Shown in pieces: positions 1 to 44,375 of a stretch of DNA of 44,375 nt (position 1 is the first letter of the stretch; every line of letters starts with the position of its first letter). The stretch is taken from NCBI RefSeq assembly GCF_017873415.1, contig NZ_JAGGKD010000017.1, positions 1-44,375 on the forward strand, written 5' to 3'. Position numbers and translations under genes: made by a program. Below the pieces are notes generated by a model. That model ran no database searches and was not told the DNA's origin. It saw only the letters and a list, made by a program, of their open reading frames with translations. The DNA is from Methanolobus bombayensis. Lineage in GTDB: Archaea > Halobacteriota > Methanosarcinia > Methanosarcinales > Methanosarcinaceae.

Positions 1-389
1 AGAACATTATCATTGGAATCAGTTATACTAAATCCGGATTGATTGTAGATCATCGTAGTGAAATACTTCTTACCTTTGAATCCAGGAGGTTTTGCTTTGG
101 TATCTTTATTCTTAAGTAAGTTGAAAAAAGACTTATAATCATTATCAAGACACTTCAAACATCCCTGTAACACTTTGGAATATACTATTTTGTAATCAGG
201 AAACTTTTGCTTAATTTCAGGCAACTTATTTTGTTGCATGATATAATTGATTTTAGTTTTGTTCTTATATGCATTTTGACGTTCTTTCAAACCAAAATTG
301 TAAATTAATCTACATTTCTCTGATAGATCCCATAGAACAGATTCCTGTTCAGGAGTAGACTGTATTTTAATTGGTAATGTCAATTGCAT
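1..389 (-). CDS. tnpB: IS605/IS1341-type TnpB (OrfB), N-terminal part, cut by window edge
   Basis: A minus-strand frame starts with ATG at 389 and stays open to base 1, giving about 129 residues with no stop. It begins MQLTLPIKIQSTPEQ and continues with CRLIYNFGLKERQNAYK and, further on, a KPPGFKGKKYF stretch. This matches the N-terminal helix-turn-helix and adjoining region of OrfB/TnpB proteins of the IS200/IS605 and IS1341 groups. TnpB proteins are RNA-guided nucleases carried by insertion sequences. The RuvC-like catalytic residues and zinc finger would lie beyond the left edge, so activity cannot be judged. No TnpA (Y1 transposase) is visible on the right side. The family call is from recognised sequence character only. 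Confidence 0.8.
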   Translation of the reverse strand, partial: MQLTLPIKIQSTPEQESVLWDLSEKCRLIYNFGLKERQNAYKNKTKINYIMQQNKLPEIKQKFPDYKIVYSKVLQGCLKCLDNDYKSFFNLLKNKDTKAKPPGFKGKKYFTTMIYNQSGFSITDSNDNV

Positions 390-464
390 AAAAAAAAACC
401 AAACATCTATATGATTTCAAACTATTTAATATATTAGTAATGTTTTTTGTATTAGACGCATTCA

Positions 465-486
465 TCTCCCAGCTTACGCAAGGAGA
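465..486. other. hairpin in the left-end region of the TnpB element
   Basis: TCTCC at 465-469 pairs with GGAGA at 482-486 around a 12-nt loop, about 80 bases in front of the tnpB start. IS605-family elements carry subterminal hairpins near their ends, so this could mark the left end of the insertion sequence. A five-pair stem is weak evidence. The rest of 390-758 is AT-rich, with no gene recognised, apart from the acnA promoter region. Confidence 0.25.
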
Positions 487-688
487 CTTCTGTTCTAAAA
501 GTAAAACCTCACTTATTTCTACTATTTAAAAAAATAATAGATTATTAATGGAGCAGGCAAAGTTATTTATTCCAATGCGGGTTTTTATATCCAGGTCAGA
601 TAGTCCTGCAAAAAGCATCATAAATGCTTACAGATGCTTAGATTTATACATAAAATCGGACTGTTCCAGAGTACAATACTAAATGATC

Positions 689-704
689 CCGGTATTAACA
701 CCGG
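689..704. promoter_or_regulatory. inverted repeat upstream of acnA
   Basis: CCGGT (689-693) and ACCGG (700-704) form a perfect inverted repeat with a 6-nt spacer, about 55 bases before the acnA start. The position fits an operator near the transcription start or a 5' leader hairpin. A ribosome-binding site AGGTGA (749-754) precedes the acnA ATG. No regulator is identified. Confidence 0.35.
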
Positions 705-758
705 TTTTAACTTTGCAGATAATCGCTTAACTTAAATTACATTTGAATAGGTGACATT

Positions 759-3542
759 ATGAAATGTGATGATCTTAAAGATCCTTTTAGATCCAGACAA
801 ACTATTACTATCGCTGATAAAGAGGTAACATACTATAGCTTAAAAAAGCTTGAAGAGGCAGGTATTGCCAATATTTCCAAATTACCTTACTCAATCAGAG
901 TGCTGCTTGAGGATATTCTGAGAAATGTTGATGGAAAAGTTATCACAGAAGATGACGTCAAGAATCTTGCAAGCTGGAGTTCAAAAGGCGTACTTGCAGT
1001 TGATATCCCATTCATTCCTTCAAGGGTCTTAATGCAGGACTTCACAGGTGTCCCTGCTGTAGTAGACATAGCAGCCATAAGATCAGCAATGAAGAGACTC
1101 GGAGGCGACCCTTCGGCCATCAATCCGGTAATTCCTGCAAACCTTGTTATTGATCACTCAATTCAGGTAGACTATTATGGCACATCATATGCACGTAACT
1201 GCAATGAGAAATATGAGTTCCACCGCAACAAGGAAAGATACGAGCTGCTTCACTGGGCACAGAGCGCTTTCGATAACCTGAAGGTAGTCCCGCCTGCAAG
1301 CGGAATAATCCACCAGGTCAATCTTGAGTACCTTGCATCTGTTGTTCACCTAAAAGAAAAATGCGGAGAACTTGTTGTTTACCCGGATACTCTTGTAGGT
1401 ACAGACTCCCACACCACCATGATCAACGGACTTGGTGTACTTGGATGGGGAGTAGGCGGTATCGAGGCTGAAGCCGTAATGCTTGGACAGCCATATTACA
1501 TGCCAATTCCGGAAGTTGTCGGATTCAAGCTCACAGGAGAGCTCAGGGAAGGCGTTTCAGCAACTGACCTCGTACTCTCTGTTGTACAGATGCTCAGGGA
1601 ACATGGAGTCGTTGGAAAATTCGTGGAATTCTACGGACCGGGATACAAGGCAATAGAGCTTACAGAAAGAGCCGTACTTGCTAACATGGCTCCTGAATAC
1701 GGCGCTACAATGGGATTCTGCCCTGTAGATGAAGTTACACTTGAATATATGACCATGACAGGAAGAAGTGAAGAACAGGTCGACCTTGTCAGGAAATATT
1801 GCAAAGAGCAGGGACTTTTCCTTGAAAATGACGCGCCAGAGCCTGAATTTACATCAACACTTGAACTTGATATAAGCACCGTGGAACCATCACTTGCGGG
1901 ACCAAAGAGACCACAGGACCGTATACCAGTTCCTGAGATGTCAAGGGCATTCCACCAGACAATGAAGGAAGTGTTCACTGCAAAGAGCGGAAAAGAAGCA
2001 TGTGAAACAAATCCGGATTACGGACGATGGCTAAACGAAGGTGGTTACAGTGTTTCAGAGATCACACATCCACATCACACAGGCATTACAAAGATAAAAT
2101 GTGCAGATGATGTTGTTTCCGTAACACATGGTTCAGTTGTCATCGCCTCTATCACATCATGTACTAACACATCCAGCCCGGCACTGATGATCGGCGCAGG
2201 ACTGCTTGCCAAGAAAGCTGTTGAAAAGGGACTTAAGGTCAAACCATTTGTAAAGACAAGTCTTGCACCTGGTTCCCGTGTAGTTACTGATTACCTCGAA
2301 AAAGCCGATCTTATGCCATACCTTGATGCACTGGGATTCCACCTTGTAGGTTACGGATGTCTCACATGCATAGGTAATAGCGGCCCCTTAGGAGAAGCAG
2401 TATCAAAGAAGATCGAGGACAAAGATCTTACTGTTGCAGCAGTTCTCAGTGGTAACAGGAACTTCGAAGGCAGGATCAACTCCCAGATAAAAGCGAACTA
2501 TCTTGCATCCCCAATGCTTGTTGTGGCATACGCACTGGCAGGAACTGTTGACATTGATCTTATGAATGAGCCAATCGCCTGTGACCCGAACGGACAGCCT
2601 GTTTACCTGAAGGACATCTGGCCAGGTAAAGAAGAGCTTAATGAATGCATCCGTAGTGCAGTCACACCTGAGATGTTCAAGGCAGAATACTCCAATGTAT
2701 ATGAAGGCACAGAACTCTGGAAAAAACTTGATGCTCCTGAAGGTCTCCTTTATGAATGGGACACCGACTCCACATATATACAGGAACCACCTTTCTTCAA
2801 AGATTTCCCACTGGAAGTAGAGGAACTTACCGATATTAAAGGTGCAAAGGCCCTGGCATATGTGGGAGACAGCATAACCACTGATCATATTTCACCTGCA
2901 GGTTCAATCCCAACATCGTATCCGGCGGGTCAGTACCTTATCGCAAAGGGTGTAGATGAGAAGAATTTCAACTCATATGGTTCCAGACGTGGTAACCACG
3001 AAGTGATGATGAGAGGAACCTTCGGAAATGTACGTCTTAAGAACAAGCTTGTTGGAAACAAAGAAGGTTCATGGACAATGTACATTCCTGAAGAAAAGGA
3101 AATGCCAATCTATGATGCTGCAATGAAATATATGGAGCAGAAGATTCCATTGATAGTTGTTGCAGGAAAAGAATACGGCACCGGAAGTTCACGTGACTGG
3201 GCAGCAAAAGGAACCCAGCTTCTTGGAATCAAAGCTGTGATCGCAGAATCATTTGAAAGAATACACCGCAGCAACCTTGTAGGAATGGGTGTATTGCCAC
3301 TTCAGTTCAAGAGTGGCGAATCAGCTGAAACCTTTGGACTTACCGGAACAGAGACATACGACATAACCGGAATTGAAGGACTCAAACCATTCGGAGAACT
3401 TACTGTTATAGCAAGATCCGATGATGGAGAAGAAAAGAGCTTTAATGTGGATGTCCGTCTTAATTCGGAAATTGAGATCGAGTACTATATGAATGGAGGA
3501 ATTCTGCATAAATTCCTTAGAGACAGAGTAAAGGGTGAATGA
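759..3542 (+). CDS. acnA: Aconitate hydratase (AcnA/IRP1-type)
   Basis: This 927-residue protein has the length and order of AcnA-type aconitases. Cluster-ligand cysteines are visible in SITSCTNTSSP and GYGCLTCIGNSGPL, and the substrate-loop motifs VGTDSHTTMINGLGVLGWG and EYGTGSSRDWAAKGTQLLG are present. It interconverts citrate and isocitrate in the cytoplasm using a [4Fe-4S] cluster. In Methanosarcina-type methanogens this feeds the incomplete oxidative branch to 2-oxoglutarate and glutamate. The neighbouring citrate synthase fits that role; isocitrate dehydrogenase is not in the window. The start at 759 has AGGTGA at 749-754. A T-rich stretch follows the gene, and citrate synthase has its own promoter-like sequence, so the two may be separate transcripts. 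Confidence 0.96.
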   Translation: MKCDDLKDPFRSRQTITIADKEVTYYSLKKLEEAGIANISKLPYSIRVLLEDILRNVDGKVITEDDVKNLASWSSKGVLAVDIPFIPSRVLMQDFTGVPAVVDIAAIRSAMKRLGGDPSAINPVIPANLVIDHSIQVDYYGTSYARNCNEKYEFHRNKERYELLHWAQSAFDNLKVVPPASGIIHQVNLEYLASVVHLKEKCGELVVYPDTLVGTDSHTTMINGLGVLGWGVGGIEAEAVMLGQPYYMPIPEVVGFKLTGELREGVSATDLVLSVVQMLREHGVVGKFVEFYGPGYKAIELTERAVLANMAPEYGATMGFCPVDEVTLEYMTMTGRSEEQVDLVRKYCKEQGLFLENDAPEPEFTSTLELDISTVEPSLAGPKRPQDRIPVPEMSRAFHQTMKEVFTAKSGKEACETNPDYGRWLNEGGYSVSEITHPHHTGITKIKCADDVVSVTHGSVVIASITSCTNTSSPALMIGAGLLAKKAVEKGLKVKPFVKTSLAPGSRVVTDYLEKADLMPYLDALGFHLVGYGCLTCIGNSGPLGEAVSKKIEDKDLTVAAVLSGNRNFEGRINSQIKANYLASPMLVVAYALAGTVDIDLMNEPIACDPNGQPVYLKDIWPGKEELNECIRSAVTPEMFKAEYSNVYEGTELWKKLDAPEGLLYEWDTDSTYIQEPPFFKDFPLEVEELTDIKGAKALAYVGDSITTDHISPAGSIPTSYPAGQYLIAKGVDEKNFNSYGSRRGNHEVMMRGTFGNVRLKNKLVGNKEGSWTMYIPEEKEMPIYDAAMKYMEQKIPLIVVAGKEYGTGSSRDWAAKGTQLLGIKAVIAESFERIHRSNLVGMGVLPLQFKSGESAETFGLTGTETYDITGIEGLKPFGELTVIARSDDGEEKSFNVDVRLNSEIEIEYYMNGGILHKFLRDRVKGE

Positions 3543-3562
3543 AAATTCACTCCCCAACATCG

Positions 3563-3578
3563 TTTTGATTTTTTGTTT
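3563..3578 (+). terminator. T-rich terminator after acnA
   Basis: Two T runs (TTTT at 3563-3566 and TTTTTT at 3569-3574, with further T's behind) follow the acnA stop by about 20 bases. Archaeal RNA polymerase terminates on such U-rich tracts without needing a hairpin. Confidence 0.45.
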
Positions 3579-3624
3579 GAAATTATAAATGTATTTTATT
3601 AATGCATTTTATATTCAAGCAAAC

Positions 3625-3633
3625 TTTAATATA
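3625..3633 (+). promoter_or_regulatory. TATA box of the citrate synthase gene
   Basis: TTTAATATA at 3625-3633 is preceded by an A-rich BRE-like stretch (AAAC). Transcription would start near 3655, leaving a leader of about 50 nt that contains GGGGGA shortly before the ATG at 3704. Confidence 0.5.
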
Positions 3634-3703
3634 TGGACATACTAAAGGTAATATTGAACATATTCTATCAAAACGTACATTTGATCCATCGGGGGATTTT
3701 TAA

Positions 3704-4801
3704 ATGGAAGAGATGAAAAAAGGCCTTGAAGGCGTAGTAGCTTTGGATACAAAAATATCTTTTATTGATGGTATCCAGGGAATCCTGATGTATAGGGGTA
3801 TCAAGATAGAGGATCTGGCTGATCTCTCTTATGATGCTGTATCCTATCTTCTTATCAATGGAAAGATTCCCGATGAAGCAGAGTTGTCCGAATATTCCCG
3901 GATGCTTAAAGAGAATCGTCGTATAAATGGAAAACAGATAGAAGTGCTGAAAGATTTTGAGTTTGGTACCGAAGCCCTTGATGGTCTCAGGACTGCTATT
4001 TCTTGCACAGCGCACTTTGATGAAGAGAACAATCATCACACACCTGATGCAAACAAGAATAAATCCATAAAACTTGTTGCTAAATTCCCGACAATCGTTG
4101 CAGCCCTGCACAGGGCCAGTTTTGGTGAGAAACCTATCGACCCCATGGATAATTTATCCCATGGAGCTAATTTCCTGTACATGCTAAGCGGAAAGATTCC
4201 TACTGAACTGGAAGCAGAAGCAATGGAAAAAGACCTAATCCTCAGTGCGGAACACGAACTTAATCCGTCCACATTTTCACTGAGAATTGCAGCATCAACA
4301 TTATCAGACCTCTATTCTGCAGTTATATGCGGACTGTGCACACTCAAAGGACCACTGCATGGGGGTGCCAGAAAAGGTGTAATGGACATGCTGGATGAGA
4401 TTCAAAGCATTGAAAATGCCAGAGATTATGCCCTTGGAAAACTTGAACGGAAAGAAAAGATAATGGGATTTGGTCATCGTGTTTATAAGACACTTGATCC
4501 CAGAGCAAGGATATACAAGGATATTGCCAGAAAACTTGCAGAGGAAAATGGTGACACCTACTGGTTTGATCTTGCAGAAGAGATCGAGCAGATTCTCTAC
4601 CATGAGTTCATAGAAATAAGAGGAAAACCGATCTATCCTAATGTTGATTTCTATTCCGCAGTGGTTTATAAGTATCTTGATATCCCTGCCGAACTTGCAA
4701 CTTCTATTTTTGCAATTGGAAGAGTTTCCGGCTGGATAGCACACTGCATGGAACAATACTCAGATAACAAAGTAATCAGGCCAAGGGCGCACTTTGTGTA
4801 A
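3704..4801 (+). CDS. gltA: Citrate synthase
   Basis: The 365-residue protein is a short-form citrate synthase. Catalytic-site histidines are visible in LSAEHELNPSTFS and in GPLHGGARKG, followed by MGFGHRVYKTLDPRA and the catalytic aspartate region YPNVDFYS. The C-terminal AHCMEQ and RPRAHFV also match the family. It condenses acetyl-CoA and oxaloacetate to citrate, which AcnA just upstream converts to isocitrate. The start is supported by GGGGGA upstream. Its last 26 bases overlap the 3' end of a gene on the opposite strand. A 2-methylcitrate synthase role cannot be excluded from sequence, but the aconitase neighbour favours citrate synthase. Confidence 0.94.
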   Translation: MEEMKKGLEGVVALDTKISFIDGIQGILMYRGIKIEDLADLSYDAVSYLLINGKIPDEAELSEYSRMLKENRRINGKQIEVLKDFEFGTEALDGLRTAISCTAHFDEENNHHTPDANKNKSIKLVAKFPTIVAALHRASFGEKPIDPMDNLSHGANFLYMLSGKIPTELEAEAMEKDLILSAEHELNPSTFSLRIAASTLSDLYSAVICGLCTLKGPLHGGARKGVMDMLDEIQSIENARDYALGKLERKEKIMGFGHRVYKTLDPRARIYKDIARKLAEENGDTYWFDLAEEIEQILYHEFIEIRGKPIYPNVDFYSAVVYKYLDIPAELATSIFAIGRVSGWIAHCMEQYSDNKVIRPRAHFV

Positions 4802-5246
4802 GCCCCTGCCTGCTTTCCTTTTCACATTTATTTTTGAGGCTTGTGTTCATATTCTCAAAGCCTTCACGGGTTTTCTCACCTATCAGATGTAATATCAGAG
4901 GAGCCAGTATGCCTTTAAACCTTTCACATTGGATTAACCTTGTACGGTTGTTTTCAAGTTCTTCCAGTCTGAATGCATGTTCTCCGTCAAAAATTCCTTT
5001 TACCCAGAGATTTCCAAGCCATCTTAACTCATTGACCGGTTCCACTTTTGTGAGAACAGGATATAGGTCTATTTCTTTCATCCCAGGTGCCTGAATATGG
5101 ACCTCCAGTTTAGAACCGAGCTCAAGTTTGCCTTTTATTTTTGTAATAAAAGGATTCCATGCTTCAAATTTGTCAAAATCTGTCAGGACGTTCCAGACTT
5201 CATTGATGGGAGAGTCAATTACAATATCTGTACATATCTTATGCAT
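4776..5246 (-). CDS. SRPBCC-family (START/polyketide-cyclase-like) protein
   Basis: A 156-residue protein starting MHKICTDIVIDSPINEVWNV, with FDKFEAWNPFITKI and later GEHAFRLEELENNRTRL. This is the pattern of SRPBCC (Bet v1-like/polyketide cyclase 2) proteins, which bind hydrophobic ligands in a cavity closed by a long C-terminal helix. The substrate is unknown. The start at 5246 has GGAGG (5258-5262 on the forward strand) 11 bases upstream and a TATA element at about 5290-5297. The gene converges with and overlaps the end of citrate synthase by 26 bases. The Lys/Ser-rich last 20 residues lie in the overlap and may not be conserved. Confidence 0.82.
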   Translation of the reverse strand: MHKICTDIVIDSPINEVWNVLTDFDKFEAWNPFITKIKGKLELGSKLEVHIQAPGMKEIDLYPVLTKVEPVNELRWLGNLWVKGIFDGEHAFRLEELENNRTRLIQCERFKGILAPLILHLIGEKTREGFENMNTSLKNKCEKESRQGLTQSAPLA

Positions 5247-5289
5247 TCTGAGGTAAGCCTCCGAAAAAAAAGATAAAACAAGAAGAAAA

Positions 5290-5297
5290 TGATATAT
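5290..5297 (-). promoter_or_regulatory. TATA box of the SRPBCC gene
   Basis: GATATATC at 5290-5297 reads as a TATA element on the minus strand, placing the start of transcription about 20-25 bases before the ATG at 5246. The rest of 5298-5545 is AT-rich and non-coding. Its only notable structure is an inverted repeat, CATGGT (5474-5479) against ACCATG (5491-5496). Confidence 0.4.
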
Positions 5298-5545
5298 CGT
5301 TCACACTAATTACCTGCTACTATATTCATCTTTTTAGTGTTCATCAAATATATATTTTTAGATGATATGAAAATATCGTGCATATATTACAATATCACCT
5401 GCAAAGCAAAAATAACAAAATATCTGTACGGATTTTAAACATATATGTGTCGCCTATTTTCGCTAATAGAGCGCATGGTTTAAAAAGCTTACCATGTTCA
5501 CCGGAATTTGAACAGCTAATTACCAATATAATGAATCTGAACTTA

Positions 5546-5555
5546 TTTATATAAA
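5546..5555 (+). promoter_or_regulatory. TATA box deciding the start of the TM2-like gene
   Basis: TTTATATAAA at 5546-5555 directly abuts an ATG at 5556, so that ATG cannot be on an mRNA started from this box. Transcription should begin near 5575-5580, upstream of the second candidate ATG at 5598. Confidence 0.5.
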
Positions 5556-5597
5556 ATGAATCATATGCCATATGAGAAAATTAAAAAGGTAATAATC

Positions 5598-5804
5598 ATG
5601 AGTGGAACAAAAACCTACGGCGTTCCGGCGCTATTATCATTCTTTGTCCCAGGACTTGGACAATTGATAAAAGGAGAGATATTCAAGGCAATCGGTATAT
5701 GGGTAGTACTTGGAATCTGCTTTTTACTACAAATTATTCTTGTAGGTTATCTAATAGGATTTATAGTATGGATATGGCAGATCTATGATGCATACAATAA
5801 TTAA
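5598..5804 (+). CDS. Small TM2-like membrane protein
   Basis: This is a 68-residue hydrophobic protein starting MSGTKTYGVPALLSFFVPG. The frame is open from an ATG at 5556, but a TATA box ends at 5555, and AAGGTA lies 6-11 bases before the ATG at 5598, so 5598 is preferred. LSFFVPGLGQLIKGE followed by two membrane segments (about residues 33-48 and 49-62) and a terminal WQIYDAYNN tail resembles TM2-domain or related small membrane proteins. The function of these is unknown. It stands alone between convergent neighbours; fwdD on the minus strand ends 36 bases downstream. Confidence 0.7.
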   Translation: MSGTKTYGVPALLSFFVPGLGQLIKGEIFKAIGIWVVLGICFLLQIILVGYLIGFIVWIWQIYDAYNN

Positions 5805-5840
5805 TGTATTTTGTGGAAATAAGAAGGAAAATAGCAGGAA

Positions 5841-6245
5841 TCAGAATATCTCACTAATACCTGTTACCTTTTCTCCCTTCGCACCCTGAACTGTAACCTC
5901 AAAATCCTTGAACTTCGGAACTCCGGTGCCTCCTGTCTCATCAGGTACAAGAGAATTGGACCATGGACTATTGACCATGTAAGCAATCCCTGCATGTGAT
6001 TCTTCATAGTCAGATTTCATGGCTGTGACAACAACTTTTCCTGAGCTGTTTTTGACGATTACAGTCTCACCATCTTTGATAGTAAGTTTTGCAATGTCTT
6101 TGAGATCCAGTTTTATCACAGCTGAAGACCTCTCGTATTCCTCACCAAAACGAGAAGTTTCCTGCGCAGTGTTCTGGAACACATCTCTGTATGTAACAAC
6201 TTTCAGCTTGATCTCAGGTGATGCAAGGAATTGTCCGAATCCCAT
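5841..6245 (-). CDS. fwdD: Formylmethanofuran dehydrogenase subunit D
   Basis: The 134-residue protein matches FwdD/FmdD, the small molybdopterin-dinucleotide-binding-type barrel of formylmethanofuran dehydrogenase (usual length about 130). Typical segments are DIAKLTIKDGETVIVKNSSG, GIAYMVNSPWSN and ETGGTGVPKFKDFEV. The enzyme catalyses reduction of CO2 to formylmethanofuran or the reverse oxidation during methylotrophic growth. The start overlaps the fwdB stop by one base (TGATG), so translation is coupled. Together with fwdB and fwdG it forms a three-gene unit without fwdA, fwdC or fwdE. Confidence 0.93.
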   Translation of the reverse strand: MGFGQFLASPEIKLKVVTYRDVFQNTAQETSRFGEEYERSSAVIKLDLKDIAKLTIKDGETVIVKNSSGKVVVTAMKSDYEESHAGIAYMVNSPWSNSLVPDETGGTGVPKFKDFEVTVQGAKGEKVTGISEIF

Positions 6246-7495
6246 CAGATCGCCTCCGTGATTTTCTTAAGAATCTCTACATCCGGGAGATTATCAGTAT
6301 CAATTATCTTTTTAAGCTCGACATCAACACCGTCCATACGAACGGCAGTTCCACCGTATTCCACTCCTCCAAGAGCACACGGAATAGTTACATTGGATCT
6401 GGAAGATGTAAGATTTCTGCATGGATCAATACTTATCAATGGAATTTCAGCAAGATATCGTGAAACAGATAATGGAAGACTTGACAGAGGATCTGAACCT
6501 ATGATCAGTGCAGCATCAACGGTTTTGTTCCTTAGAGCTTCCACAACGGAAAACTCAGGTCCGTGTTCTGCTTCACCGGATTCTGGACTGTATTTTACAC
6601 GGTTGATGCACCCTGTCTCCTCGTAGAGGTTCTGGTTAAAACCTCTCATATTATACTGACCGACCATTGGCATGATATTGAAATCTGAAACTTCGTTGAG
6701 TTTGTCCATTAGTCTGAATAACGGTTCAAGATCCTTCAGTGAATATATGAGTCCGAGTCCGACACAAATTACACCGAACTTTGCCTTCTTCAGCACATTA
6801 GCCAGTTCAAGTATTTTCTTTGCATCGAATCCGAATGACGTCTTAGGAACCTTACTTGAGAGTGCACTTACCAGTGCGTCCATAAACTCCGCATCTTCTC
6901 CCATTGGTATCTTGTAGAAACGATTGTCACCACAGATAATTGCAGTCTCGGATTTCCTGACATCTACACAAATGGCAGTCCTGTCCTCTTCCCATCCCCT
7001 CTGGCGTTCCTTGCCTCTTGGGAAATAAGAATATCTCGAAAGGTGGCGGGGATGTGAGTTTGAAGGGTCAGCACCCCAGAATATAATAACATCAGCTTTG
7101 TGCCTGATATCATCCAGTGTGCATGTCTTGAGCTTTTCCTGGAGTATTGCTTCAATTATGGGCCCCTGGCAGAAGGATGAAGTATCATCCAGATATGCAC
7201 CAACCTTCTTTGCAAGAGCTATGGACAGTTTCTGAGCTTCTGAACTTGAGTTACCATGTCCGAATATCAAAGGATTTGCAGCTTCCCCAAGTATCTCAGC
7301 GGCTTTTGCAATGGCAGACTCAACATCAGTTTTTTCACCATCCACCGTACATTCCAGTGAATCAATGCATCCTTTCATGCGTGCGACTCCTTTACGACAT
7401 GCAGCATGAACAGTCTTTACTTTGCCATTTTCTGTTTCAACTTCTATGTCATCACAGAGAAGTGCACAGCCCGTACAAACATAATATTCACTCAA
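6245..7495 (-). CDS. fwdB: Formylmethanofuran dehydrogenase subunit B, TTG start
   Basis: This 416-residue protein is the catalytic subunit B. The N-terminal cysteines in YYVCTGCALLCDD plus the one in HAACRKG bind a [4Fe-4S] cluster. SSFCQGP carries the cysteine expected to coordinate the tungsten or molybdenum; a selenocysteine is not used. FGHGNSSSEAQKL and WGADPSNSHPRHLSRYSYFP are typical of the molybdopterin domain. The frame begins with TTG at 7495. The upstream ATG at 7498-7500 is in another frame and stops at once, while GGTGA precedes the TTG by 4 bases, so TTG is the likely start. Sequence alone does not tell W from Mo type; the fwd name follows the gene arrangement G-B-D. Confidence 0.94.
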   Translation of the reverse strand: MSEYYVCTGCALLCDDIEVETENGKVKTVHAACRKGVARMKGCIDSLECTVDGEKTDVESAIAKAAEILGEAANPLIFGHGNSSSEAQKLSIALAKKVGAYLDDTSSFCQGPIIEAILQEKLKTCTLDDIRHKADVIIFWGADPSNSHPRHLSRYSYFPRGKERQRGWEEDRTAICVDVRKSETAIICGDNRFYKIPMGEDAEFMDALVSALSSKVPKTSFGFDAKKILELANVLKKAKFGVICVGLGLIYSLKDLEPLFRLMDKLNEVSDFNIMPMVGQYNMRGFNQNLYEETGCINRVKYSPESGEAEHGPEFSVVEALRNKTVDAALIIGSDPLSSLPLSVSRYLAEIPLISIDPCRNLTSSRSNVTIPCALGGVEYGGTAVRMDGVDVELKKIIDTDNLPDVEILKKITEAI

Positions 7496-7531
7496 ATCAT
7501 CACCACACTTAAAAATAATAAAAATAAGAGT

Positions 7532-7993
7532 TCATACGAACTCAATGGCCTTGGTTGGACATGTATCTATGCAGGCAACACAAAGTATCTTGTTCTCGCC
7601 AAAACGACGACATTCCTGAACATTGCGGGCCTTTACAACGCCATCTTCAACCTTGAAGATAACCTTGTCAGATGTTGGTGCTTTTCCGCTTCCGGCACCC
7701 AATGGATCATTAGCCACATCTACCGGACATGCAACTACACAATTTCCACATCCAATGCATTTGTCTTCATGGACAATAAGACCTGTCTCGGTAACCTCTC
7801 CCACCGGAGCTATCATCTCTGAAAGTTTCTCATAACCCGCCTTGTATTTGGCATCATTTACAAGAGGTGGACAATCATTCACACTGACCTTACGTGCCAG
7901 CAGATCAACAGCAAATGCCATGCAGGTACTTTTTCCACATTCCTTACAGTTCGTTTTTGGAAGCAACTGGTATATTTCCATCACATTTGCCAT
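7532..7993 (-). CDS. fwdG: FwdG-like ferredoxin with N-terminal Fe-S domain
   Basis: The protein (153 residues from ATG 7993) opens with an Fe-S domain of the PF04060 type, TNCKECGKSTCMAFA with a further cysteine in NDCPPL. A ferredoxin domain follows with CIGCGNCVVACP and a second, divergent cluster motif (CRRF...CVACIDTCP). It would pass electrons between the catalytic FwdBD unit and ferredoxin. The frame extends to a GTG at 8002, but AGGGTGA lies just before ATG 7993 with a 5-base spacer, so the ATG is preferred. fwdB begins 36 bases downstream on the same strand. A TATA-like TATATAAC near 8060 suggests this is the first gene of the operon. Confidence 0.85.
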   Translation of the reverse strand: MANVMEIYQLLPKTNCKECGKSTCMAFAVDLLARKVSVNDCPPLVNDAKYKAGYEKLSEMIAPVGEVTETGLIVHEDKCIGCGNCVVACPVDVANDPLGAGSGKAPTSDKVIFKVEDGVVKARNVQECRRFGENKILCVACIDTCPTKAIEFV

Positions 7994-8072
7994 TATTATC
8001 ACCCTTCGCCTATGCTAAACTTGTCACAATCGATTCAATTTTGTTTGGTTTTGTTTGTTATATACAGGACGT

Positions 8073-8351
8073 TCAAACTTTGAAGAACAATGAACAGTGA
8101 CAGTTTCCATCGTCCGCTATCTCATCTTCGTGATAAATGCACGGACAGATGATCTTGCGATCTTCCTCAACATCACCGGTTCTCAGCCTGCATGGACAAT
8201 ACTGCTTCCCATGTTCTTTTTTGTTTTTAGAAAGACCTTCAATTACCATCATAAGCATTTCTTCATCAGGATTGAGAATGAAACCTTTTTTCTTTGCGTA
8301 TTTCGATGCCCATTCGTGGGTCTTTTCCATTATTGGTGCAAGGTCTGTCAT
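8073..8351 (-). CDS. Ferredoxin:thioredoxin (disulfide) reductase catalytic-chain homologue
   Basis: A 92-residue protein with the three signature motifs of the ferredoxin:thioredoxin reductase catalytic subunit: CPC, then CPC 14 residues later, then CHC 12 residues later. These bind a [4Fe-4S] cluster next to a redox-active disulfide. The motif spacings differ from the chloroplast form, where the known pattern is 16 and 8. In Methanosarcina a relative has been described as a ferredoxin:disulfide reductase. It likely transfers ferredoxin electrons to thioredoxin-type disulfides. GGAG precedes ATG 8351 by 7 bases, and a TATA-like sequence lies at about 8376-8383. It sits directly upstream of the fwdGBD operon but has its own promoter. 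Confidence 0.9.
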   Translation of the reverse strand: MTDLAPIMEKTHEWASKYAKKKGFILNPDEEMLMMVIEGLSKNKKEHGKQYCPCRLRTGDVEEDRKIICPCIYHEDEIADDGNCHCSLFFKV

Positions 8352-8478
8352 AGATAATCTCCGATAGAATAAATTAAATATAGTGGTATATTCAGGATAT
8401 CATTATTTATCTATTTCCCACAACAGAAATAATAGTCTTCCTAATAAAAATTCCTACAACTGCAAAAAAATCAAAAAT

Positions 8479-8504
8479 ACCGGAAAGACAGAAATATTTC
8501 CGGT
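8479..8504 (-). terminator. hairpin terminator of the cupin gene
   Basis: ACCGGAAA (8479-8486) pairs perfectly with TTTCCGGT (8497-8504) around a 10-nt loop, directly behind the cupin stop. On the minus strand it is followed by T-rich sequence (ATTTTTGATTTTTTT). This looks like a hairpin plus U-tract terminator. Confidence 0.7.
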
Positions 8505-8843
8505 TTATACCATTTTTGTCTTTTCAGTCTGGCGTGGTACTTTTACCACAAGGAAACGGAACAGACTGTCACTTTCATTCATTAGCCTGTGGGGGATCTT
8601 TGCAGGACTATCCACCAACATATCTTTTGTGATGGTCTGCTGCTCATCACCGATCTCTACTATACCTTCACCTTCAAGCACATAAAAGAACACATCCACA
8701 GGAGTTGAGTGCTTTTTGAGAGCATCACCAGGTTTTAACTGCATATGCATGACCTGGGCGTGTTCGGTATCATAGAGCTTGTGAACGGTTACCCCGTGAG
8801 GGTTATCTTTCTTCTCTGCATCATTGTAACTTGTTATTTTCAT
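8505..8843 (-). CDS. Single-domain cupin protein
   Basis: The 112-residue protein has the two cupin motifs: a metal-binding region around GDALKKHSTPVDVFFYVLEGEG and a second region SPAKIPHRLMNESD with a histidine. Small cupins of this kind bind a divalent metal and may act as sensors or isomerases; no substrate can be assigned. It ends in a strong hairpin terminator. It lies between hcp and the disulfide reductase on the same strand, which weakly suggests a redox or stress context. AGGAA lies upstream of ATG 8843. Confidence 0.85.
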   Translation of the reverse strand: MKITSYNDAEKKDNPHGVTVHKLYDTEHAQVMHMQLKPGDALKKHSTPVDVFFYVLEGEGIVEIGDEQQTITKDMLVDSPAKIPHRLMNESDSLFRFLVVKVPRQTEKTKMV

Positions 8844-8913
8844 TTATACACTTCCTTAAATAAAAAGAAATAGGGGTTTTAATATAAGCATTCCTGAAAC
8901 TACTGTAAAAAGT

Positions 8914-10599
8914 TTAAATGAGGGTTTTGAGATCCTCATCTACTGTTGTATTTGGCATTATGTTGAAGTTCTCAACCAGCACATTCAGGACATTTGGTGA
9001 TACAAATGCCGGAAGTTTCGGACCAAGCATGATGTTCTTGACACCAAGGCTCAACAGTGCGAGTAGAACAAGGCATGCTTTCTGTTCATACCATGCAATA
9101 TTGTACGCAACCGGCAGGTCATTGATATCCTCAACACCAAAAGCCTCTGCAAGTGCCTGTGCAATAACAACAAGTGAATAGGAATCGTTACACTGACCTG
9201 CATCAATAACCCTTGGAATTCCGCCAATGTCTCCAAGATCAAGCTTATTGTAGCGGTATTTTGCACATCCTGCTGTAAGGATAACAGTATCATCAGGAAG
9301 CGCTTCTGCAAAGTCTGTGTAGTAGTTTCTCTCCTTGTGTCTTCCGTCACATCCTGCCATTACAACGAATTTCTTGATCTGACCACCTTTTACAGCTTCA
9401 ATTATCTTGTCGGCAACGGAAAGTGCTGATACATGAGCAAAACCTCCCATGATTGTGCCTTCTTCAAGCTGTTCAGGTGCAGTACATGACTTTGCCTGCT
9501 CAATAATTGTGGAGAAATCCTTTCCTCCATCCTCACTGGCATTGATGTGTGTTACACCATCAAAACCAACAATTCCGGTGGTGTAGATCCTGTTGATGTA
9601 ACTTTCCTTAGGAGGAACGATACAGTTAGTGGTCATGAGTATAGGCCCGTTGAACTTGTCGAACTCTTCTTTCTGCCTCCACCATGAACCACCGTAGTTT
9701 CCTACGAAATTATCATACTTCTTGAAAGCTGGGTAAGAGTTTGCAGGAAGCATCTCGCCGTGAGTATAAACATCAACACCTGTGTCCTTTGTCTGTTCAA
9801 GGAGTTGTTCAAGGTCCCTCAGATCGTGTCCACTGATAAGTATACCAGGTTTGTCTCCTACACCAATGTTGACTGCAGTTGGTTCCGGGTTGCCATAAGT
9901 TGTAGTGTTGGCCCTGTCAAGAAGAGCAAGAGTAGTAACACCAACAGAACCACATTCAAGGACCAGCGGAACCAATTCATCAACACCCATATCATCATCC
10001 ATTGTAGCAAGAAGTGCCTTTTCAATGAATGACATTATATCATCATCCTTGTAGCCAAGGACATTTGCATGGTGAGCATAAGCTGCCATACCTTTTAGAC
10101 CATATACAAGCAATTCCCTGAGAGAACGGATATCCTCATCCTCTGTGGCAAGAATTCCGGTGTTGATGTTGGTCAGGGTTGCAGGTGTGACCTTTGCCAT
10201 GACAGGCAGTTCATCACCGGCATTTGGAGCAGCACCAAGGAGTTTTTCCTTTATCCATCTTGGGAAGGATGATCCTGATTTTTCAGTTAAGACCTTTTCA
10301 TCCATAAGCTTCTGCTTGATGTCATCCTTTATTTCAAATCCTTCTTTGATAAGTCTCTCAATATCTGACTTACTGAAGTTTGTATTTGTAACAGTAGCAA
10401 ACAGCCCGTCAAGAATAAACTCATCGGTCTTTGCATCATTCAGATTGTTTGCCCTTGCTTTAGAATTGTAGAAGGCGATACTTTTCAGGACATAGATAAG
10501 ATCATCCTGAAGATCAGCAACCTCTGATTTCTTTCCGCATACACCATTCTTTGTACAGCCGGTACCGTTCATAGTTTCTTCACATTGATAGCAGAACAT
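8914..10599 (-). CDS. hcp: Hybrid cluster protein (hydroxylamine reductase family)
   Basis: The protein (561 residues from the chosen start) begins MFCYQCEET with the cluster spacing Cx2Cx8Cx5C (ending NGVCGKK). The hybrid-cluster ligands of Hcp are recognisable in [46 protein letters not shown] and [10 protein letters not shown]. Hcp handles reactive nitrogen species: hydroxylamine reduction in vitro, with nitric oxide reduction proposed in vivo. The frame also has an ATG at 10611, but GGTGA then precedes ATG 10599 by 5 bases and other family members start with M-x-C-Y-x-C, so 10599 is preferred. A TATA box and a palindrome in front of it suggest repressor control. Confidence 0.95.
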
Positions 10600-10625
10600 T
10601 TTATTCACCATGCTTCCTATTATTA

Positions 10626-10650
10626 GTATCTTTTAGATACCAATATATTG
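10626..10650 (-). promoter_or_regulatory. hcp promoter with palindromic operator
   Basis: On the minus strand a TATA-like AATATATT (about 10643-10650) is followed by the perfect inverted repeat GTATCT (10626-10631) / AGATAC (10635-10640). The palindrome sits where RNA polymerase would contact the start of transcription, so a repressor bound there would block hcp. A second small palindrome, GTATAC, lies just upstream. The regulator is not identified. Confidence 0.5.
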
Positions 10651-10735
10651 TGTATACTTGCATATAAGGAGGTCAGTTTCCAGTTGGATACTGCATACGA
10701 AATATTCTCACAAAAGTTGTCAAAAAAGAAAAATC

Positions 10736-10761
10736 AGAGGAGAAGCTTACTCCTCTTTTTT
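10736..10761 (+). terminator. hairpin plus T-run in the hcp/NosD intergenic region
   Basis: AGAGGAG (10736-10742) pairs with CTCCTCT (10750-10756) and is followed by a run of six T's ending at 10761. It reads as a plus-strand terminator, yet no plus-strand gene ends here: the left neighbour hcp is on the minus strand. An AAGGAGG-like sequence at 10667-10672 and a TTG at 10684 open a 42-codon frame that runs through the hairpin, so the region could alternatively encode a tiny peptide. A short RNA ending here is the other option. The rest of 10762-10954 shows only a TATA-like GTATAAG near 10875 for the next gene. Confidence 0.45.
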
Positions 10762-10954
10762 GCTGTCAATGAGAACGTTGTTCAACCCATAACCCAGAAG
10801 TTGATCTGAAGTAAGCTGTACATTTCCTTCTTAGTTATTCTAAGTATCTGTTTTCCTTAATTTAAGTTCAAAAAGTATAAGGTTGTGAGCTATTCATAGT
10901 TAACTTAGAAAGCAATTTCTGAATACAGAATTTTGAAACGGGAGTGGGGTTTAG

Positions 10955-12529
10955 ATGACAATTACCAGAGTTAATATGATCAGGATTTCAGTATCTTTCT
11001 TTTGTGCTATGTTATTACTTATTGGAGGAACTACTGCATCATCATTTATTTTTGTGAACAACAGTACCGGCCCAATGGCCAATTATACATCTATTCAGCA
11101 GGCCATAGATAATGCCGACAACGAAGATATAATAATGCTTCATCCTGGCACTTATCATGAAAATGTTGACGTAGACAAACAGATAAGTATCAGATCACTA
11201 ACAGGAAACAAGAATGATACTTTTGTAAAAGCCGAAAGTCAAAAAGAAAATGTATTTTATGTTAATGCCAACAACGTGTCTATTGAAGGAATGACCATAG
11301 AAGGAGCTATAAACTGTACCTGGGAAAACAGAATTGCCGGTATTTTTTTAGATTCAGCTCACAACTGCACTATCAGTAACAACAGATTAACCGGAAACTA
11401 TGAAGGTGTAATACTTATTGAATCAAATAATAACAATATCGAAACAAATGATATATTCAATAATATAAACGGTAATGGCATATTCTTACATAACTCCGAC
11501 TCCAATACACTGGATTCCAATATTATTAACTCGAACTGGTGGTCAGGTATTTACCTGGATTCCTCGGATTTCAATGAGATCAGATACAACCAGCTTGAAT
11601 CCAATCTTGAAGGGATCAATCTTTACAAATCAAAGAATAACAAATTAAGCAACAACATTGCCAATTCAAATGGCCTATATGGAATTGCTCTTGATACTGA
11701 TTCGAACAACAATGAATTGAAAAAGAACACAGCAAACCTGAATGAAAATTCCGGAATATATTTAAAACATTCAAGTTCGAACATTCTGGCTGACAATGTT
11801 GCAGATTCTAATTACCATCAGGGAATACTAATGAAATTTTCATCTGGAAATGAAATAATTAATAATTCTGTATCAAATAACATGCCTGGATCATCATCTG
11901 ATGAAGAGTCTGTTTCAACTTACGGGATGTATCTCACTAATTGTGATGAAAATGAAATTATCGGGAACCTGTTACATCTGAACAAAGATGCAGGAATAAG
12001 TATTCAGGAGTCTTCACAGAATCACATAACAGGGAACATACTTCTCAGCACGTCAACAGGCTTACTTATATCATATTCAAATGGAAATTTAATTTACGAT
12101 AATTATTTCCATAATCCTGTCAATGTTGATTTTACAGGTTTAAACTTCGGTAACCAGTGGAATACCAGTCTTAAAGAAGAAACGAACATTCTGAATGGTG
12201 ACTTGAAAGGTGGTAATTTCTGGTCAGATCCCTATTATACAGGACATAGTCAGATTTGTGAAGACCTGGACCTGGACGGAATTTGTGATCTCCCCTATCA
12301 GATAAACGGTGAAAATGAAGACCTTTTGCCTCTCTATGACCCCACTACTTCATGGAAAGGTGATTATGACCACGATGGAGATGTAGACTTTGATGACTTC
12401 GTTGAATTTGCAGCCTGTTATAATTCTATGATAGGCGAAAACAATTATCAGCGCATATTTGATTTTGAAGGTGATTATGACGTTGATTTTAACGATTTTG
12501 TTGAATTTGCAGGTGACTATCAGAAATGA
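10955..12529 (+). CDS. Secreted NosD-type parallel beta-helix protein with C-terminal dockerin-like module
   Basis: The 524-residue protein has an N-terminal signal segment (about residues 9-30, VSFFCAMLLLIGGTTASS). A long series of NosD/right-handed beta-helix repeats covers about residues 45-430, of the type NSNWWSGIYLDSSDFNEI and NKLSNNIANSNGLYGI. The last 60 residues contain two calcium-loop-like repeats, DYDHDGDVDFDDFVEFA and DYDVDFNDFVEFAGDY, resembling dockerin type I EF-hand loops. Such proteins are cell-surface components in Methanosarcinaceae and may bind carbohydrate or partner cohesins. The binding partner is unknown and no cohesin is visible here. GGAGTGGGG precedes ATG 10955. 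A strong hairpin terminator follows. Confidence 0.88.
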   Translation: MTITRVNMIRISVSFFCAMLLLIGGTTASSFIFVNNSTGPMANYTSIQQAIDNADNEDIIMLHPGTYHENVDVDKQISIRSLTGNKNDTFVKAESQKENVFYVNANNVSIEGMTIEGAINCTWENRIAGIFLDSAHNCTISNNRLTGNYEGVILIESNNNNIETNDIFNNINGNGIFLHNSDSNTLDSNIINSNWWSGIYLDSSDFNEIRYNQLESNLEGINLYKSKNNKLSNNIANSNGLYGIALDTDSNNNELKKNTANLNENSGIYLKHSSSNILADNVADSNYHQGILMKFSSGNEIINNSVSNNMPGSSSDEESVSTYGMYLTNCDENEIIGNLLHLNKDAGISIQESSQNHITGNILLSTSTGLLISYSNGNLIYDNYFHNPVNVDFTGLNFGNQWNTSLKEETNILNGDLKGGNFWSDPYYTGHSQICEDLDLDGICDLPYQINGENEDLLPLYDPTTSWKGDYDHDGDVDFDDFVEFAACYNSMIGENNYQRIFDFEGDYDVDFNDFVEFAGDYQK

Positions 12530-12594
12530 AAACTGAAGAATAAAAAGAATTGATATTATTATCGAAATCTAAAGACAAAAATAGAAAAGTAATC

Positions 12595-12618
12595 GGAAAG
12601 CAATTAATCTTGCTTTCC
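12595..12618 (+). terminator. hairpin terminator after the NosD-like gene
   Basis: GGAAAGCAA (12595-12603) pairs perfectly with TTGCTTTCC (12610-12618) around a 6-nt loop and is followed by a T-rich tail (TCTTTTATTCTTTTT). It lies between two convergent genes and best serves the plus-strand NosD-like gene. Confidence 0.75.
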
Positions 12619-12637
12619 TCTTTTATTCTTTTTCATA

Positions 12638-15388
12638 TCAGGCCGTTGTATTACCATTTGACTCTTCAAGGACCTGAGAAAGCTGGTTAAGAGTCTCTTC
12701 CATACGGTTTATCTCCTCTCCGTAACCAGCCCAGTCACCGTCTGCCAGATATTGCTGTGCAGTATTATAGTGGTCAAGGGCCTGCTGGGCAAGTTCTCTG
12801 GCACTTGTCGGAACTTCCGTCTGTCCGGTTGTTCCCTCTTCAGTATCGATCCTGCCATCAACCAGCATCTGTAATGAAGCCTGAAGGGTTTCATCCATGA
12901 CAACTTTCTGTCCTGAAGAAGCTACGACCCTTCTGAGTTCCGGGATCTCAGACTCTTCGGCACTTATGAATATAGGTTCAGTGTACAATATCGAGTTTCC
13001 TATTGGTACTACCAGCAGATTGCCTCTTATTACACGTGAACCTGTCTGGCCCCAGAGTGTCAGTTGTTCGGAAATATCCGGATCCTGATCTATCCTTGAT
13101 TCGATCTGGGTCGGTCCGTAGATCAGTTCACCTTTCGGAAGTTCATAATGTTTTAATTCCCCATAATTCGGCTCATCACATCTTGCCGCAATCCAGGCTA
13201 TCATATTCTCTCTGTTACGGGGTGTAAAAGGCTGAAGCAATACATATTCCAGTCCACCGCCATTCGGAAGCTTGGTGATCATGTAATATGGTTCCATATC
13301 GATACTGCCTCCTCTATAGACTTCTTTTGGGATTTCCCAGGCATCTTCCTTATTGTAAAAGGTCTCTGCATCTTTCATATGATAATTCTCATATAGGTCC
13401 ATCTGAACCTTGAAGAAATCTTTTGGATATCTTATGTGTTTCTGAAGACCCTCCGGCATTTCACTGAAAGGTTTGAACAGACCTGGGAATATCTTTGAAT
13501 AGGTGTCTACTACTGGCTCATTTTCCATCATGTAAAAATCCACAGTTCCGTCATAGGCATCTACAACTACTTTTACGGAGTTCCTGATGTAATTGATGTT
13601 GTAGAACCTGGAATCGTAATAACTTTCAGAATAAGGATATTTATCAGCCGTTGTATAGGCGTCTATTATCCAGTAGATCTTTCCGTCACTGATAACAGGA
13701 TAGGGATCACTATCATATTCCAGGAAAGGTGCTATGGTTTGAGCTCTTTCTGTGATCTGACGATGATACATCAGTCGGGAATCATCATTCATATATTCAC
13801 TAAGAATGAATTTTATTTCACTGAAAGTGAACGCAAATATAGCACGTTTAGCAAATGAATCCAGCAAAATTCCGCTCTTTCCTTCATATTGAGTGAATAC
13901 ATTCTGGCCTCCTCGCGGATAATCAAATTCCTCTTTTCCACTGTCAGCTATCTTGTAATCACTTGTGATCTCTCCATAATATATTCGCGGGTTAGTGACA
14001 TTGAAATCACCAACCGGCGGGATATCCTTCAATACAAATTCAGGTCTTCCGTCATTGGTCTTAGTGCTGACAGGATTCATCACTACACCAAAACCATGGG
14101 TATATACAAGACGTTCGTTGACCCAGGTCTTAGCTTCGGGAGCCAGTTGCATTATATCCAGTTCCCTGGCTGAGATCATATACTGCTTATAACCTTCATC
14201 CATATGATACCGGTCTGTATCAACATCATTGAAGGTGTAATATGTTCTGATCTGTTGAAGTTGCTTGTAAGTTTGCTCAAGCGCCCGACGATCCCATATT
14301 CTTATATTATCTGTGATCTGAGAATTATTTTGAAGTTCTGCAAAAGTCAGATCGGAGTTTGCTTCAAAGGATCTTTCTTCAACATTTGATAAACCATAAG
14401 CCATTCTTGTATAATTTATGTTATATTCCAGGTATGGTTTTTCCAGCTGAACCTCAGTTGGTTCTACTTTGAACTGCTGATATACACCCGGTGCAAAAGA
14501 ACTTGCCAGAATGAATATAGCTATTAAGGCTATACTGGCAACAGGGATCTTTATGTTCTTCATCTTAACATTAGCCAGAAGAACAATGGATGTCAGAAAA
14601 GAAAGTATTGTCAGAATATTGTATATGGGAAGCCTTACATGAACATCCGTATAACCTGCACCTGCTACCACTCCCTGTTGGGAGAAAAGTATTTCATACC
14701 TGTTAAGGAAAAAGCCAGCTGCAAAAAGTACTAACAGGAACGCAAGGAGTGCTGATATGTGTATAAGCACTTTTTCAGGCAGATTATCCATTATTTCCTT
14801 GAAAGTACCTCCCTGATCAAACTGGTAGAATCCTTCATCGTCTTCTATTTCCACGGTCTCTGAACCGAAAACAGGTTCAAGTCTGTACAGGTAAAGCAAG
14901 AATACCATTACAAGAGAGATAACAGTAAGCCAGAAGAACACCCCTCTTATCAAATGGAAGAACGGTAGCTGAAATACATAGAATCCTATATCGTTCATGA
15001 GAATGGGATCAGAGAGTCCGAAAGTAGTGCTATTAAGATATAGCAGGATCGTTTTCCAGTTACCACTGAATACCAGACCGAAAATAAATGAAAATAACAG
15101 AATTGCTATTAGAACTGCCTGTGAGTCCAGTTTTTCGTATGAAATATTTTCTTTGGCAAGTATCTTACTTATCGAATCTCTTGCAAATCTAGCATTTATG
15201 TAAAGAAAGATAAATGCAAGTATGAATCCGGGAATAATTGTAAGTAATTTCCACTGCAATATGGTTGTAAATATGGATGTATATCCTATCATTTCAAACC
15301 ATAGGTACTCGGTATAGATTCCTGCAAGGGGGCCTATACCTATAAAAAGCGCCAGGATAAGGAAAAAAACAATTCTTATATCTTTCAT
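12638..15388 (-). CDS. UPF0182 family membrane protein
   Basis: The 916-residue protein matches the UPF0182 family (usual length about 900-990). The first 300 residues hold about seven membrane segments, for example FFLILALFIGIGPLAGIY and LLTIIPGFILAFIFLYINA. A large extracytoplasmic domain follows, with RIWDRRALEQTYKQLQQIRT, QYMISARELD and TYTHGFGVV-like motifs (here VYTHGFGVVMNPVS) and PTQIESRIDQDPDISEQLTLW, all typical of the family. The C-terminal 60 residues are Gln/Ala-rich and likely coiled. The biochemical function is unknown. It starts one base after the stop of the upstream hydrolase gene, so the two are almost certainly one operon. Confidence 0.93.
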   Translation of the reverse strand: MKDIRIVFFLILALFIGIGPLAGIYTEYLWFEMIGYTSIFTTILQWKLLTIIPGFILAFIFLYINARFARDSISKILAKENISYEKLDSQAVLIAILLFSFIFGLVFSGNWKTILLYLNSTTFGLSDPILMNDIGFYVFQLPFFHLIRGVFFWLTVISLVMVFLLYLYRLEPVFGSETVEIEDDEGFYQFDQGGTFKEIMDNLPEKVLIHISALLAFLLVLFAAGFFLNRYEILFSQQGVVAGAGYTDVHVRLPIYNILTILSFLTSIVLLANVKMKNIKIPVASIALIAIFILASSFAPGVYQQFKVEPTEVQLEKPYLEYNINYTRMAYGLSNVEERSFEANSDLTFAELQNNSQITDNIRIWDRRALEQTYKQLQQIRTYYTFNDVDTDRYHMDEGYKQYMISARELDIMQLAPEAKTWVNERLVYTHGFGVVMNPVSTKTNDGRPEFVLKDIPPVGDFNVTNPRIYYGEITSDYKIADSGKEEFDYPRGGQNVFTQYEGKSGILLDSFAKRAIFAFTFSEIKFILSEYMNDDSRLMYHRQITERAQTIAPFLEYDSDPYPVISDGKIYWIIDAYTTADKYPYSESYYDSRFYNINYIRNSVKVVVDAYDGTVDFYMMENEPVVDTYSKIFPGLFKPFSEMPEGLQKHIRYPKDFFKVQMDLYENYHMKDAETFYNKEDAWEIPKEVYRGGSIDMEPYYMITKLPNGGGLEYVLLQPFTPRNRENMIAWIAARCDEPNYGELKHYELPKGELIYGPTQIESRIDQDPDISEQLTLWGQTGSRVIRGNLLVVPIGNSILYTEPIFISAEESEIPELRRVVASSGQKVVMDETLQASLQMLVDGRIDTEEGTTGQTEVPTSARELAQQALDHYNTAQQYLADGDWAGYGEEINRMEETLNQLSQVLEESNGNTTA

Positions 15389-15389
15389 A

Positions 15390-16193
15390 TTATACCTCTT
15401 GTTTTAACGTCCGGTCAAAGAATTTGGTCATCTGCCAGTAAGCATCACGGGCTGCAAAACTCCGGGATAACTGGCCATCATCAAGCATAAAACCATGGGG
15501 TTCACCCTGATATATTTTTAATTCAAAGTATTTATCTGCAGCATCGAGACCGCGTGCATATCTGTAAATGTCGGATATGTTACTTGCCTGATCATTTGTA
15601 CCATGAATTATCAGCATTGGATCATTAAGATCCTCCACCACATCGGAAGGTTTTTCAGGTCTGTTCTCATCTCCTCCTGAATATGGAAAACCATACCATG
15701 CTACTCCTGATTTGAATTCTTCTATTTCAGGCAATAAAAGCATAGTGTAGCGTCCTCCTGCACAAAAACCAGTAAGTCCGATACTTTCTATATCCACATC
15801 AGGTCTGGTTTCAAGATAAGCTATGCATTCCCTGATAAGTTGCTCGACAACTGCATCAGAAGGTGAAGTTTCATAGGTCTGCCATTCAGGTGACAATACT
15901 ACATATCCTTCGGCAGCCATTTCATCTGTAAGATCGATATAACCCTGTTCCAGTCCGTTGAATGAATGGATAAGGATTATTGCAGGTTTCTTGTCTTCCG
16001 TAGAAGGCGCTGCAGTATAAGCCGGATAGGTCATGCCATCACTAACAATCTCTATTTCCGATCCTTCTGCTTCAAATGATGTCAGGTTATCATCCTGTAC
16101 CGTGTTTACATCATCAATTTCGCCTGTGTCATCTATACAACCCGACATACCTACAAAGGATATTAGCAACAGATAAAGCAGTAAATGTTTCAT
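15390..16193 (-). CDS. Dienelactone-hydrolase-family lipoprotein
   Basis: The protein (267 residues from ATG 16193) has a lipoprotein-type signal peptide ending FVGMSGC, then an acidic linker, then an alpha/beta-hydrolase domain of the dienelactone hydrolase family. The nucleophile elbow is GFCAGGR (Cys nucleophile), the acid is probably the Asp in HGTNDQAS, and the histidine is in GEPHGFM. It is likely anchored outside the cytoplasmic membrane. The substrate is unknown, and an esterase or peptidase-like activity is possible. The frame extends to GTG 16205, but GGGG precedes the ATG at proper spacing, as in the NosD-like gene. It is the first gene of an operon with UPF0182, which starts one base after its stop. 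Confidence 0.88.
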   Translation of the reverse strand: MKHLLLYLLLISFVGMSGCIDDTGEIDDVNTVQDDNLTSFEAEGSEIEIVSDGMTYPAYTAAPSTEDKKPAIILIHSFNGLEQGYIDLTDEMAAEGYVVLSPEWQTYETSPSDAVVEQLIRECIAYLETRPDVDIESIGLTGFCAGGRYTMLLLPEIEEFKSGVAWYGFPYSGGDENRPEKPSDVVEDLNDPMLIIHGTNDQASNISDIYRYARGLDAADKYFELKIYQGEPHGFMLDDGQLSRSFAARDAYWQMTKFFDRTLKQEV

Positions 16194-16440
16194 TTTAAAC
16201 CCCACATAGAAACGTGTTGATACACATTGATTCCGTTCCCACTTAAATGATGAAGGCCATATTATATTTATGATGCGCTTAATGTTTATTTTGAAAATTA
16301 GAACATCATATTAAATTTTAGCATGAAGTGGTGGTCATTTTTCAGTAAGACCTGATTATTTTCTCCTCAACAAAAGCCTCATTTCGTTCTGATGTTGTTA
16401 TCGGTAAGGAAATAAGAATAGAGCAAATCCATGAGTTTCA

Positions 16441-16499
16441 GATAAGATCATATCTGTTCTGTAAACCATGTTTGGCAGTCAAAACAGATTTATCTTATC
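16441..16499 (-). terminator. long inverted repeat at the 3' end of the regulator gene
   Basis: Bases 16441-16458 and 16483-16499 are reverse complements over 17 positions with a single one-base bulge (GATAAGAT then TCTGTT on the left arm). The right arm overlaps the last codons and stop of the winged-helix gene. It folds into a long hairpin in its mRNA and may terminate transcription or protect the 3' end. No T-run follows. The remaining intergenic sequence 16206-16440 shows nothing I can assign. Confidence 0.5.
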
Positions 16500-17206
16500 C
16501 TTTCGAACAGTGGCAATTCATCGGGATGATAACCTTCCTTTAAGTAATAGTTTCTGAATTTGCCATTGGTTTCCACTTCAAGACAATCTATGTCATCAAG
16601 TGTTTTGATATGGGAACTTACCGCACCTTTGGAAAGTCCAAGCTTCTCACAAAGTTCCATGTTAGTTATCCCGGGGTTCTCATAGATTTTGCGGCAGACT
16701 TTCTTGCAGGTAACACCCGGCAGATGAGGCTCAATATGCCTGTGATTCCTGTTCCACAAAGCGCTCTTATTCCTGAACAGGCTCACATAGTTCCCGTTCC
16801 TGAACATGAGAATCTTGCCTGTATCTTTGAGATTGGTAACATGATATCGAACAGTTCCACGTTTAATACCAAGGTCGCTCCCTATCATATTTACAGTGCT
16901 GCCGGGATTGTTCTCTATGAAACTAAGTATCTCCTGACGATTCTTGTTATTTGAATCTTTTTTTGCCCATGCAGTAAGGAGAGCTACTATTTTCCAGCTG
17001 AGGCCGAGGATGATCGTGGAGATTGCTATAATTTTGAAGTATAATGGGAGGTCCCAAAATGAGTAATTGGTATCAGAACCCATAGTATTAACTGAGTCAC
17101 GTGAACGTTCATCAAATGAAATGGAGTATTCAGCTGAACATATACCTGTCAAAATTAGTAAAAATATAAGGATGATAGGTAATATTTTCATACCCATCAT
17201 AATCAC
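16490..17206 (-). CDS. Membrane-anchored winged-helix transcription regulator
   Basis: The 238-residue protein has an N-terminal hydrophobic signal or anchor (about residues 8-25), a short extracytoplasmic stretch and a second membrane segment (about 55-76, FKIIAISTIILGLSWKIVALL). Two winged-helix DNA-binding domains follow: the first with NPGSTVNMIGSDLGIKRGTV and RYHVTNLKDTGKI, the second with NPGITNMELCEKLGLSKGAV and SSHIKTLDDIDC. Such one-component membrane regulators are common in Methanosarcinaceae and are thought to sense something outside the membrane. The frame opens with GTG 17206; ATGs at 17200, 17197 and 17191 are equally possible starts. It begins three bases after the stop of the small secreted protein, so the two are likely co-transcribed. 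A self-control or hdrA-control role is inference only. Confidence 0.85.
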   Translation of the reverse strand: MIMMGMKILPIILIFLLILTGICSAEYSISFDERSRDSVNTMGSDTNYSFWDLPLYFKIIAISTIILGLSWKIVALLTAWAKKDSNNKNRQEILSFIENNPGSTVNMIGSDLGIKRGTVRYHVTNLKDTGKILMFRNGNYVSLFRNKSALWNRNHRHIEPHLPGVTCKKVCRKIYENPGITNMELCEKLGLSKGAVSSHIKTLDDIDCLEVETNGKFRNYYLKEGYHPDELPLFERIR

Positions 17207-17209
17207 GTA

Positions 17210-17623
17210 TTAGATAGAATAATCTTCTGTCCCTGTGACAGAATAACCATATACTCTATACATCCAAGTTCCTTGTTCAATTCCATCATCATTATTGATA
17301 TATACTTTTATTCTACCATTTATTCTTCCGTCAGATGAATCATAGTAAGGACCAAAGCGTTCGTTGCTTGGAGAATAAATATATAGCTTTAAAGAATCAC
17401 TTGTATCGCCCCAATTAAGATCAACTGCTAATGTTTCAGTATAACTACCGATATACTGACTGTGCCAGTTTGTTTCACCCTGAGTAATAGTATCAGAAAT
17501 AGACCTGATACCAATTATTCCTATTGAATCGGATACTAAATCACTGCTCTTTTCAGATGAGCTTGCACTTGCGATGGAAACGCAGAGCAAGAATACGAGA
17601 AATGCTATTGCTATTCTTTTCAT
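17210..17623 (-). CDS. Small secreted protein of unknown function
   Basis: The protein (137 residues from ATG 17623) has a clear signal peptide (MKRIAIAFLVFLLCVSIASA) and then a compact domain predicted to be beta-rich, with SDTITQGETNWHSQYIG, LNWGDTSDSLKLYIYSPSN and GTWMYRVYGYSVTG. The last half resembles pre-peptidase C-terminal-like beta-sandwiches seen in many archaeal secreted proteins. That resemblance is weak and I do not assign a function. The frame extends to GTG 17647, but AGGAGT lies 6 bases before ATG 17623. It is followed within three bases by the membrane-anchored regulator, which suggests a sensor-partner pair. A TATA-like sequence lies at about 17676-17684 (minus strand). Confidence 0.75.
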   Translation of the reverse strand: MKRIAIAFLVFLLCVSIASASSSEKSSDLVSDSIGIIGIRSISDTITQGETNWHSQYIGSYTETLAVDLNWGDTSDSLKLYIYSPSNERFGPYYDSSDGRINGRIKVYINNDDGIEQGTWMYRVYGYSVTGTEDYSI

Positions 17624-17691
17624 GTTTGTACTCCTACTAGCTTTCACTAGTTATTCAAAAAGATGAAAAAAAGTAGTATATAACTTTTCTA

Positions 17692-17706
17692 GCCATCGTT
17701 TAAACT
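17692..17706. repeat. 15-nt element with GTTTAAAC core, copy 1
   Basis: GCCATCGTTTAAACT at 17692-17706 recurs identically at 17883-17897. This copy lies just upstream of the TATA box of the secreted protein and regulator operon (minus strand). The core GTTTAAAC is an 8-nt palindrome, so a dimeric regulator could bind in either direction. Confidence 0.55.
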
Positions 17707-17762
17707 AAAAAAAAGTAATGATAAGAAGTAATTTTATTGTGGAGTTGGATGTAGTTTCAAGT

Positions 17763-17860
17763 GGAATGAGGGAGCAGAAGGACATGGAAATGTCCTCCTC
17801 ACGTCCCTCAAATTCCGTGCAGGTTTGTGCTGGTTGGGTACAAACAATTCAAAGAATTCA
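17763..17860 (+). ncRNA. candidate structured RNA or DNA element between divergent genes
   Basis: Three consecutive foldable units lie here. The first is the best: GGAAT plus GAGGGA (17763-17773) pairs with TCCCTC plus, after a 2-nt bulge, ATTCC (17804-17816). Inside it AGGACAT (17779-17785) pairs with ATGTCCT (17790-17796) around a GGAA tetraloop of the GNRA type. Next, GTTTGT (17823-17828) pairs with ACAAAC (17840-17845). Last, AATTC/GAATT form a short stem around 17850. The region lies upstream of both flanking promoters, so it is not simply a leader of either gene. I do not recognise a known RNA family, and which strand is transcribed is unknown. Confidence 0.4.
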
Positions 17861-17882
17861 GATTTATAATAAAACCATTATG

Positions 17883-17908
17883 GCCATCGTTTAAACTGAT
17901 TTATATAT
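17883..17908 (+). promoter_or_regulatory. hdrA promoter: second copy of the 15-nt element followed by TATA box
   Basis: The second copy of GCCATCGTTTAAACT (17883-17897) is followed three bases later by TTATATAT (17901-17908). Transcription would start near 17930, giving a leader of about 105 nt before hdrA. In that leader TGAAGAT (17973-17979) pairs with ATCTTCA (17993-17999). GGGAGC precedes the hdrA ATG. Confidence 0.55.
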
Positions 17909-18036
17909 CCAGGATAGTTTATTACATCCTGCAGGTTAAAGAAACAATAAGTCTCTGATGTTATTGCTATAGTGAAGATCATGCAAAACTATATCTTCAT
18001 CCGGGTCATCATTTCCTGCTATAGGGAGCCAACAAT

Positions 18037-20391
18037 ATGCGAATCGGAGTTTATATCTGCCATTGCGGACTGAATATCGCACATACCATCAATGTTGAAT
18101 CACTCAGGGATAAGATCAGTGAACTAAATGATGTTGCTCTGGTCAAAGACATACAGTTCATGTGTTCCGATTCGGGACAGGATTCCATTGTCCAGGACAT
18201 AACCGACCTTGATCTTAATCATATACTTGTTGCAGCCTGTTCTCCTCATCTGCATGAACAGACATTTAAAAGAGTGCTTGAAAAAGCAGGCCTCAATCCT
18301 TTCATGCTTGAAATGGTCAACATCCGTGAACAGTGCTCCTGGGTCCATATGGATAATCCACAGATGGCAACCCAGAAGGCTTTAGATCTCATAAGAATGG
18401 GGATCGCCAGACTCAAACTGCTGGACCCGTTGCAGCTCAAAAAAGTCCCTGCAAAAAAAGATATACTGATAATCGGTGGCGGTGTAGCTGGAATTGAAGC
18501 AGCTCTCACACTGGCAAATTCCGATCATCATGTAATTATGGTCGAAAAGGAACCCACCATTGGCGGAAAGATGGCACTTCTCAATGAAGTATTTCCAACC
18601 AACGACTGCTCCATCTGTGTACTTGCTCCCAAGATGACAGACGTGAACCAGCACCCGAACATCGATCTAATAACGCTTGCAGAAGTAACTGCTGTAAGCG
18701 GTCCGGTAGGTAATTTCAAGGTTACAGTAACCAGACATCCAAGGTACATTGACGAGGATAAGTGCAAAGGCTGTGTGGACGAATGCGGACGTGTATGTCC
18801 CGTAGAAGTTCCAAACCGATTTGATTCAGGCCTTGGAAAAACCAAAGCCATCAACATACCAATACCGCAGGCAGTTCCACAGGTGGTCTATATTGATAAT
18901 GAATACTGCGTCGGTTGCGGACTCTGCAAACTTGCATGTCCTGCTGATGCAATTGATTATCATCAGAAAGAAGAAAAGCTCGAATTCACTGTGGGAGCGA
19001 TAATACTTTCAACCGGCTACAGTCACTTCGATGCGAGCAGGAAGCCTGAATATGGCTACGGAATCTATCCGGATGTCATCACAAATATGGAACTGGAACG
19101 CCTTCTCAACGCTGCAGGTCCAACAAAAGGCAGGGTACTTTCACCCTCAACACTTAAAGTGCCTGAAAAAGTTTCATTTATCCAGTGTGTCGGTTCCAGA
19201 GATGAACAGGTTGGAAACCCATACTGTTCAAGGGTATGCTGCATGTCCAGCATGAAAAATGCCCAGTTGCTCAAGGAAAGATACCCTGAAGTTGATATTA
19301 CAATTCATTATATCGATGTCCGTGCATCCGGTGAGATGTACGAGGAATATTACATCCGCAGCCAGGAAATGGGAGTCAATTTCGTCCGTGGAAAAGTCGG
19401 AGAAATACTTCAGGATACTGACAGTAAATTGAAACTAAGGTATGAAGACACATTAAGCAGTGAACTTTATGAAGAAAACACAGATCTTGTAGTCCTTGCA
19501 ACAGGAATGGAAAACGTCAAAGATGCTGATAAGATTTCCAGACTTTTAAACCTTACAAGACGTACAGACCGTTTCTTCTCCATCGCACATCCGAAAATGC
19601 GACCTGTTGATTCACATGTAAAAGGAGTATTTATAGCAGGTTGCGCATCCGGTCCTAAGGAGATACAGGTATCCATCGCCCAGGGAAGCGGAGCAGCAGC
19701 AAAGGCAATGCAGTTGCTTTCAAAAGGCGAGCTGGAAATGGACCCACTAAGCGCCCATGTGAATCCAGATAAGTGCATTGGGTGCGGAATTTGCGCTGAC
19801 TCCTGCAAATTCAATAAGATCACAATGGTTGACCACAAGGCAGTGGTTGACGAACTCTCATGCATGGGATGCGGTTCCTGCAGTGCATCATGTCCTGCTG
19901 ATGCCATATGGATGAGAAACAGCACCGATGCACAGATAATAGCTCAGATACATGCTGCAACCGAAATCAGATCTGAATCACCATTGATCGTTGCTTTCCT
20001 ATGTAACTGGTGCAGCTACACATGTGCAGACCTTGCAGGAACTTCAAGGATACAATATCCAACCAACATCCGTGTTATTCGTGTCATGTGCGCGGGACGT
20101 GTTGACCCATCCTTTGTGCTTGAAGCACTGGAAAGAGGAGCAGATGGCGTAATGGTGGCCGGATGTCGTCTTGGAGAGTGTCACTATATTTTCGCGAACT
20201 ATAACGCAAAACAAAGAATGGAAGCCTTAAAAGAAGTCCTTGCTGATGTCGGAATAGACCCCGGACGTCTCAATGTTGAATGGATCTCTGCCTCTGAAGG
20301 TGAAAGGTTTGCCAATTCCATCGAAAGCTTTGTAGACTACCTGAAGAAGATAGGACCTATCGGTTCCGAGCTCAAGGAGGGTGAACAATGA
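18037..20391 (+). CDS. hdrA: Heterodisulfide reductase subunit A fused to an MvhD-like domain
   Basis: The 784-residue protein is HdrA with an added C-terminal domain. The N-terminal GVYICHCGLNI segment is followed by the FAD-binding fold (IIGGGVAGIEAALTLA near residue 146) and the HdrA signature PTIGGKMALLNEVFPTNDCS. Ferredoxin motifs follow near residues 243 (CKGCVDECGRVCP), 292 (CVGCGLCKLACP), 580 (CIGCGICADSC) and 609 (CMGCGSCSASCP). Residues from about 648 match MvhD/FrhD-type [2Fe-2S] proteins (CNWCSYTC, RVMCAGRVDPSFV, GCRLGECHYIFAN). HdrA is the flavin subunit of cytoplasmic heterodisulfide reductases and the site of electron bifurcation in characterised complexes. hdrB and hdrC are not next to it. 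The downstream polyferredoxin overlaps by 4 bases, the arrangement known for HdrA1 of Methanosarcina. Confidence 0.95.
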   Translation: MRIGVYICHCGLNIAHTINVESLRDKISELNDVALVKDIQFMCSDSGQDSIVQDITDLDLNHILVAACSPHLHEQTFKRVLEKAGLNPFMLEMVNIREQCSWVHMDNPQMATQKALDLIRMGIARLKLLDPLQLKKVPAKKDILIIGGGVAGIEAALTLANSDHHVIMVEKEPTIGGKMALLNEVFPTNDCSICVLAPKMTDVNQHPNIDLITLAEVTAVSGPVGNFKVTVTRHPRYIDEDKCKGCVDECGRVCPVEVPNRFDSGLGKTKAINIPIPQAVPQVVYIDNEYCVGCGLCKLACPADAIDYHQKEEKLEFTVGAIILSTGYSHFDASRKPEYGYGIYPDVITNMELERLLNAAGPTKGRVLSPSTLKVPEKVSFIQCVGSRDEQVGNPYCSRVCCMSSMKNAQLLKERYPEVDITIHYIDVRASGEMYEEYYIRSQEMGVNFVRGKVGEILQDTDSKLKLRYEDTLSSELYEENTDLVVLATGMENVKDADKISRLLNLTRRTDRFFSIAHPKMRPVDSHVKGVFIAGCASGPKEIQVSIAQGSGAAAKAMQLLSKGELEMDPLSAHVNPDKCIGCGICADSCKFNKITMVDHKAVVDELSCMGCGSCSASCPADAIWMRNSTDAQIIAQIHAATEIRSESPLIVAFLCNWCSYTCADLAGTSRIQYPTNIRVIRVMCAGRVDPSFVLEALERGADGVMVAGCRLGECHYIFANYNAKQRMEALKEVLADVGIDPGRLNVEWISASEGERFANSIESFVDYLKKIGPIGSELKEGEQ

Positions 20392-21707
20392 GTGAGGAAT
20401 GCAAGGAGGATTCACTCTGTGTTGAGAAGGACATGGATATGGATGGTTCACACTTCATCTACCGCCAGATAAGCAGCAAATCCATAAAGTTCCTTGATTA
20501 TGATTACAAACGATGTGTTGGTTGTGGGATATGTGTTGACCTCTGCCCAACCAAAGCACTGGAACTTGGTCCCATGCAGGAGATTTCCACAGGTCTGGAT
20601 GCTCCTCCTGTGATGATGGACCTTGAAAAATGCACATTCTGCTCCATGTGCGCTAATTTCTGCCCGGTCCATGCTTTCAAAATGACAGAGGAAGGTGAAC
20701 TTCCTGAGAAAGAAGAGTTCCCTACATTCGATTCATTTGTCAGTATGAACGAGAAATGCCTGCCATGTGCACTTTGCAAGGCTGCATGTCCTGAGGAAGC
20801 AATTGAGGTGGAATTTACTTTCCCGAAGAAAGAGGAGATCGCACCATTTAAAGAAGATGCAGAAGGCGAGATAGAGATCGATACCGAGAAATGTAATTTC
20901 TGCGGACTCTGCGCTGAATTCTGTGAAGCCTTCCTCCTTGTAGAAAAGGAGAAAACTCCAACCGACCCGCAGCCATATGATATGCTCCTGGTTGATGAGG
21001 ATAAATGTGATTACTGCGTGCTCTGTCAGGACCTTTGTCCAGAGGATGCCATCAAAGTCAAAGGTGAGAAACGAGGCGAAGCACCAGAGATAAAAGGGAA
21101 CGTCACTGTAGATGATGAAAAATGTACACGTTGCACCTGGTGTCAGGTTGTCTGCCCTTATGATGCGGTTGATATCAAAAAGCAATTTGAGGGCGAGCTA
21201 AATCTCATAGATGTCAACGTTGACAAATGCGACCCACAGGGCTGCCATGGATGTTTTAATGTCTGCCCGTCTCATTTATGGTATGTACCTGAAGAAGGTG
21301 CAAAGATCGCAGCAAAATCTGACTACTGTACCTATTGTGGTGCCTGTGTCAACGCATGTCCCAAGGATGTTATGACAGTTTCCAGAACAAAGGTGAATCA
21401 CACACCAGTTCCTGATTCTCCGTGGGCAGGACAATGGAAGGATGCAATAGATTCCATGGTTACCGGAAAGAGAAAGCATCCTGATGTTTCCAGAACCCTT
21501 GAAGTTGAACCTGAAACTCCCAAGGAGCATTTTGAAGTTGAACTTCCACAGGTTGATGGTTCATTGCTCAAGCTTGCAAAAGAGCGTATTGAAAAAACAA
21601 AACCACTGCTTGATAATGTAAAACTTAGAAAAATGCTTGAGGACAGTTCATCTGAAGAGCTGAAAGAAGAGGTCCGCAAGAGATTCAAAACTGAGAGCGA
21701 ACAATAA
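20388..21707 (+). CDS. Polyferredoxin with eight [4Fe-4S] motifs (FwdF/FmdF-like), partner of HdrA
   Basis: The 439-residue protein contains eight cluster motifs in order: CVGCGICVDLCP, CTFCSMCANFCP, CLPCALCKAACP, CNFCGLCAEFCE, CDYCVLCQDLCP, CTRCTWCQVVCP, a variant CDPQGCHGCFNVCP, and CTYCGACVNACP. This matches the FwdF/FmdF polyferredoxins, which act as electron wires in formylmethanofuran dehydrogenase complexes. A charged tail of about 100 residues without cysteines follows and looks helical. The ATG overlaps the hdrA stop (ATGA), so the two are translationally coupled. A role as electron conduit between HdrA and ferredoxin or formylmethanofuran dehydrogenase is inferred from family and context. 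Confidence 0.92.
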   Translation: MSEECKEDSLCVEKDMDMDGSHFIYRQISSKSIKFLDYDYKRCVGCGICVDLCPTKALELGPMQEISTGLDAPPVMMDLEKCTFCSMCANFCPVHAFKMTEEGELPEKEEFPTFDSFVSMNEKCLPCALCKAACPEEAIEVEFTFPKKEEIAPFKEDAEGEIEIDTEKCNFCGLCAEFCEAFLLVEKEKTPTDPQPYDMLLVDEDKCDYCVLCQDLCPEDAIKVKGEKRGEAPEIKGNVTVDDEKCTRCTWCQVVCPYDAVDIKKQFEGELNLIDVNVDKCDPQGCHGCFNVCPSHLWYVPEEGAKIAAKSDYCTYCGACVNACPKDVMTVSRTKVNHTPVPDSPWAGQWKDAIDSMVTGKRKHPDVSRTLEVEPETPKEHFEVELPQVDGSLLKLAKERIEKTKPLLDNVKLRKMLEDSSSEELKEEVRKRFKTESEQ

Positions 21708-21815
21708 CTATTTACATGCGTGTGTGTTTTCTTGTGTAGATATCCACGGTCAGTTAGTTGAAATAGATCAATTACGACCAATTACAATTATTCATTTATA
21801 TCGGTGAGATCATCC

Positions 21816-23717
21816 ATGAGTGATAAATTCGATTACAGAGAACTTGGCCTGAAATGCGGGCTTGAAATCCACCAGCAACTTGACTCTAAATGTAAGTTGT
21901 TCTGCAACTGTCCGACACAGATCAGAAACATAGAAGAATCAAACCATGAGTTCTTCCGTTATCTACGCCCAACAGCCAGTGAAATGGGAGAAACTGACAG
22001 GGCTGCCCTTGAACAGTCCAAGCTCAGACGTAAGTATATCTATAAGGCATACGACACGACCTGTCTTGTAGAGAACGATGATGAGCCTCCGACAGAGGTT
22101 AATAAGGAAGCTCTTGAGATCGCTCTTAGTATAACTAAACTTTTGAACATGGTTCCTGTGGATCAGGTTCATGTCATGAGGAAGATCGTAGTTGACGGTT
22201 CCAACACATCCGGTTTCCAGAGAACAGCTTTCCTTGCAAAGGATGGTTACCTTGACACATCAGTCGGACCTGTCGGTGTCGGTGTGCTCTGTCTTGAGGA
22301 AGAGGCATGCCAGAAGATCGAAGACCAGGGAGATTCTATATTATACTCTCTTGACCGTCTTGGTATCCCACTTGTTGAGATCGGAACCGACCCTGATATT
22401 ATCTCACCACAGCATGCAAAGGAAACTGCACAGCAGATAGGTATGCTGCTTCGTTCCACAGGAAAGGTCAAACGTGGCCTCGGAACCATACGTCAGGATG
22501 TTAATATTTCAATCGCAAAGGGTGCACGTGTAGAACTGAAAGGTGTGCAGGCACTTGACATGATAGAGACCATTGTTGAGCGTGAGGTCGAACGCCAGGT
22601 AAATCTCCTTGCAATAAGAGACGAATTACTTGAGCGTAGTGCATCCGTATGTGACACTATTTTCGATGTAACAGATATTTTCAGGGAAACAAAATCCAAG
22701 GTCATCAAGAATACCATCAAGAAAGGCAAGGTCTATGCTGTCCTGCTTCGTGGATTTGACAGTTTTGTTGGAAGAGAAGTGCAACCCGGAAGACGTCTTG
22801 GTACTGAATTCTCAGACCGTGCAAAGACATCAGGTGTTGGAGGGATCTTCCACACAGATGAACTTCCTGCTTATGGTGTTAGTGAAGAGGAAGTCCTGGC
22901 AATGCGCACAGAACTTGGTGCAGATGAGAACGATGCTGTAGTAATGGTAGCTGACCGTGAAGTACGTGCAAGAGGAGCCATGGAAAGTGTGATCATCCGT
23001 GCAAAGGAAGCTCTTGAAGGCGTTCCGGAGGAAACCCGCAGGGCACTTCCGGACGGTAATAACTCATACCTGAGACCACTTCCGGGAGCAGCAAGGATGT
23101 ATCCTGAAACCGATGTTCCACAGGTGAATATCTCTTCTGAATACTTCGAATCCGTAGAGATGCCTGAATTGCTCACAGAACGTGCAAAGCGTTTTGAGTC
23201 TGAATTCGGACTTCACAGGGAACTTGCAGAGAAGATAGTCTATTCCACCTATCTCCCTCTCTTTGAAGAGATAATGGAGATACTCGGTGACAATGAGAAT
23301 GTCAATGCAACACTTGTTGTGAGAACTCTTACAGGAACGTTACCAGAACTGAAACGTGATGGTGTTGATATCGATAATCTTGAGGACAAACACTTCATTG
23401 ATGTCTGTACCCTGATAGCAGAAGGAGGAGCAGCAAAGGAAGCCATTGATGGCTTGCTCCGTGCGCTTGCATGTGAACCTGCACTCTGTGCAAAGGATGC
23501 TGCTGAAAAGATGGGACTTGGAAGCCTTGATATGTCCGATGTGGAAAGTATGGTTGAGTCTGTGATAAAAGAGCGCCAGGACTTTGTGAATGAAAAAGGC
23601 ATGGCATCAGTTGGTCCCCTCATGGGAATTGTCATGAAGGAAGTAAGAGGAAAGGTAGACGGCAAGACCTTGAGTGAAATGTTAAAACAAAAGATTAATG
23701 AACATATAAGTGCATAA
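21816..23717 (+). CDS. gatE: Glutamyl-tRNA(Gln) amidotransferase subunit E
   Basis: The protein (633 residues) matches GatE, the archaea-specific subunit that, with GatD, converts Glu-tRNA(Gln) to Gln-tRNA(Gln). Recognisable features are the N-terminal GatB-like fold ([24 protein letters not shown], with cysteines for zinc), [28 protein letters not shown], the AspRS-like insert ([20 protein letters not shown]) and the C-terminal YqeY-like helical domain. The frame extends to a GTG at 21804, but that GTG is part of CGGTGA, a ribosome-binding site 8 bases before ATG 21816, so the ATG is chosen. GatD is not in the window. Confidence 0.96.
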
Positions 23718-23727
23718 TATATTTTTG

Positions 23728-24825
23728 ATGTGTGTACTTTTTACTATTCGGTCAAGGAAATTAACAGGCAGGAAGATCATAAGCAAAAAAAGCAGAAATT
23801 TATTCCTGCTCACTTTTTTTATATTATTCATTTCATGTACGGCAGCAGCTCCTGTTATTGAGAGCGATGTACAACTTACGAACACTTCCAATGCCAATCA
23901 CCCTTCATGGAGCCCGGATGGGGAGAAAATTGTTTATGCAGCCAACCAGGCCATATGGATCATGAACAGTGACGGTTCCGGAAAAAAGAAACTTTACGAC
24001 GGCATGGCGTGGGAAGGTGAACCGGTTTTTAATGAAGATGGTTCAAAGATCTATTTTGCAGCCGAGAGCAAAAAGGCATTTTCTGCACGTTACATCAGCA
24101 TCCATGTGATGAACAGCGACGGCAGCGATGGTGTGAAACTTACCGAAACAGCTGATTCACGGAATCCGTCTGTAAGTCAGGATGGGAGCAGAATAGTATA
24201 TGCATCAAGAGAATCCGGAAATTATGATATATGGACCATGTCAACAAACGGGAAGGACAGGGAAAGACTTACTGATGCAGAAGGGGATGAAAGTTCTCCT
24301 GCCTGGAGTCCGGATGGGAACACTATAGTTTATTCCGCAATGGGAGATATTTTTACCATTGGTGTAAATGCCATAAGACCTGTTCAACTTACAGGTGATA
24401 CATATAATAATATAGAACCATCCTACAGTCCGGATGGGAACTCCATTGTCTATTCCTCCAATGTTGGGGGGGATTACGACCTCTGGATATTGAGTGCCGA
24501 TGGAAGTTCACATATGAAACTCACCAGTGACTTTGCAGATGAAAGAGCACCTGAGTGGAGTCCGGATGGAAGTAAAATAGCTTATGCCTCCAACAAAGAT
24601 GGAGAGTTCAATATATGGGTCATGACAGTTGAGAATGGCAGTATCGAGCTTGAGGAAGTTGAAGAAGTCCCGGAAATAAAGGAAAGGGTCATCGACAATC
24701 AGTATGTACTCAAACTGCGGGACTATGCTGCAAACAATCCCAGAGAGTTCATTGGTATAGTTCTTTTGGGATCATTCCTGTTTGTAGTTATGATAGTAGG
24801 TACATTCCTGCGTAAGATATCATAA
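23728..24825 (+). CDS. Membrane-anchored TolB-like (PD40) beta-propeller protein
   Basis: About 365 residues. After a hydrophobic signal or anchor (LFLLTFFILFISCTAAA) come six WD40-like/PD40 blades of the HPSWSPDGEKIVYAAN type, for example SPAWSPDGNTIVYSAMG and APEWSPDGSKIAYASNKDG. The C-terminus has an acidic linker and one membrane helix (FIGIVLLGSFLFVVMIVGTF) with a short RKIS tail. The propeller is therefore probably outside the cell and held by the C-terminal helix. The start is uncertain. The frame opens with GTG 23710 inside gatE, and ATG 23728 has no ribosome-binding site. A TATA-like ATAATATAT at 23714-23722 would start mRNA near 23745, after both. A start in the region 23745-23800 with a rare codon is possible. 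Confidence 0.82.
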   Translation: MCVLFTIRSRKLTGRKIISKKSRNLFLLTFFILFISCTAAAPVIESDVQLTNTSNANHPSWSPDGEKIVYAANQAIWIMNSDGSGKKKLYDGMAWEGEPVFNEDGSKIYFAAESKKAFSARYISIHVMNSDGSDGVKLTETADSRNPSVSQDGSRIVYASRESGNYDIWTMSTNGKDRERLTDAEGDESSPAWSPDGNTIVYSAMGDIFTIGVNAIRPVQLTGDTYNNIEPSYSPDGNSIVYSSNVGGDYDLWILSADGSSHMKLTSDFADERAPEWSPDGSKIAYASNKDGEFNIWVMTVENGSIELEEVEEVPEIKERVIDNQYVLKLRDYAANNPREFIGIVLLGSFLFVVMIVGTFLRKIS

Positions 24826-24918
24826 TCATTAACAACCCGCAATCACTCTCTGCAAAAAATACAAAGGCCATCGCAACGCTTATAGCCTATTCCTTACATG
24901 TATTCGCAGGTTCTTAAG

Positions 24919-26016
24919 ATGAATGCAGTATTAGGATTAGAAGATGGGACAATTATAAAAGGCACTGGTTTTGGTGCCGAAGGTATCGTTTCCGGCGAAC
25001 TTGTTTTCACAACCCAATATACTGGCTATGAGGAGGCACTTACAGACCCTTCATATAAAGGCCAGATTCTTATGTTTACTTATCCTCTCATCGGTAATTA
25101 CGGTGTCAGTGGCAACTGTATGGAATCCGATGGTGTAAAAGCCGAAGGTCTTGTGGTCAGGGAGGCGTGTCCCGAGCCGTCTCACCACATATCTAAAAAG
25201 ACTATTTTTGAGCTTATGGAGGAAGAAGGCAAGCCCGGCATTGCAGGCGTTGACACTCGAATGCTTACCATTAAGACACGTGAACACGGAACAATGCGTG
25301 CAGCCCTCATCAATGGCAGTGATGACGGTGAGGAAGCAGTAAGACTTGCCCGTGCACAGAAGAGCATTTCCGAGATAGATTATATGTCTCAGGTAACATG
25401 TCCTGAACCCTTTAAACTTGAAAGTCCAAGCAGAGATCCCAATAACCCTATCAATGTGGTCCTGATAGATTGCGGCCGCAAGTTGAGTATTGAAAGGAGT
25501 CTGATGGCAAGGGGAATGGATGTAACGGTAGTACCCGGGAATTCATCAATTTCCACAATCGAGTCATATGATCCGGACCTTCTCTTTATCTCTAATGGTC
25601 CCGGAGACCCATTGCAGGCTCAGGATGCAATTTCTGCGGTAAAAAACTTTACAGGTGAACTTCCGGTAGTTGGAATTTGTCTGGGTCACCAGATAATCTC
25701 CCTTGCACTTGGAGCAGAAACATATAAAATGAAGTTCGGACACAGGGGGGCGAACCAGCCTGTAAAGGACCTTGAAACAGGAGTAGTGCATATTACATCC
25801 CAGAATCACGGCTTTGCCGTTGATGCTGATTCTTTTGAGGAGGCTGAGGTGACTGTAACCCAGTATAATACTAATGACAGAACAGTGGAAGGTATCGAAC
25901 ACAAATACCTCGATATGTTCAGTGTCCAGTACCATCCGGATGCACATCCGGGACCAATGGATTCTGAAAAACTGTTCTTTGACAGGGTTCTCAAACTTGC
26001 AGGAGGTAAGAAATAA
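24919..26016 (+). CDS. carA: Carbamoyl-phosphate synthase small (glutaminase) subunit
   Basis: The protein (365 residues) has the CarA N-terminal domain ([40 protein letters not shown]) and a class I glutamine amidotransferase domain. The nucleophile cysteine is in [16 protein letters not shown], with substrate motif SNGPGDP and catalytic HPDAHPGP. It hydrolyses glutamine to ammonia for carbamoyl phosphate synthesis, serving arginine and pyrimidine pathways. The frame also has an ATG at 24898, but a TATA-like CTTATAG near 24878-24884 would start the mRNA near 24905, and AGGTT precedes ATG 24919, so the internal ATG is preferred. carB overlaps by one base. Confidence 0.97.
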
Positions 26017-29000
26017 TGCCAAAACGTGAAGACATTAAGAAAGTACTCCTGATAGGTTCCGGACCTATTATGATAGGACAGGCAGCTGAGTTCGATTTTT
26101 CAGGCAGCCAGGCCTGCAGGTCACTCAGGGAAGAAGGACTTGAAGTTGTTCTTGTGAACTCAAATCCTGCAACTATAATGACCGATCCGGAAATGGCTGA
26201 TGCGGTCTACATAGAGCCCCTGGAAGCCAGAGCTATTGAGAAGATCATTGCCAAGGAAAGACCTGACGGTATCATAGCAGGTCTTGGAGGGCAGACAGGT
26301 CTTAATATTACAAGTGAACTTGCTGAAGCAGGAATCCTTGAGAAGTATAACGTCAAGCTTCTTGGAACAAACCTTGAAGCGATCAAGAATACCGAAGACC
26401 GTGAGCTGTTCAAACAGACAATGGAGAACATTGGTGAAAAAGTTCCACGCAGCAAGGCCATATCCACACTCAAGGAAGCAGAAGAGCTTATTGACGAGCT
26501 TGGATTGCCACTTATCATCCGTCCGGCATATACCCTTGGTGGCGCTGGAGGAGGAATTGCACACACAAAGGAAGAACTCCTTGAGATAACTGAAAGAGGA
26601 CTTCGCCGCAGTCGTATCAGTCAGGTACTTATTGAGGAAAGTGTACTGGGCTGGAAGGAATTCGAATACGAGGTCATGCGTGATGCAAATGACACCTGTA
26701 TAGTAATATGTAACATGGAGAACCTCGACCCAATGGGAGTACACACAGGTGAATCCATTGTAGTTACACCATCACAGACCCTCAACGATGAAGAGCACCA
26801 GATGCTGAGAACTGCAGCTATCAAGATAATCAGGACATTCGGTATTGAAGGTGGATGTAATATCCAGTTCGCTGCAAAAGACGGTGAATATCGTATAGTG
26901 GAAGTAAATCCACGTGTCTCACGTTCATCCGCCCTTGCATCAAAGGCAACAGGATACCCAATTGCCAGGGTAACAGCAAAAATAGCAATAGGAATGGCAT
27001 TGGATGAGATCCTCAACGATGTGACAAAAAAGACACCTGCATCCTTCGAGCCTACCATTGACTACATTGTTACCAAGATCCCAAGGTGGCCATTTGACAA
27101 GTTCGTCACAGCCGATAAGACCCTTACAACTTCGATGAAAAGTACCGGAGAGGTAATGGCTATTGGACGAACCATCGAGCAGTCACTGCTGAAAGCTGTA
27201 CGTTCACTTGACATTGATATGGACTTTGGAAGTGACGAATGGTCGAATAACGAGATCAAGACCCTTCTCAAGACACCTACCAGTGAGCGCCTGTTCGTTA
27301 TGTACCATGCACTTTGTAATGGTTTTACAATGGAAGAGGTTTCAAAACTTACAGGTATTGATATATTCTTCATCAGAAAAATGAAGAACATCGTTGATAT
27401 GGAAGATACCATTAGGGAGGAAGCTTCTGCAGGAAAGTTATCCGACGAACTGCTAGAGGATGCAAAGCAAATGGGACTTACCGATGCCCGTATTGCTGAA
27501 CTTGCCGGAAAGACACGCGAAGAGATCAATGACCAGAGGCGTGAGGCAGGCATCATTCCTACTTATAAGATGGTAGATACATGTGCTGCGGAATTTGCTG
27601 CAGAAACACCTTATTATTACTCATGCTACGAGCAGATGTGTGAAGCCGAGCCATCTGATCGCAAGAAGATAGTGATCCTTGGTTCAGGTCCTATACGCAT
27701 AGGACAGGGAATAGAGTTCGACTACTGTACAGTACATGCAGTAGCTGCGATCCGTGAAGCAGGAATCGAAGCTCATATTATTAACAACAATCCTGAAACT
27801 GTTTCAACTGATTACGATACATCAGACAAGCTCTTCTTCGAGCCACTTACACTTGAAGATGTGATGAATGTCATCGATAAGGAGAATCCTGATGCAGTGC
27901 TTGTGCAGTTTGGTGGACAGACATCTGTGAATCTTGCACTCCCACTGGAGAAAGAGCTCAAGAGGCGTACAGATCTTAAGACAGTTATCCTTGGAACATC
28001 ACCTGAAGATATTGATGTTGCAGAGGACCGTGAGAAATTCAACCTGAGGATGGGAAAGCTTGGTATCAACCAGCCTGATGCAGGTTATGCAACTTCACAG
28101 GACCAGGCTATAGAGATTGCTACAAGGATCGGTTATCCGGTACTTGTACGTCCTTCATATGTTCTCGGCGGCCGTGCAATGGAAATAGTCTATGATCAGA
28201 CAGACCTTGAAAGATACATGCGTGAAGCTGTAAGGGTTTCACCTGAACATCCGATCCTTATTGACGACTTCCTTGAGGGAGCAGTTGAGATCGACGTTGA
28301 TGCAGTTTGTGACGGTAAGGATGTGCTTATCGGTGCGATCATGGAACACATCGAGGAAGCTGGTGTCCACTCAGGAGATTCTGCCTGTGTGATCCCGCCA
28401 CAGTCACTTTCTGAGGAAGTACTTGAAACTGTACGCGATTATACACGCAAGATCGCCCTTGCACTGAATGTTAAAGGACTTGTAAATATCCAGATGGCAA
28501 AGAGAGGAGACAAGATATATGTTCTTGAAGCAAACCCGCGTTCAAGCAGGACAATACCATTTGTTTCCAAGGCTGTAGGACTACCACTTGCAAAGATTGC
28601 AGCCCGTGTTATCATGGGAGAGACACTTGAAGAGCAGGGATATTCAACATGTGATGAGCCACAGGTCGAACATGTCTCCGTGAAGGAAGTTCTCCTGCCA
28701 TTCGACAAGCTCCCCGGAGCAGACCCCCTGCTTGGTCCGGAGATGAAGAGTACCGGAGAGGTAATGGGTGTTGATCCGGATTACGGAAGGGCATTCTTCA
28801 AAGCCCAGCTAAGTGCTGACAACCTTTTACCACTTACAGGAAAGGTCTTTTTGTCAGTAAAGGATGAAGACAGGAATGAACTCCTTGATGTAGCACAGAA
28901 TCTTGTGAGTGCAGGCATCGAACTTCTTGGTACAAAAGGTACGGCTGATTTCCTTTCAGAGCATGGAATAGAGATGGGAATTGTCAAGAAGGTGCATGAC

Positions 29001-29240
29001 GGCAGCCCGAATGTCATCGATATGATGCGCAGATACGAGGTTGCACTGGTCATCAATACACCGGAAGACAAGCTCTCACGTGAGGACGGTTCAAGGATAC
29101 GCCGTGCAGCAGTTGACTTCAAGGTACCTTACATCACCACTATCCAGGCAGCAATTGCAGCAGCCAACGCAATTGCAGCAATGAAGCAGGGTGAAGGCGA
29201 GGTCAAATCAATAAATGAATATCACAGGGAGATGGCCTGA
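26016..29240 (+). CDS. carB: Carbamoyl-phosphate synthase large subunit
   Basis: The 1074-residue protein has the full CarB arrangement. The first carboxy-phosphate half ([23 protein letters not shown]-grasp loop [16 protein letters not shown]) is followed by the oligomerisation domain, the second half ([35 protein letters not shown]) and the C-terminal MGS-like allosteric domain from about residue 940. It forms carbamoyl phosphate from bicarbonate, ammonia and two ATP. The ATG shares its A with the carA stop (TAATG), so the subunits are translated together. argG follows after 58 bases on the same strand, which fits an arginine biosynthesis grouping. Confidence 0.98.
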
Positions 29241-29298
29241 GTTTTCAGGATTCCCAGGTCTCCATATTATTTTTAAGGATTACATAGGTCAGATTATT

Positions 29299-30480
29299 AT
29301 GACAAAGAAAGTAGTACTTGCTTATTCAGGCGGGCTTGACACTTCAGTGTGCATCCCGCTTATCAAAGAAGAATACGGCTACGATGAGGTAATCACAGTT
29401 GCCGTTGATGTAGGACAGCCTCAGGAAGACGTAAAACAGGCTACAGAGAAGGCACAGAAGATCAGTGACAAGCACTTCACACTTGATGTGCGTGAGGAGT
29501 TCGTTAACGATTACATCTTCCCACTTATCAAAGCCAATGGTGACTATGAAGGATACGTAATGGGTACATCCATTGCACGTCCACTTATCGCCAAGAAGGT
29601 AGTTGAGATCGCAGAGCAGGAAGGTGCCGTTGCACTTGCACACGGCTGTACCGGAAAGGGTAACGACCAGCTTCGTTTCGAGGCTGTTTTCCGTCTTACA
29701 GACATGGATGTCATTGCACCAATGAGGGATATGAACCTCACCCGTGACTGGGAGATCGAGTATGCTAAGAAACACGGCATACCAGTAGGTGTTACAACCG
29801 CAAAGCCATGGAGTGTTGATGAGAACATCTGGAGCCGCAGTATTGAAGGTGGCAAACTGGAAGACCCTGGATTTATTCCACCAGAGGAAATCTACCAGTG
29901 GACAGTTTCCCCTGAAGCAGCTCCTGAAGGTCAGACACTTGTGATCGGCTTTGAGAACGGTGTTCCTGTATCCCTTGACGGTGAAGAGATGAACGGTGTT
30001 GACCTTATCATCAAGCTCAACGAGATCGCAGGTTCCCACGGTGTCGGCAGGACTGATATGATCGAGGACCGTGTCCTTGGACTTAAGGCACGTGAAAACT
30101 ACGAGCACCCTGCAGCTACAGTTCTACTCACATCTCACAAAGACCTTGAGAAACTTGTGCTCACAAGATCAGAGCTGAAGTTCAAGAAGAATGTGGACGA
30201 GCAGTGGTCAGAGCTTGCCTACTACGGTCTTGTGGACGAACCTCTCTACGCAGACCTCAATGCTTTCATCGACAAGACACAGCAGCGTGTTAGCGGTACT
30301 GTGACCGTGAAACTACACAAGGGCAGTGTGATCATTCTCGCACGTACATCCCCGTATGCACTCTACTCAGAAGATCTTGTATCCTTTGACAGTGCAACCA
30401 TTGACCAGAAGGATGCTGAGGGCTTTGCAAAGTACCATGGCTTCCAGGCAAGGATGTATAAGAAGGTTATTGAGAAATGA
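29299..30480 (+). CDS. argG: Argininosuccinate synthase
   Basis: The protein (393 residues from ATG 29299) starts [20 protein letters not shown], with the PP-loop ATP pyrophosphatase motif [38 protein letters not shown] and [17 protein letters not shown] follow, all ArgG signatures. It joins citrulline and aspartate in arginine biosynthesis. The frame extends upstream into carB, but family proteins start at the motif, and AGGT lies 10 bases before ATG 29299. carAB upstream supplies the carbamoyl phosphate used to make citrulline. T-rich terminator tracts follow the stop. Confidence 0.97.
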
Positions 30481-30483
30481 TTC

Positions 30484-30525
30484 TTTTTTGATTGTGTGCC
30501 GTGGAGGCATGCATACTCTTTTTTT
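30484..30525 (+). terminator. T-tracts after argG
   Basis: Two T runs (30484-30489 and 30519-30525) follow the argG stop at once, separated by a short TGCC/GGCA stem. They sit between convergent genes and look like U-tract termination sites. Confidence 0.5.
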
Positions 30526-30539
30526 CTTGATTTTTGATA

Positions 30540-30914
30540 TTAATATTTTATCCACTTGGAATATTCATTTACAAAGCATTCTACTATGTCAGCCCCGGAC
30601 AGATCCTTAATATCATATTCACTTATAGTGCCGCTTCTAAGTAATATTTCCACCTTTGGAATACGTGGCTGATCCTCATCAGCATGCACAGGAAAAGCAA
30701 ACTCACCTTTCTGATAGGCTCTTCCCCTTATCTCAAAATAGAATTCCTCTATCATTTCATCAGAAGTGTTATCCGCAGGAGCATAAACGGTCAGTGAAGC
30801 AGATATCAGACCGGTATCATCGACATCTATGACGGCTTTTCTTCCATATTTTTCTATCTCTTTTTTTAGATCATCATAAACAGGGAAAACAACATGTTTG
30901 AAAAAATCCCGCAT
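30540..30914 (-). CDS. Hypothetical protein, start uncertain
   Basis: From the first ATG (30914) this gives 124 residues, MRDFFKHVVFPVYDDLKKEI to FVNEYSKWIKY. The composition is acidic, with one likely alpha/beta domain and no membrane segment. I do not recognise the family. The same frame stays open upstream to about 31033 and the extra residues look protein-like (KRKLRDIFQVEQEDERNRT). That stretch has no ATG, GTG or TTG. So either the protein starts at 30914, where no good ribosome-binding site is visible, or it uses an unusual start inside the 3' end of the transporter gene. It directly follows the BCCT gene on the same strand. Confidence 0.6.
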   Translation of the reverse strand: MRDFFKHVVFPVYDDLKKEIEKYGRKAVIDVDDTGLISASLTVYAPADNTSDEMIEEFYFEIRGRAYQKGEFAFPVHADEDQPRIPKVEILLRSGTISEYDIKDLSGADIVECFVNEYSKWIKY

Positions 30915-31011
30915 ATTAAGCTCTGAAAATTTCTTATGCGTTTCTTCAGGAGTCCTGTTTCTCTCATCTTCCTGCTCTACCTGAAATATATCTCTCAGTT
31001 TTCGTTTCCAG

Positions 31012-32607
31012 CTACTTATTTGTTTTACCCCCTAAAAGCTCGCCAACCATTTTTTTGGCTTTATTACCTGATGTATCTTCCGGTGATCTTTTTTCATGAT
31101 CCGGAGTATCAATACCATCTGTTTCGGCTTTAAGTCCTTTGTAAATGCTGTAACACATCAGGATCAGGACAATACAGAAAGGTAAAGCAGTGGTAAGTGC
31201 AGCGGTTTGTAAGCCAACCAGACCCCCGGTCAATAAAAGGACTGCTGCAACCGCACCCTGTAACAGGGACCAGAATAATCTGAGAGGTTTTGCAGGTTTC
31301 GGGTCGCCTCCTGAAGAGAGAATGGAGATCACAAGAGATCCTGAATCAGAGGAAGTTACAAAAAATGTCATGACAACTATTGTTGCAAGAGCGGAACTGA
31401 GCAGAGAACCTGGTAGTTCATCCAGCAGGACATAGAGAGCTGTGGGGATACTCGTCTCCACTGCCTGAACAATTCCTCCGTTCCCGAATATCTCCATATA
31501 TATTGCCGTGTTCCCGAAAACGATGATCCATATGAAGGTTACCAGTACAGGAGCTATAAGTACTCCGCGAATAAATTCTCTTATAGTACGTCCCCGGGAT
31601 ATACGGGCAATGAACATTCCAACAAAAGGAGACCAGGATATCCACCATCCCCAGTAGAACATGGTCCACATCTTCTGCCATTCAATACCTGTAAAGGCAT
31701 CGGTCTGGAATGTAAGGAAAACAATATGCTGCAGATAATAACCTATGCTCTGAACATAGGAACTCAAAAGAAAGACAGAGGGCCCCATCACAAAGACAAA
31801 GATAACAAGTATCAGTCCCAGAAAAATGTTCATCTGACTCAATATGCGTATTCCGCGGTTCAGTCCCGACATTACTGAAGTTGTGGCTGCAAGTGTTATG
31901 AACGCGATGAGAATAATCTGATTATTTACTGATACTGACATCAGACCAAGATAATCCATACCGGAATTGATCTGCATAACACCCAGGCCAAGTGAAGTGG
32001 CAACACCGAAAAGTGTGCCGAAGATAGCCAGCACTTCGACTATATTGCCGCGTATTCCGTATATCCTGTCACCGAATATAGGGTACAGTGTGGATCGAAT
32101 GGTAAGTGGCATATCATGCCTGTAGGAAAAATATGCAAGAGAAAGACCAACGATGATATAGATCGCCCATGCGTGGAGTCCCCAGTGGAAAAAGGTGAGA
32201 TTCATGGCTTCGATCGCTGCTTCGATGGTTCCCGGTGGGGCATCTCTGGGAGAAGCAAGATGGATTATTGGCTCGGCAACACTGTAAAAAAGCAGACCTA
32301 TCCCCATTCCCGCACTGAAAAGCATTGCAAACCAGGTAGTATCCCTGTATTCAGGTCTGTCAGAGCTTTTTCCCAGCCTTATCTTACCATAGGGACTGAA
32401 ATAAAGCCAGATAACAAATAACAGGAAAAAAGCCACTGACAGAATATAGAACCATCCGAAATTGCCTACTATAAGATCCTGCACAGTTGTGAACGCTGAG
32501 GTTAACTTTTCAGTAAAAAGAACTCCTGTAAGTACAAAAAATAGCACCAGAGCTGACGATACGGAAAATACATGAAAGTTAAGCTTGAAAGCGGGTTTTC
32601 TGTCCAT
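31012..32607 (-). CDS. BCCT-family transporter (betaine/choline/carnitine type)
   Basis: The protein (531 residues from ATG 32607) has twelve membrane segments and the BCCT signatures: the glycine-rich GMGIGLLFYSVAEPIIHL and the tryptophan-rich WTMFYWGWWISWSPFVGMF followed by ARISRGRTIREFI. BCCT carriers take up glycine betaine, choline or carnitine with sodium or protons. In methylotrophic methanogens betaine may be an osmoprotectant or a methyl source; the sequence alone does not decide. The frame extends to about 32688, but GAGGAT lies before ATG 32607 and the extra residues look unrelated. The stop is TAG, and no coding continuation of family character follows. Confidence 0.93.
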   Translation of the reverse strand: MDRKPAFKLNFHVFSVSSALVLFFVLTGVLFTEKLTSAFTTVQDLIVGNFGWFYILSVAFFLLFVIWLYFSPYGKIRLGKSSDRPEYRDTTWFAMLFSAGMGIGLLFYSVAEPIIHLASPRDAPPGTIEAAIEAMNLTFFHWGLHAWAIYIIVGLSLAYFSYRHDMPLTIRSTLYPIFGDRIYGIRGNIVEVLAIFGTLFGVATSLGLGVMQINSGMDYLGLMSVSVNNQIILIAFITLAATTSVMSGLNRGIRILSQMNIFLGLILVIFVFVMGPSVFLLSSYVQSIGYYLQHIVFLTFQTDAFTGIEWQKMWTMFYWGWWISWSPFVGMFIARISRGRTIREFIRGVLIAPVLVTFIWIIVFGNTAIYMEIFGNGGIVQAVETSIPTALYVLLDELPGSLLSSALATIVVMTFFVTSSDSGSLVISILSSGGDPKPAKPLRLFWSLLQGAVAAVLLLTGGLVGLQTAALTTALPFCIVLILMCYSIYKGLKAETDGIDTPDHEKRSPEDTSGNKAKKMVGELLGGKTNK

Positions 32608-32753
32608 TAAATCGATCCTCAGGTTTGAGATAATAATGGCAGAGAACAAAATACAAAAAAGTTTCGATATTTTGGTCCAATAACACACAATAAATATTCA
32701 CATGAAGTAGCGCAAAAATTTCCTTTTGCTGACATAGTGCTACCAAAATGAGA

Positions 32754-33635
32754 TCAAACGGTTTTAACTATCTGACCTTTACTCTCGTTTCCAGCATCAG
32801 TGAATATATCCCGTGAAACAGACACCGTCGCAGATTCTATCGACCAGCCTCTCATAATAGTATCTCTGAAATCGGCATATGATTTGCTGACCAATTCCTG
32901 GTTGCCCTCTACCTCAAGAATATTCAACTGGAATATGTCAGCAAATTCTTGTATTTGTTCATGATAAGTTTCAGTATATTGTGAACCGGTGTTTATCTTC
33001 ACGACACTTTCATAGCCCATGGAATCCAGAACGAATTTAGCCATATCAGTATCTTCAGCATTTTCAATGAAACCGCTGTGTTTGAACATCTCCTGCCAGT
33101 TCTGAACCCACATAGGAGTCATTACGATGGTGCTCTTTCTTTTAAAGCCGGATACCATCTTCAAAAAGGATTTTCTTCCGCCAACTACCGCACCGATACA
33201 GTCATCAACGATCTTTCCTTCATTATCTTTCAGAATCGAAATCGGACATGAGAGTTGTTCCAGATCCTTTTCTATTTTCCTGAGTACGTTGCCACACAGG
33301 CCATAGAATAAAAATATGCCATCGGAGAATTCGGAGATCTCTTTTACATTCCTGTAAACCTGCTCTCTCAGGTAGCGGGGTTCCCCATGTAATGAAAGAC
33401 CAAGGATATTGATAGTTACAACATAATTAGCGGTATCTGTTGAATCGTATACCTTTGAAACATCATCTAAAGACATGATATTGTAAGAAAGACCACACTC
33501 TGTCAGCTTCTCTGTTATGCCCGAGGACTCGTCATTCTCAATAACAACTATGTCATCAATTTTAGGATCATTACATAGCGTATCAATGATCTCGTCCTCA
33601 AACATCCGGCATCCTGTTATATTGATTACTGTCAT
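32754..33635 (-). CDS. DUF1638 domain protein
   Basis: The protein (293 residues from ATG 33635) matches DUF1638. Typical parts are the N-terminal INITGCRMFEDEI, a central GIFLFYGLCGNVLRKIE and the region DDCIGAVVGGRKSFL. Family members in methanogens are often found near methyltransferase and corrinoid-protein genes; their biochemical role is not established. Here the gene sits behind (minus strand) and close to a BCCT transporter, which may point to methylated-amine metabolism, but no methyltransferase is in the window. The frame extends upstream to 33707. GAGGACC lies before ATG 33635, so that start is preferred. Confidence 0.85.
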   Translation of the reverse strand: MTVINITGCRMFEDEIIDTLCNDPKIDDIVVIENDESSGITEKLTECGLSYNIMSLDDVSKVYDSTDTANYVVTINILGLSLHGEPRYLREQVYRNVKEISEFSDGIFLFYGLCGNVLRKIEKDLEQLSCPISILKDNEGKIVDDCIGAVVGGRKSFLKMVSGFKRKSTIVMTPMWVQNWQEMFKHSGFIENAEDTDMAKFVLDSMGYESVVKINTGSQYTETYHEQIQEFADIFQLNILEVEGNQELVSKSYADFRDTIMRGWSIESATVSVSRDIFTDAGNESKGQIVKTV

Positions 33636-33657
33636 CTTTGGTCCTCTATGACATGAA

Positions 33658-33903
33658 TTACAGATCGGAGCCTTTGACATTGGTAATACCATTTGTTTTA
33701 TCGACACTGTTATTATTTACAAAACATGTGACTTTATAGATATTGTTGATAATATCAATGACTTTGATTATTTTTGCTTTATTGATTATTGCATATAAGT
33801 ATGCTGTTAACGCAGTGAACTGTAAAATATAATATACAGAAAAAGCTAATAAAATTAGAACTTCAGAAATCGGGATGATCTTTAGCTGAGCCTGATCTAC
33901 CAA
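33658..33903 (-). CDS. Possible small membrane protein (low confidence)
   Basis: A TTG-started frame of 81 residues with one strongly hydrophobic region (ISEVLILLAFSVYYILQFTA) and an Asn/Ile-rich tail. It begins in an overlap with the end of the next upstream small gene. No ribosome-binding site stands out and I recognise no family. The AT-rich composition alone could keep this frame open. It may be a real short membrane protein or chance. Confidence 0.25.
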   Translation of the reverse strand: MVDQAQLKIIPISEVLILLAFSVYYILQFTALTAYLYAIINKAKIIKVIDIINNIYKVTCFVNNNSVDKTNGITNVKGSDL

Positions 33904-34130
33904 ACTATAGAATATTCTGCATCAAATCCTTCTATGTAAGTCCTGCCGGGATCAAACGCAAGTACGATATTAATGCTGATCGCACTGAATGTGACCGTAT
34001 CAGATGTAGTACTTTCATAAGATGTAAACGGGTTTTGGAATCGGTGGTCAGCATAATAAGGGCAAGACACAGCTATGACAGAGAACGCAAACAATGCAAT
34101 AGCTTTCAATTTCCGGAGAACCATTTCCAT
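33897..34130 (-). CDS. Small putative secreted protein
   Basis: A 77-residue frame starting MEMVLRKLKAIALFAFSVIA, which reads as a positively charged start plus hydrophobic signal segment. A short Ser/Thr-rich domain ending FDAEYSIVW follows. It overlaps the 3' end of the PH-domain gene by 25 bases, so it would be translated by coupling. No family recognised. Confidence 0.45.
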   Translation of the reverse strand: MEMVLRKLKAIALFAFSVIAVSCPYYADHRFQNPFTSYESTTSDTVTFSAISINIVLAFDPGRTYIEGFDAEYSIVW

Positions 34131-35581
34131 ATCTTCTTTGCTTCCCGGTCATCAACATTATCCACATGAAATGTCTTTCCTGAAGGAGATGATAACACTG
34201 ATGTACTTATATTGCTCAGATCACTTCTTCGCTGGAAAGGATTAGAACCGGATTCCAGAGACTGAATATGGTTTTTCATCATAAGGACGATATATCGGTT
34301 TATGTTACGAAAACGGAAGGTCAGTTGCTTATCATCTATGGATGTAGCTCCTGCCCTGTAACGTGAAAGTCCCAATATGAACGCAGGTAACAATAAAAAC
34401 AATGCCATCCAGCCGTATGGTAATAATTGCAGGGGCAGAATAATTATAATTGCAATTCCAACTGTGCGGAAAAGATAACGTTTTCTGGCTCTTCGGGGTA
34501 CTGATGTCATGGATGCGGGTATTTTATACTCCGGTAATATTTGTTCCAGAAAGGTTGCCAGTTCCCTTTTATGCAAAAGAGGACAGATAATGGTCACATA
34601 TTCCTGATCCCGAAGACCTCCGCCTGCAACCTCTGAATTGATCGCACACAGACCAAAGGGCTGTCTGAACAATCCTTCCTGTATTGACAGGGCCTGTATC
34701 CTGTTGATCTTTAATGTGAATTCCTTCTGCTCTATCAGTCCCCATGAGATCTTGAGATATTCATGCTGCCTGTGTATGGTAAAGTTCGCATATTTTACCA
34801 TGTAGGCAAGAACTGACACAAGCCATGAAAGTATCAGCAATGACAGTAATATTATCACGACCAAAAGTATGTCAGTGCTGCTTTCAGGGATCAGTTGTTC
34901 AATAAGAAGATCAGTGATATATTCCGGAATGTAAGGATAGAACTGAGAAAACGCAGCTGCTATAAAGGAAAATAACAGCATGAACCTTCCGGAAGTTGCC
35001 CCTGCCAGGAATATCTCCCTCATAGGTAAAACATAGCTTGCTGTTATTCCATATTCGGTGTCATGTTCTGATCCTGTGCCAGATGTCGTTTTTGTGCTTT
35101 CCTCATCAGTTGTATAAGATTTGCTTTTTGGTCCGCTCTCTAAATATGACCTGATCCTTTGTGCTTCTTCCATTTTTACCGCTTTAAGGATGACCTCGGA
35201 TTCCATTCCACCGCCGGCTGTCTCTATCCGCACAGTCGCAACATCCAGTAAACGCTGCAGAAGACCGGTGCGGATATTTACGGTCTGTACCCTCTCTTTT
35301 TTGAGAGACCTCTCCTTTTTGAATACAAGACCTCGTTTTATGTGCAGGTATCCTTCTTCATAACTGTAAGTATAAAGGTACCATCTTAACGTTGAAAGCG
35401 CAAAAAAAGCAACAGCAGGAATGACTAATATCCAGATATATGAGAGAACAGCACTCAGTTCTATGTCTTCGCTTATCGACAGCAGAAACAGGAAAACAGG
35501 CGGAAGCATATAGACAAAACTTCTTACAGCTTCCATTATTATCATTAAAGGATGCTGACGCTTTATATCAGACATCTTCAT
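34106..35581 (-). CDS. YdbT-like membrane protein with bacterial-PH (bPH2) domains
   Basis: About 491 residues. Two N-terminal membrane segments are followed by a bPH2 domain (YEEGYLHIKRGLVFKKERSL, ERVQTVNIRTGLLQRLL, VRIETAGGG). A second pair of membrane helices follows at about 225-270, and then a second bPH2 domain (HRQHEYLKISWGLIEQKEFT, RIQALSIQEGLFRQPFGLC). After another hydrophobic stretch comes a third, shorter domain (RYIVLMMKNHIQSLESGSNP). This is the YdbT/UPF0699-like architecture; the role in the membrane is unknown. The frame can start at GTG 35584, ATG 35581 or ATG 35575. It overlaps the end of the upstream PH-domain gene, the usual YdbS-YdbT pair. Confidence 0.88.
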   Translation of the reverse strand: MKMSDIKRQHPLMIIMEAVRSFVYMLPPVFLFLLSISEDIELSAVLSYIWILVIPAVAFFALSTLRWYLYTYSYEEGYLHIKRGLVFKKERSLKKERVQTVNIRTGLLQRLLDVATVRIETAGGGMESEVILKAVKMEEAQRIRSYLESGPKSKSYTTDEESTKTTSGTGSEHDTEYGITASYVLPMREIFLAGATSGRFMLLFSFIAAAFSQFYPYIPEYITDLLIEQLIPESSTDILLVVIILLSLLILSWLVSVLAYMVKYANFTIHRQHEYLKISWGLIEQKEFTLKINRIQALSIQEGLFRQPFGLCAINSEVAGGGLRDQEYVTIICPLLHKRELATFLEQILPEYKIPASMTSVPRRARKRYLFRTVGIAIIIILPLQLLPYGWMALFLLLPAFILGLSRYRAGATSIDDKQLTFRFRNINRYIVLMMKNHIQSLESGSNPFQRRSDLSNISTSVLSSPSGKTFHVDNVDDREAKKIWKWFSGN

Positions 35582-36065
35582 CACTCACTCTGGCCAGAGC
35601 AGCTATCTCCCCCATAAGTTGTGAGGACTTTTCCTTTGAAAGTGCCGGAATCCGGTGATCCGTGGCAGCTGTTGATATCCTTAATGTGGCCAATCCGAAA
35701 TATCGCATCAGAGGGCCATACTCAGTATCCACATGCTGAACTCTGATCATTGGAATGAGAGTGCGCCTTATTATGAAGATACCATGCTGTATATCTATCT
35801 CGTCTTCCCGGATATCATAACGCCAGAACCTTATCCTGAGCTGAGGTGCTATTATTGCATCCCATATGGTATAAAATGCAATAACCCCAACACCTATCCA
35901 TCCCCATATATCAGGCAGGCTCCGGAAAATATCCTTTATCAGTACAAGATACACTACAGGGACGAAAAGGAGAACAAGTCCTTTCAGTATCCCTCCGATA
36001 AACCAGGCCTTCAATGCCCGCGGATCGATACGTTCAGAAGGTTCATTAGCAAGCAATGTCTTCAT
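35568..36065 (-). CDS. YdbS-like membrane protein with one bPH2 domain
   Basis: The 165-residue protein has two membrane segments (about residues 25-45 and 55-72) and one bPH2 domain (RYDIREDEIDIQHGIFIIRR, IRVQHVDTEYGPLMRYFGLA, LRISTAATDHRIP). It pairs with the larger YdbT-like gene, whose start overlaps its end, as in many bacteria and archaea. Proteins of this pair are of unknown function but act together at the membrane. It is the first gene of the minus-strand block. Confidence 0.9.
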   Translation of the reverse strand: MKTLLANEPSERIDPRALKAWFIGGILKGLVLLFVPVVYLVLIKDIFRSLPDIWGWIGVGVIAFYTIWDAIIAPQLRIRFWRYDIREDEIDIQHGIFIIRRTLIPMIRVQHVDTEYGPLMRYFGLATLRISTAATDHRIPALSKEKSSQLMGEIAALARVSDEDV

Positions 36066-36124
36066 TCCATTTTTTGTTATTCATTTCAAAAGAACTTAAT
36101 GTATGTGTCTGCATATATGTTTTA

Positions 36125-36145
36125 TTCATTGTAATTTACAATGAA
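36125..36145. promoter_or_regulatory. 21-nt perfect palindrome, likely toxin-antitoxin operator
   Basis: TTCATTGTAA (36125-36134) and TTACAATGAA (36136-36145) are perfect reverse complements around a single T. The site ends two bases before the broken MNT gene and 60 bases from the divergent PH-domain gene. Its symmetry and position fit an operator for an autoregulated TA module. Confidence 0.55.
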
Positions 36146-36147
36146 AT

Positions 36148-36443
36148 GTGATAACATGGAAAATACAAATCAATGAGTATAGGGAGACAATAGTTCTAAT
36201 ACTGTTGAAAAATGATGTAGATAAAACTGGCATATTTGGTTCTTTTGCAAAAAATGAAGAAAAAAAGATAGTGACATTGATATTCTTTTTCATTTCAAAG
36301 AGAGAAAAGGTCTCTTCGATCTTGCCAGATTAGAAATGGAACTTGAGAAGGTAGCTCTGAGAAAGGTTGAGGTCATTACTTATGACTCCATAACCCCACT
36401 TATAAAAGAACGGGTCCTTAAAGAAGAAGTGAAGATATTATGA
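36148..36443 (+). pseudogene. MNT nucleotidyltransferase antitoxin, broken by a one-base frameshift
   Basis: The first part reads NEYRETIVLILLKNDVDKTG and IFGSFAKNEEKK, the nucleotidyltransferase GSF motif. The expected continuation DSDIDILFHFKERKGLFDLA and so on to KERVLKEEVKIL is present but in another frame. The switch falls in a run of seven A's at 36260-36266; eight A's would restore one continuous MNT protein of about 98 residues. The stop overlaps the ATG of the HEPN remnant (ATGA), the normal operon arrangement of MNT/HEPN modules. It could be a true decay event or a sequencing error in the homopolymer; the neighbouring decay favours the former. Confidence 0.8.
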
Positions 36444-36762
36444 AGGATCCTTAAGTCTTTATTGTACATATAATAGACTCTATAGAAAAATAGAGGATTT
36501 CACAAACAACAAGTCTAAGGATGACTTTCTTGAAGATGTACAGCTACAGGATGCTGTTATCAGAAGGATAGAGATAATAGGTGAAGCTGTGCTTGCTATA
36601 AGGGATGCCGATGCTTTTATCTGTCAGGAATGCGGAGAGGCATATTATACACCGGAAACTTCCAGGCGTATAGATAAGGTTATGCAAAAATTCCACAATT
36701 CTTCTCTGCGAGTTCATCCGCTTGCTGCAGGAGAAATTAGTCTCAATGACATCGAGGCTTAA
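36440..36762 (+). pseudogene. HEPN toxin remnant fused in frame to a YgiT-type zinc-finger remnant
   Basis: The frame starts MKDP, hits TAA at 36452-36454, then stays open to 36762. The first half is HEPN-like (VFIVHIIDSIEKIEDF, QLQDAVIRRIEIIGEAV). After IGEAV the sequence becomes the C-terminal half of a YgiT-type zinc-finger antitoxin (DADAFICQECGEAYYTPETS, RRIDKVMQKF). The catalytic RxxxxH part of HEPN is absent. A second YgiT remnant at 37812-38044 carries the same tail after KIGETVLAI, so recombination at the shared ATAGGTGAA sequence probably made this chimera. Confidence 0.75.
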
Positions 36763-36828
36763 GAATTGTTAAGAATAGATGTGTGGTTTTAAGATAATCA
36801 CGGAACTACTTGTTCCTATTCGTTTTTT

Positions 36829-36882
36829 AGAAGTTATGGAATGTGCCGCCTTCGGCGGAGAGGTTGCACTGGCAATAGCACA
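36829..36882 (+). repeat. island hairpin repeat, copy A
   Basis: GAAGTTATGGAAT, then a hairpin CCGCC-TTC-GGCGG (36846-36858), then GAGGTTGCACTGGCAATAG. It is one of five related copies (38870, 39695, 40180, 43289) found only in this TA-rich part of the window, all on the plus strand. It lies between the HEPN/YgiT chimera and hicBA. Confidence 0.75.
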
Positions 36883-36943
36883 CAGAAATCTAATGTGACA
36901 ATTTTCCTGAGTGAAATGTTTTAATCATTCTATTCCAGAGTCC

Positions 36944-36951
36944 ATATATAG
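36944..36951 (+). promoter_or_regulatory. TATA box of hicBA
   Basis: ATATATAG at 36944-36951 would start transcription near 36972, only about 9 bases before the hicB ATG at 36981, giving a very short leader. Confidence 0.5.
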
Positions 36952-36980
36952 TACAAATGTAAATATCATAGTGATTGAAA

Positions 36981-37205
36981 ATGATGACCAGATTCACCGC
37001 ATACATTGAGAAAGACGTAGAAACAGATTGTTACGTTGCAATTGTTCCGGGCATCCCAGGAGCTCATACACAGGCGGATACGCTGGATGAGTTACAGGTA
37101 AGGTTAAAAGAAGTGATCGAACTCTGTCTTGAAGAAATGGATCCAGAGGACAAAGGATACATCCCTGAGTTTGTTGGTCTTCAGCAAATAGAGGTCACCG
37201 TATGA
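36981..37205 (+). CDS. hicB: HicB antitoxin
   Basis: 74 residues from ATG 36981 (a TTG at 36975 and ATG 36984 are alternatives). It has the HicB partial-RNase-H-like fold: FTAYIEKDVETDCYVAIVPG, IPGAHTQADTLDELQVRLKE, then VIELCLEE. HicB binds and inhibits the HicA mRNA interferase and usually represses its own operon. There is no separate DNA-binding domain in the C-terminus (KGYIPEFVGLQQIEVTV), as in short HicB forms. The stop overlaps the hicA start. The 3' end is duplicated at 39750-39839. Confidence 0.92.
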   Translation: MMTRFTAYIEKDVETDCYVAIVPGIPGAHTQADTLDELQVRLKEVIELCLEEMDPEDKGYIPEFVGLQQIEVTV

Positions 37206-37435
37206 GTAGGCTACCGCTGGTAGATGCTAAAAAAATGGAAAAGATATTGTTTCGACTCGGATTTGAAAAAACAAGGCAAAAAGGAAGTCATGCTTTTTAC
37301 AAACATATTGATGGCAGGACAACTACTATCCCTTTCCATTCAAGTAAAAAGCTTGCCAGACCCCTAATAAGAGTTATTCTTAATGAGATCAACATTTCTA
37401 TTGAAGAGTACAATGAGTTGATCAGGAATCTTTGA
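37202..37435 (+). CDS. hicA: HicA toxin (mRNA interferase)
   Basis: 77 residues with the double-stranded-RNA-binding-like fold of HicA. The catalytic histidine is in RQKGSHAFYKH, followed by GRTTTIPFHSSKKLARPLI and RVILNEINISIEEY. It cleaves mRNA when free of HicB. ATG overlaps the hicB stop (ATGA). The gene looks intact. Confidence 0.94.
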   Translation: MSRLPLVDAKKMEKILFRLGFEKTRQKGSHAFYKHIDGRTTTIPFHSSKKLARPLIRVILNEINISIEEYNELIRNL

Positions 37436-37533
37436 TTGTGACTTTTTTCGGGAATATTAGTCCGACAGAGATGTAATACCTGTAAAATGCAACAAAGCCT
37501 GTAGTGGAAGTGTTGACAGACAATACCATGAAT

Positions 37534-37752
37534 CTAATAGTCATATTCAATAAATGGTAATGTAAATCCTTTTCTGAGCCTGAAAACTATCCATTCATCA
37601 ATTGTCTCTTCCAGGTTTTTCCTGCATTCTTCAAGAGTGTTCCCTGTGGCACACACACCATTAAGCTCAGGCACCTCACCATAGTAAGGTTCATCGTCCT
37701 CAATGAGATCATATCTGGCTTTTTCAAGAGCTGCATGAAAAGTGGCTACCTT
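37534..37752 (-). pseudogene. HicB-family antitoxin remnant without start codon
   Basis: The minus-strand frame reads VATFHAALEKARYDLIEDDE, then PYYGEVPELNGVCATGNTLE and RLRKGFTLPFIEYDY before a TAG. This is the HicB-like type with a long C-terminal WIxxRLRKG tail. Upstream there is a stop (37753-37755) and no start codon in frame. Just further upstream on the same strand a HicA-like scrap reads KVIKALGSGFYSYSSER before a stop. This suggests a hicA-hicB pair joined by a deletion. Confidence 0.65.
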
Positions 37753-37811
37753 TCAGACGAATAAGAATAAAAACCAGAACCCAACGCTTTAATGACCTTT
37801 TTTGTCAATAG

Positions 37812-38044
37812 AGAGGCATATCATGTAGTAATGAAGGCAAACATGAATTCGTTGTTAAGATAGGTGAAACTGTGCTTGCCATTCAGGATGTTGATGCTTT
37901 CATTTGCCAGGAATGCGAAGAAGCATATTATACACCGGAAACGTCAAGCGTATAGATAAGGTTATGCAAAAATTCCATGATTCTTCCCTACGGGTTCATC
38001 CACTTGCTGCGGGAGAGATCAGCCTCAATGAGATCGAGCTTTAA
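37812..38044 (+). pseudogene. YgiT-type zinc-finger antitoxin remnant
   Basis: It reads KHEFVVKIGETVLAIQDVDA, then FICQECEEAYYTPETS, then loses frame. One G is missing compared with the copy at 36576-36762, where the same place reads SRRIDKVMQKF. After restoring the base it continues to HPLAAGEISLNEIEL and stops at 38044. The N-terminal CxxC half is degenerate. YgiT-type proteins are antitoxins often paired with DUF4258 or HigB-like toxins; no toxin adjoins it. A TAG in the shifted frame is not a pyrrolysine codon, because the comparison shows the deletion. Confidence 0.7.
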
Positions 38045-38107
38045 GAATGAGGAAAGGATTTTTACTAGAGGTTTTCGGAATACTATGTGTACCATACAAC
38101 GTTTGAC

Positions 38108-38153
38108 GTGTCAGAATGACACATAAGATAAGGTTGGAAACCGATTTCATCGG
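38108..38153. other. two adjacent small hairpins
   Basis: GTGTCA-GAA-TGACAC (38108-38122) and CCGAT-TTC-ATCGG (38141-38153) are both perfect. They stand between the YgiT remnant and an MNT tail remnant, with no gene in 38045-38234. They may be an old operator or terminator pair. Confidence 0.35.
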
Positions 38154-38234
38154 GAAGGGAGTCAGGCTCATTCTTATTTTGCTTATACCTTGAAGGATTA
38201 TTATAATATAACAAGTCAATTTATGAATAGAGAA

Positions 38235-38300
38235 CCCTCAAATAGCTTCGGCTTCCTTAAGTATGCATTTGCCTATGTTTGGTTGCAGGGAATCTTTCAT
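38235..38300 (-). pseudogene. MNT antitoxin C-terminal fragment
   Basis: The minus strand reads MKDSLQPNIGKCILKEAEAI and a stop, closely matching the tail of the intact MNT gene (VMKDALKPNIGKYILKEVKAI) at 39275-39340. Only this tail is left. It sits directly upstream of the RelB/RelE promoter and explains the apparent N-terminal extension of the RelB frame as non-coding. Confidence 0.7.
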
Positions 38301-38310
38301 GGTGCTAAGT

Positions 38311-38317
38311 TTTATAT
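38311..38317 (+). promoter_or_regulatory. TATA box of the RelBE-type module
   Basis: TTTATAT at 38311-38317 would start transcription near 38339, only a few bases before ATG 38343, so the mRNA would be nearly leaderless. This supports the short form of the antitoxin. Confidence 0.45.
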
Positions 38318-38342
38318 GGTATATCGGAGTAAACTTAAGTAT

Positions 38343-38579
38343 ATGGCAGGTAGCACTACTATCAAAGTCAATTCTGATCTTAAAGATGTCCTTTCTGAAT
38401 TGAAACAGAATCCCCGTGAATCTTATAACGATGTAATATCAAGGCTTGTTGATATGGCATGTGATAATGATAAATTAAGTGATGAGGCTATAACAGGTCT
38501 GGAAGAGGCTCTGGAAGATATCAAAGCAGGAAGAATTCATTCTGAAGAAGCCATTATGAAAGAATTCGGATTGCTATGA
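38343..38579 (+). CDS. RelB/VapB-type antitoxin
   Basis: 78 residues from ATG 38343: MAGSTTIKVNSDLKDVLSEL, then a helix-rich centre (ESYNDVISRLVDMACDNDKL) and a C-terminal toxin-binding part ending HSEEAIMKEFGLL. The N-terminal TTIKV followed by helices suggests a ribbon-helix-helix DNA-binding fold. The frame is open from 38190, but that extension runs through an MNT fragment on the other strand and upstream of the TATA box. The stop overlaps the toxin ATG. Confidence 0.85.
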   Translation: MAGSTTIKVNSDLKDVLSELKQNPRESYNDVISRLVDMACDNDKLSDEAITGLEEALEDIKAGRIHSEEAIMKEFGLL

Positions 38580-38842
38580 GTTACAGGGTAGAATATACTG
38601 AAAGGGCAAGAAAAGAACTTCATAAATTGCCGCCAGAGGTATCAAAGCAGATAATTCTTTCTGTAAATGAATTAAAAGATAATCCATTTGCTGCTGTTAA
38701 GAAACTTAAAGGAACAAAAAGACATCCTTTGTATACCCACAGAGTGGGAGAATACCGGGTCATTCTTGATATATTGAATGACAGATTACTAATTCTGATA
38801 CTTGAAATGGGCCATCGAAGTAAGATATACAGAAAATATTGA
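38576..38842 (+). CDS. RelE/ParE-family toxin
   Basis: 88 residues with the RelE fold: YRVEYTERARKELHKLPPEV, KKLKGTKRHPLYTHRVGEYR, VILDILNDRLLILILEMGHRSKIY. Basic residues typical of ribosome-dependent mRNA interferases (the Arg in HRVGEYRV and the C-terminal HRSKIYRKY) are present. It is coupled to the antitoxin by an ATGA overlap and looks intact. Confidence 0.93.
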   Translation: MSYRVEYTERARKELHKLPPEVSKQIILSVNELKDNPFAAVKKLKGTKRHPLYTHRVGEYRVILDILNDRLLILILEMGHRSKIYRKY

Positions 38843-38869
38843 TCTGATAACTGTTAAGTATCTGTCATA

Positions 38870-38921
38870 AGAAGTTGTGGAATGTGCCGCTTGCGGCGGA
38901 ACTGTTGCTTTTGGTGGTTAA
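38870..38921 (+). repeat. island hairpin repeat, copy B
   Basis: GAAGTTGTGGAATGTGCCGC, then TTGCGGCGGAACTGTTGCTT. The hairpin is CCGC/GCGG (or GCCG-CTTG-CGGC). It lies 30 bases after the RelE stop and just before the 3' end of the HEPN gene. Confidence 0.7.
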
Positions 38922-38932
38922 TTCGCAAAAAA

Positions 38933-39223
38933 TCAATGATTCAGCAAATCCCAAATCACTGGTTTTACTTCGGGAATCCCTTCTTTTACACTTAGCCAGA
39001 CCACTTCAAGATTCACACCGAAATAAGCATGTATCAATTTGTCCCGGATTCCTGCCAGATCCTTCCAGGGAACAGATGTATATTTTTGCCTGATTTCAAA
39101 AGGGATGTTCTTTGCAGCTTCACCAATTATCTCAAGAGCTCTTATCACAGCATACTGGGTTTTGACATCTTCGGCAAACTCTTCAAAAGTACATTGGTCC
39201 ACAAAGCCCTCTGCTGCTTCCAT
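38933..39223 (-). CDS. HEPN toxin (HepT/DUF86-type), start codon questionable
   Basis: From the first ATG (39223) this is 96 residues with IRALEIIGEAAKNIP and the catalytic motif R-D-K-L-I-H-A-Y (Rx4HxY). These are the hallmarks of HepT RNases that are AMPylated by the MNT partner. The frame continues upstream to the MNT stop, and the extra residues SIRDVRDYVQDIYNAM match the normal N-terminus of the family. The only codon at the expected start is ATA (39269-39271). So the natural start seems mutated from ATG to ATA, the protein uses ATA, or a shortened toxin is made. It is downstream of MNT on the same strand. Confidence 0.85.
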   Translation of the reverse strand: MEAAEGFVDQCTFEEFAEDVKTQYAVIRALEIIGEAAKNIPFEIRQKYTSVPWKDLAGIRDKLIHAYFGVNLEVVWLSVKEGIPEVKPVIWDLLNH

Positions 39224-39274
39224 AGCATTGTAGATGTCCTGTACATAGTCCCTTACATCACGAATGCTTATCCC

Positions 39275-39583
39275 TCAAATTGCTTTGACTTCTTTAAGTA
39301 TGTATTTGCCTATATTTGGTTTCAGCGCATCCTTCATGACAAGATCCACTTTAATTCCCAGAACATCAGAAAGATAGTTTTCCAGATGAACGAAACTGAA
39401 AATAGTAGGGGTTCGACTGAATTCCACCAGAACATCGAGATCACTTTTCGGTGTGTTCTCTCCCCGTACAAAGGAGCCAAATAGTCCTATGTAACTGACA
39501 TTATATTCCTCTTCCAGTTCCGGCAGCATTTCCCGGAGCTTCTTCCTGTATATTTCAACGTCGTTCCTTTGCGCCATGTGCAT
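39275..39583 (-). CDS. MNT-type nucleotidyltransferase antitoxin
   Basis: 102 residues with the minimal nucleotidyltransferase signature GLFGSFVRGENTPKSDLDVL (GSF then DLD) and a helix ending KPNIGKYILKEVKAI. MNT antitoxins neutralise HepT by transferring AMP to the tyrosine of its Rx4HxY motif. The start is ATG 39583 or ATG 39577; no clear ribosome-binding site is seen. The tail of this gene is found again as a fragment at 38235-38300. Confidence 0.92.
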   Translation of the reverse strand: MHMAQRNDVEIYRKKLREMLPELEEEYNVSYIGLFGSFVRGENTPKSDLDVLVEFSRTPTIFSFVHLENYLSDVLGIKVDLVMKDALKPNIGKYILKEVKAI

Positions 39584-39694
39584 CGTTAAAAATGTCTTAT
39601 TTGCTTTTATATAGTAGTTTCATATGTATAATTGTTTGCCCTGTCAGAAGTATCGAATGAGATATATAATGCCTCTCTTTTAGTTTTGTTGATC

Positions 39695-39749
39695 AGACGT
39701 TATGGAATACGCCGCTTGCGGCGGAATGATTGCACAGGCAATGGCATAA
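39695..39749 (+). repeat. island hairpin repeat, copy C
   Basis: GACGTTATGGAATACGCCGC, then TTGCGGCGGAATGATTGCAC and AGGCAATGGCATAAG. Right behind it begins the truncated second hicB, so the repeat marks the breakpoint of that copy. Confidence 0.75.
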
Positions 39750-39839
39750 GGAGGACAAGGATACATCCCTGAGTTTGTTGGTCTACAGCAGATCGAGGTC
39801 ACCGTATGAGCAGGCTACTGCTGGCAGATGCTAAAAAGA
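39750..39839 (+). pseudogene. hicB 3' end plus hicA 5' end, truncated duplicate
   Basis: This segment closely copies 37146-37236. It holds the last hicB codons (GYIPEFVGLQQIEVTV and stop) overlapping an ATG and MSRLLLADAKK of a second hicA. It starts abruptly at repeat C and ends where a minus-strand HicB remnant begins. Neither gene can work. Confidence 0.8.
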
Positions 39840-40024
39840 CCGTGCCATACAAACATTTAGCTCATCCTCTGCAAGGGATTCCAGACGTGCCTGTATAGCT
39901 TCTTTCATATTATCCAGTGCTTCTTCAATGCTATCACCCTGCAAAACACAACCTGGTAAACCGGAACAACTTACAATAAACCGCCTGCTTCTTCGTCTTC
40001 CTCAAGGATCACTTTAAAACGCAT
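39831..40024 (-). pseudogene. HicB-family antitoxin remnant with frameshift
   Basis: From ATG 40024 it reads MRFKVILEEDEEAGG, then a stop. A one-base deletion (in the stretch 39970-39985) hides the continuation IVSCSGLPGCVLQGDSIEEA, then LDNMKEAIQARLESLAEDEL and a stop at 39831. With the base restored this is a short HicB. No hicA partner is left beside it. Confidence 0.7.
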
Positions 40025-40179
40025 AATAGAGTATGGTCATTTTTTGATAAAGTAACTATAGAGATTATCGAAAAATCAAGAGGAATCATTTAGATATCTG
40101 ATCTCAATTCTCTTTAGATAGAATAAAAAGGCAATTTTGATTTTATAGTCATGTAATCTTTAGTTCTATTTTTCTAGTG

Positions 40180-40232
40180 GAAGTTATGGAATGCTCCGCC
40201 TTCGGAGTATGGTTGTATTGTCTGATTATGCC
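40180..40232 (+). repeat. island hairpin repeat, copy D
   Basis: GAAGTTATGGAATGCTCCGC, then CTTCGGAGTATGGTTGTATT. The stem here is CTCCG/CGGAG instead of CCGCC/GGCGG, so both arms changed together, which supports a selected fold. It lies just beyond the 3' end of the TPR gene. Confidence 0.7.
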
Positions 40233-40356
40233 TCACCTCACCGCAGATCCTGCCCGTGCACCAAAGCCCAATTATCGTACATGCACAGCAGTGAGCATCA
40301 GTGGGGTCTCAGCAGGAAGAAAAGATGGGACCCTTAATCCCTTCAGTTTACAATAA
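40228..40356 (+). other. short GC-richer open frame next to repeat D
   Basis: An ATG-started 42-codon frame (MPHLTADPARAPKPNYRTCT, ending LNPFSLQ) lies between repeat D and the TPR gene end. It is visibly richer in G and C than its surroundings. No ribosome-binding site is seen and no family is recognised. It may be a fragment of a foreign gene or chance. Confidence 0.25.
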
Positions 40357-40362
40357 CAAGCA

Positions 40363-43143
40363 TCATAGATACCCTAGGAACAAAAATCTGGGCTGAAGGA
40401 TCTCACAAGGCCTTGAATCGATCCTCTCGTTACTTAGTGGATTGTTCTTCTCAAGATTAAAGTCAACTTGTATTCCGGCTACATTCATACCTCTGATCTT
40501 ATTTATGTACATATAGAACAGAATTAGTGTCGACATAAAGAATGACAGTAAAAGCAACTTTCCTTCCAGCATCCACCGCCCAAAGATATCTATTGCAAAA
40601 TCTATGTTCCCCAAGTAAAGCAGGAATGCAGATGTTATAGTTATTACCATAAGTATGGAGGGAAATGCCCTGTAAAGTATGGTTTTTGTCTTTGCACAAA
40701 GACTCCACTTATTTTTAAATGATTGATGATTACGAAGAGCTTTGATGTTATACATATCTTCTATAATTGCCTTCCTGATAAATTTCTTCGCCTGACTATA
40801 ATACCATAGTTTCCAGAAGGATGAAGTATCTGCTAATTTAGCATAGGACCACCCCAGATTGTTATAAATAGCCGATTTTGTAACAAAGTGTAATGCGATT
40901 GGATTTTTAAGTGCTTTTTTATACCATTTTATAGACTCACTATACTGCTTCTCATTTGCAGCAATATCCCCATATGCAAAGAGTACATACGGATTTGAAG
41001 GCTCCATTTCCATTGCTTTTTTAACTTCACGCATGGCATCATAGTGCAATTCATATTGCTGACTTAAGAAAAGTCCATAGCTATACCTTATTACAACATT
41101 GTTTGGGTCAGACTTGAGAGCGTTTTCGTATTCTCTTTTGCTTGCCTCTCTTTTTCTGTTTGCGGAATAGATCTGGTACTGAGCATTGATATAGGGTACT
41201 ATTTCCTTTCCAGATTTGTTCTTTAGAAGGTGATAGTTGCATAGTTCTTCCTCCTCAATTGCAGATTTTGACAAAAAGTTGGCGTATGCTGCCATCAAAA
41301 CAGAATATTCTGGAGCAATCTGATCTGTTTTTTCACTCTGTTTATGAATTATTTCCCACATTTCTTTCCACTGTGTTTCAGCTTCATTATTACGTCCGCA
41401 ATCATTCAGGAACAGGGCATAATAAAAGCGAGCAATGAGATTCTTTTTATTCAGACTTATTGCATGCTTAAAGTGCCATTCTGCTTCCTTATCCATCCCT
41501 GTTATATCCTTGAGCAAAGCTGCATACAGAGCATATGTTAAATCATCCGGGTCGAAAGTCAATGCTCTTCTAAAACATTCTACTGCGTCGTTGGTACGTT
41601 TAGTGTCTCTAAAATAATGCAAACACTTTAAACTGTCAACATAATTGTCAATATAAATATAGGGCTTATAGATCTGTCTTTGGTACCAGCAATTAACACT
41701 GATTGATCTATGTTTTATTTTTAAATTTATTTTATTAGCACAATCAATAAGAAAATTTGATTTTAAATAAATATAGAGTTTATGTGCCAGTATTCGATGT
41801 AATTTTCGTATCAGTGTTTGGTACCAGCAATTAACACGGATTGGTTTATGCTTTCTTTTTGACTTTACTTTATTTACACAATCAATTAGAAAACTTGAAT
41901 ACCTGAAACGTGCCATCATTAAAGTAGGATCTTGCTTGACAGCTAAGGAAAACTGTTCTTTAGCTTCATAACTTTTTCCACAGATCTCGTAAAGAAAAGT
42001 TGCATATTTAAAATGTATCTTTGGATTGTTGCCATCAAGTTTTATTGCCTTAATAAAATGCTTTTTGGCTTCTGAAATACAAGCTTTGGCATCTTTAGCA
42101 TTTTTCCCATAGAGGCAATATTCAGCCAGAAAATATGCATAATAAAAATGTACCAATTCATTATTTTGATTTGCTTTTTTTTCCAAGGCCTTTTCAAATA
42201 TTTCACAAGCATCTCTTTTCCTTCCATTTTCCTTAAGGATCGTAGCGTATGTGTAGTAAGCCAGGGGGTAGTTTTTATGTGTAGTGGATCGCTTAACTGT
42301 AGTAAACTGTTTATCTGCTATATCATTATTTATTTTGACAGCATCTTTCAACTTTGCTTCGATCTCCGGTAAAATAGGCTCTTTGAATACATTTGTAAGA
42401 TTGTTTTTGTAGCGATAAAGATAGATGGCGTATAATGTAAGTGCCTTTGGATTATTTCCACAATTTTTAATCATATCTTTTATCCTTTTGTCGGCCTCTA
42501 TGTTTTTATCATCATCTCTAAGGAAAAGCGCATATGTATAATATGCAAGTTCAAAATCTTTTTGTGATTTAAGAACATTTTCAAAATCATCTTTCAAAAC
42601 TATTTTTTTAGCTATCCTCGAATTGATATAGGTAGCAAGTATTCTGGCTTTAGATGTGTGTACTGCACTGAAAAAGTAATATTTAGCAAGAGCACGAGCC
42701 AGAGCATATGCCAGGTTGTATTCACTATCAGAAAGTTTTATTATTCTATTGAATAGCTGATCGAAATCAGGCTTTAGGATATTTAGTTTATGTGTAAAAC
42801 TTTTGATACAAATATCTAATTTGGCATCTTCTTTGTATAGCTCATTACGGCAACAAGAGATTATGCAATCATTAAGAATTTCATAGAGATCTGATCTAAA
42901 ATGATGCAGCTTTGTATTAATTAAAAGTGCATATACAATACATTCAATAGCACAAGCTTTTTCGGGCTCATAATCCAATCTCGATCTTAGCTTATCCGGA
43001 AATGTCTTTAATGCCGGATATATCATCAGAACCCAAAATCGATTTTGTTGTATTCTCTTTTCAATTTCACTTACATTAGCCTGAAAACCAAGAGACTCAT
43101 CGTATACAGTGAGACATTCGTCAATAAACTCATTTACTTTCAT
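40363..43143 (-). CDS. Large TPR-repeat protein with C-terminal membrane hairpin
   Basis: 926 residues from ATG 43143. The frame reaches a TTG at 43179, but GGAGTGGAG-type sequence precedes the ATG. An N-terminal helical region of about 190 residues is followed by many TPR-like units (YYTYALFLRDDDKNIEADKR, IHFKYATFLYEICGKSYEAK, YVLFAYGDIAANEKQYSESI). Near the end are two membrane helices (about residues 830-850 and 860-880) and a soluble tail of about 44 residues. A 46-residue segment is duplicated inside it. Such proteins scaffold other proteins; no enzyme domain is visible. It stands alone between repeats D and E in the TA island. A TATA-like AATATATT lies near 43217-43224. I cannot assign a function; a defence or stress role is only suggested by its location. 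Confidence 0.8.
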   Translation of the reverse strand: MKVNEFIDECLTVYDESLGFQANVSEIEKRIQQNRFWVLMIYPALKTFPDKLRSRLDYEPEKACAIECIVYALLINTKLHHFRSDLYEILNDCIISCCRNELYKEDAKLDICIKSFTHKLNILKPDFDQLFNRIIKLSDSEYNLAYALARALAKYYFFSAVHTSKARILATYINSRIAKKIVLKDDFENVLKSQKDFELAYYTYALFLRDDDKNIEADKRIKDMIKNCGNNPKALTLYAIYLYRYKNNLTNVFKEPILPEIEAKLKDAVKINNDIADKQFTTVKRSTTHKNYPLAYYTYATILKENGRKRDACEIFEKALEKKANQNNELVHFYYAYFLAEYCLYGKNAKDAKACISEAKKHFIKAIKLDGNNPKIHFKYATFLYEICGKSYEAKEQFSLAVKQDPTLMMARFRYSSFLIDCVNKVKSKRKHKPIRVNCWYQTLIRKLHRILAHKLYIYLKSNFLIDCANKINLKIKHRSISVNCWYQRQIYKPYIYIDNYVDSLKCLHYFRDTKRTNDAVECFRRALTFDPDDLTYALYAALLKDITGMDKEAEWHFKHAISLNKKNLIARFYYALFLNDCGRNNEAETQWKEMWEIIHKQSEKTDQIAPEYSVLMAAYANFLSKSAIEEEELCNYHLLKNKSGKEIVPYINAQYQIYSANRKREASKREYENALKSDPNNVVIRYSYGLFLSQQYELHYDAMREVKKAMEMEPSNPYVLFAYGDIAANEKQYSESIKWYKKALKNPIALHFVTKSAIYNNLGWSYAKLADTSSFWKLWYYSQAKKFIRKAIIEDMYNIKALRNHQSFKNKWSLCAKTKTILYRAFPSILMVITITSAFLLYLGNIDFAIDIFGRWMLEGKLLLLSFFMSTLILFYMYINKIRGMNVAGIQVDFNLEKNNPLSNERIDSRPCEILQPRFLFLGYL
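41680..41898 (-). repeat. in-frame tandem duplication inside the TPR gene
   Basis: Bases 41680-41760 and 41818-41898 are near copies (both start TTGGTACCAGCAATTAACAC on the plus strand), about four-fifths identical by eye. The offset is 138 bases, exactly 46 codons, so the reading frame is kept. The protein shows FLIDCVNKVKSKRKHKPIRV followed later by FLIDCANKINLKIKHRSISV. Confidence 0.8.
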
Positions 43144-43288
43144 GTCTCTACTCCACTCCCAATTAAGTATTAGCTTCAAATCTATATTTAACTTTCGAAT
43201 TAATTTTTATTAATGAATATATTTATTTTTAAAATAGTATCATTTTAGAGATAGTTCTTTATGTATCCAACATTTTTCTTTGTCTGTG

Positions 43289-43330
43289 ATGAAGAAATAT
43301 GCCGCATGAGGCGTAAAGTTGTATTGGTCT
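43289..43330 (+). repeat. island hairpin repeat, copy E (divergent)
   Basis: ATGAAGAAATATGCCGCATG, then AGGCGTAAAGTTGTATTGG. It keeps the spacing and the GCC/GGC stem but is the least similar of the five. It lies upstream of the TPR gene. The following 43331-43531 shows no supported gene; only a 34-codon frame (43444-43548) of no recognised family is present. Confidence 0.45.
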
Positions 43331-43531
43331 TTATCACTTGGTTCGCTTATTTTGCTAGTTAGTATCGAGGAAATTTCTGTTTTTAACTTGCATCTAAATA
43401 GTCACATAGTGATGAATTATATTTTTTAGAAGAATAATAACAAATGTGCAAAGCAAATTTTGTAAAACACTGGCCACCGTCTGATATTATGACAGAACAA
43501 GTTACGGAAAAGATGCCAGTAGAAAAAACAT

Positions 43532-43816
43532 CTGGTTTTACAGGATAAGTTCATTATCTCAGATCATGCAAGAACAAGAATGTTCCAAAGAAATGTCTCA
43601 ACTGATGAATTGATCGAAGTTGTTAACAACTCAACTATTATAGAAGAATATCCTGAAGATAAACCATGTCCTTTGGTTCTTCTTTTAGATCTTGTGAACA
43701 ATTAAGCATGTCATATAGTAGTGGCAGATTGTATTGATAATTTCAGAATAATAACCGTTTATTAACCGGCAAAAGATAAATTGGTTGAAGACAAAATAAG
43801 GATTGATAATCAATAA
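43532..43816 (+). pseudogene. DUF4258-type toxin remnant
   Basis: The frame reads DKFIISDHARTRMFQRNVST, DELIEVVNNSTIIEEYPEDK, PCPLVLLLDLVNN, then TAA (43703-43705), then ACHIVVADCIDNFRIITVY, TAA (43763-43765), then PAKDKLVEDKIR. This is the order of DUF4258 proteins (SDHARxRMxxR, then HxVVA, then IITVYxP). No start codon with a ribosome-binding site is evident. These toxins are usually paired with YgiT-type antitoxins, two remnants of which lie in this island. Confidence 0.7.
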
Positions 43817-43893
43817 TCCCGGATAAATGTAGTTTTTGTAAAGGCAAACTCATTTTAAGAAGGCATGTATCCATATGCAAGAGTCAAGAAATA

Positions 43894-44172
43894 TCATTTG
43901 TTCTCCAGATCCCTGCCAACAGACGCAAGGATTTCCAGAGCTTCATCTGCCGGAACAGGCTGTTTCCAGGCATTGTGCATAAGCTCTGCTGAATGACCTG
44001 TTTCCATGAACAGTTCGGAGTGTCTTTTACTTAGATCAAAGTCTTCAAGATAGTGAACTATAGCCTTTTTTACAAGTTCTTCCCTGGAATGAGCATAACC
44101 TGCCTTTACCCGGGAATCTATCTTGCGGACCAGATATTCACCAATATTCACATCTGTAGCCGTTTCTGACAT
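43894..44172 (-). CDS. Ribbon-helix-helix (ParD/CopG-like) protein, probable antitoxin
   Basis: 92 residues from ATG 44172: MSETATDVNIGEYLVRKIDS, then RVKAGYAHSREELVKKAIVH and a C-terminal helix region (SKRHSELFMETGHSAELMHN, ALEILASVGRDLENK). The N-terminal half has the ribbon-helix-helix pattern of DNA-binding antitoxins, the C-terminal part would bind a toxin. The frame extends upstream to 44259, but a TATA box at about 44200-44207 (minus strand) would start mRNA near 44177, so the short form is chosen, with almost no leader. No toxin gene follows it; the next sequence is the DUF4258 remnant on the other strand. Confidence 0.75.
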   Translation of the reverse strand: MSETATDVNIGEYLVRKIDSRVKAGYAHSREELVKKAIVHYLEDFDLSKRHSELFMETGHSAELMHNAWKQPVPADEALEILASVGRDLENK

Positions 44173-44199
44173 CTTAATACTAGTATTTGCCTTTAAGTA

Positions 44200-44207
44200 A
44201 ATATAAA
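44200..44207 (-). promoter_or_regulatory. TATA box of the ribbon-helix-helix gene
   Basis: On the minus strand TTTATATT lies about 28 bases before ATG 44172, predicting a nearly leaderless mRNA. The sequence 44260-44375 beyond it holds nothing I can assign. Confidence 0.45.
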
Positions 44208-44375
44208 TTCCGTTGAAGAAGAAAGAAGAGCTCTGTAGAAATCCTTCACATTCAAACAATGGTATAAGTCAATAAAATTTCGGCTTTGTAGAAAACCTAC
44301 TTTCCATTTTATTTTAACATAATAATTTAAAAAGGATTAGTCCCCTTAGCATTATCTGCTACCGAAAACACAAAG

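Follow-up and report, generated by a model that had tools for sequence, protein, structure and literature searches.

Positions 17763-17860 of a 44,375-nucleotide stretch of Methanolobus bombayensis DNA (the window, which makes up contig 17 of a genome of 3.1 Mb) fold strongly, and our analysis indicates that they are likely the body of a small RNA gene of about 139 nt on the minus strand, here called type A. With moderate confidence, we favour the reading that type A is a minus-strand RNA, present in a subset of Methanolobus, whose 5' end masks the ribosome-binding site (RBS) of the adjacent gene for a small signal-peptide-like protein. Masking of this RBS, which we rate a little better than even, is the best mechanism that we can offer, and it is helped by the clearer case of a paralogous RNA, type B. 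A first-pass annotation of the window had described the segment as a strongly folding element upstream of hdrA, either an independent small RNA or the remnant of a mobile element; both its observations and its interpretation held in part.

The folded segment and its boundaries

The predicted folding energy of 17763-17860 was -37.2 kcal/mol on the plus strand, against -23.5 +/- 3.0 in 200 dinucleotide shuffles (z -4.5, 0/200 as good), and -35.0 kcal/mol on the minus strand (z -4.1, 0/200 as good). The plus-strand fold contains the outer stem of 11 pairs that the first-pass annotation had reported, with a bulge of two bases, as well as the internal loop and the inner stem of 7 pairs closed by GGAA; instead of two further hairpins, however, the minimum-energy plus-strand fold has only one. 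The loop had been called GNRA-type, which fits GGAA in this genome but not its homologues, because the corresponding plus-strand loop is AAAA, GAA, GGAU etc. in other species. A search with the Rfam 15 families gave no match at or above a gathering threshold in the window; at E <= 10 there were four weak ones, all scoring far short of their thresholds. The first-pass annotation had likewise not recognised a known RNA class.

The segment lies, as had been noted, between two outer divergent promoters, marked by the TATA-like box of the secreted-protein gene near 17684-17676 on the minus strand and by CAAAACTATATCTT before hdrA at 17984-17997 on the plus strand. Two features had been overlooked: a third promoter-like stretch (17897-17867, minus strand), which is directed into the segment, and an exact 15-base direct repeat, GCCATCGTTTAAACT, at 17692-17706 and 17883-17897, which brackets it. 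Bracketing of this kind resembles a target duplication and could speak for the remnant of a palindromic mobile element, but each copy of the repeat belongs to a promoter-like stretch and is followed by a TATA box. Furthermore, type A occurs as one copy per genome in 11 genomes, it gave a single match in its own genome, and no dispersed copies were seen, so that the mobile-element origin is largely refuted and hardly credible.

A probable minus-strand small RNA gene

Type A (17707..17845, minus strand) was delimited by an 11-genome alignment, a covariance model and a comparison of wobble pairs between strands. It is preceded on the same strand by a putative promoter-upstream element, AGTTTAAACGATGGCCATAATGG (17875..17897), similar forms of which stand before type A in 11 genomes, and by the TATA box TTTTATTA (17867..17874); by inspection, a similar A/T-rich box occupies the same position at type A and type B loci. 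Because of the position of the TATA box, we infer that the RNA starts near the G at 17845, about 22 bases past the box, with a possible error of a few bases. In M. psychrophilus, promoter elements are reported to lie about 19-22 nt from the start (PMC5378194).

The predicted RNA consists of a 5' hairpin, HP1 (17823..17845; GUUUGU / ACAAAC with the loop ACCCAACCAGC), the 5' arm of which is the proposed seed, and the long hairpin HP2 (17763..17816), which is the strong fold of the first-pass annotation read on the other strand. It continues through a CU-rich 3' box, ACUCCACAAUAAAAUU(A/C)CU(U/C)C (17725..17745), with many invariant or near-invariant positions in the alignment, to a U8 run (17707..17714), the presumed terminator. 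Archaeal transcription is established to terminate at U-runs; the T-run here is 7-8 long in 8 of the 11 genomes and has a single-base interruption in G060, G057 and G042. A second copy of the promoter element with a TATA box, AGTTTAAACGATGGCTAGAAAAGTTATATAC (17676..17706, minus strand), follows immediately and would serve the secreted-protein operon, and a similar stretch was found after the RNA in 11/11 genomes. The order on the minus strand is thus the same at all 11 loci: a variant of AGTTTNANCNATGGCCATAATGG and a TATA-like box rich in A/T, the RNA with its U-rich end, and then the element once more with the TATA box that belongs to the next gene. The linker UGCACGGAAAUUGAGGGA, the HP1 loop and the 3' box were all conserved in the alignment; the 3' box matched no target. 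We considered and rejected a small open reading frame within the RNA: an ATG frame from the apex of HP2 runs for about 26 codons in G000 and G062 and, judged by eye, meets early stops in G061, G059, G041 and G057.

The promoter element also precedes type B, where it is degraded in G050 and G053, and further copies precede the secreted-protein gene (at 17706) and, in G042 and G045, other genes. By eye, the products of the latter have signal-peptide-like starts, and winged-helix paralogues lie close to two of the sites. We infer that the element confers shared control, perhaps by the winged-helix protein encoded downstream of type A. The occurrence of the element before other genes, two of its sites being close to regulator-gene paralogues, and the exact repeat upstream of both minus-strand promoters would likewise suit an untranscribed DNA element between divergent genes, made up of a palindrome and two regulator sites. 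We consider this very unlikely: the strand bias of wobble substitutions described below would be meaningless for DNA, and a TATA box and a U-run lie at matching distances.

In G042, a conserved leader, AATGTGGAGTGGGGTCCAA...CCCCG(A/G)AACGCCCTAAGGCAAGGTT, separates the promoter element from signal-peptide-like genes at loci L084 (~1960, 8977) and L085 (~1377), and L088 has only the first part of this AATGTGGAGTGGGGTCCAA leader. Rfam gave no match in L084, L085 or L088, and from its sequence this looks like an unlisted structured leader.

Strand and conservation of the fold

The proposal of an independent small RNA is supported by the promoter element, the TATA box, the U-rich end, the single copy and substitutions that preserve pairing better on one strand, but its assignment to the plus strand was probably wrong. 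Among varying pairs of each strand's own consensus, G-U and A-C cells numbered 19:1 on the minus strand and 11:6 on the plus strand; among pairs present in at least four single-sequence folds, the counts were 38:11 and 24:36, respectively. The consensus fold scored -14.3 on the minus strand, with 0/300 column shuffles as good, vs -10.9 on the plus strand, with 4/300 as good. Single-sequence core folds were more stable on the plus strand in 7 of the 11 genomes, G000 included, and a plus-strand RNA might start from a TATA-like TTTTATTG near 17732-17739, which lies in a conserved block. However, the wobble substitutions favour the minus strand, the plus-strand consensus fold is the weaker one, and the promoter element and the U-run both read on the minus strand; we consequently give a plus-strand RNA very little credence.

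The covariation check that had been suggested for relatives gave a mixed answer. Over 11 rows, 96.8% of cells were paired in the 17 minus-strand consensus pairs, compared with 43-69% in slid controls, but only 3 pairs were doubly changed. For the 22 pairs of HP2 in 7 close genomes, 97.4% of cells were paired (slid controls 48-61%), two pairs were doubly changed, and the covariation score of this alignment was reached by 35 of 500 shuffles; the outer pairs of HP2 differ in the remaining 4 genomes. Judged from the pairing rates in slid controls, the double changes and the shuffle count, the fold is firm and its covariation modest. The columns of HP1 are near-invariant and therefore give no covariation signal either way.

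Distribution and neighbouring genes

Searches with the type A covariance model matched 11 of 111 genomes of the family once each (E 8e-22 to 2e-30), which corresponds to 11 of 27 Methanolobus genomes and none of the 84 others. This model was built from the same 11 genomes, so that it tests copy number and absence elsewhere and not membership of the 11, and its stricter filters may miss weak relatives. A DNA search of the 111 genomes returned the same 11, all in Methanolobus, and a pattern derived from the RNA was found in Methanolobus vulcani (two strains), M. profundi and a Methanolobus MAG.

The proposed target, 'secr' (17210..17623, minus strand), has the RBS GGAGUACAAAC before its ATG at 17623-17621; its signal peptide was recognised by eye, and the protein belongs to no Pfam or NCBIfam family. 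A homologue is the first gene after the small RNA on its strand in 11/11 genomes. It is followed, again on the same strand in all 11, by a gene (16490..17206, minus strand, in the window) for a protein that combines a hydrophobic N-terminal part with two winged helix-turn-helix domains (Pfam HTH_24, HTH_HVO_0163_N and MarR_2), which judged by eye is putatively anchored in the membrane. Orthologues of this presumptive regulator (E < 1e-60) were confined, among the 111 genomes, to the 11 with the small RNA and to G047 and G065. In G065, which belongs to another genus, the layout is the same, with a different RNA-like segment before the secreted-protein/regulator pair.

On the other side of type A, hdrA is the neighbour in most genomes, but 2.3 kb separate the two in G062, and in G050 they are on different contigs. 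The link to methanogenesis control that had been proposed is not upheld, the constant neighbours being the secreted-protein and regulator genes (11/11). We also rejected type A as a leader or riboregulator of hdrA, on the grounds of its probable location on the opposite strand, a promoter-like box before hdrA in all 11 genomes, synteny, and duplex scores. The box, AAAACTATATC, presumably hdrA's own promoter, is found at most 80 bases before hdrA in 24 of the 27 Methanolobus genomes, among them the 11 with type A (it is absent from G039, G046 and G052), and duplexes of type A with the hdrA leader were mostly no better than those of shuffled RNA in the 9 of 11 genomes tested (z +1.7 to -1.6).

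Several other features were observed around these genes. The 5' UTR of the secreted-protein gene (17623-17660, minus strand), with its homologues in L003-L012, has a hairpin just before the Shine-Dalgarno sequence, ACUAGU-GAAA-GCUAGU, and in G050 this hairpin has another stem, GCUAAUU...AAUUAGC; the stem seems to be kept despite the change in sequence. Upstream of hdrA at L027, L030, L031, L032 and L034, in genomes without type A, there is a divergent frame with boxes like TTTTTGATAC and AGTTTCCNNNTGGATAC flanking an A/T-rich stretch, and this arrangement of boxes occurs twice in G043 and G056. Finally, differing RNA-like segments stand behind related promoter elements at L033 (G047), L038 (G040) and L116 (G065), those of G047 and G040 being near hdrA; all three are possible divergent relatives. 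A prediction of the same kind as that for type A, AAGCCAAC(N0-2)ATG for the G047/G040 segment, gave no match in those two genomes and one in G051.

Complementarity of type A to the secreted-protein RBS

The 5' end of type A is complementary to the RBS of the secreted-protein gene over 9-11 nt in 10 of the 11 genomes. At this start, the longest perfect complement measures 9 nt in eight genomes, and G057 and G042 reach 11 nt; shuffled RNA attains such a length in 0-1.2% of cases. In 10 of the 11 genomes, the best duplex between type A and the secreted-protein leader opens with UGUUUGUACCC on GGAGUACAAACA. Scored against shuffled RNA, the duplexes had z values of -1.3 to -2.5 in ten genomes and +0.75 in G063, where HP1 and the RBS are both altered, without compensation.

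The match was also compared with other start regions. Among 26 start regions of the window, chosen by hand from its 57 ORFs with overlapping and antisense ORFs excluded, the secreted-protein start ranked first by 5' duplex energy (-19.7 vs -14.3 for the next). When the whole RNA was used, one other start region of 27 in the window had a 9-nt match, which was to the 3' box. In 27 genomes, GAGTACAAAC(N0-2)ATG had 17 sites, 10 at the secreted-protein gene and 7 elsewhere, compared with 6 for a reversed control. Of the 7, at least the one at L154 (G060) stands before a further signal-peptide-like frame.

Based on these matches, we propose the following mechanism. Type A would start past its TATA box, fold as HP1 and the long HP2, and end at the U8 run before the next promoter. 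Its 5'-terminal GUUUGUACCC is antisense to GGAGUACAAAC|AUG, the RBS in the adjoining mRNA for the secreted protein, and masking would depend on the match of its segment GUUUGUAC to that RBS. First contact may be made by the HP1 loop, after which the 5' arm would open onto the mRNA, and the resulting duplex over the Shine-Dalgarno sequence and spacer would lower translation of the secreted-protein/regulator operon. Because the RNA and its target have a common promoter-upstream element, both would be induced at the same time, with the RNA restraining the operon. The conservation, the fold, the strand bias of substitutions, the promoter-like and U-run sequences, the synteny and the complementarity are observations; transcription, its start site, masking, the direction of the effect and the shared regulator are what they lead us to expect.

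Several considerations weigh against this proposal. A 9-nt type A match, as present in most genomes, would be about a 1% event per chosen start, and the genomes are related; in addition, the 5' arm of HP1 is itself paired in the predicted fold. Moreover, the small RNA may be real with its main target elsewhere, either in other mRNAs, perhaps the regulator cistron, or in a protein bound through the HP1 loop, the linker and the 3' box. The conservation of these three parts, which reaches far past the 9-nt match, is consistent with this, as are duplexes with the regulator start, which are strong in some genomes. Over the 11 genomes, z for the regulator start region ranged from +0.3 to -3.3, at differing places, and it surpassed the secreted-protein leader in G000 and G057 (-3.2 and -3.3), among others. 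Co-folding likewise did not single out the secreted-protein leader: type A on this leader gave -10.2 to -16.3 kcal/mol in ten genomes and -5.7 in G063, similar to the -6.2 to -14.5 kcal/mol on the leader of a DUF1699 gene, which was equal or better in G045, G057 and G063. Nevertheless, it is the most conserved 5' end that matches the RBS of the adjacent gene in 10/11 genomes, and the paralogue behaves alike with a longer match; we judge a main target elsewhere to be rather unlikely, although the most serious of the alternatives.

The paralogue type B and DUF1699

Nine genomes (G042, G045, G050, G053, G057, G059, G060, G061 and G063) have type B, a tandem paralogue next to hdrA. In seven of them it lies between type A and hdrA on one contig; in G050 the two RNAs are on separate contigs, and G053 has no type A match. 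A type B model built from the nine matched these and no other of the 27 genus genomes, so that type B was not found in the genome of the window. In other genera it gave weak matches in G006, G090 and G097 (E 0.007-0.06) that look unrelated by eye, with filters so strict that weak relatives may be missed.

The 5' end of type B, which differs in sequence from that of type A, would cover the RBS of a gene for a DUF1699 protein (PF08004) in the same way: a perfect complement of 13-14 nt is present at this RBS in 8 of the 9 type B genomes. The exception is G050, in which the type B 5' end is changed, the promoter element degraded and the DUF1699 RBS changed. Among genomes without type B, tested with the G045 sequence, the DUF1699 site was found in 3 of 18 (G054, G058 and G062), as against 8 of 9 with type B (Fisher p 0.0006, uncorrected for kinship). 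The 14-mer AGGAAGGTAAAACA had 21 sites in the 27 genomes, compared with 2 for a control: assigned by position, 11 were at DUF1699 starts, 6 in type B genes (on the other strand), 2 in an intergenic element of G060/G061 and 2 elsewhere in G058. Outside type B genes, 11 of 15 sites were thus at DUF1699 starts. Co-folding of type B with the DUF1699 leader gave -13.7 to -22.7 kcal/mol in the eight genomes with the match and -6.1 in G050, and with the secreted-protein leader -3.5 to -15.2 kcal/mol; these modelled energies support the action of B on DUF1699 more than that of A on the secreted protein.

The intergenic element of G061 (L228/L249, C1 ~3100282-3100365) and G060 (L229/L248, C1 ~850134-850213) consists of a TATA-like ACTTATAAATAGG, then CAGGAAGGTAAAACAG, then a hairpin. 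By eye, CAGGAAGGTAAAACAG is the complement of the type B 5' end over 16 nt in G060 and 14 nt in G061, and the element may act as a decoy for type B or encode a B-like RNA from the opposite strand.

Type B also bears on whether the hairpins belong to a separate RNA at all. An upstream promoter could instead give a longer operon mRNA with the hairpins in its 5' UTR, where HP1 would pair with the RBS in cis. Such a leader would fit the common strand, the similar promoter elements and the end of the RNA immediately before the downstream promoter, and in Methanolobus psychrophilus 219 genes are reported to have multiple start sites, with RBS masking predicted for longer leaders (PMC5378194). However, a U-rich run separates the two in 11/11 genomes, uninterrupted in 8, and type B matches an unlinked gene, for which action in trans is needed. 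We find the long leader improbable and return to separate small RNAs. As a tentative extension, the tandem paralogues by hdrA could form a re-targetable array with one scaffold and promoter and different 5' anti-RBS seeds, each directed at a single mRNA (A, the secreted-protein/regulator operon; B, DUF1699); conservation of the RBS mostly follows that of the seed, and two genomes may contain a decoy for B.

Relation to known archaeal small RNAs and significance

Conserved complementarity to the RBS of the target, as in the class of RBS-masking sRNAs, was found for type A in 10/11 genomes and for type B in 8/9, and in our best reading, which rests on sequence comparison, type A would be a further example of an archaeal intergenic RBS-masking sRNA, a kind already known. 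In Methanosarcina mazei, sRNA162 has several stem-loops, masks an RBS and has a homologue, sRNA171, in the same species; homologues are reported only in M. acetivorans and M. barkeri (PMC3510493). Like the proposed type A, it acts on a neighbouring operon with a transcription factor by masking an RBS (PMC3510493). It blocks the transcription-factor cistron through a 39-nt single-stranded linker that lies between stem-loops 2 and 3, and its 5' end pairs with another mRNA (PMC3510493), whereas type A, from Methanolobus, would place its 5' end on the first cistron; the two are set apart by description, not by sequence. The three stem-loops with a pairing linker of sRNA162 were not found in type A, which has a predicted fold of two hairpins and its best match at the 5' end. 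Two further M. mazei sRNAs are intergenic and mask RBSs, sRNA154 that of glnA2 and sRNA41 those of the ACDS mRNAs; by description only, they are unlike type A in responding to nitrogen, and sRNA154 has several targets and acts through loop 2 (PMC5867862).

The sRNAs of M. psychrophilus R15 resemble type A in coming from the same genus, in being conserved and in having a conserved motif upstream of the promoter, and its cold-box sRNAs have a cold-box motif at that place and are induced at 8 C (PMC5378194). Neither the type A nor the type B model matched genome G043. We take G043 to be M. psychrophilus R15. A repeated GTTTTTTAAATGACCATAAT in G043 (contig 1, many places) was considered as a candidate for the cold box and rejected, as eight copies have near-identical long flanks; this high-copy element is apparently an insertion sequence. 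If the M. psychrophilus cold box reads like GTTTNANCNATGGCCATAAT, the type A family would join the cold-induced sRNAs; otherwise it would be separate. In the literature listings that we searched, there was no paper on the type A RNA or on DUF1699 in methanogens, and other sources may include the RNA.

Convincing targets are known for few archaeal sRNAs. Here, a small, conserved family offers specific base-level predictions for two, the adjacent secreted-protein/winged-helix regulator operon and the unlinked DUF1699 gene. Together with the genomes that show changes in both RNA and site (G050 for B, G063 for A), the 13-14 nt match of type B would make the coevolution of an archaeal sRNA and its target testable, for example in M. 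vulcani or M. profundi.
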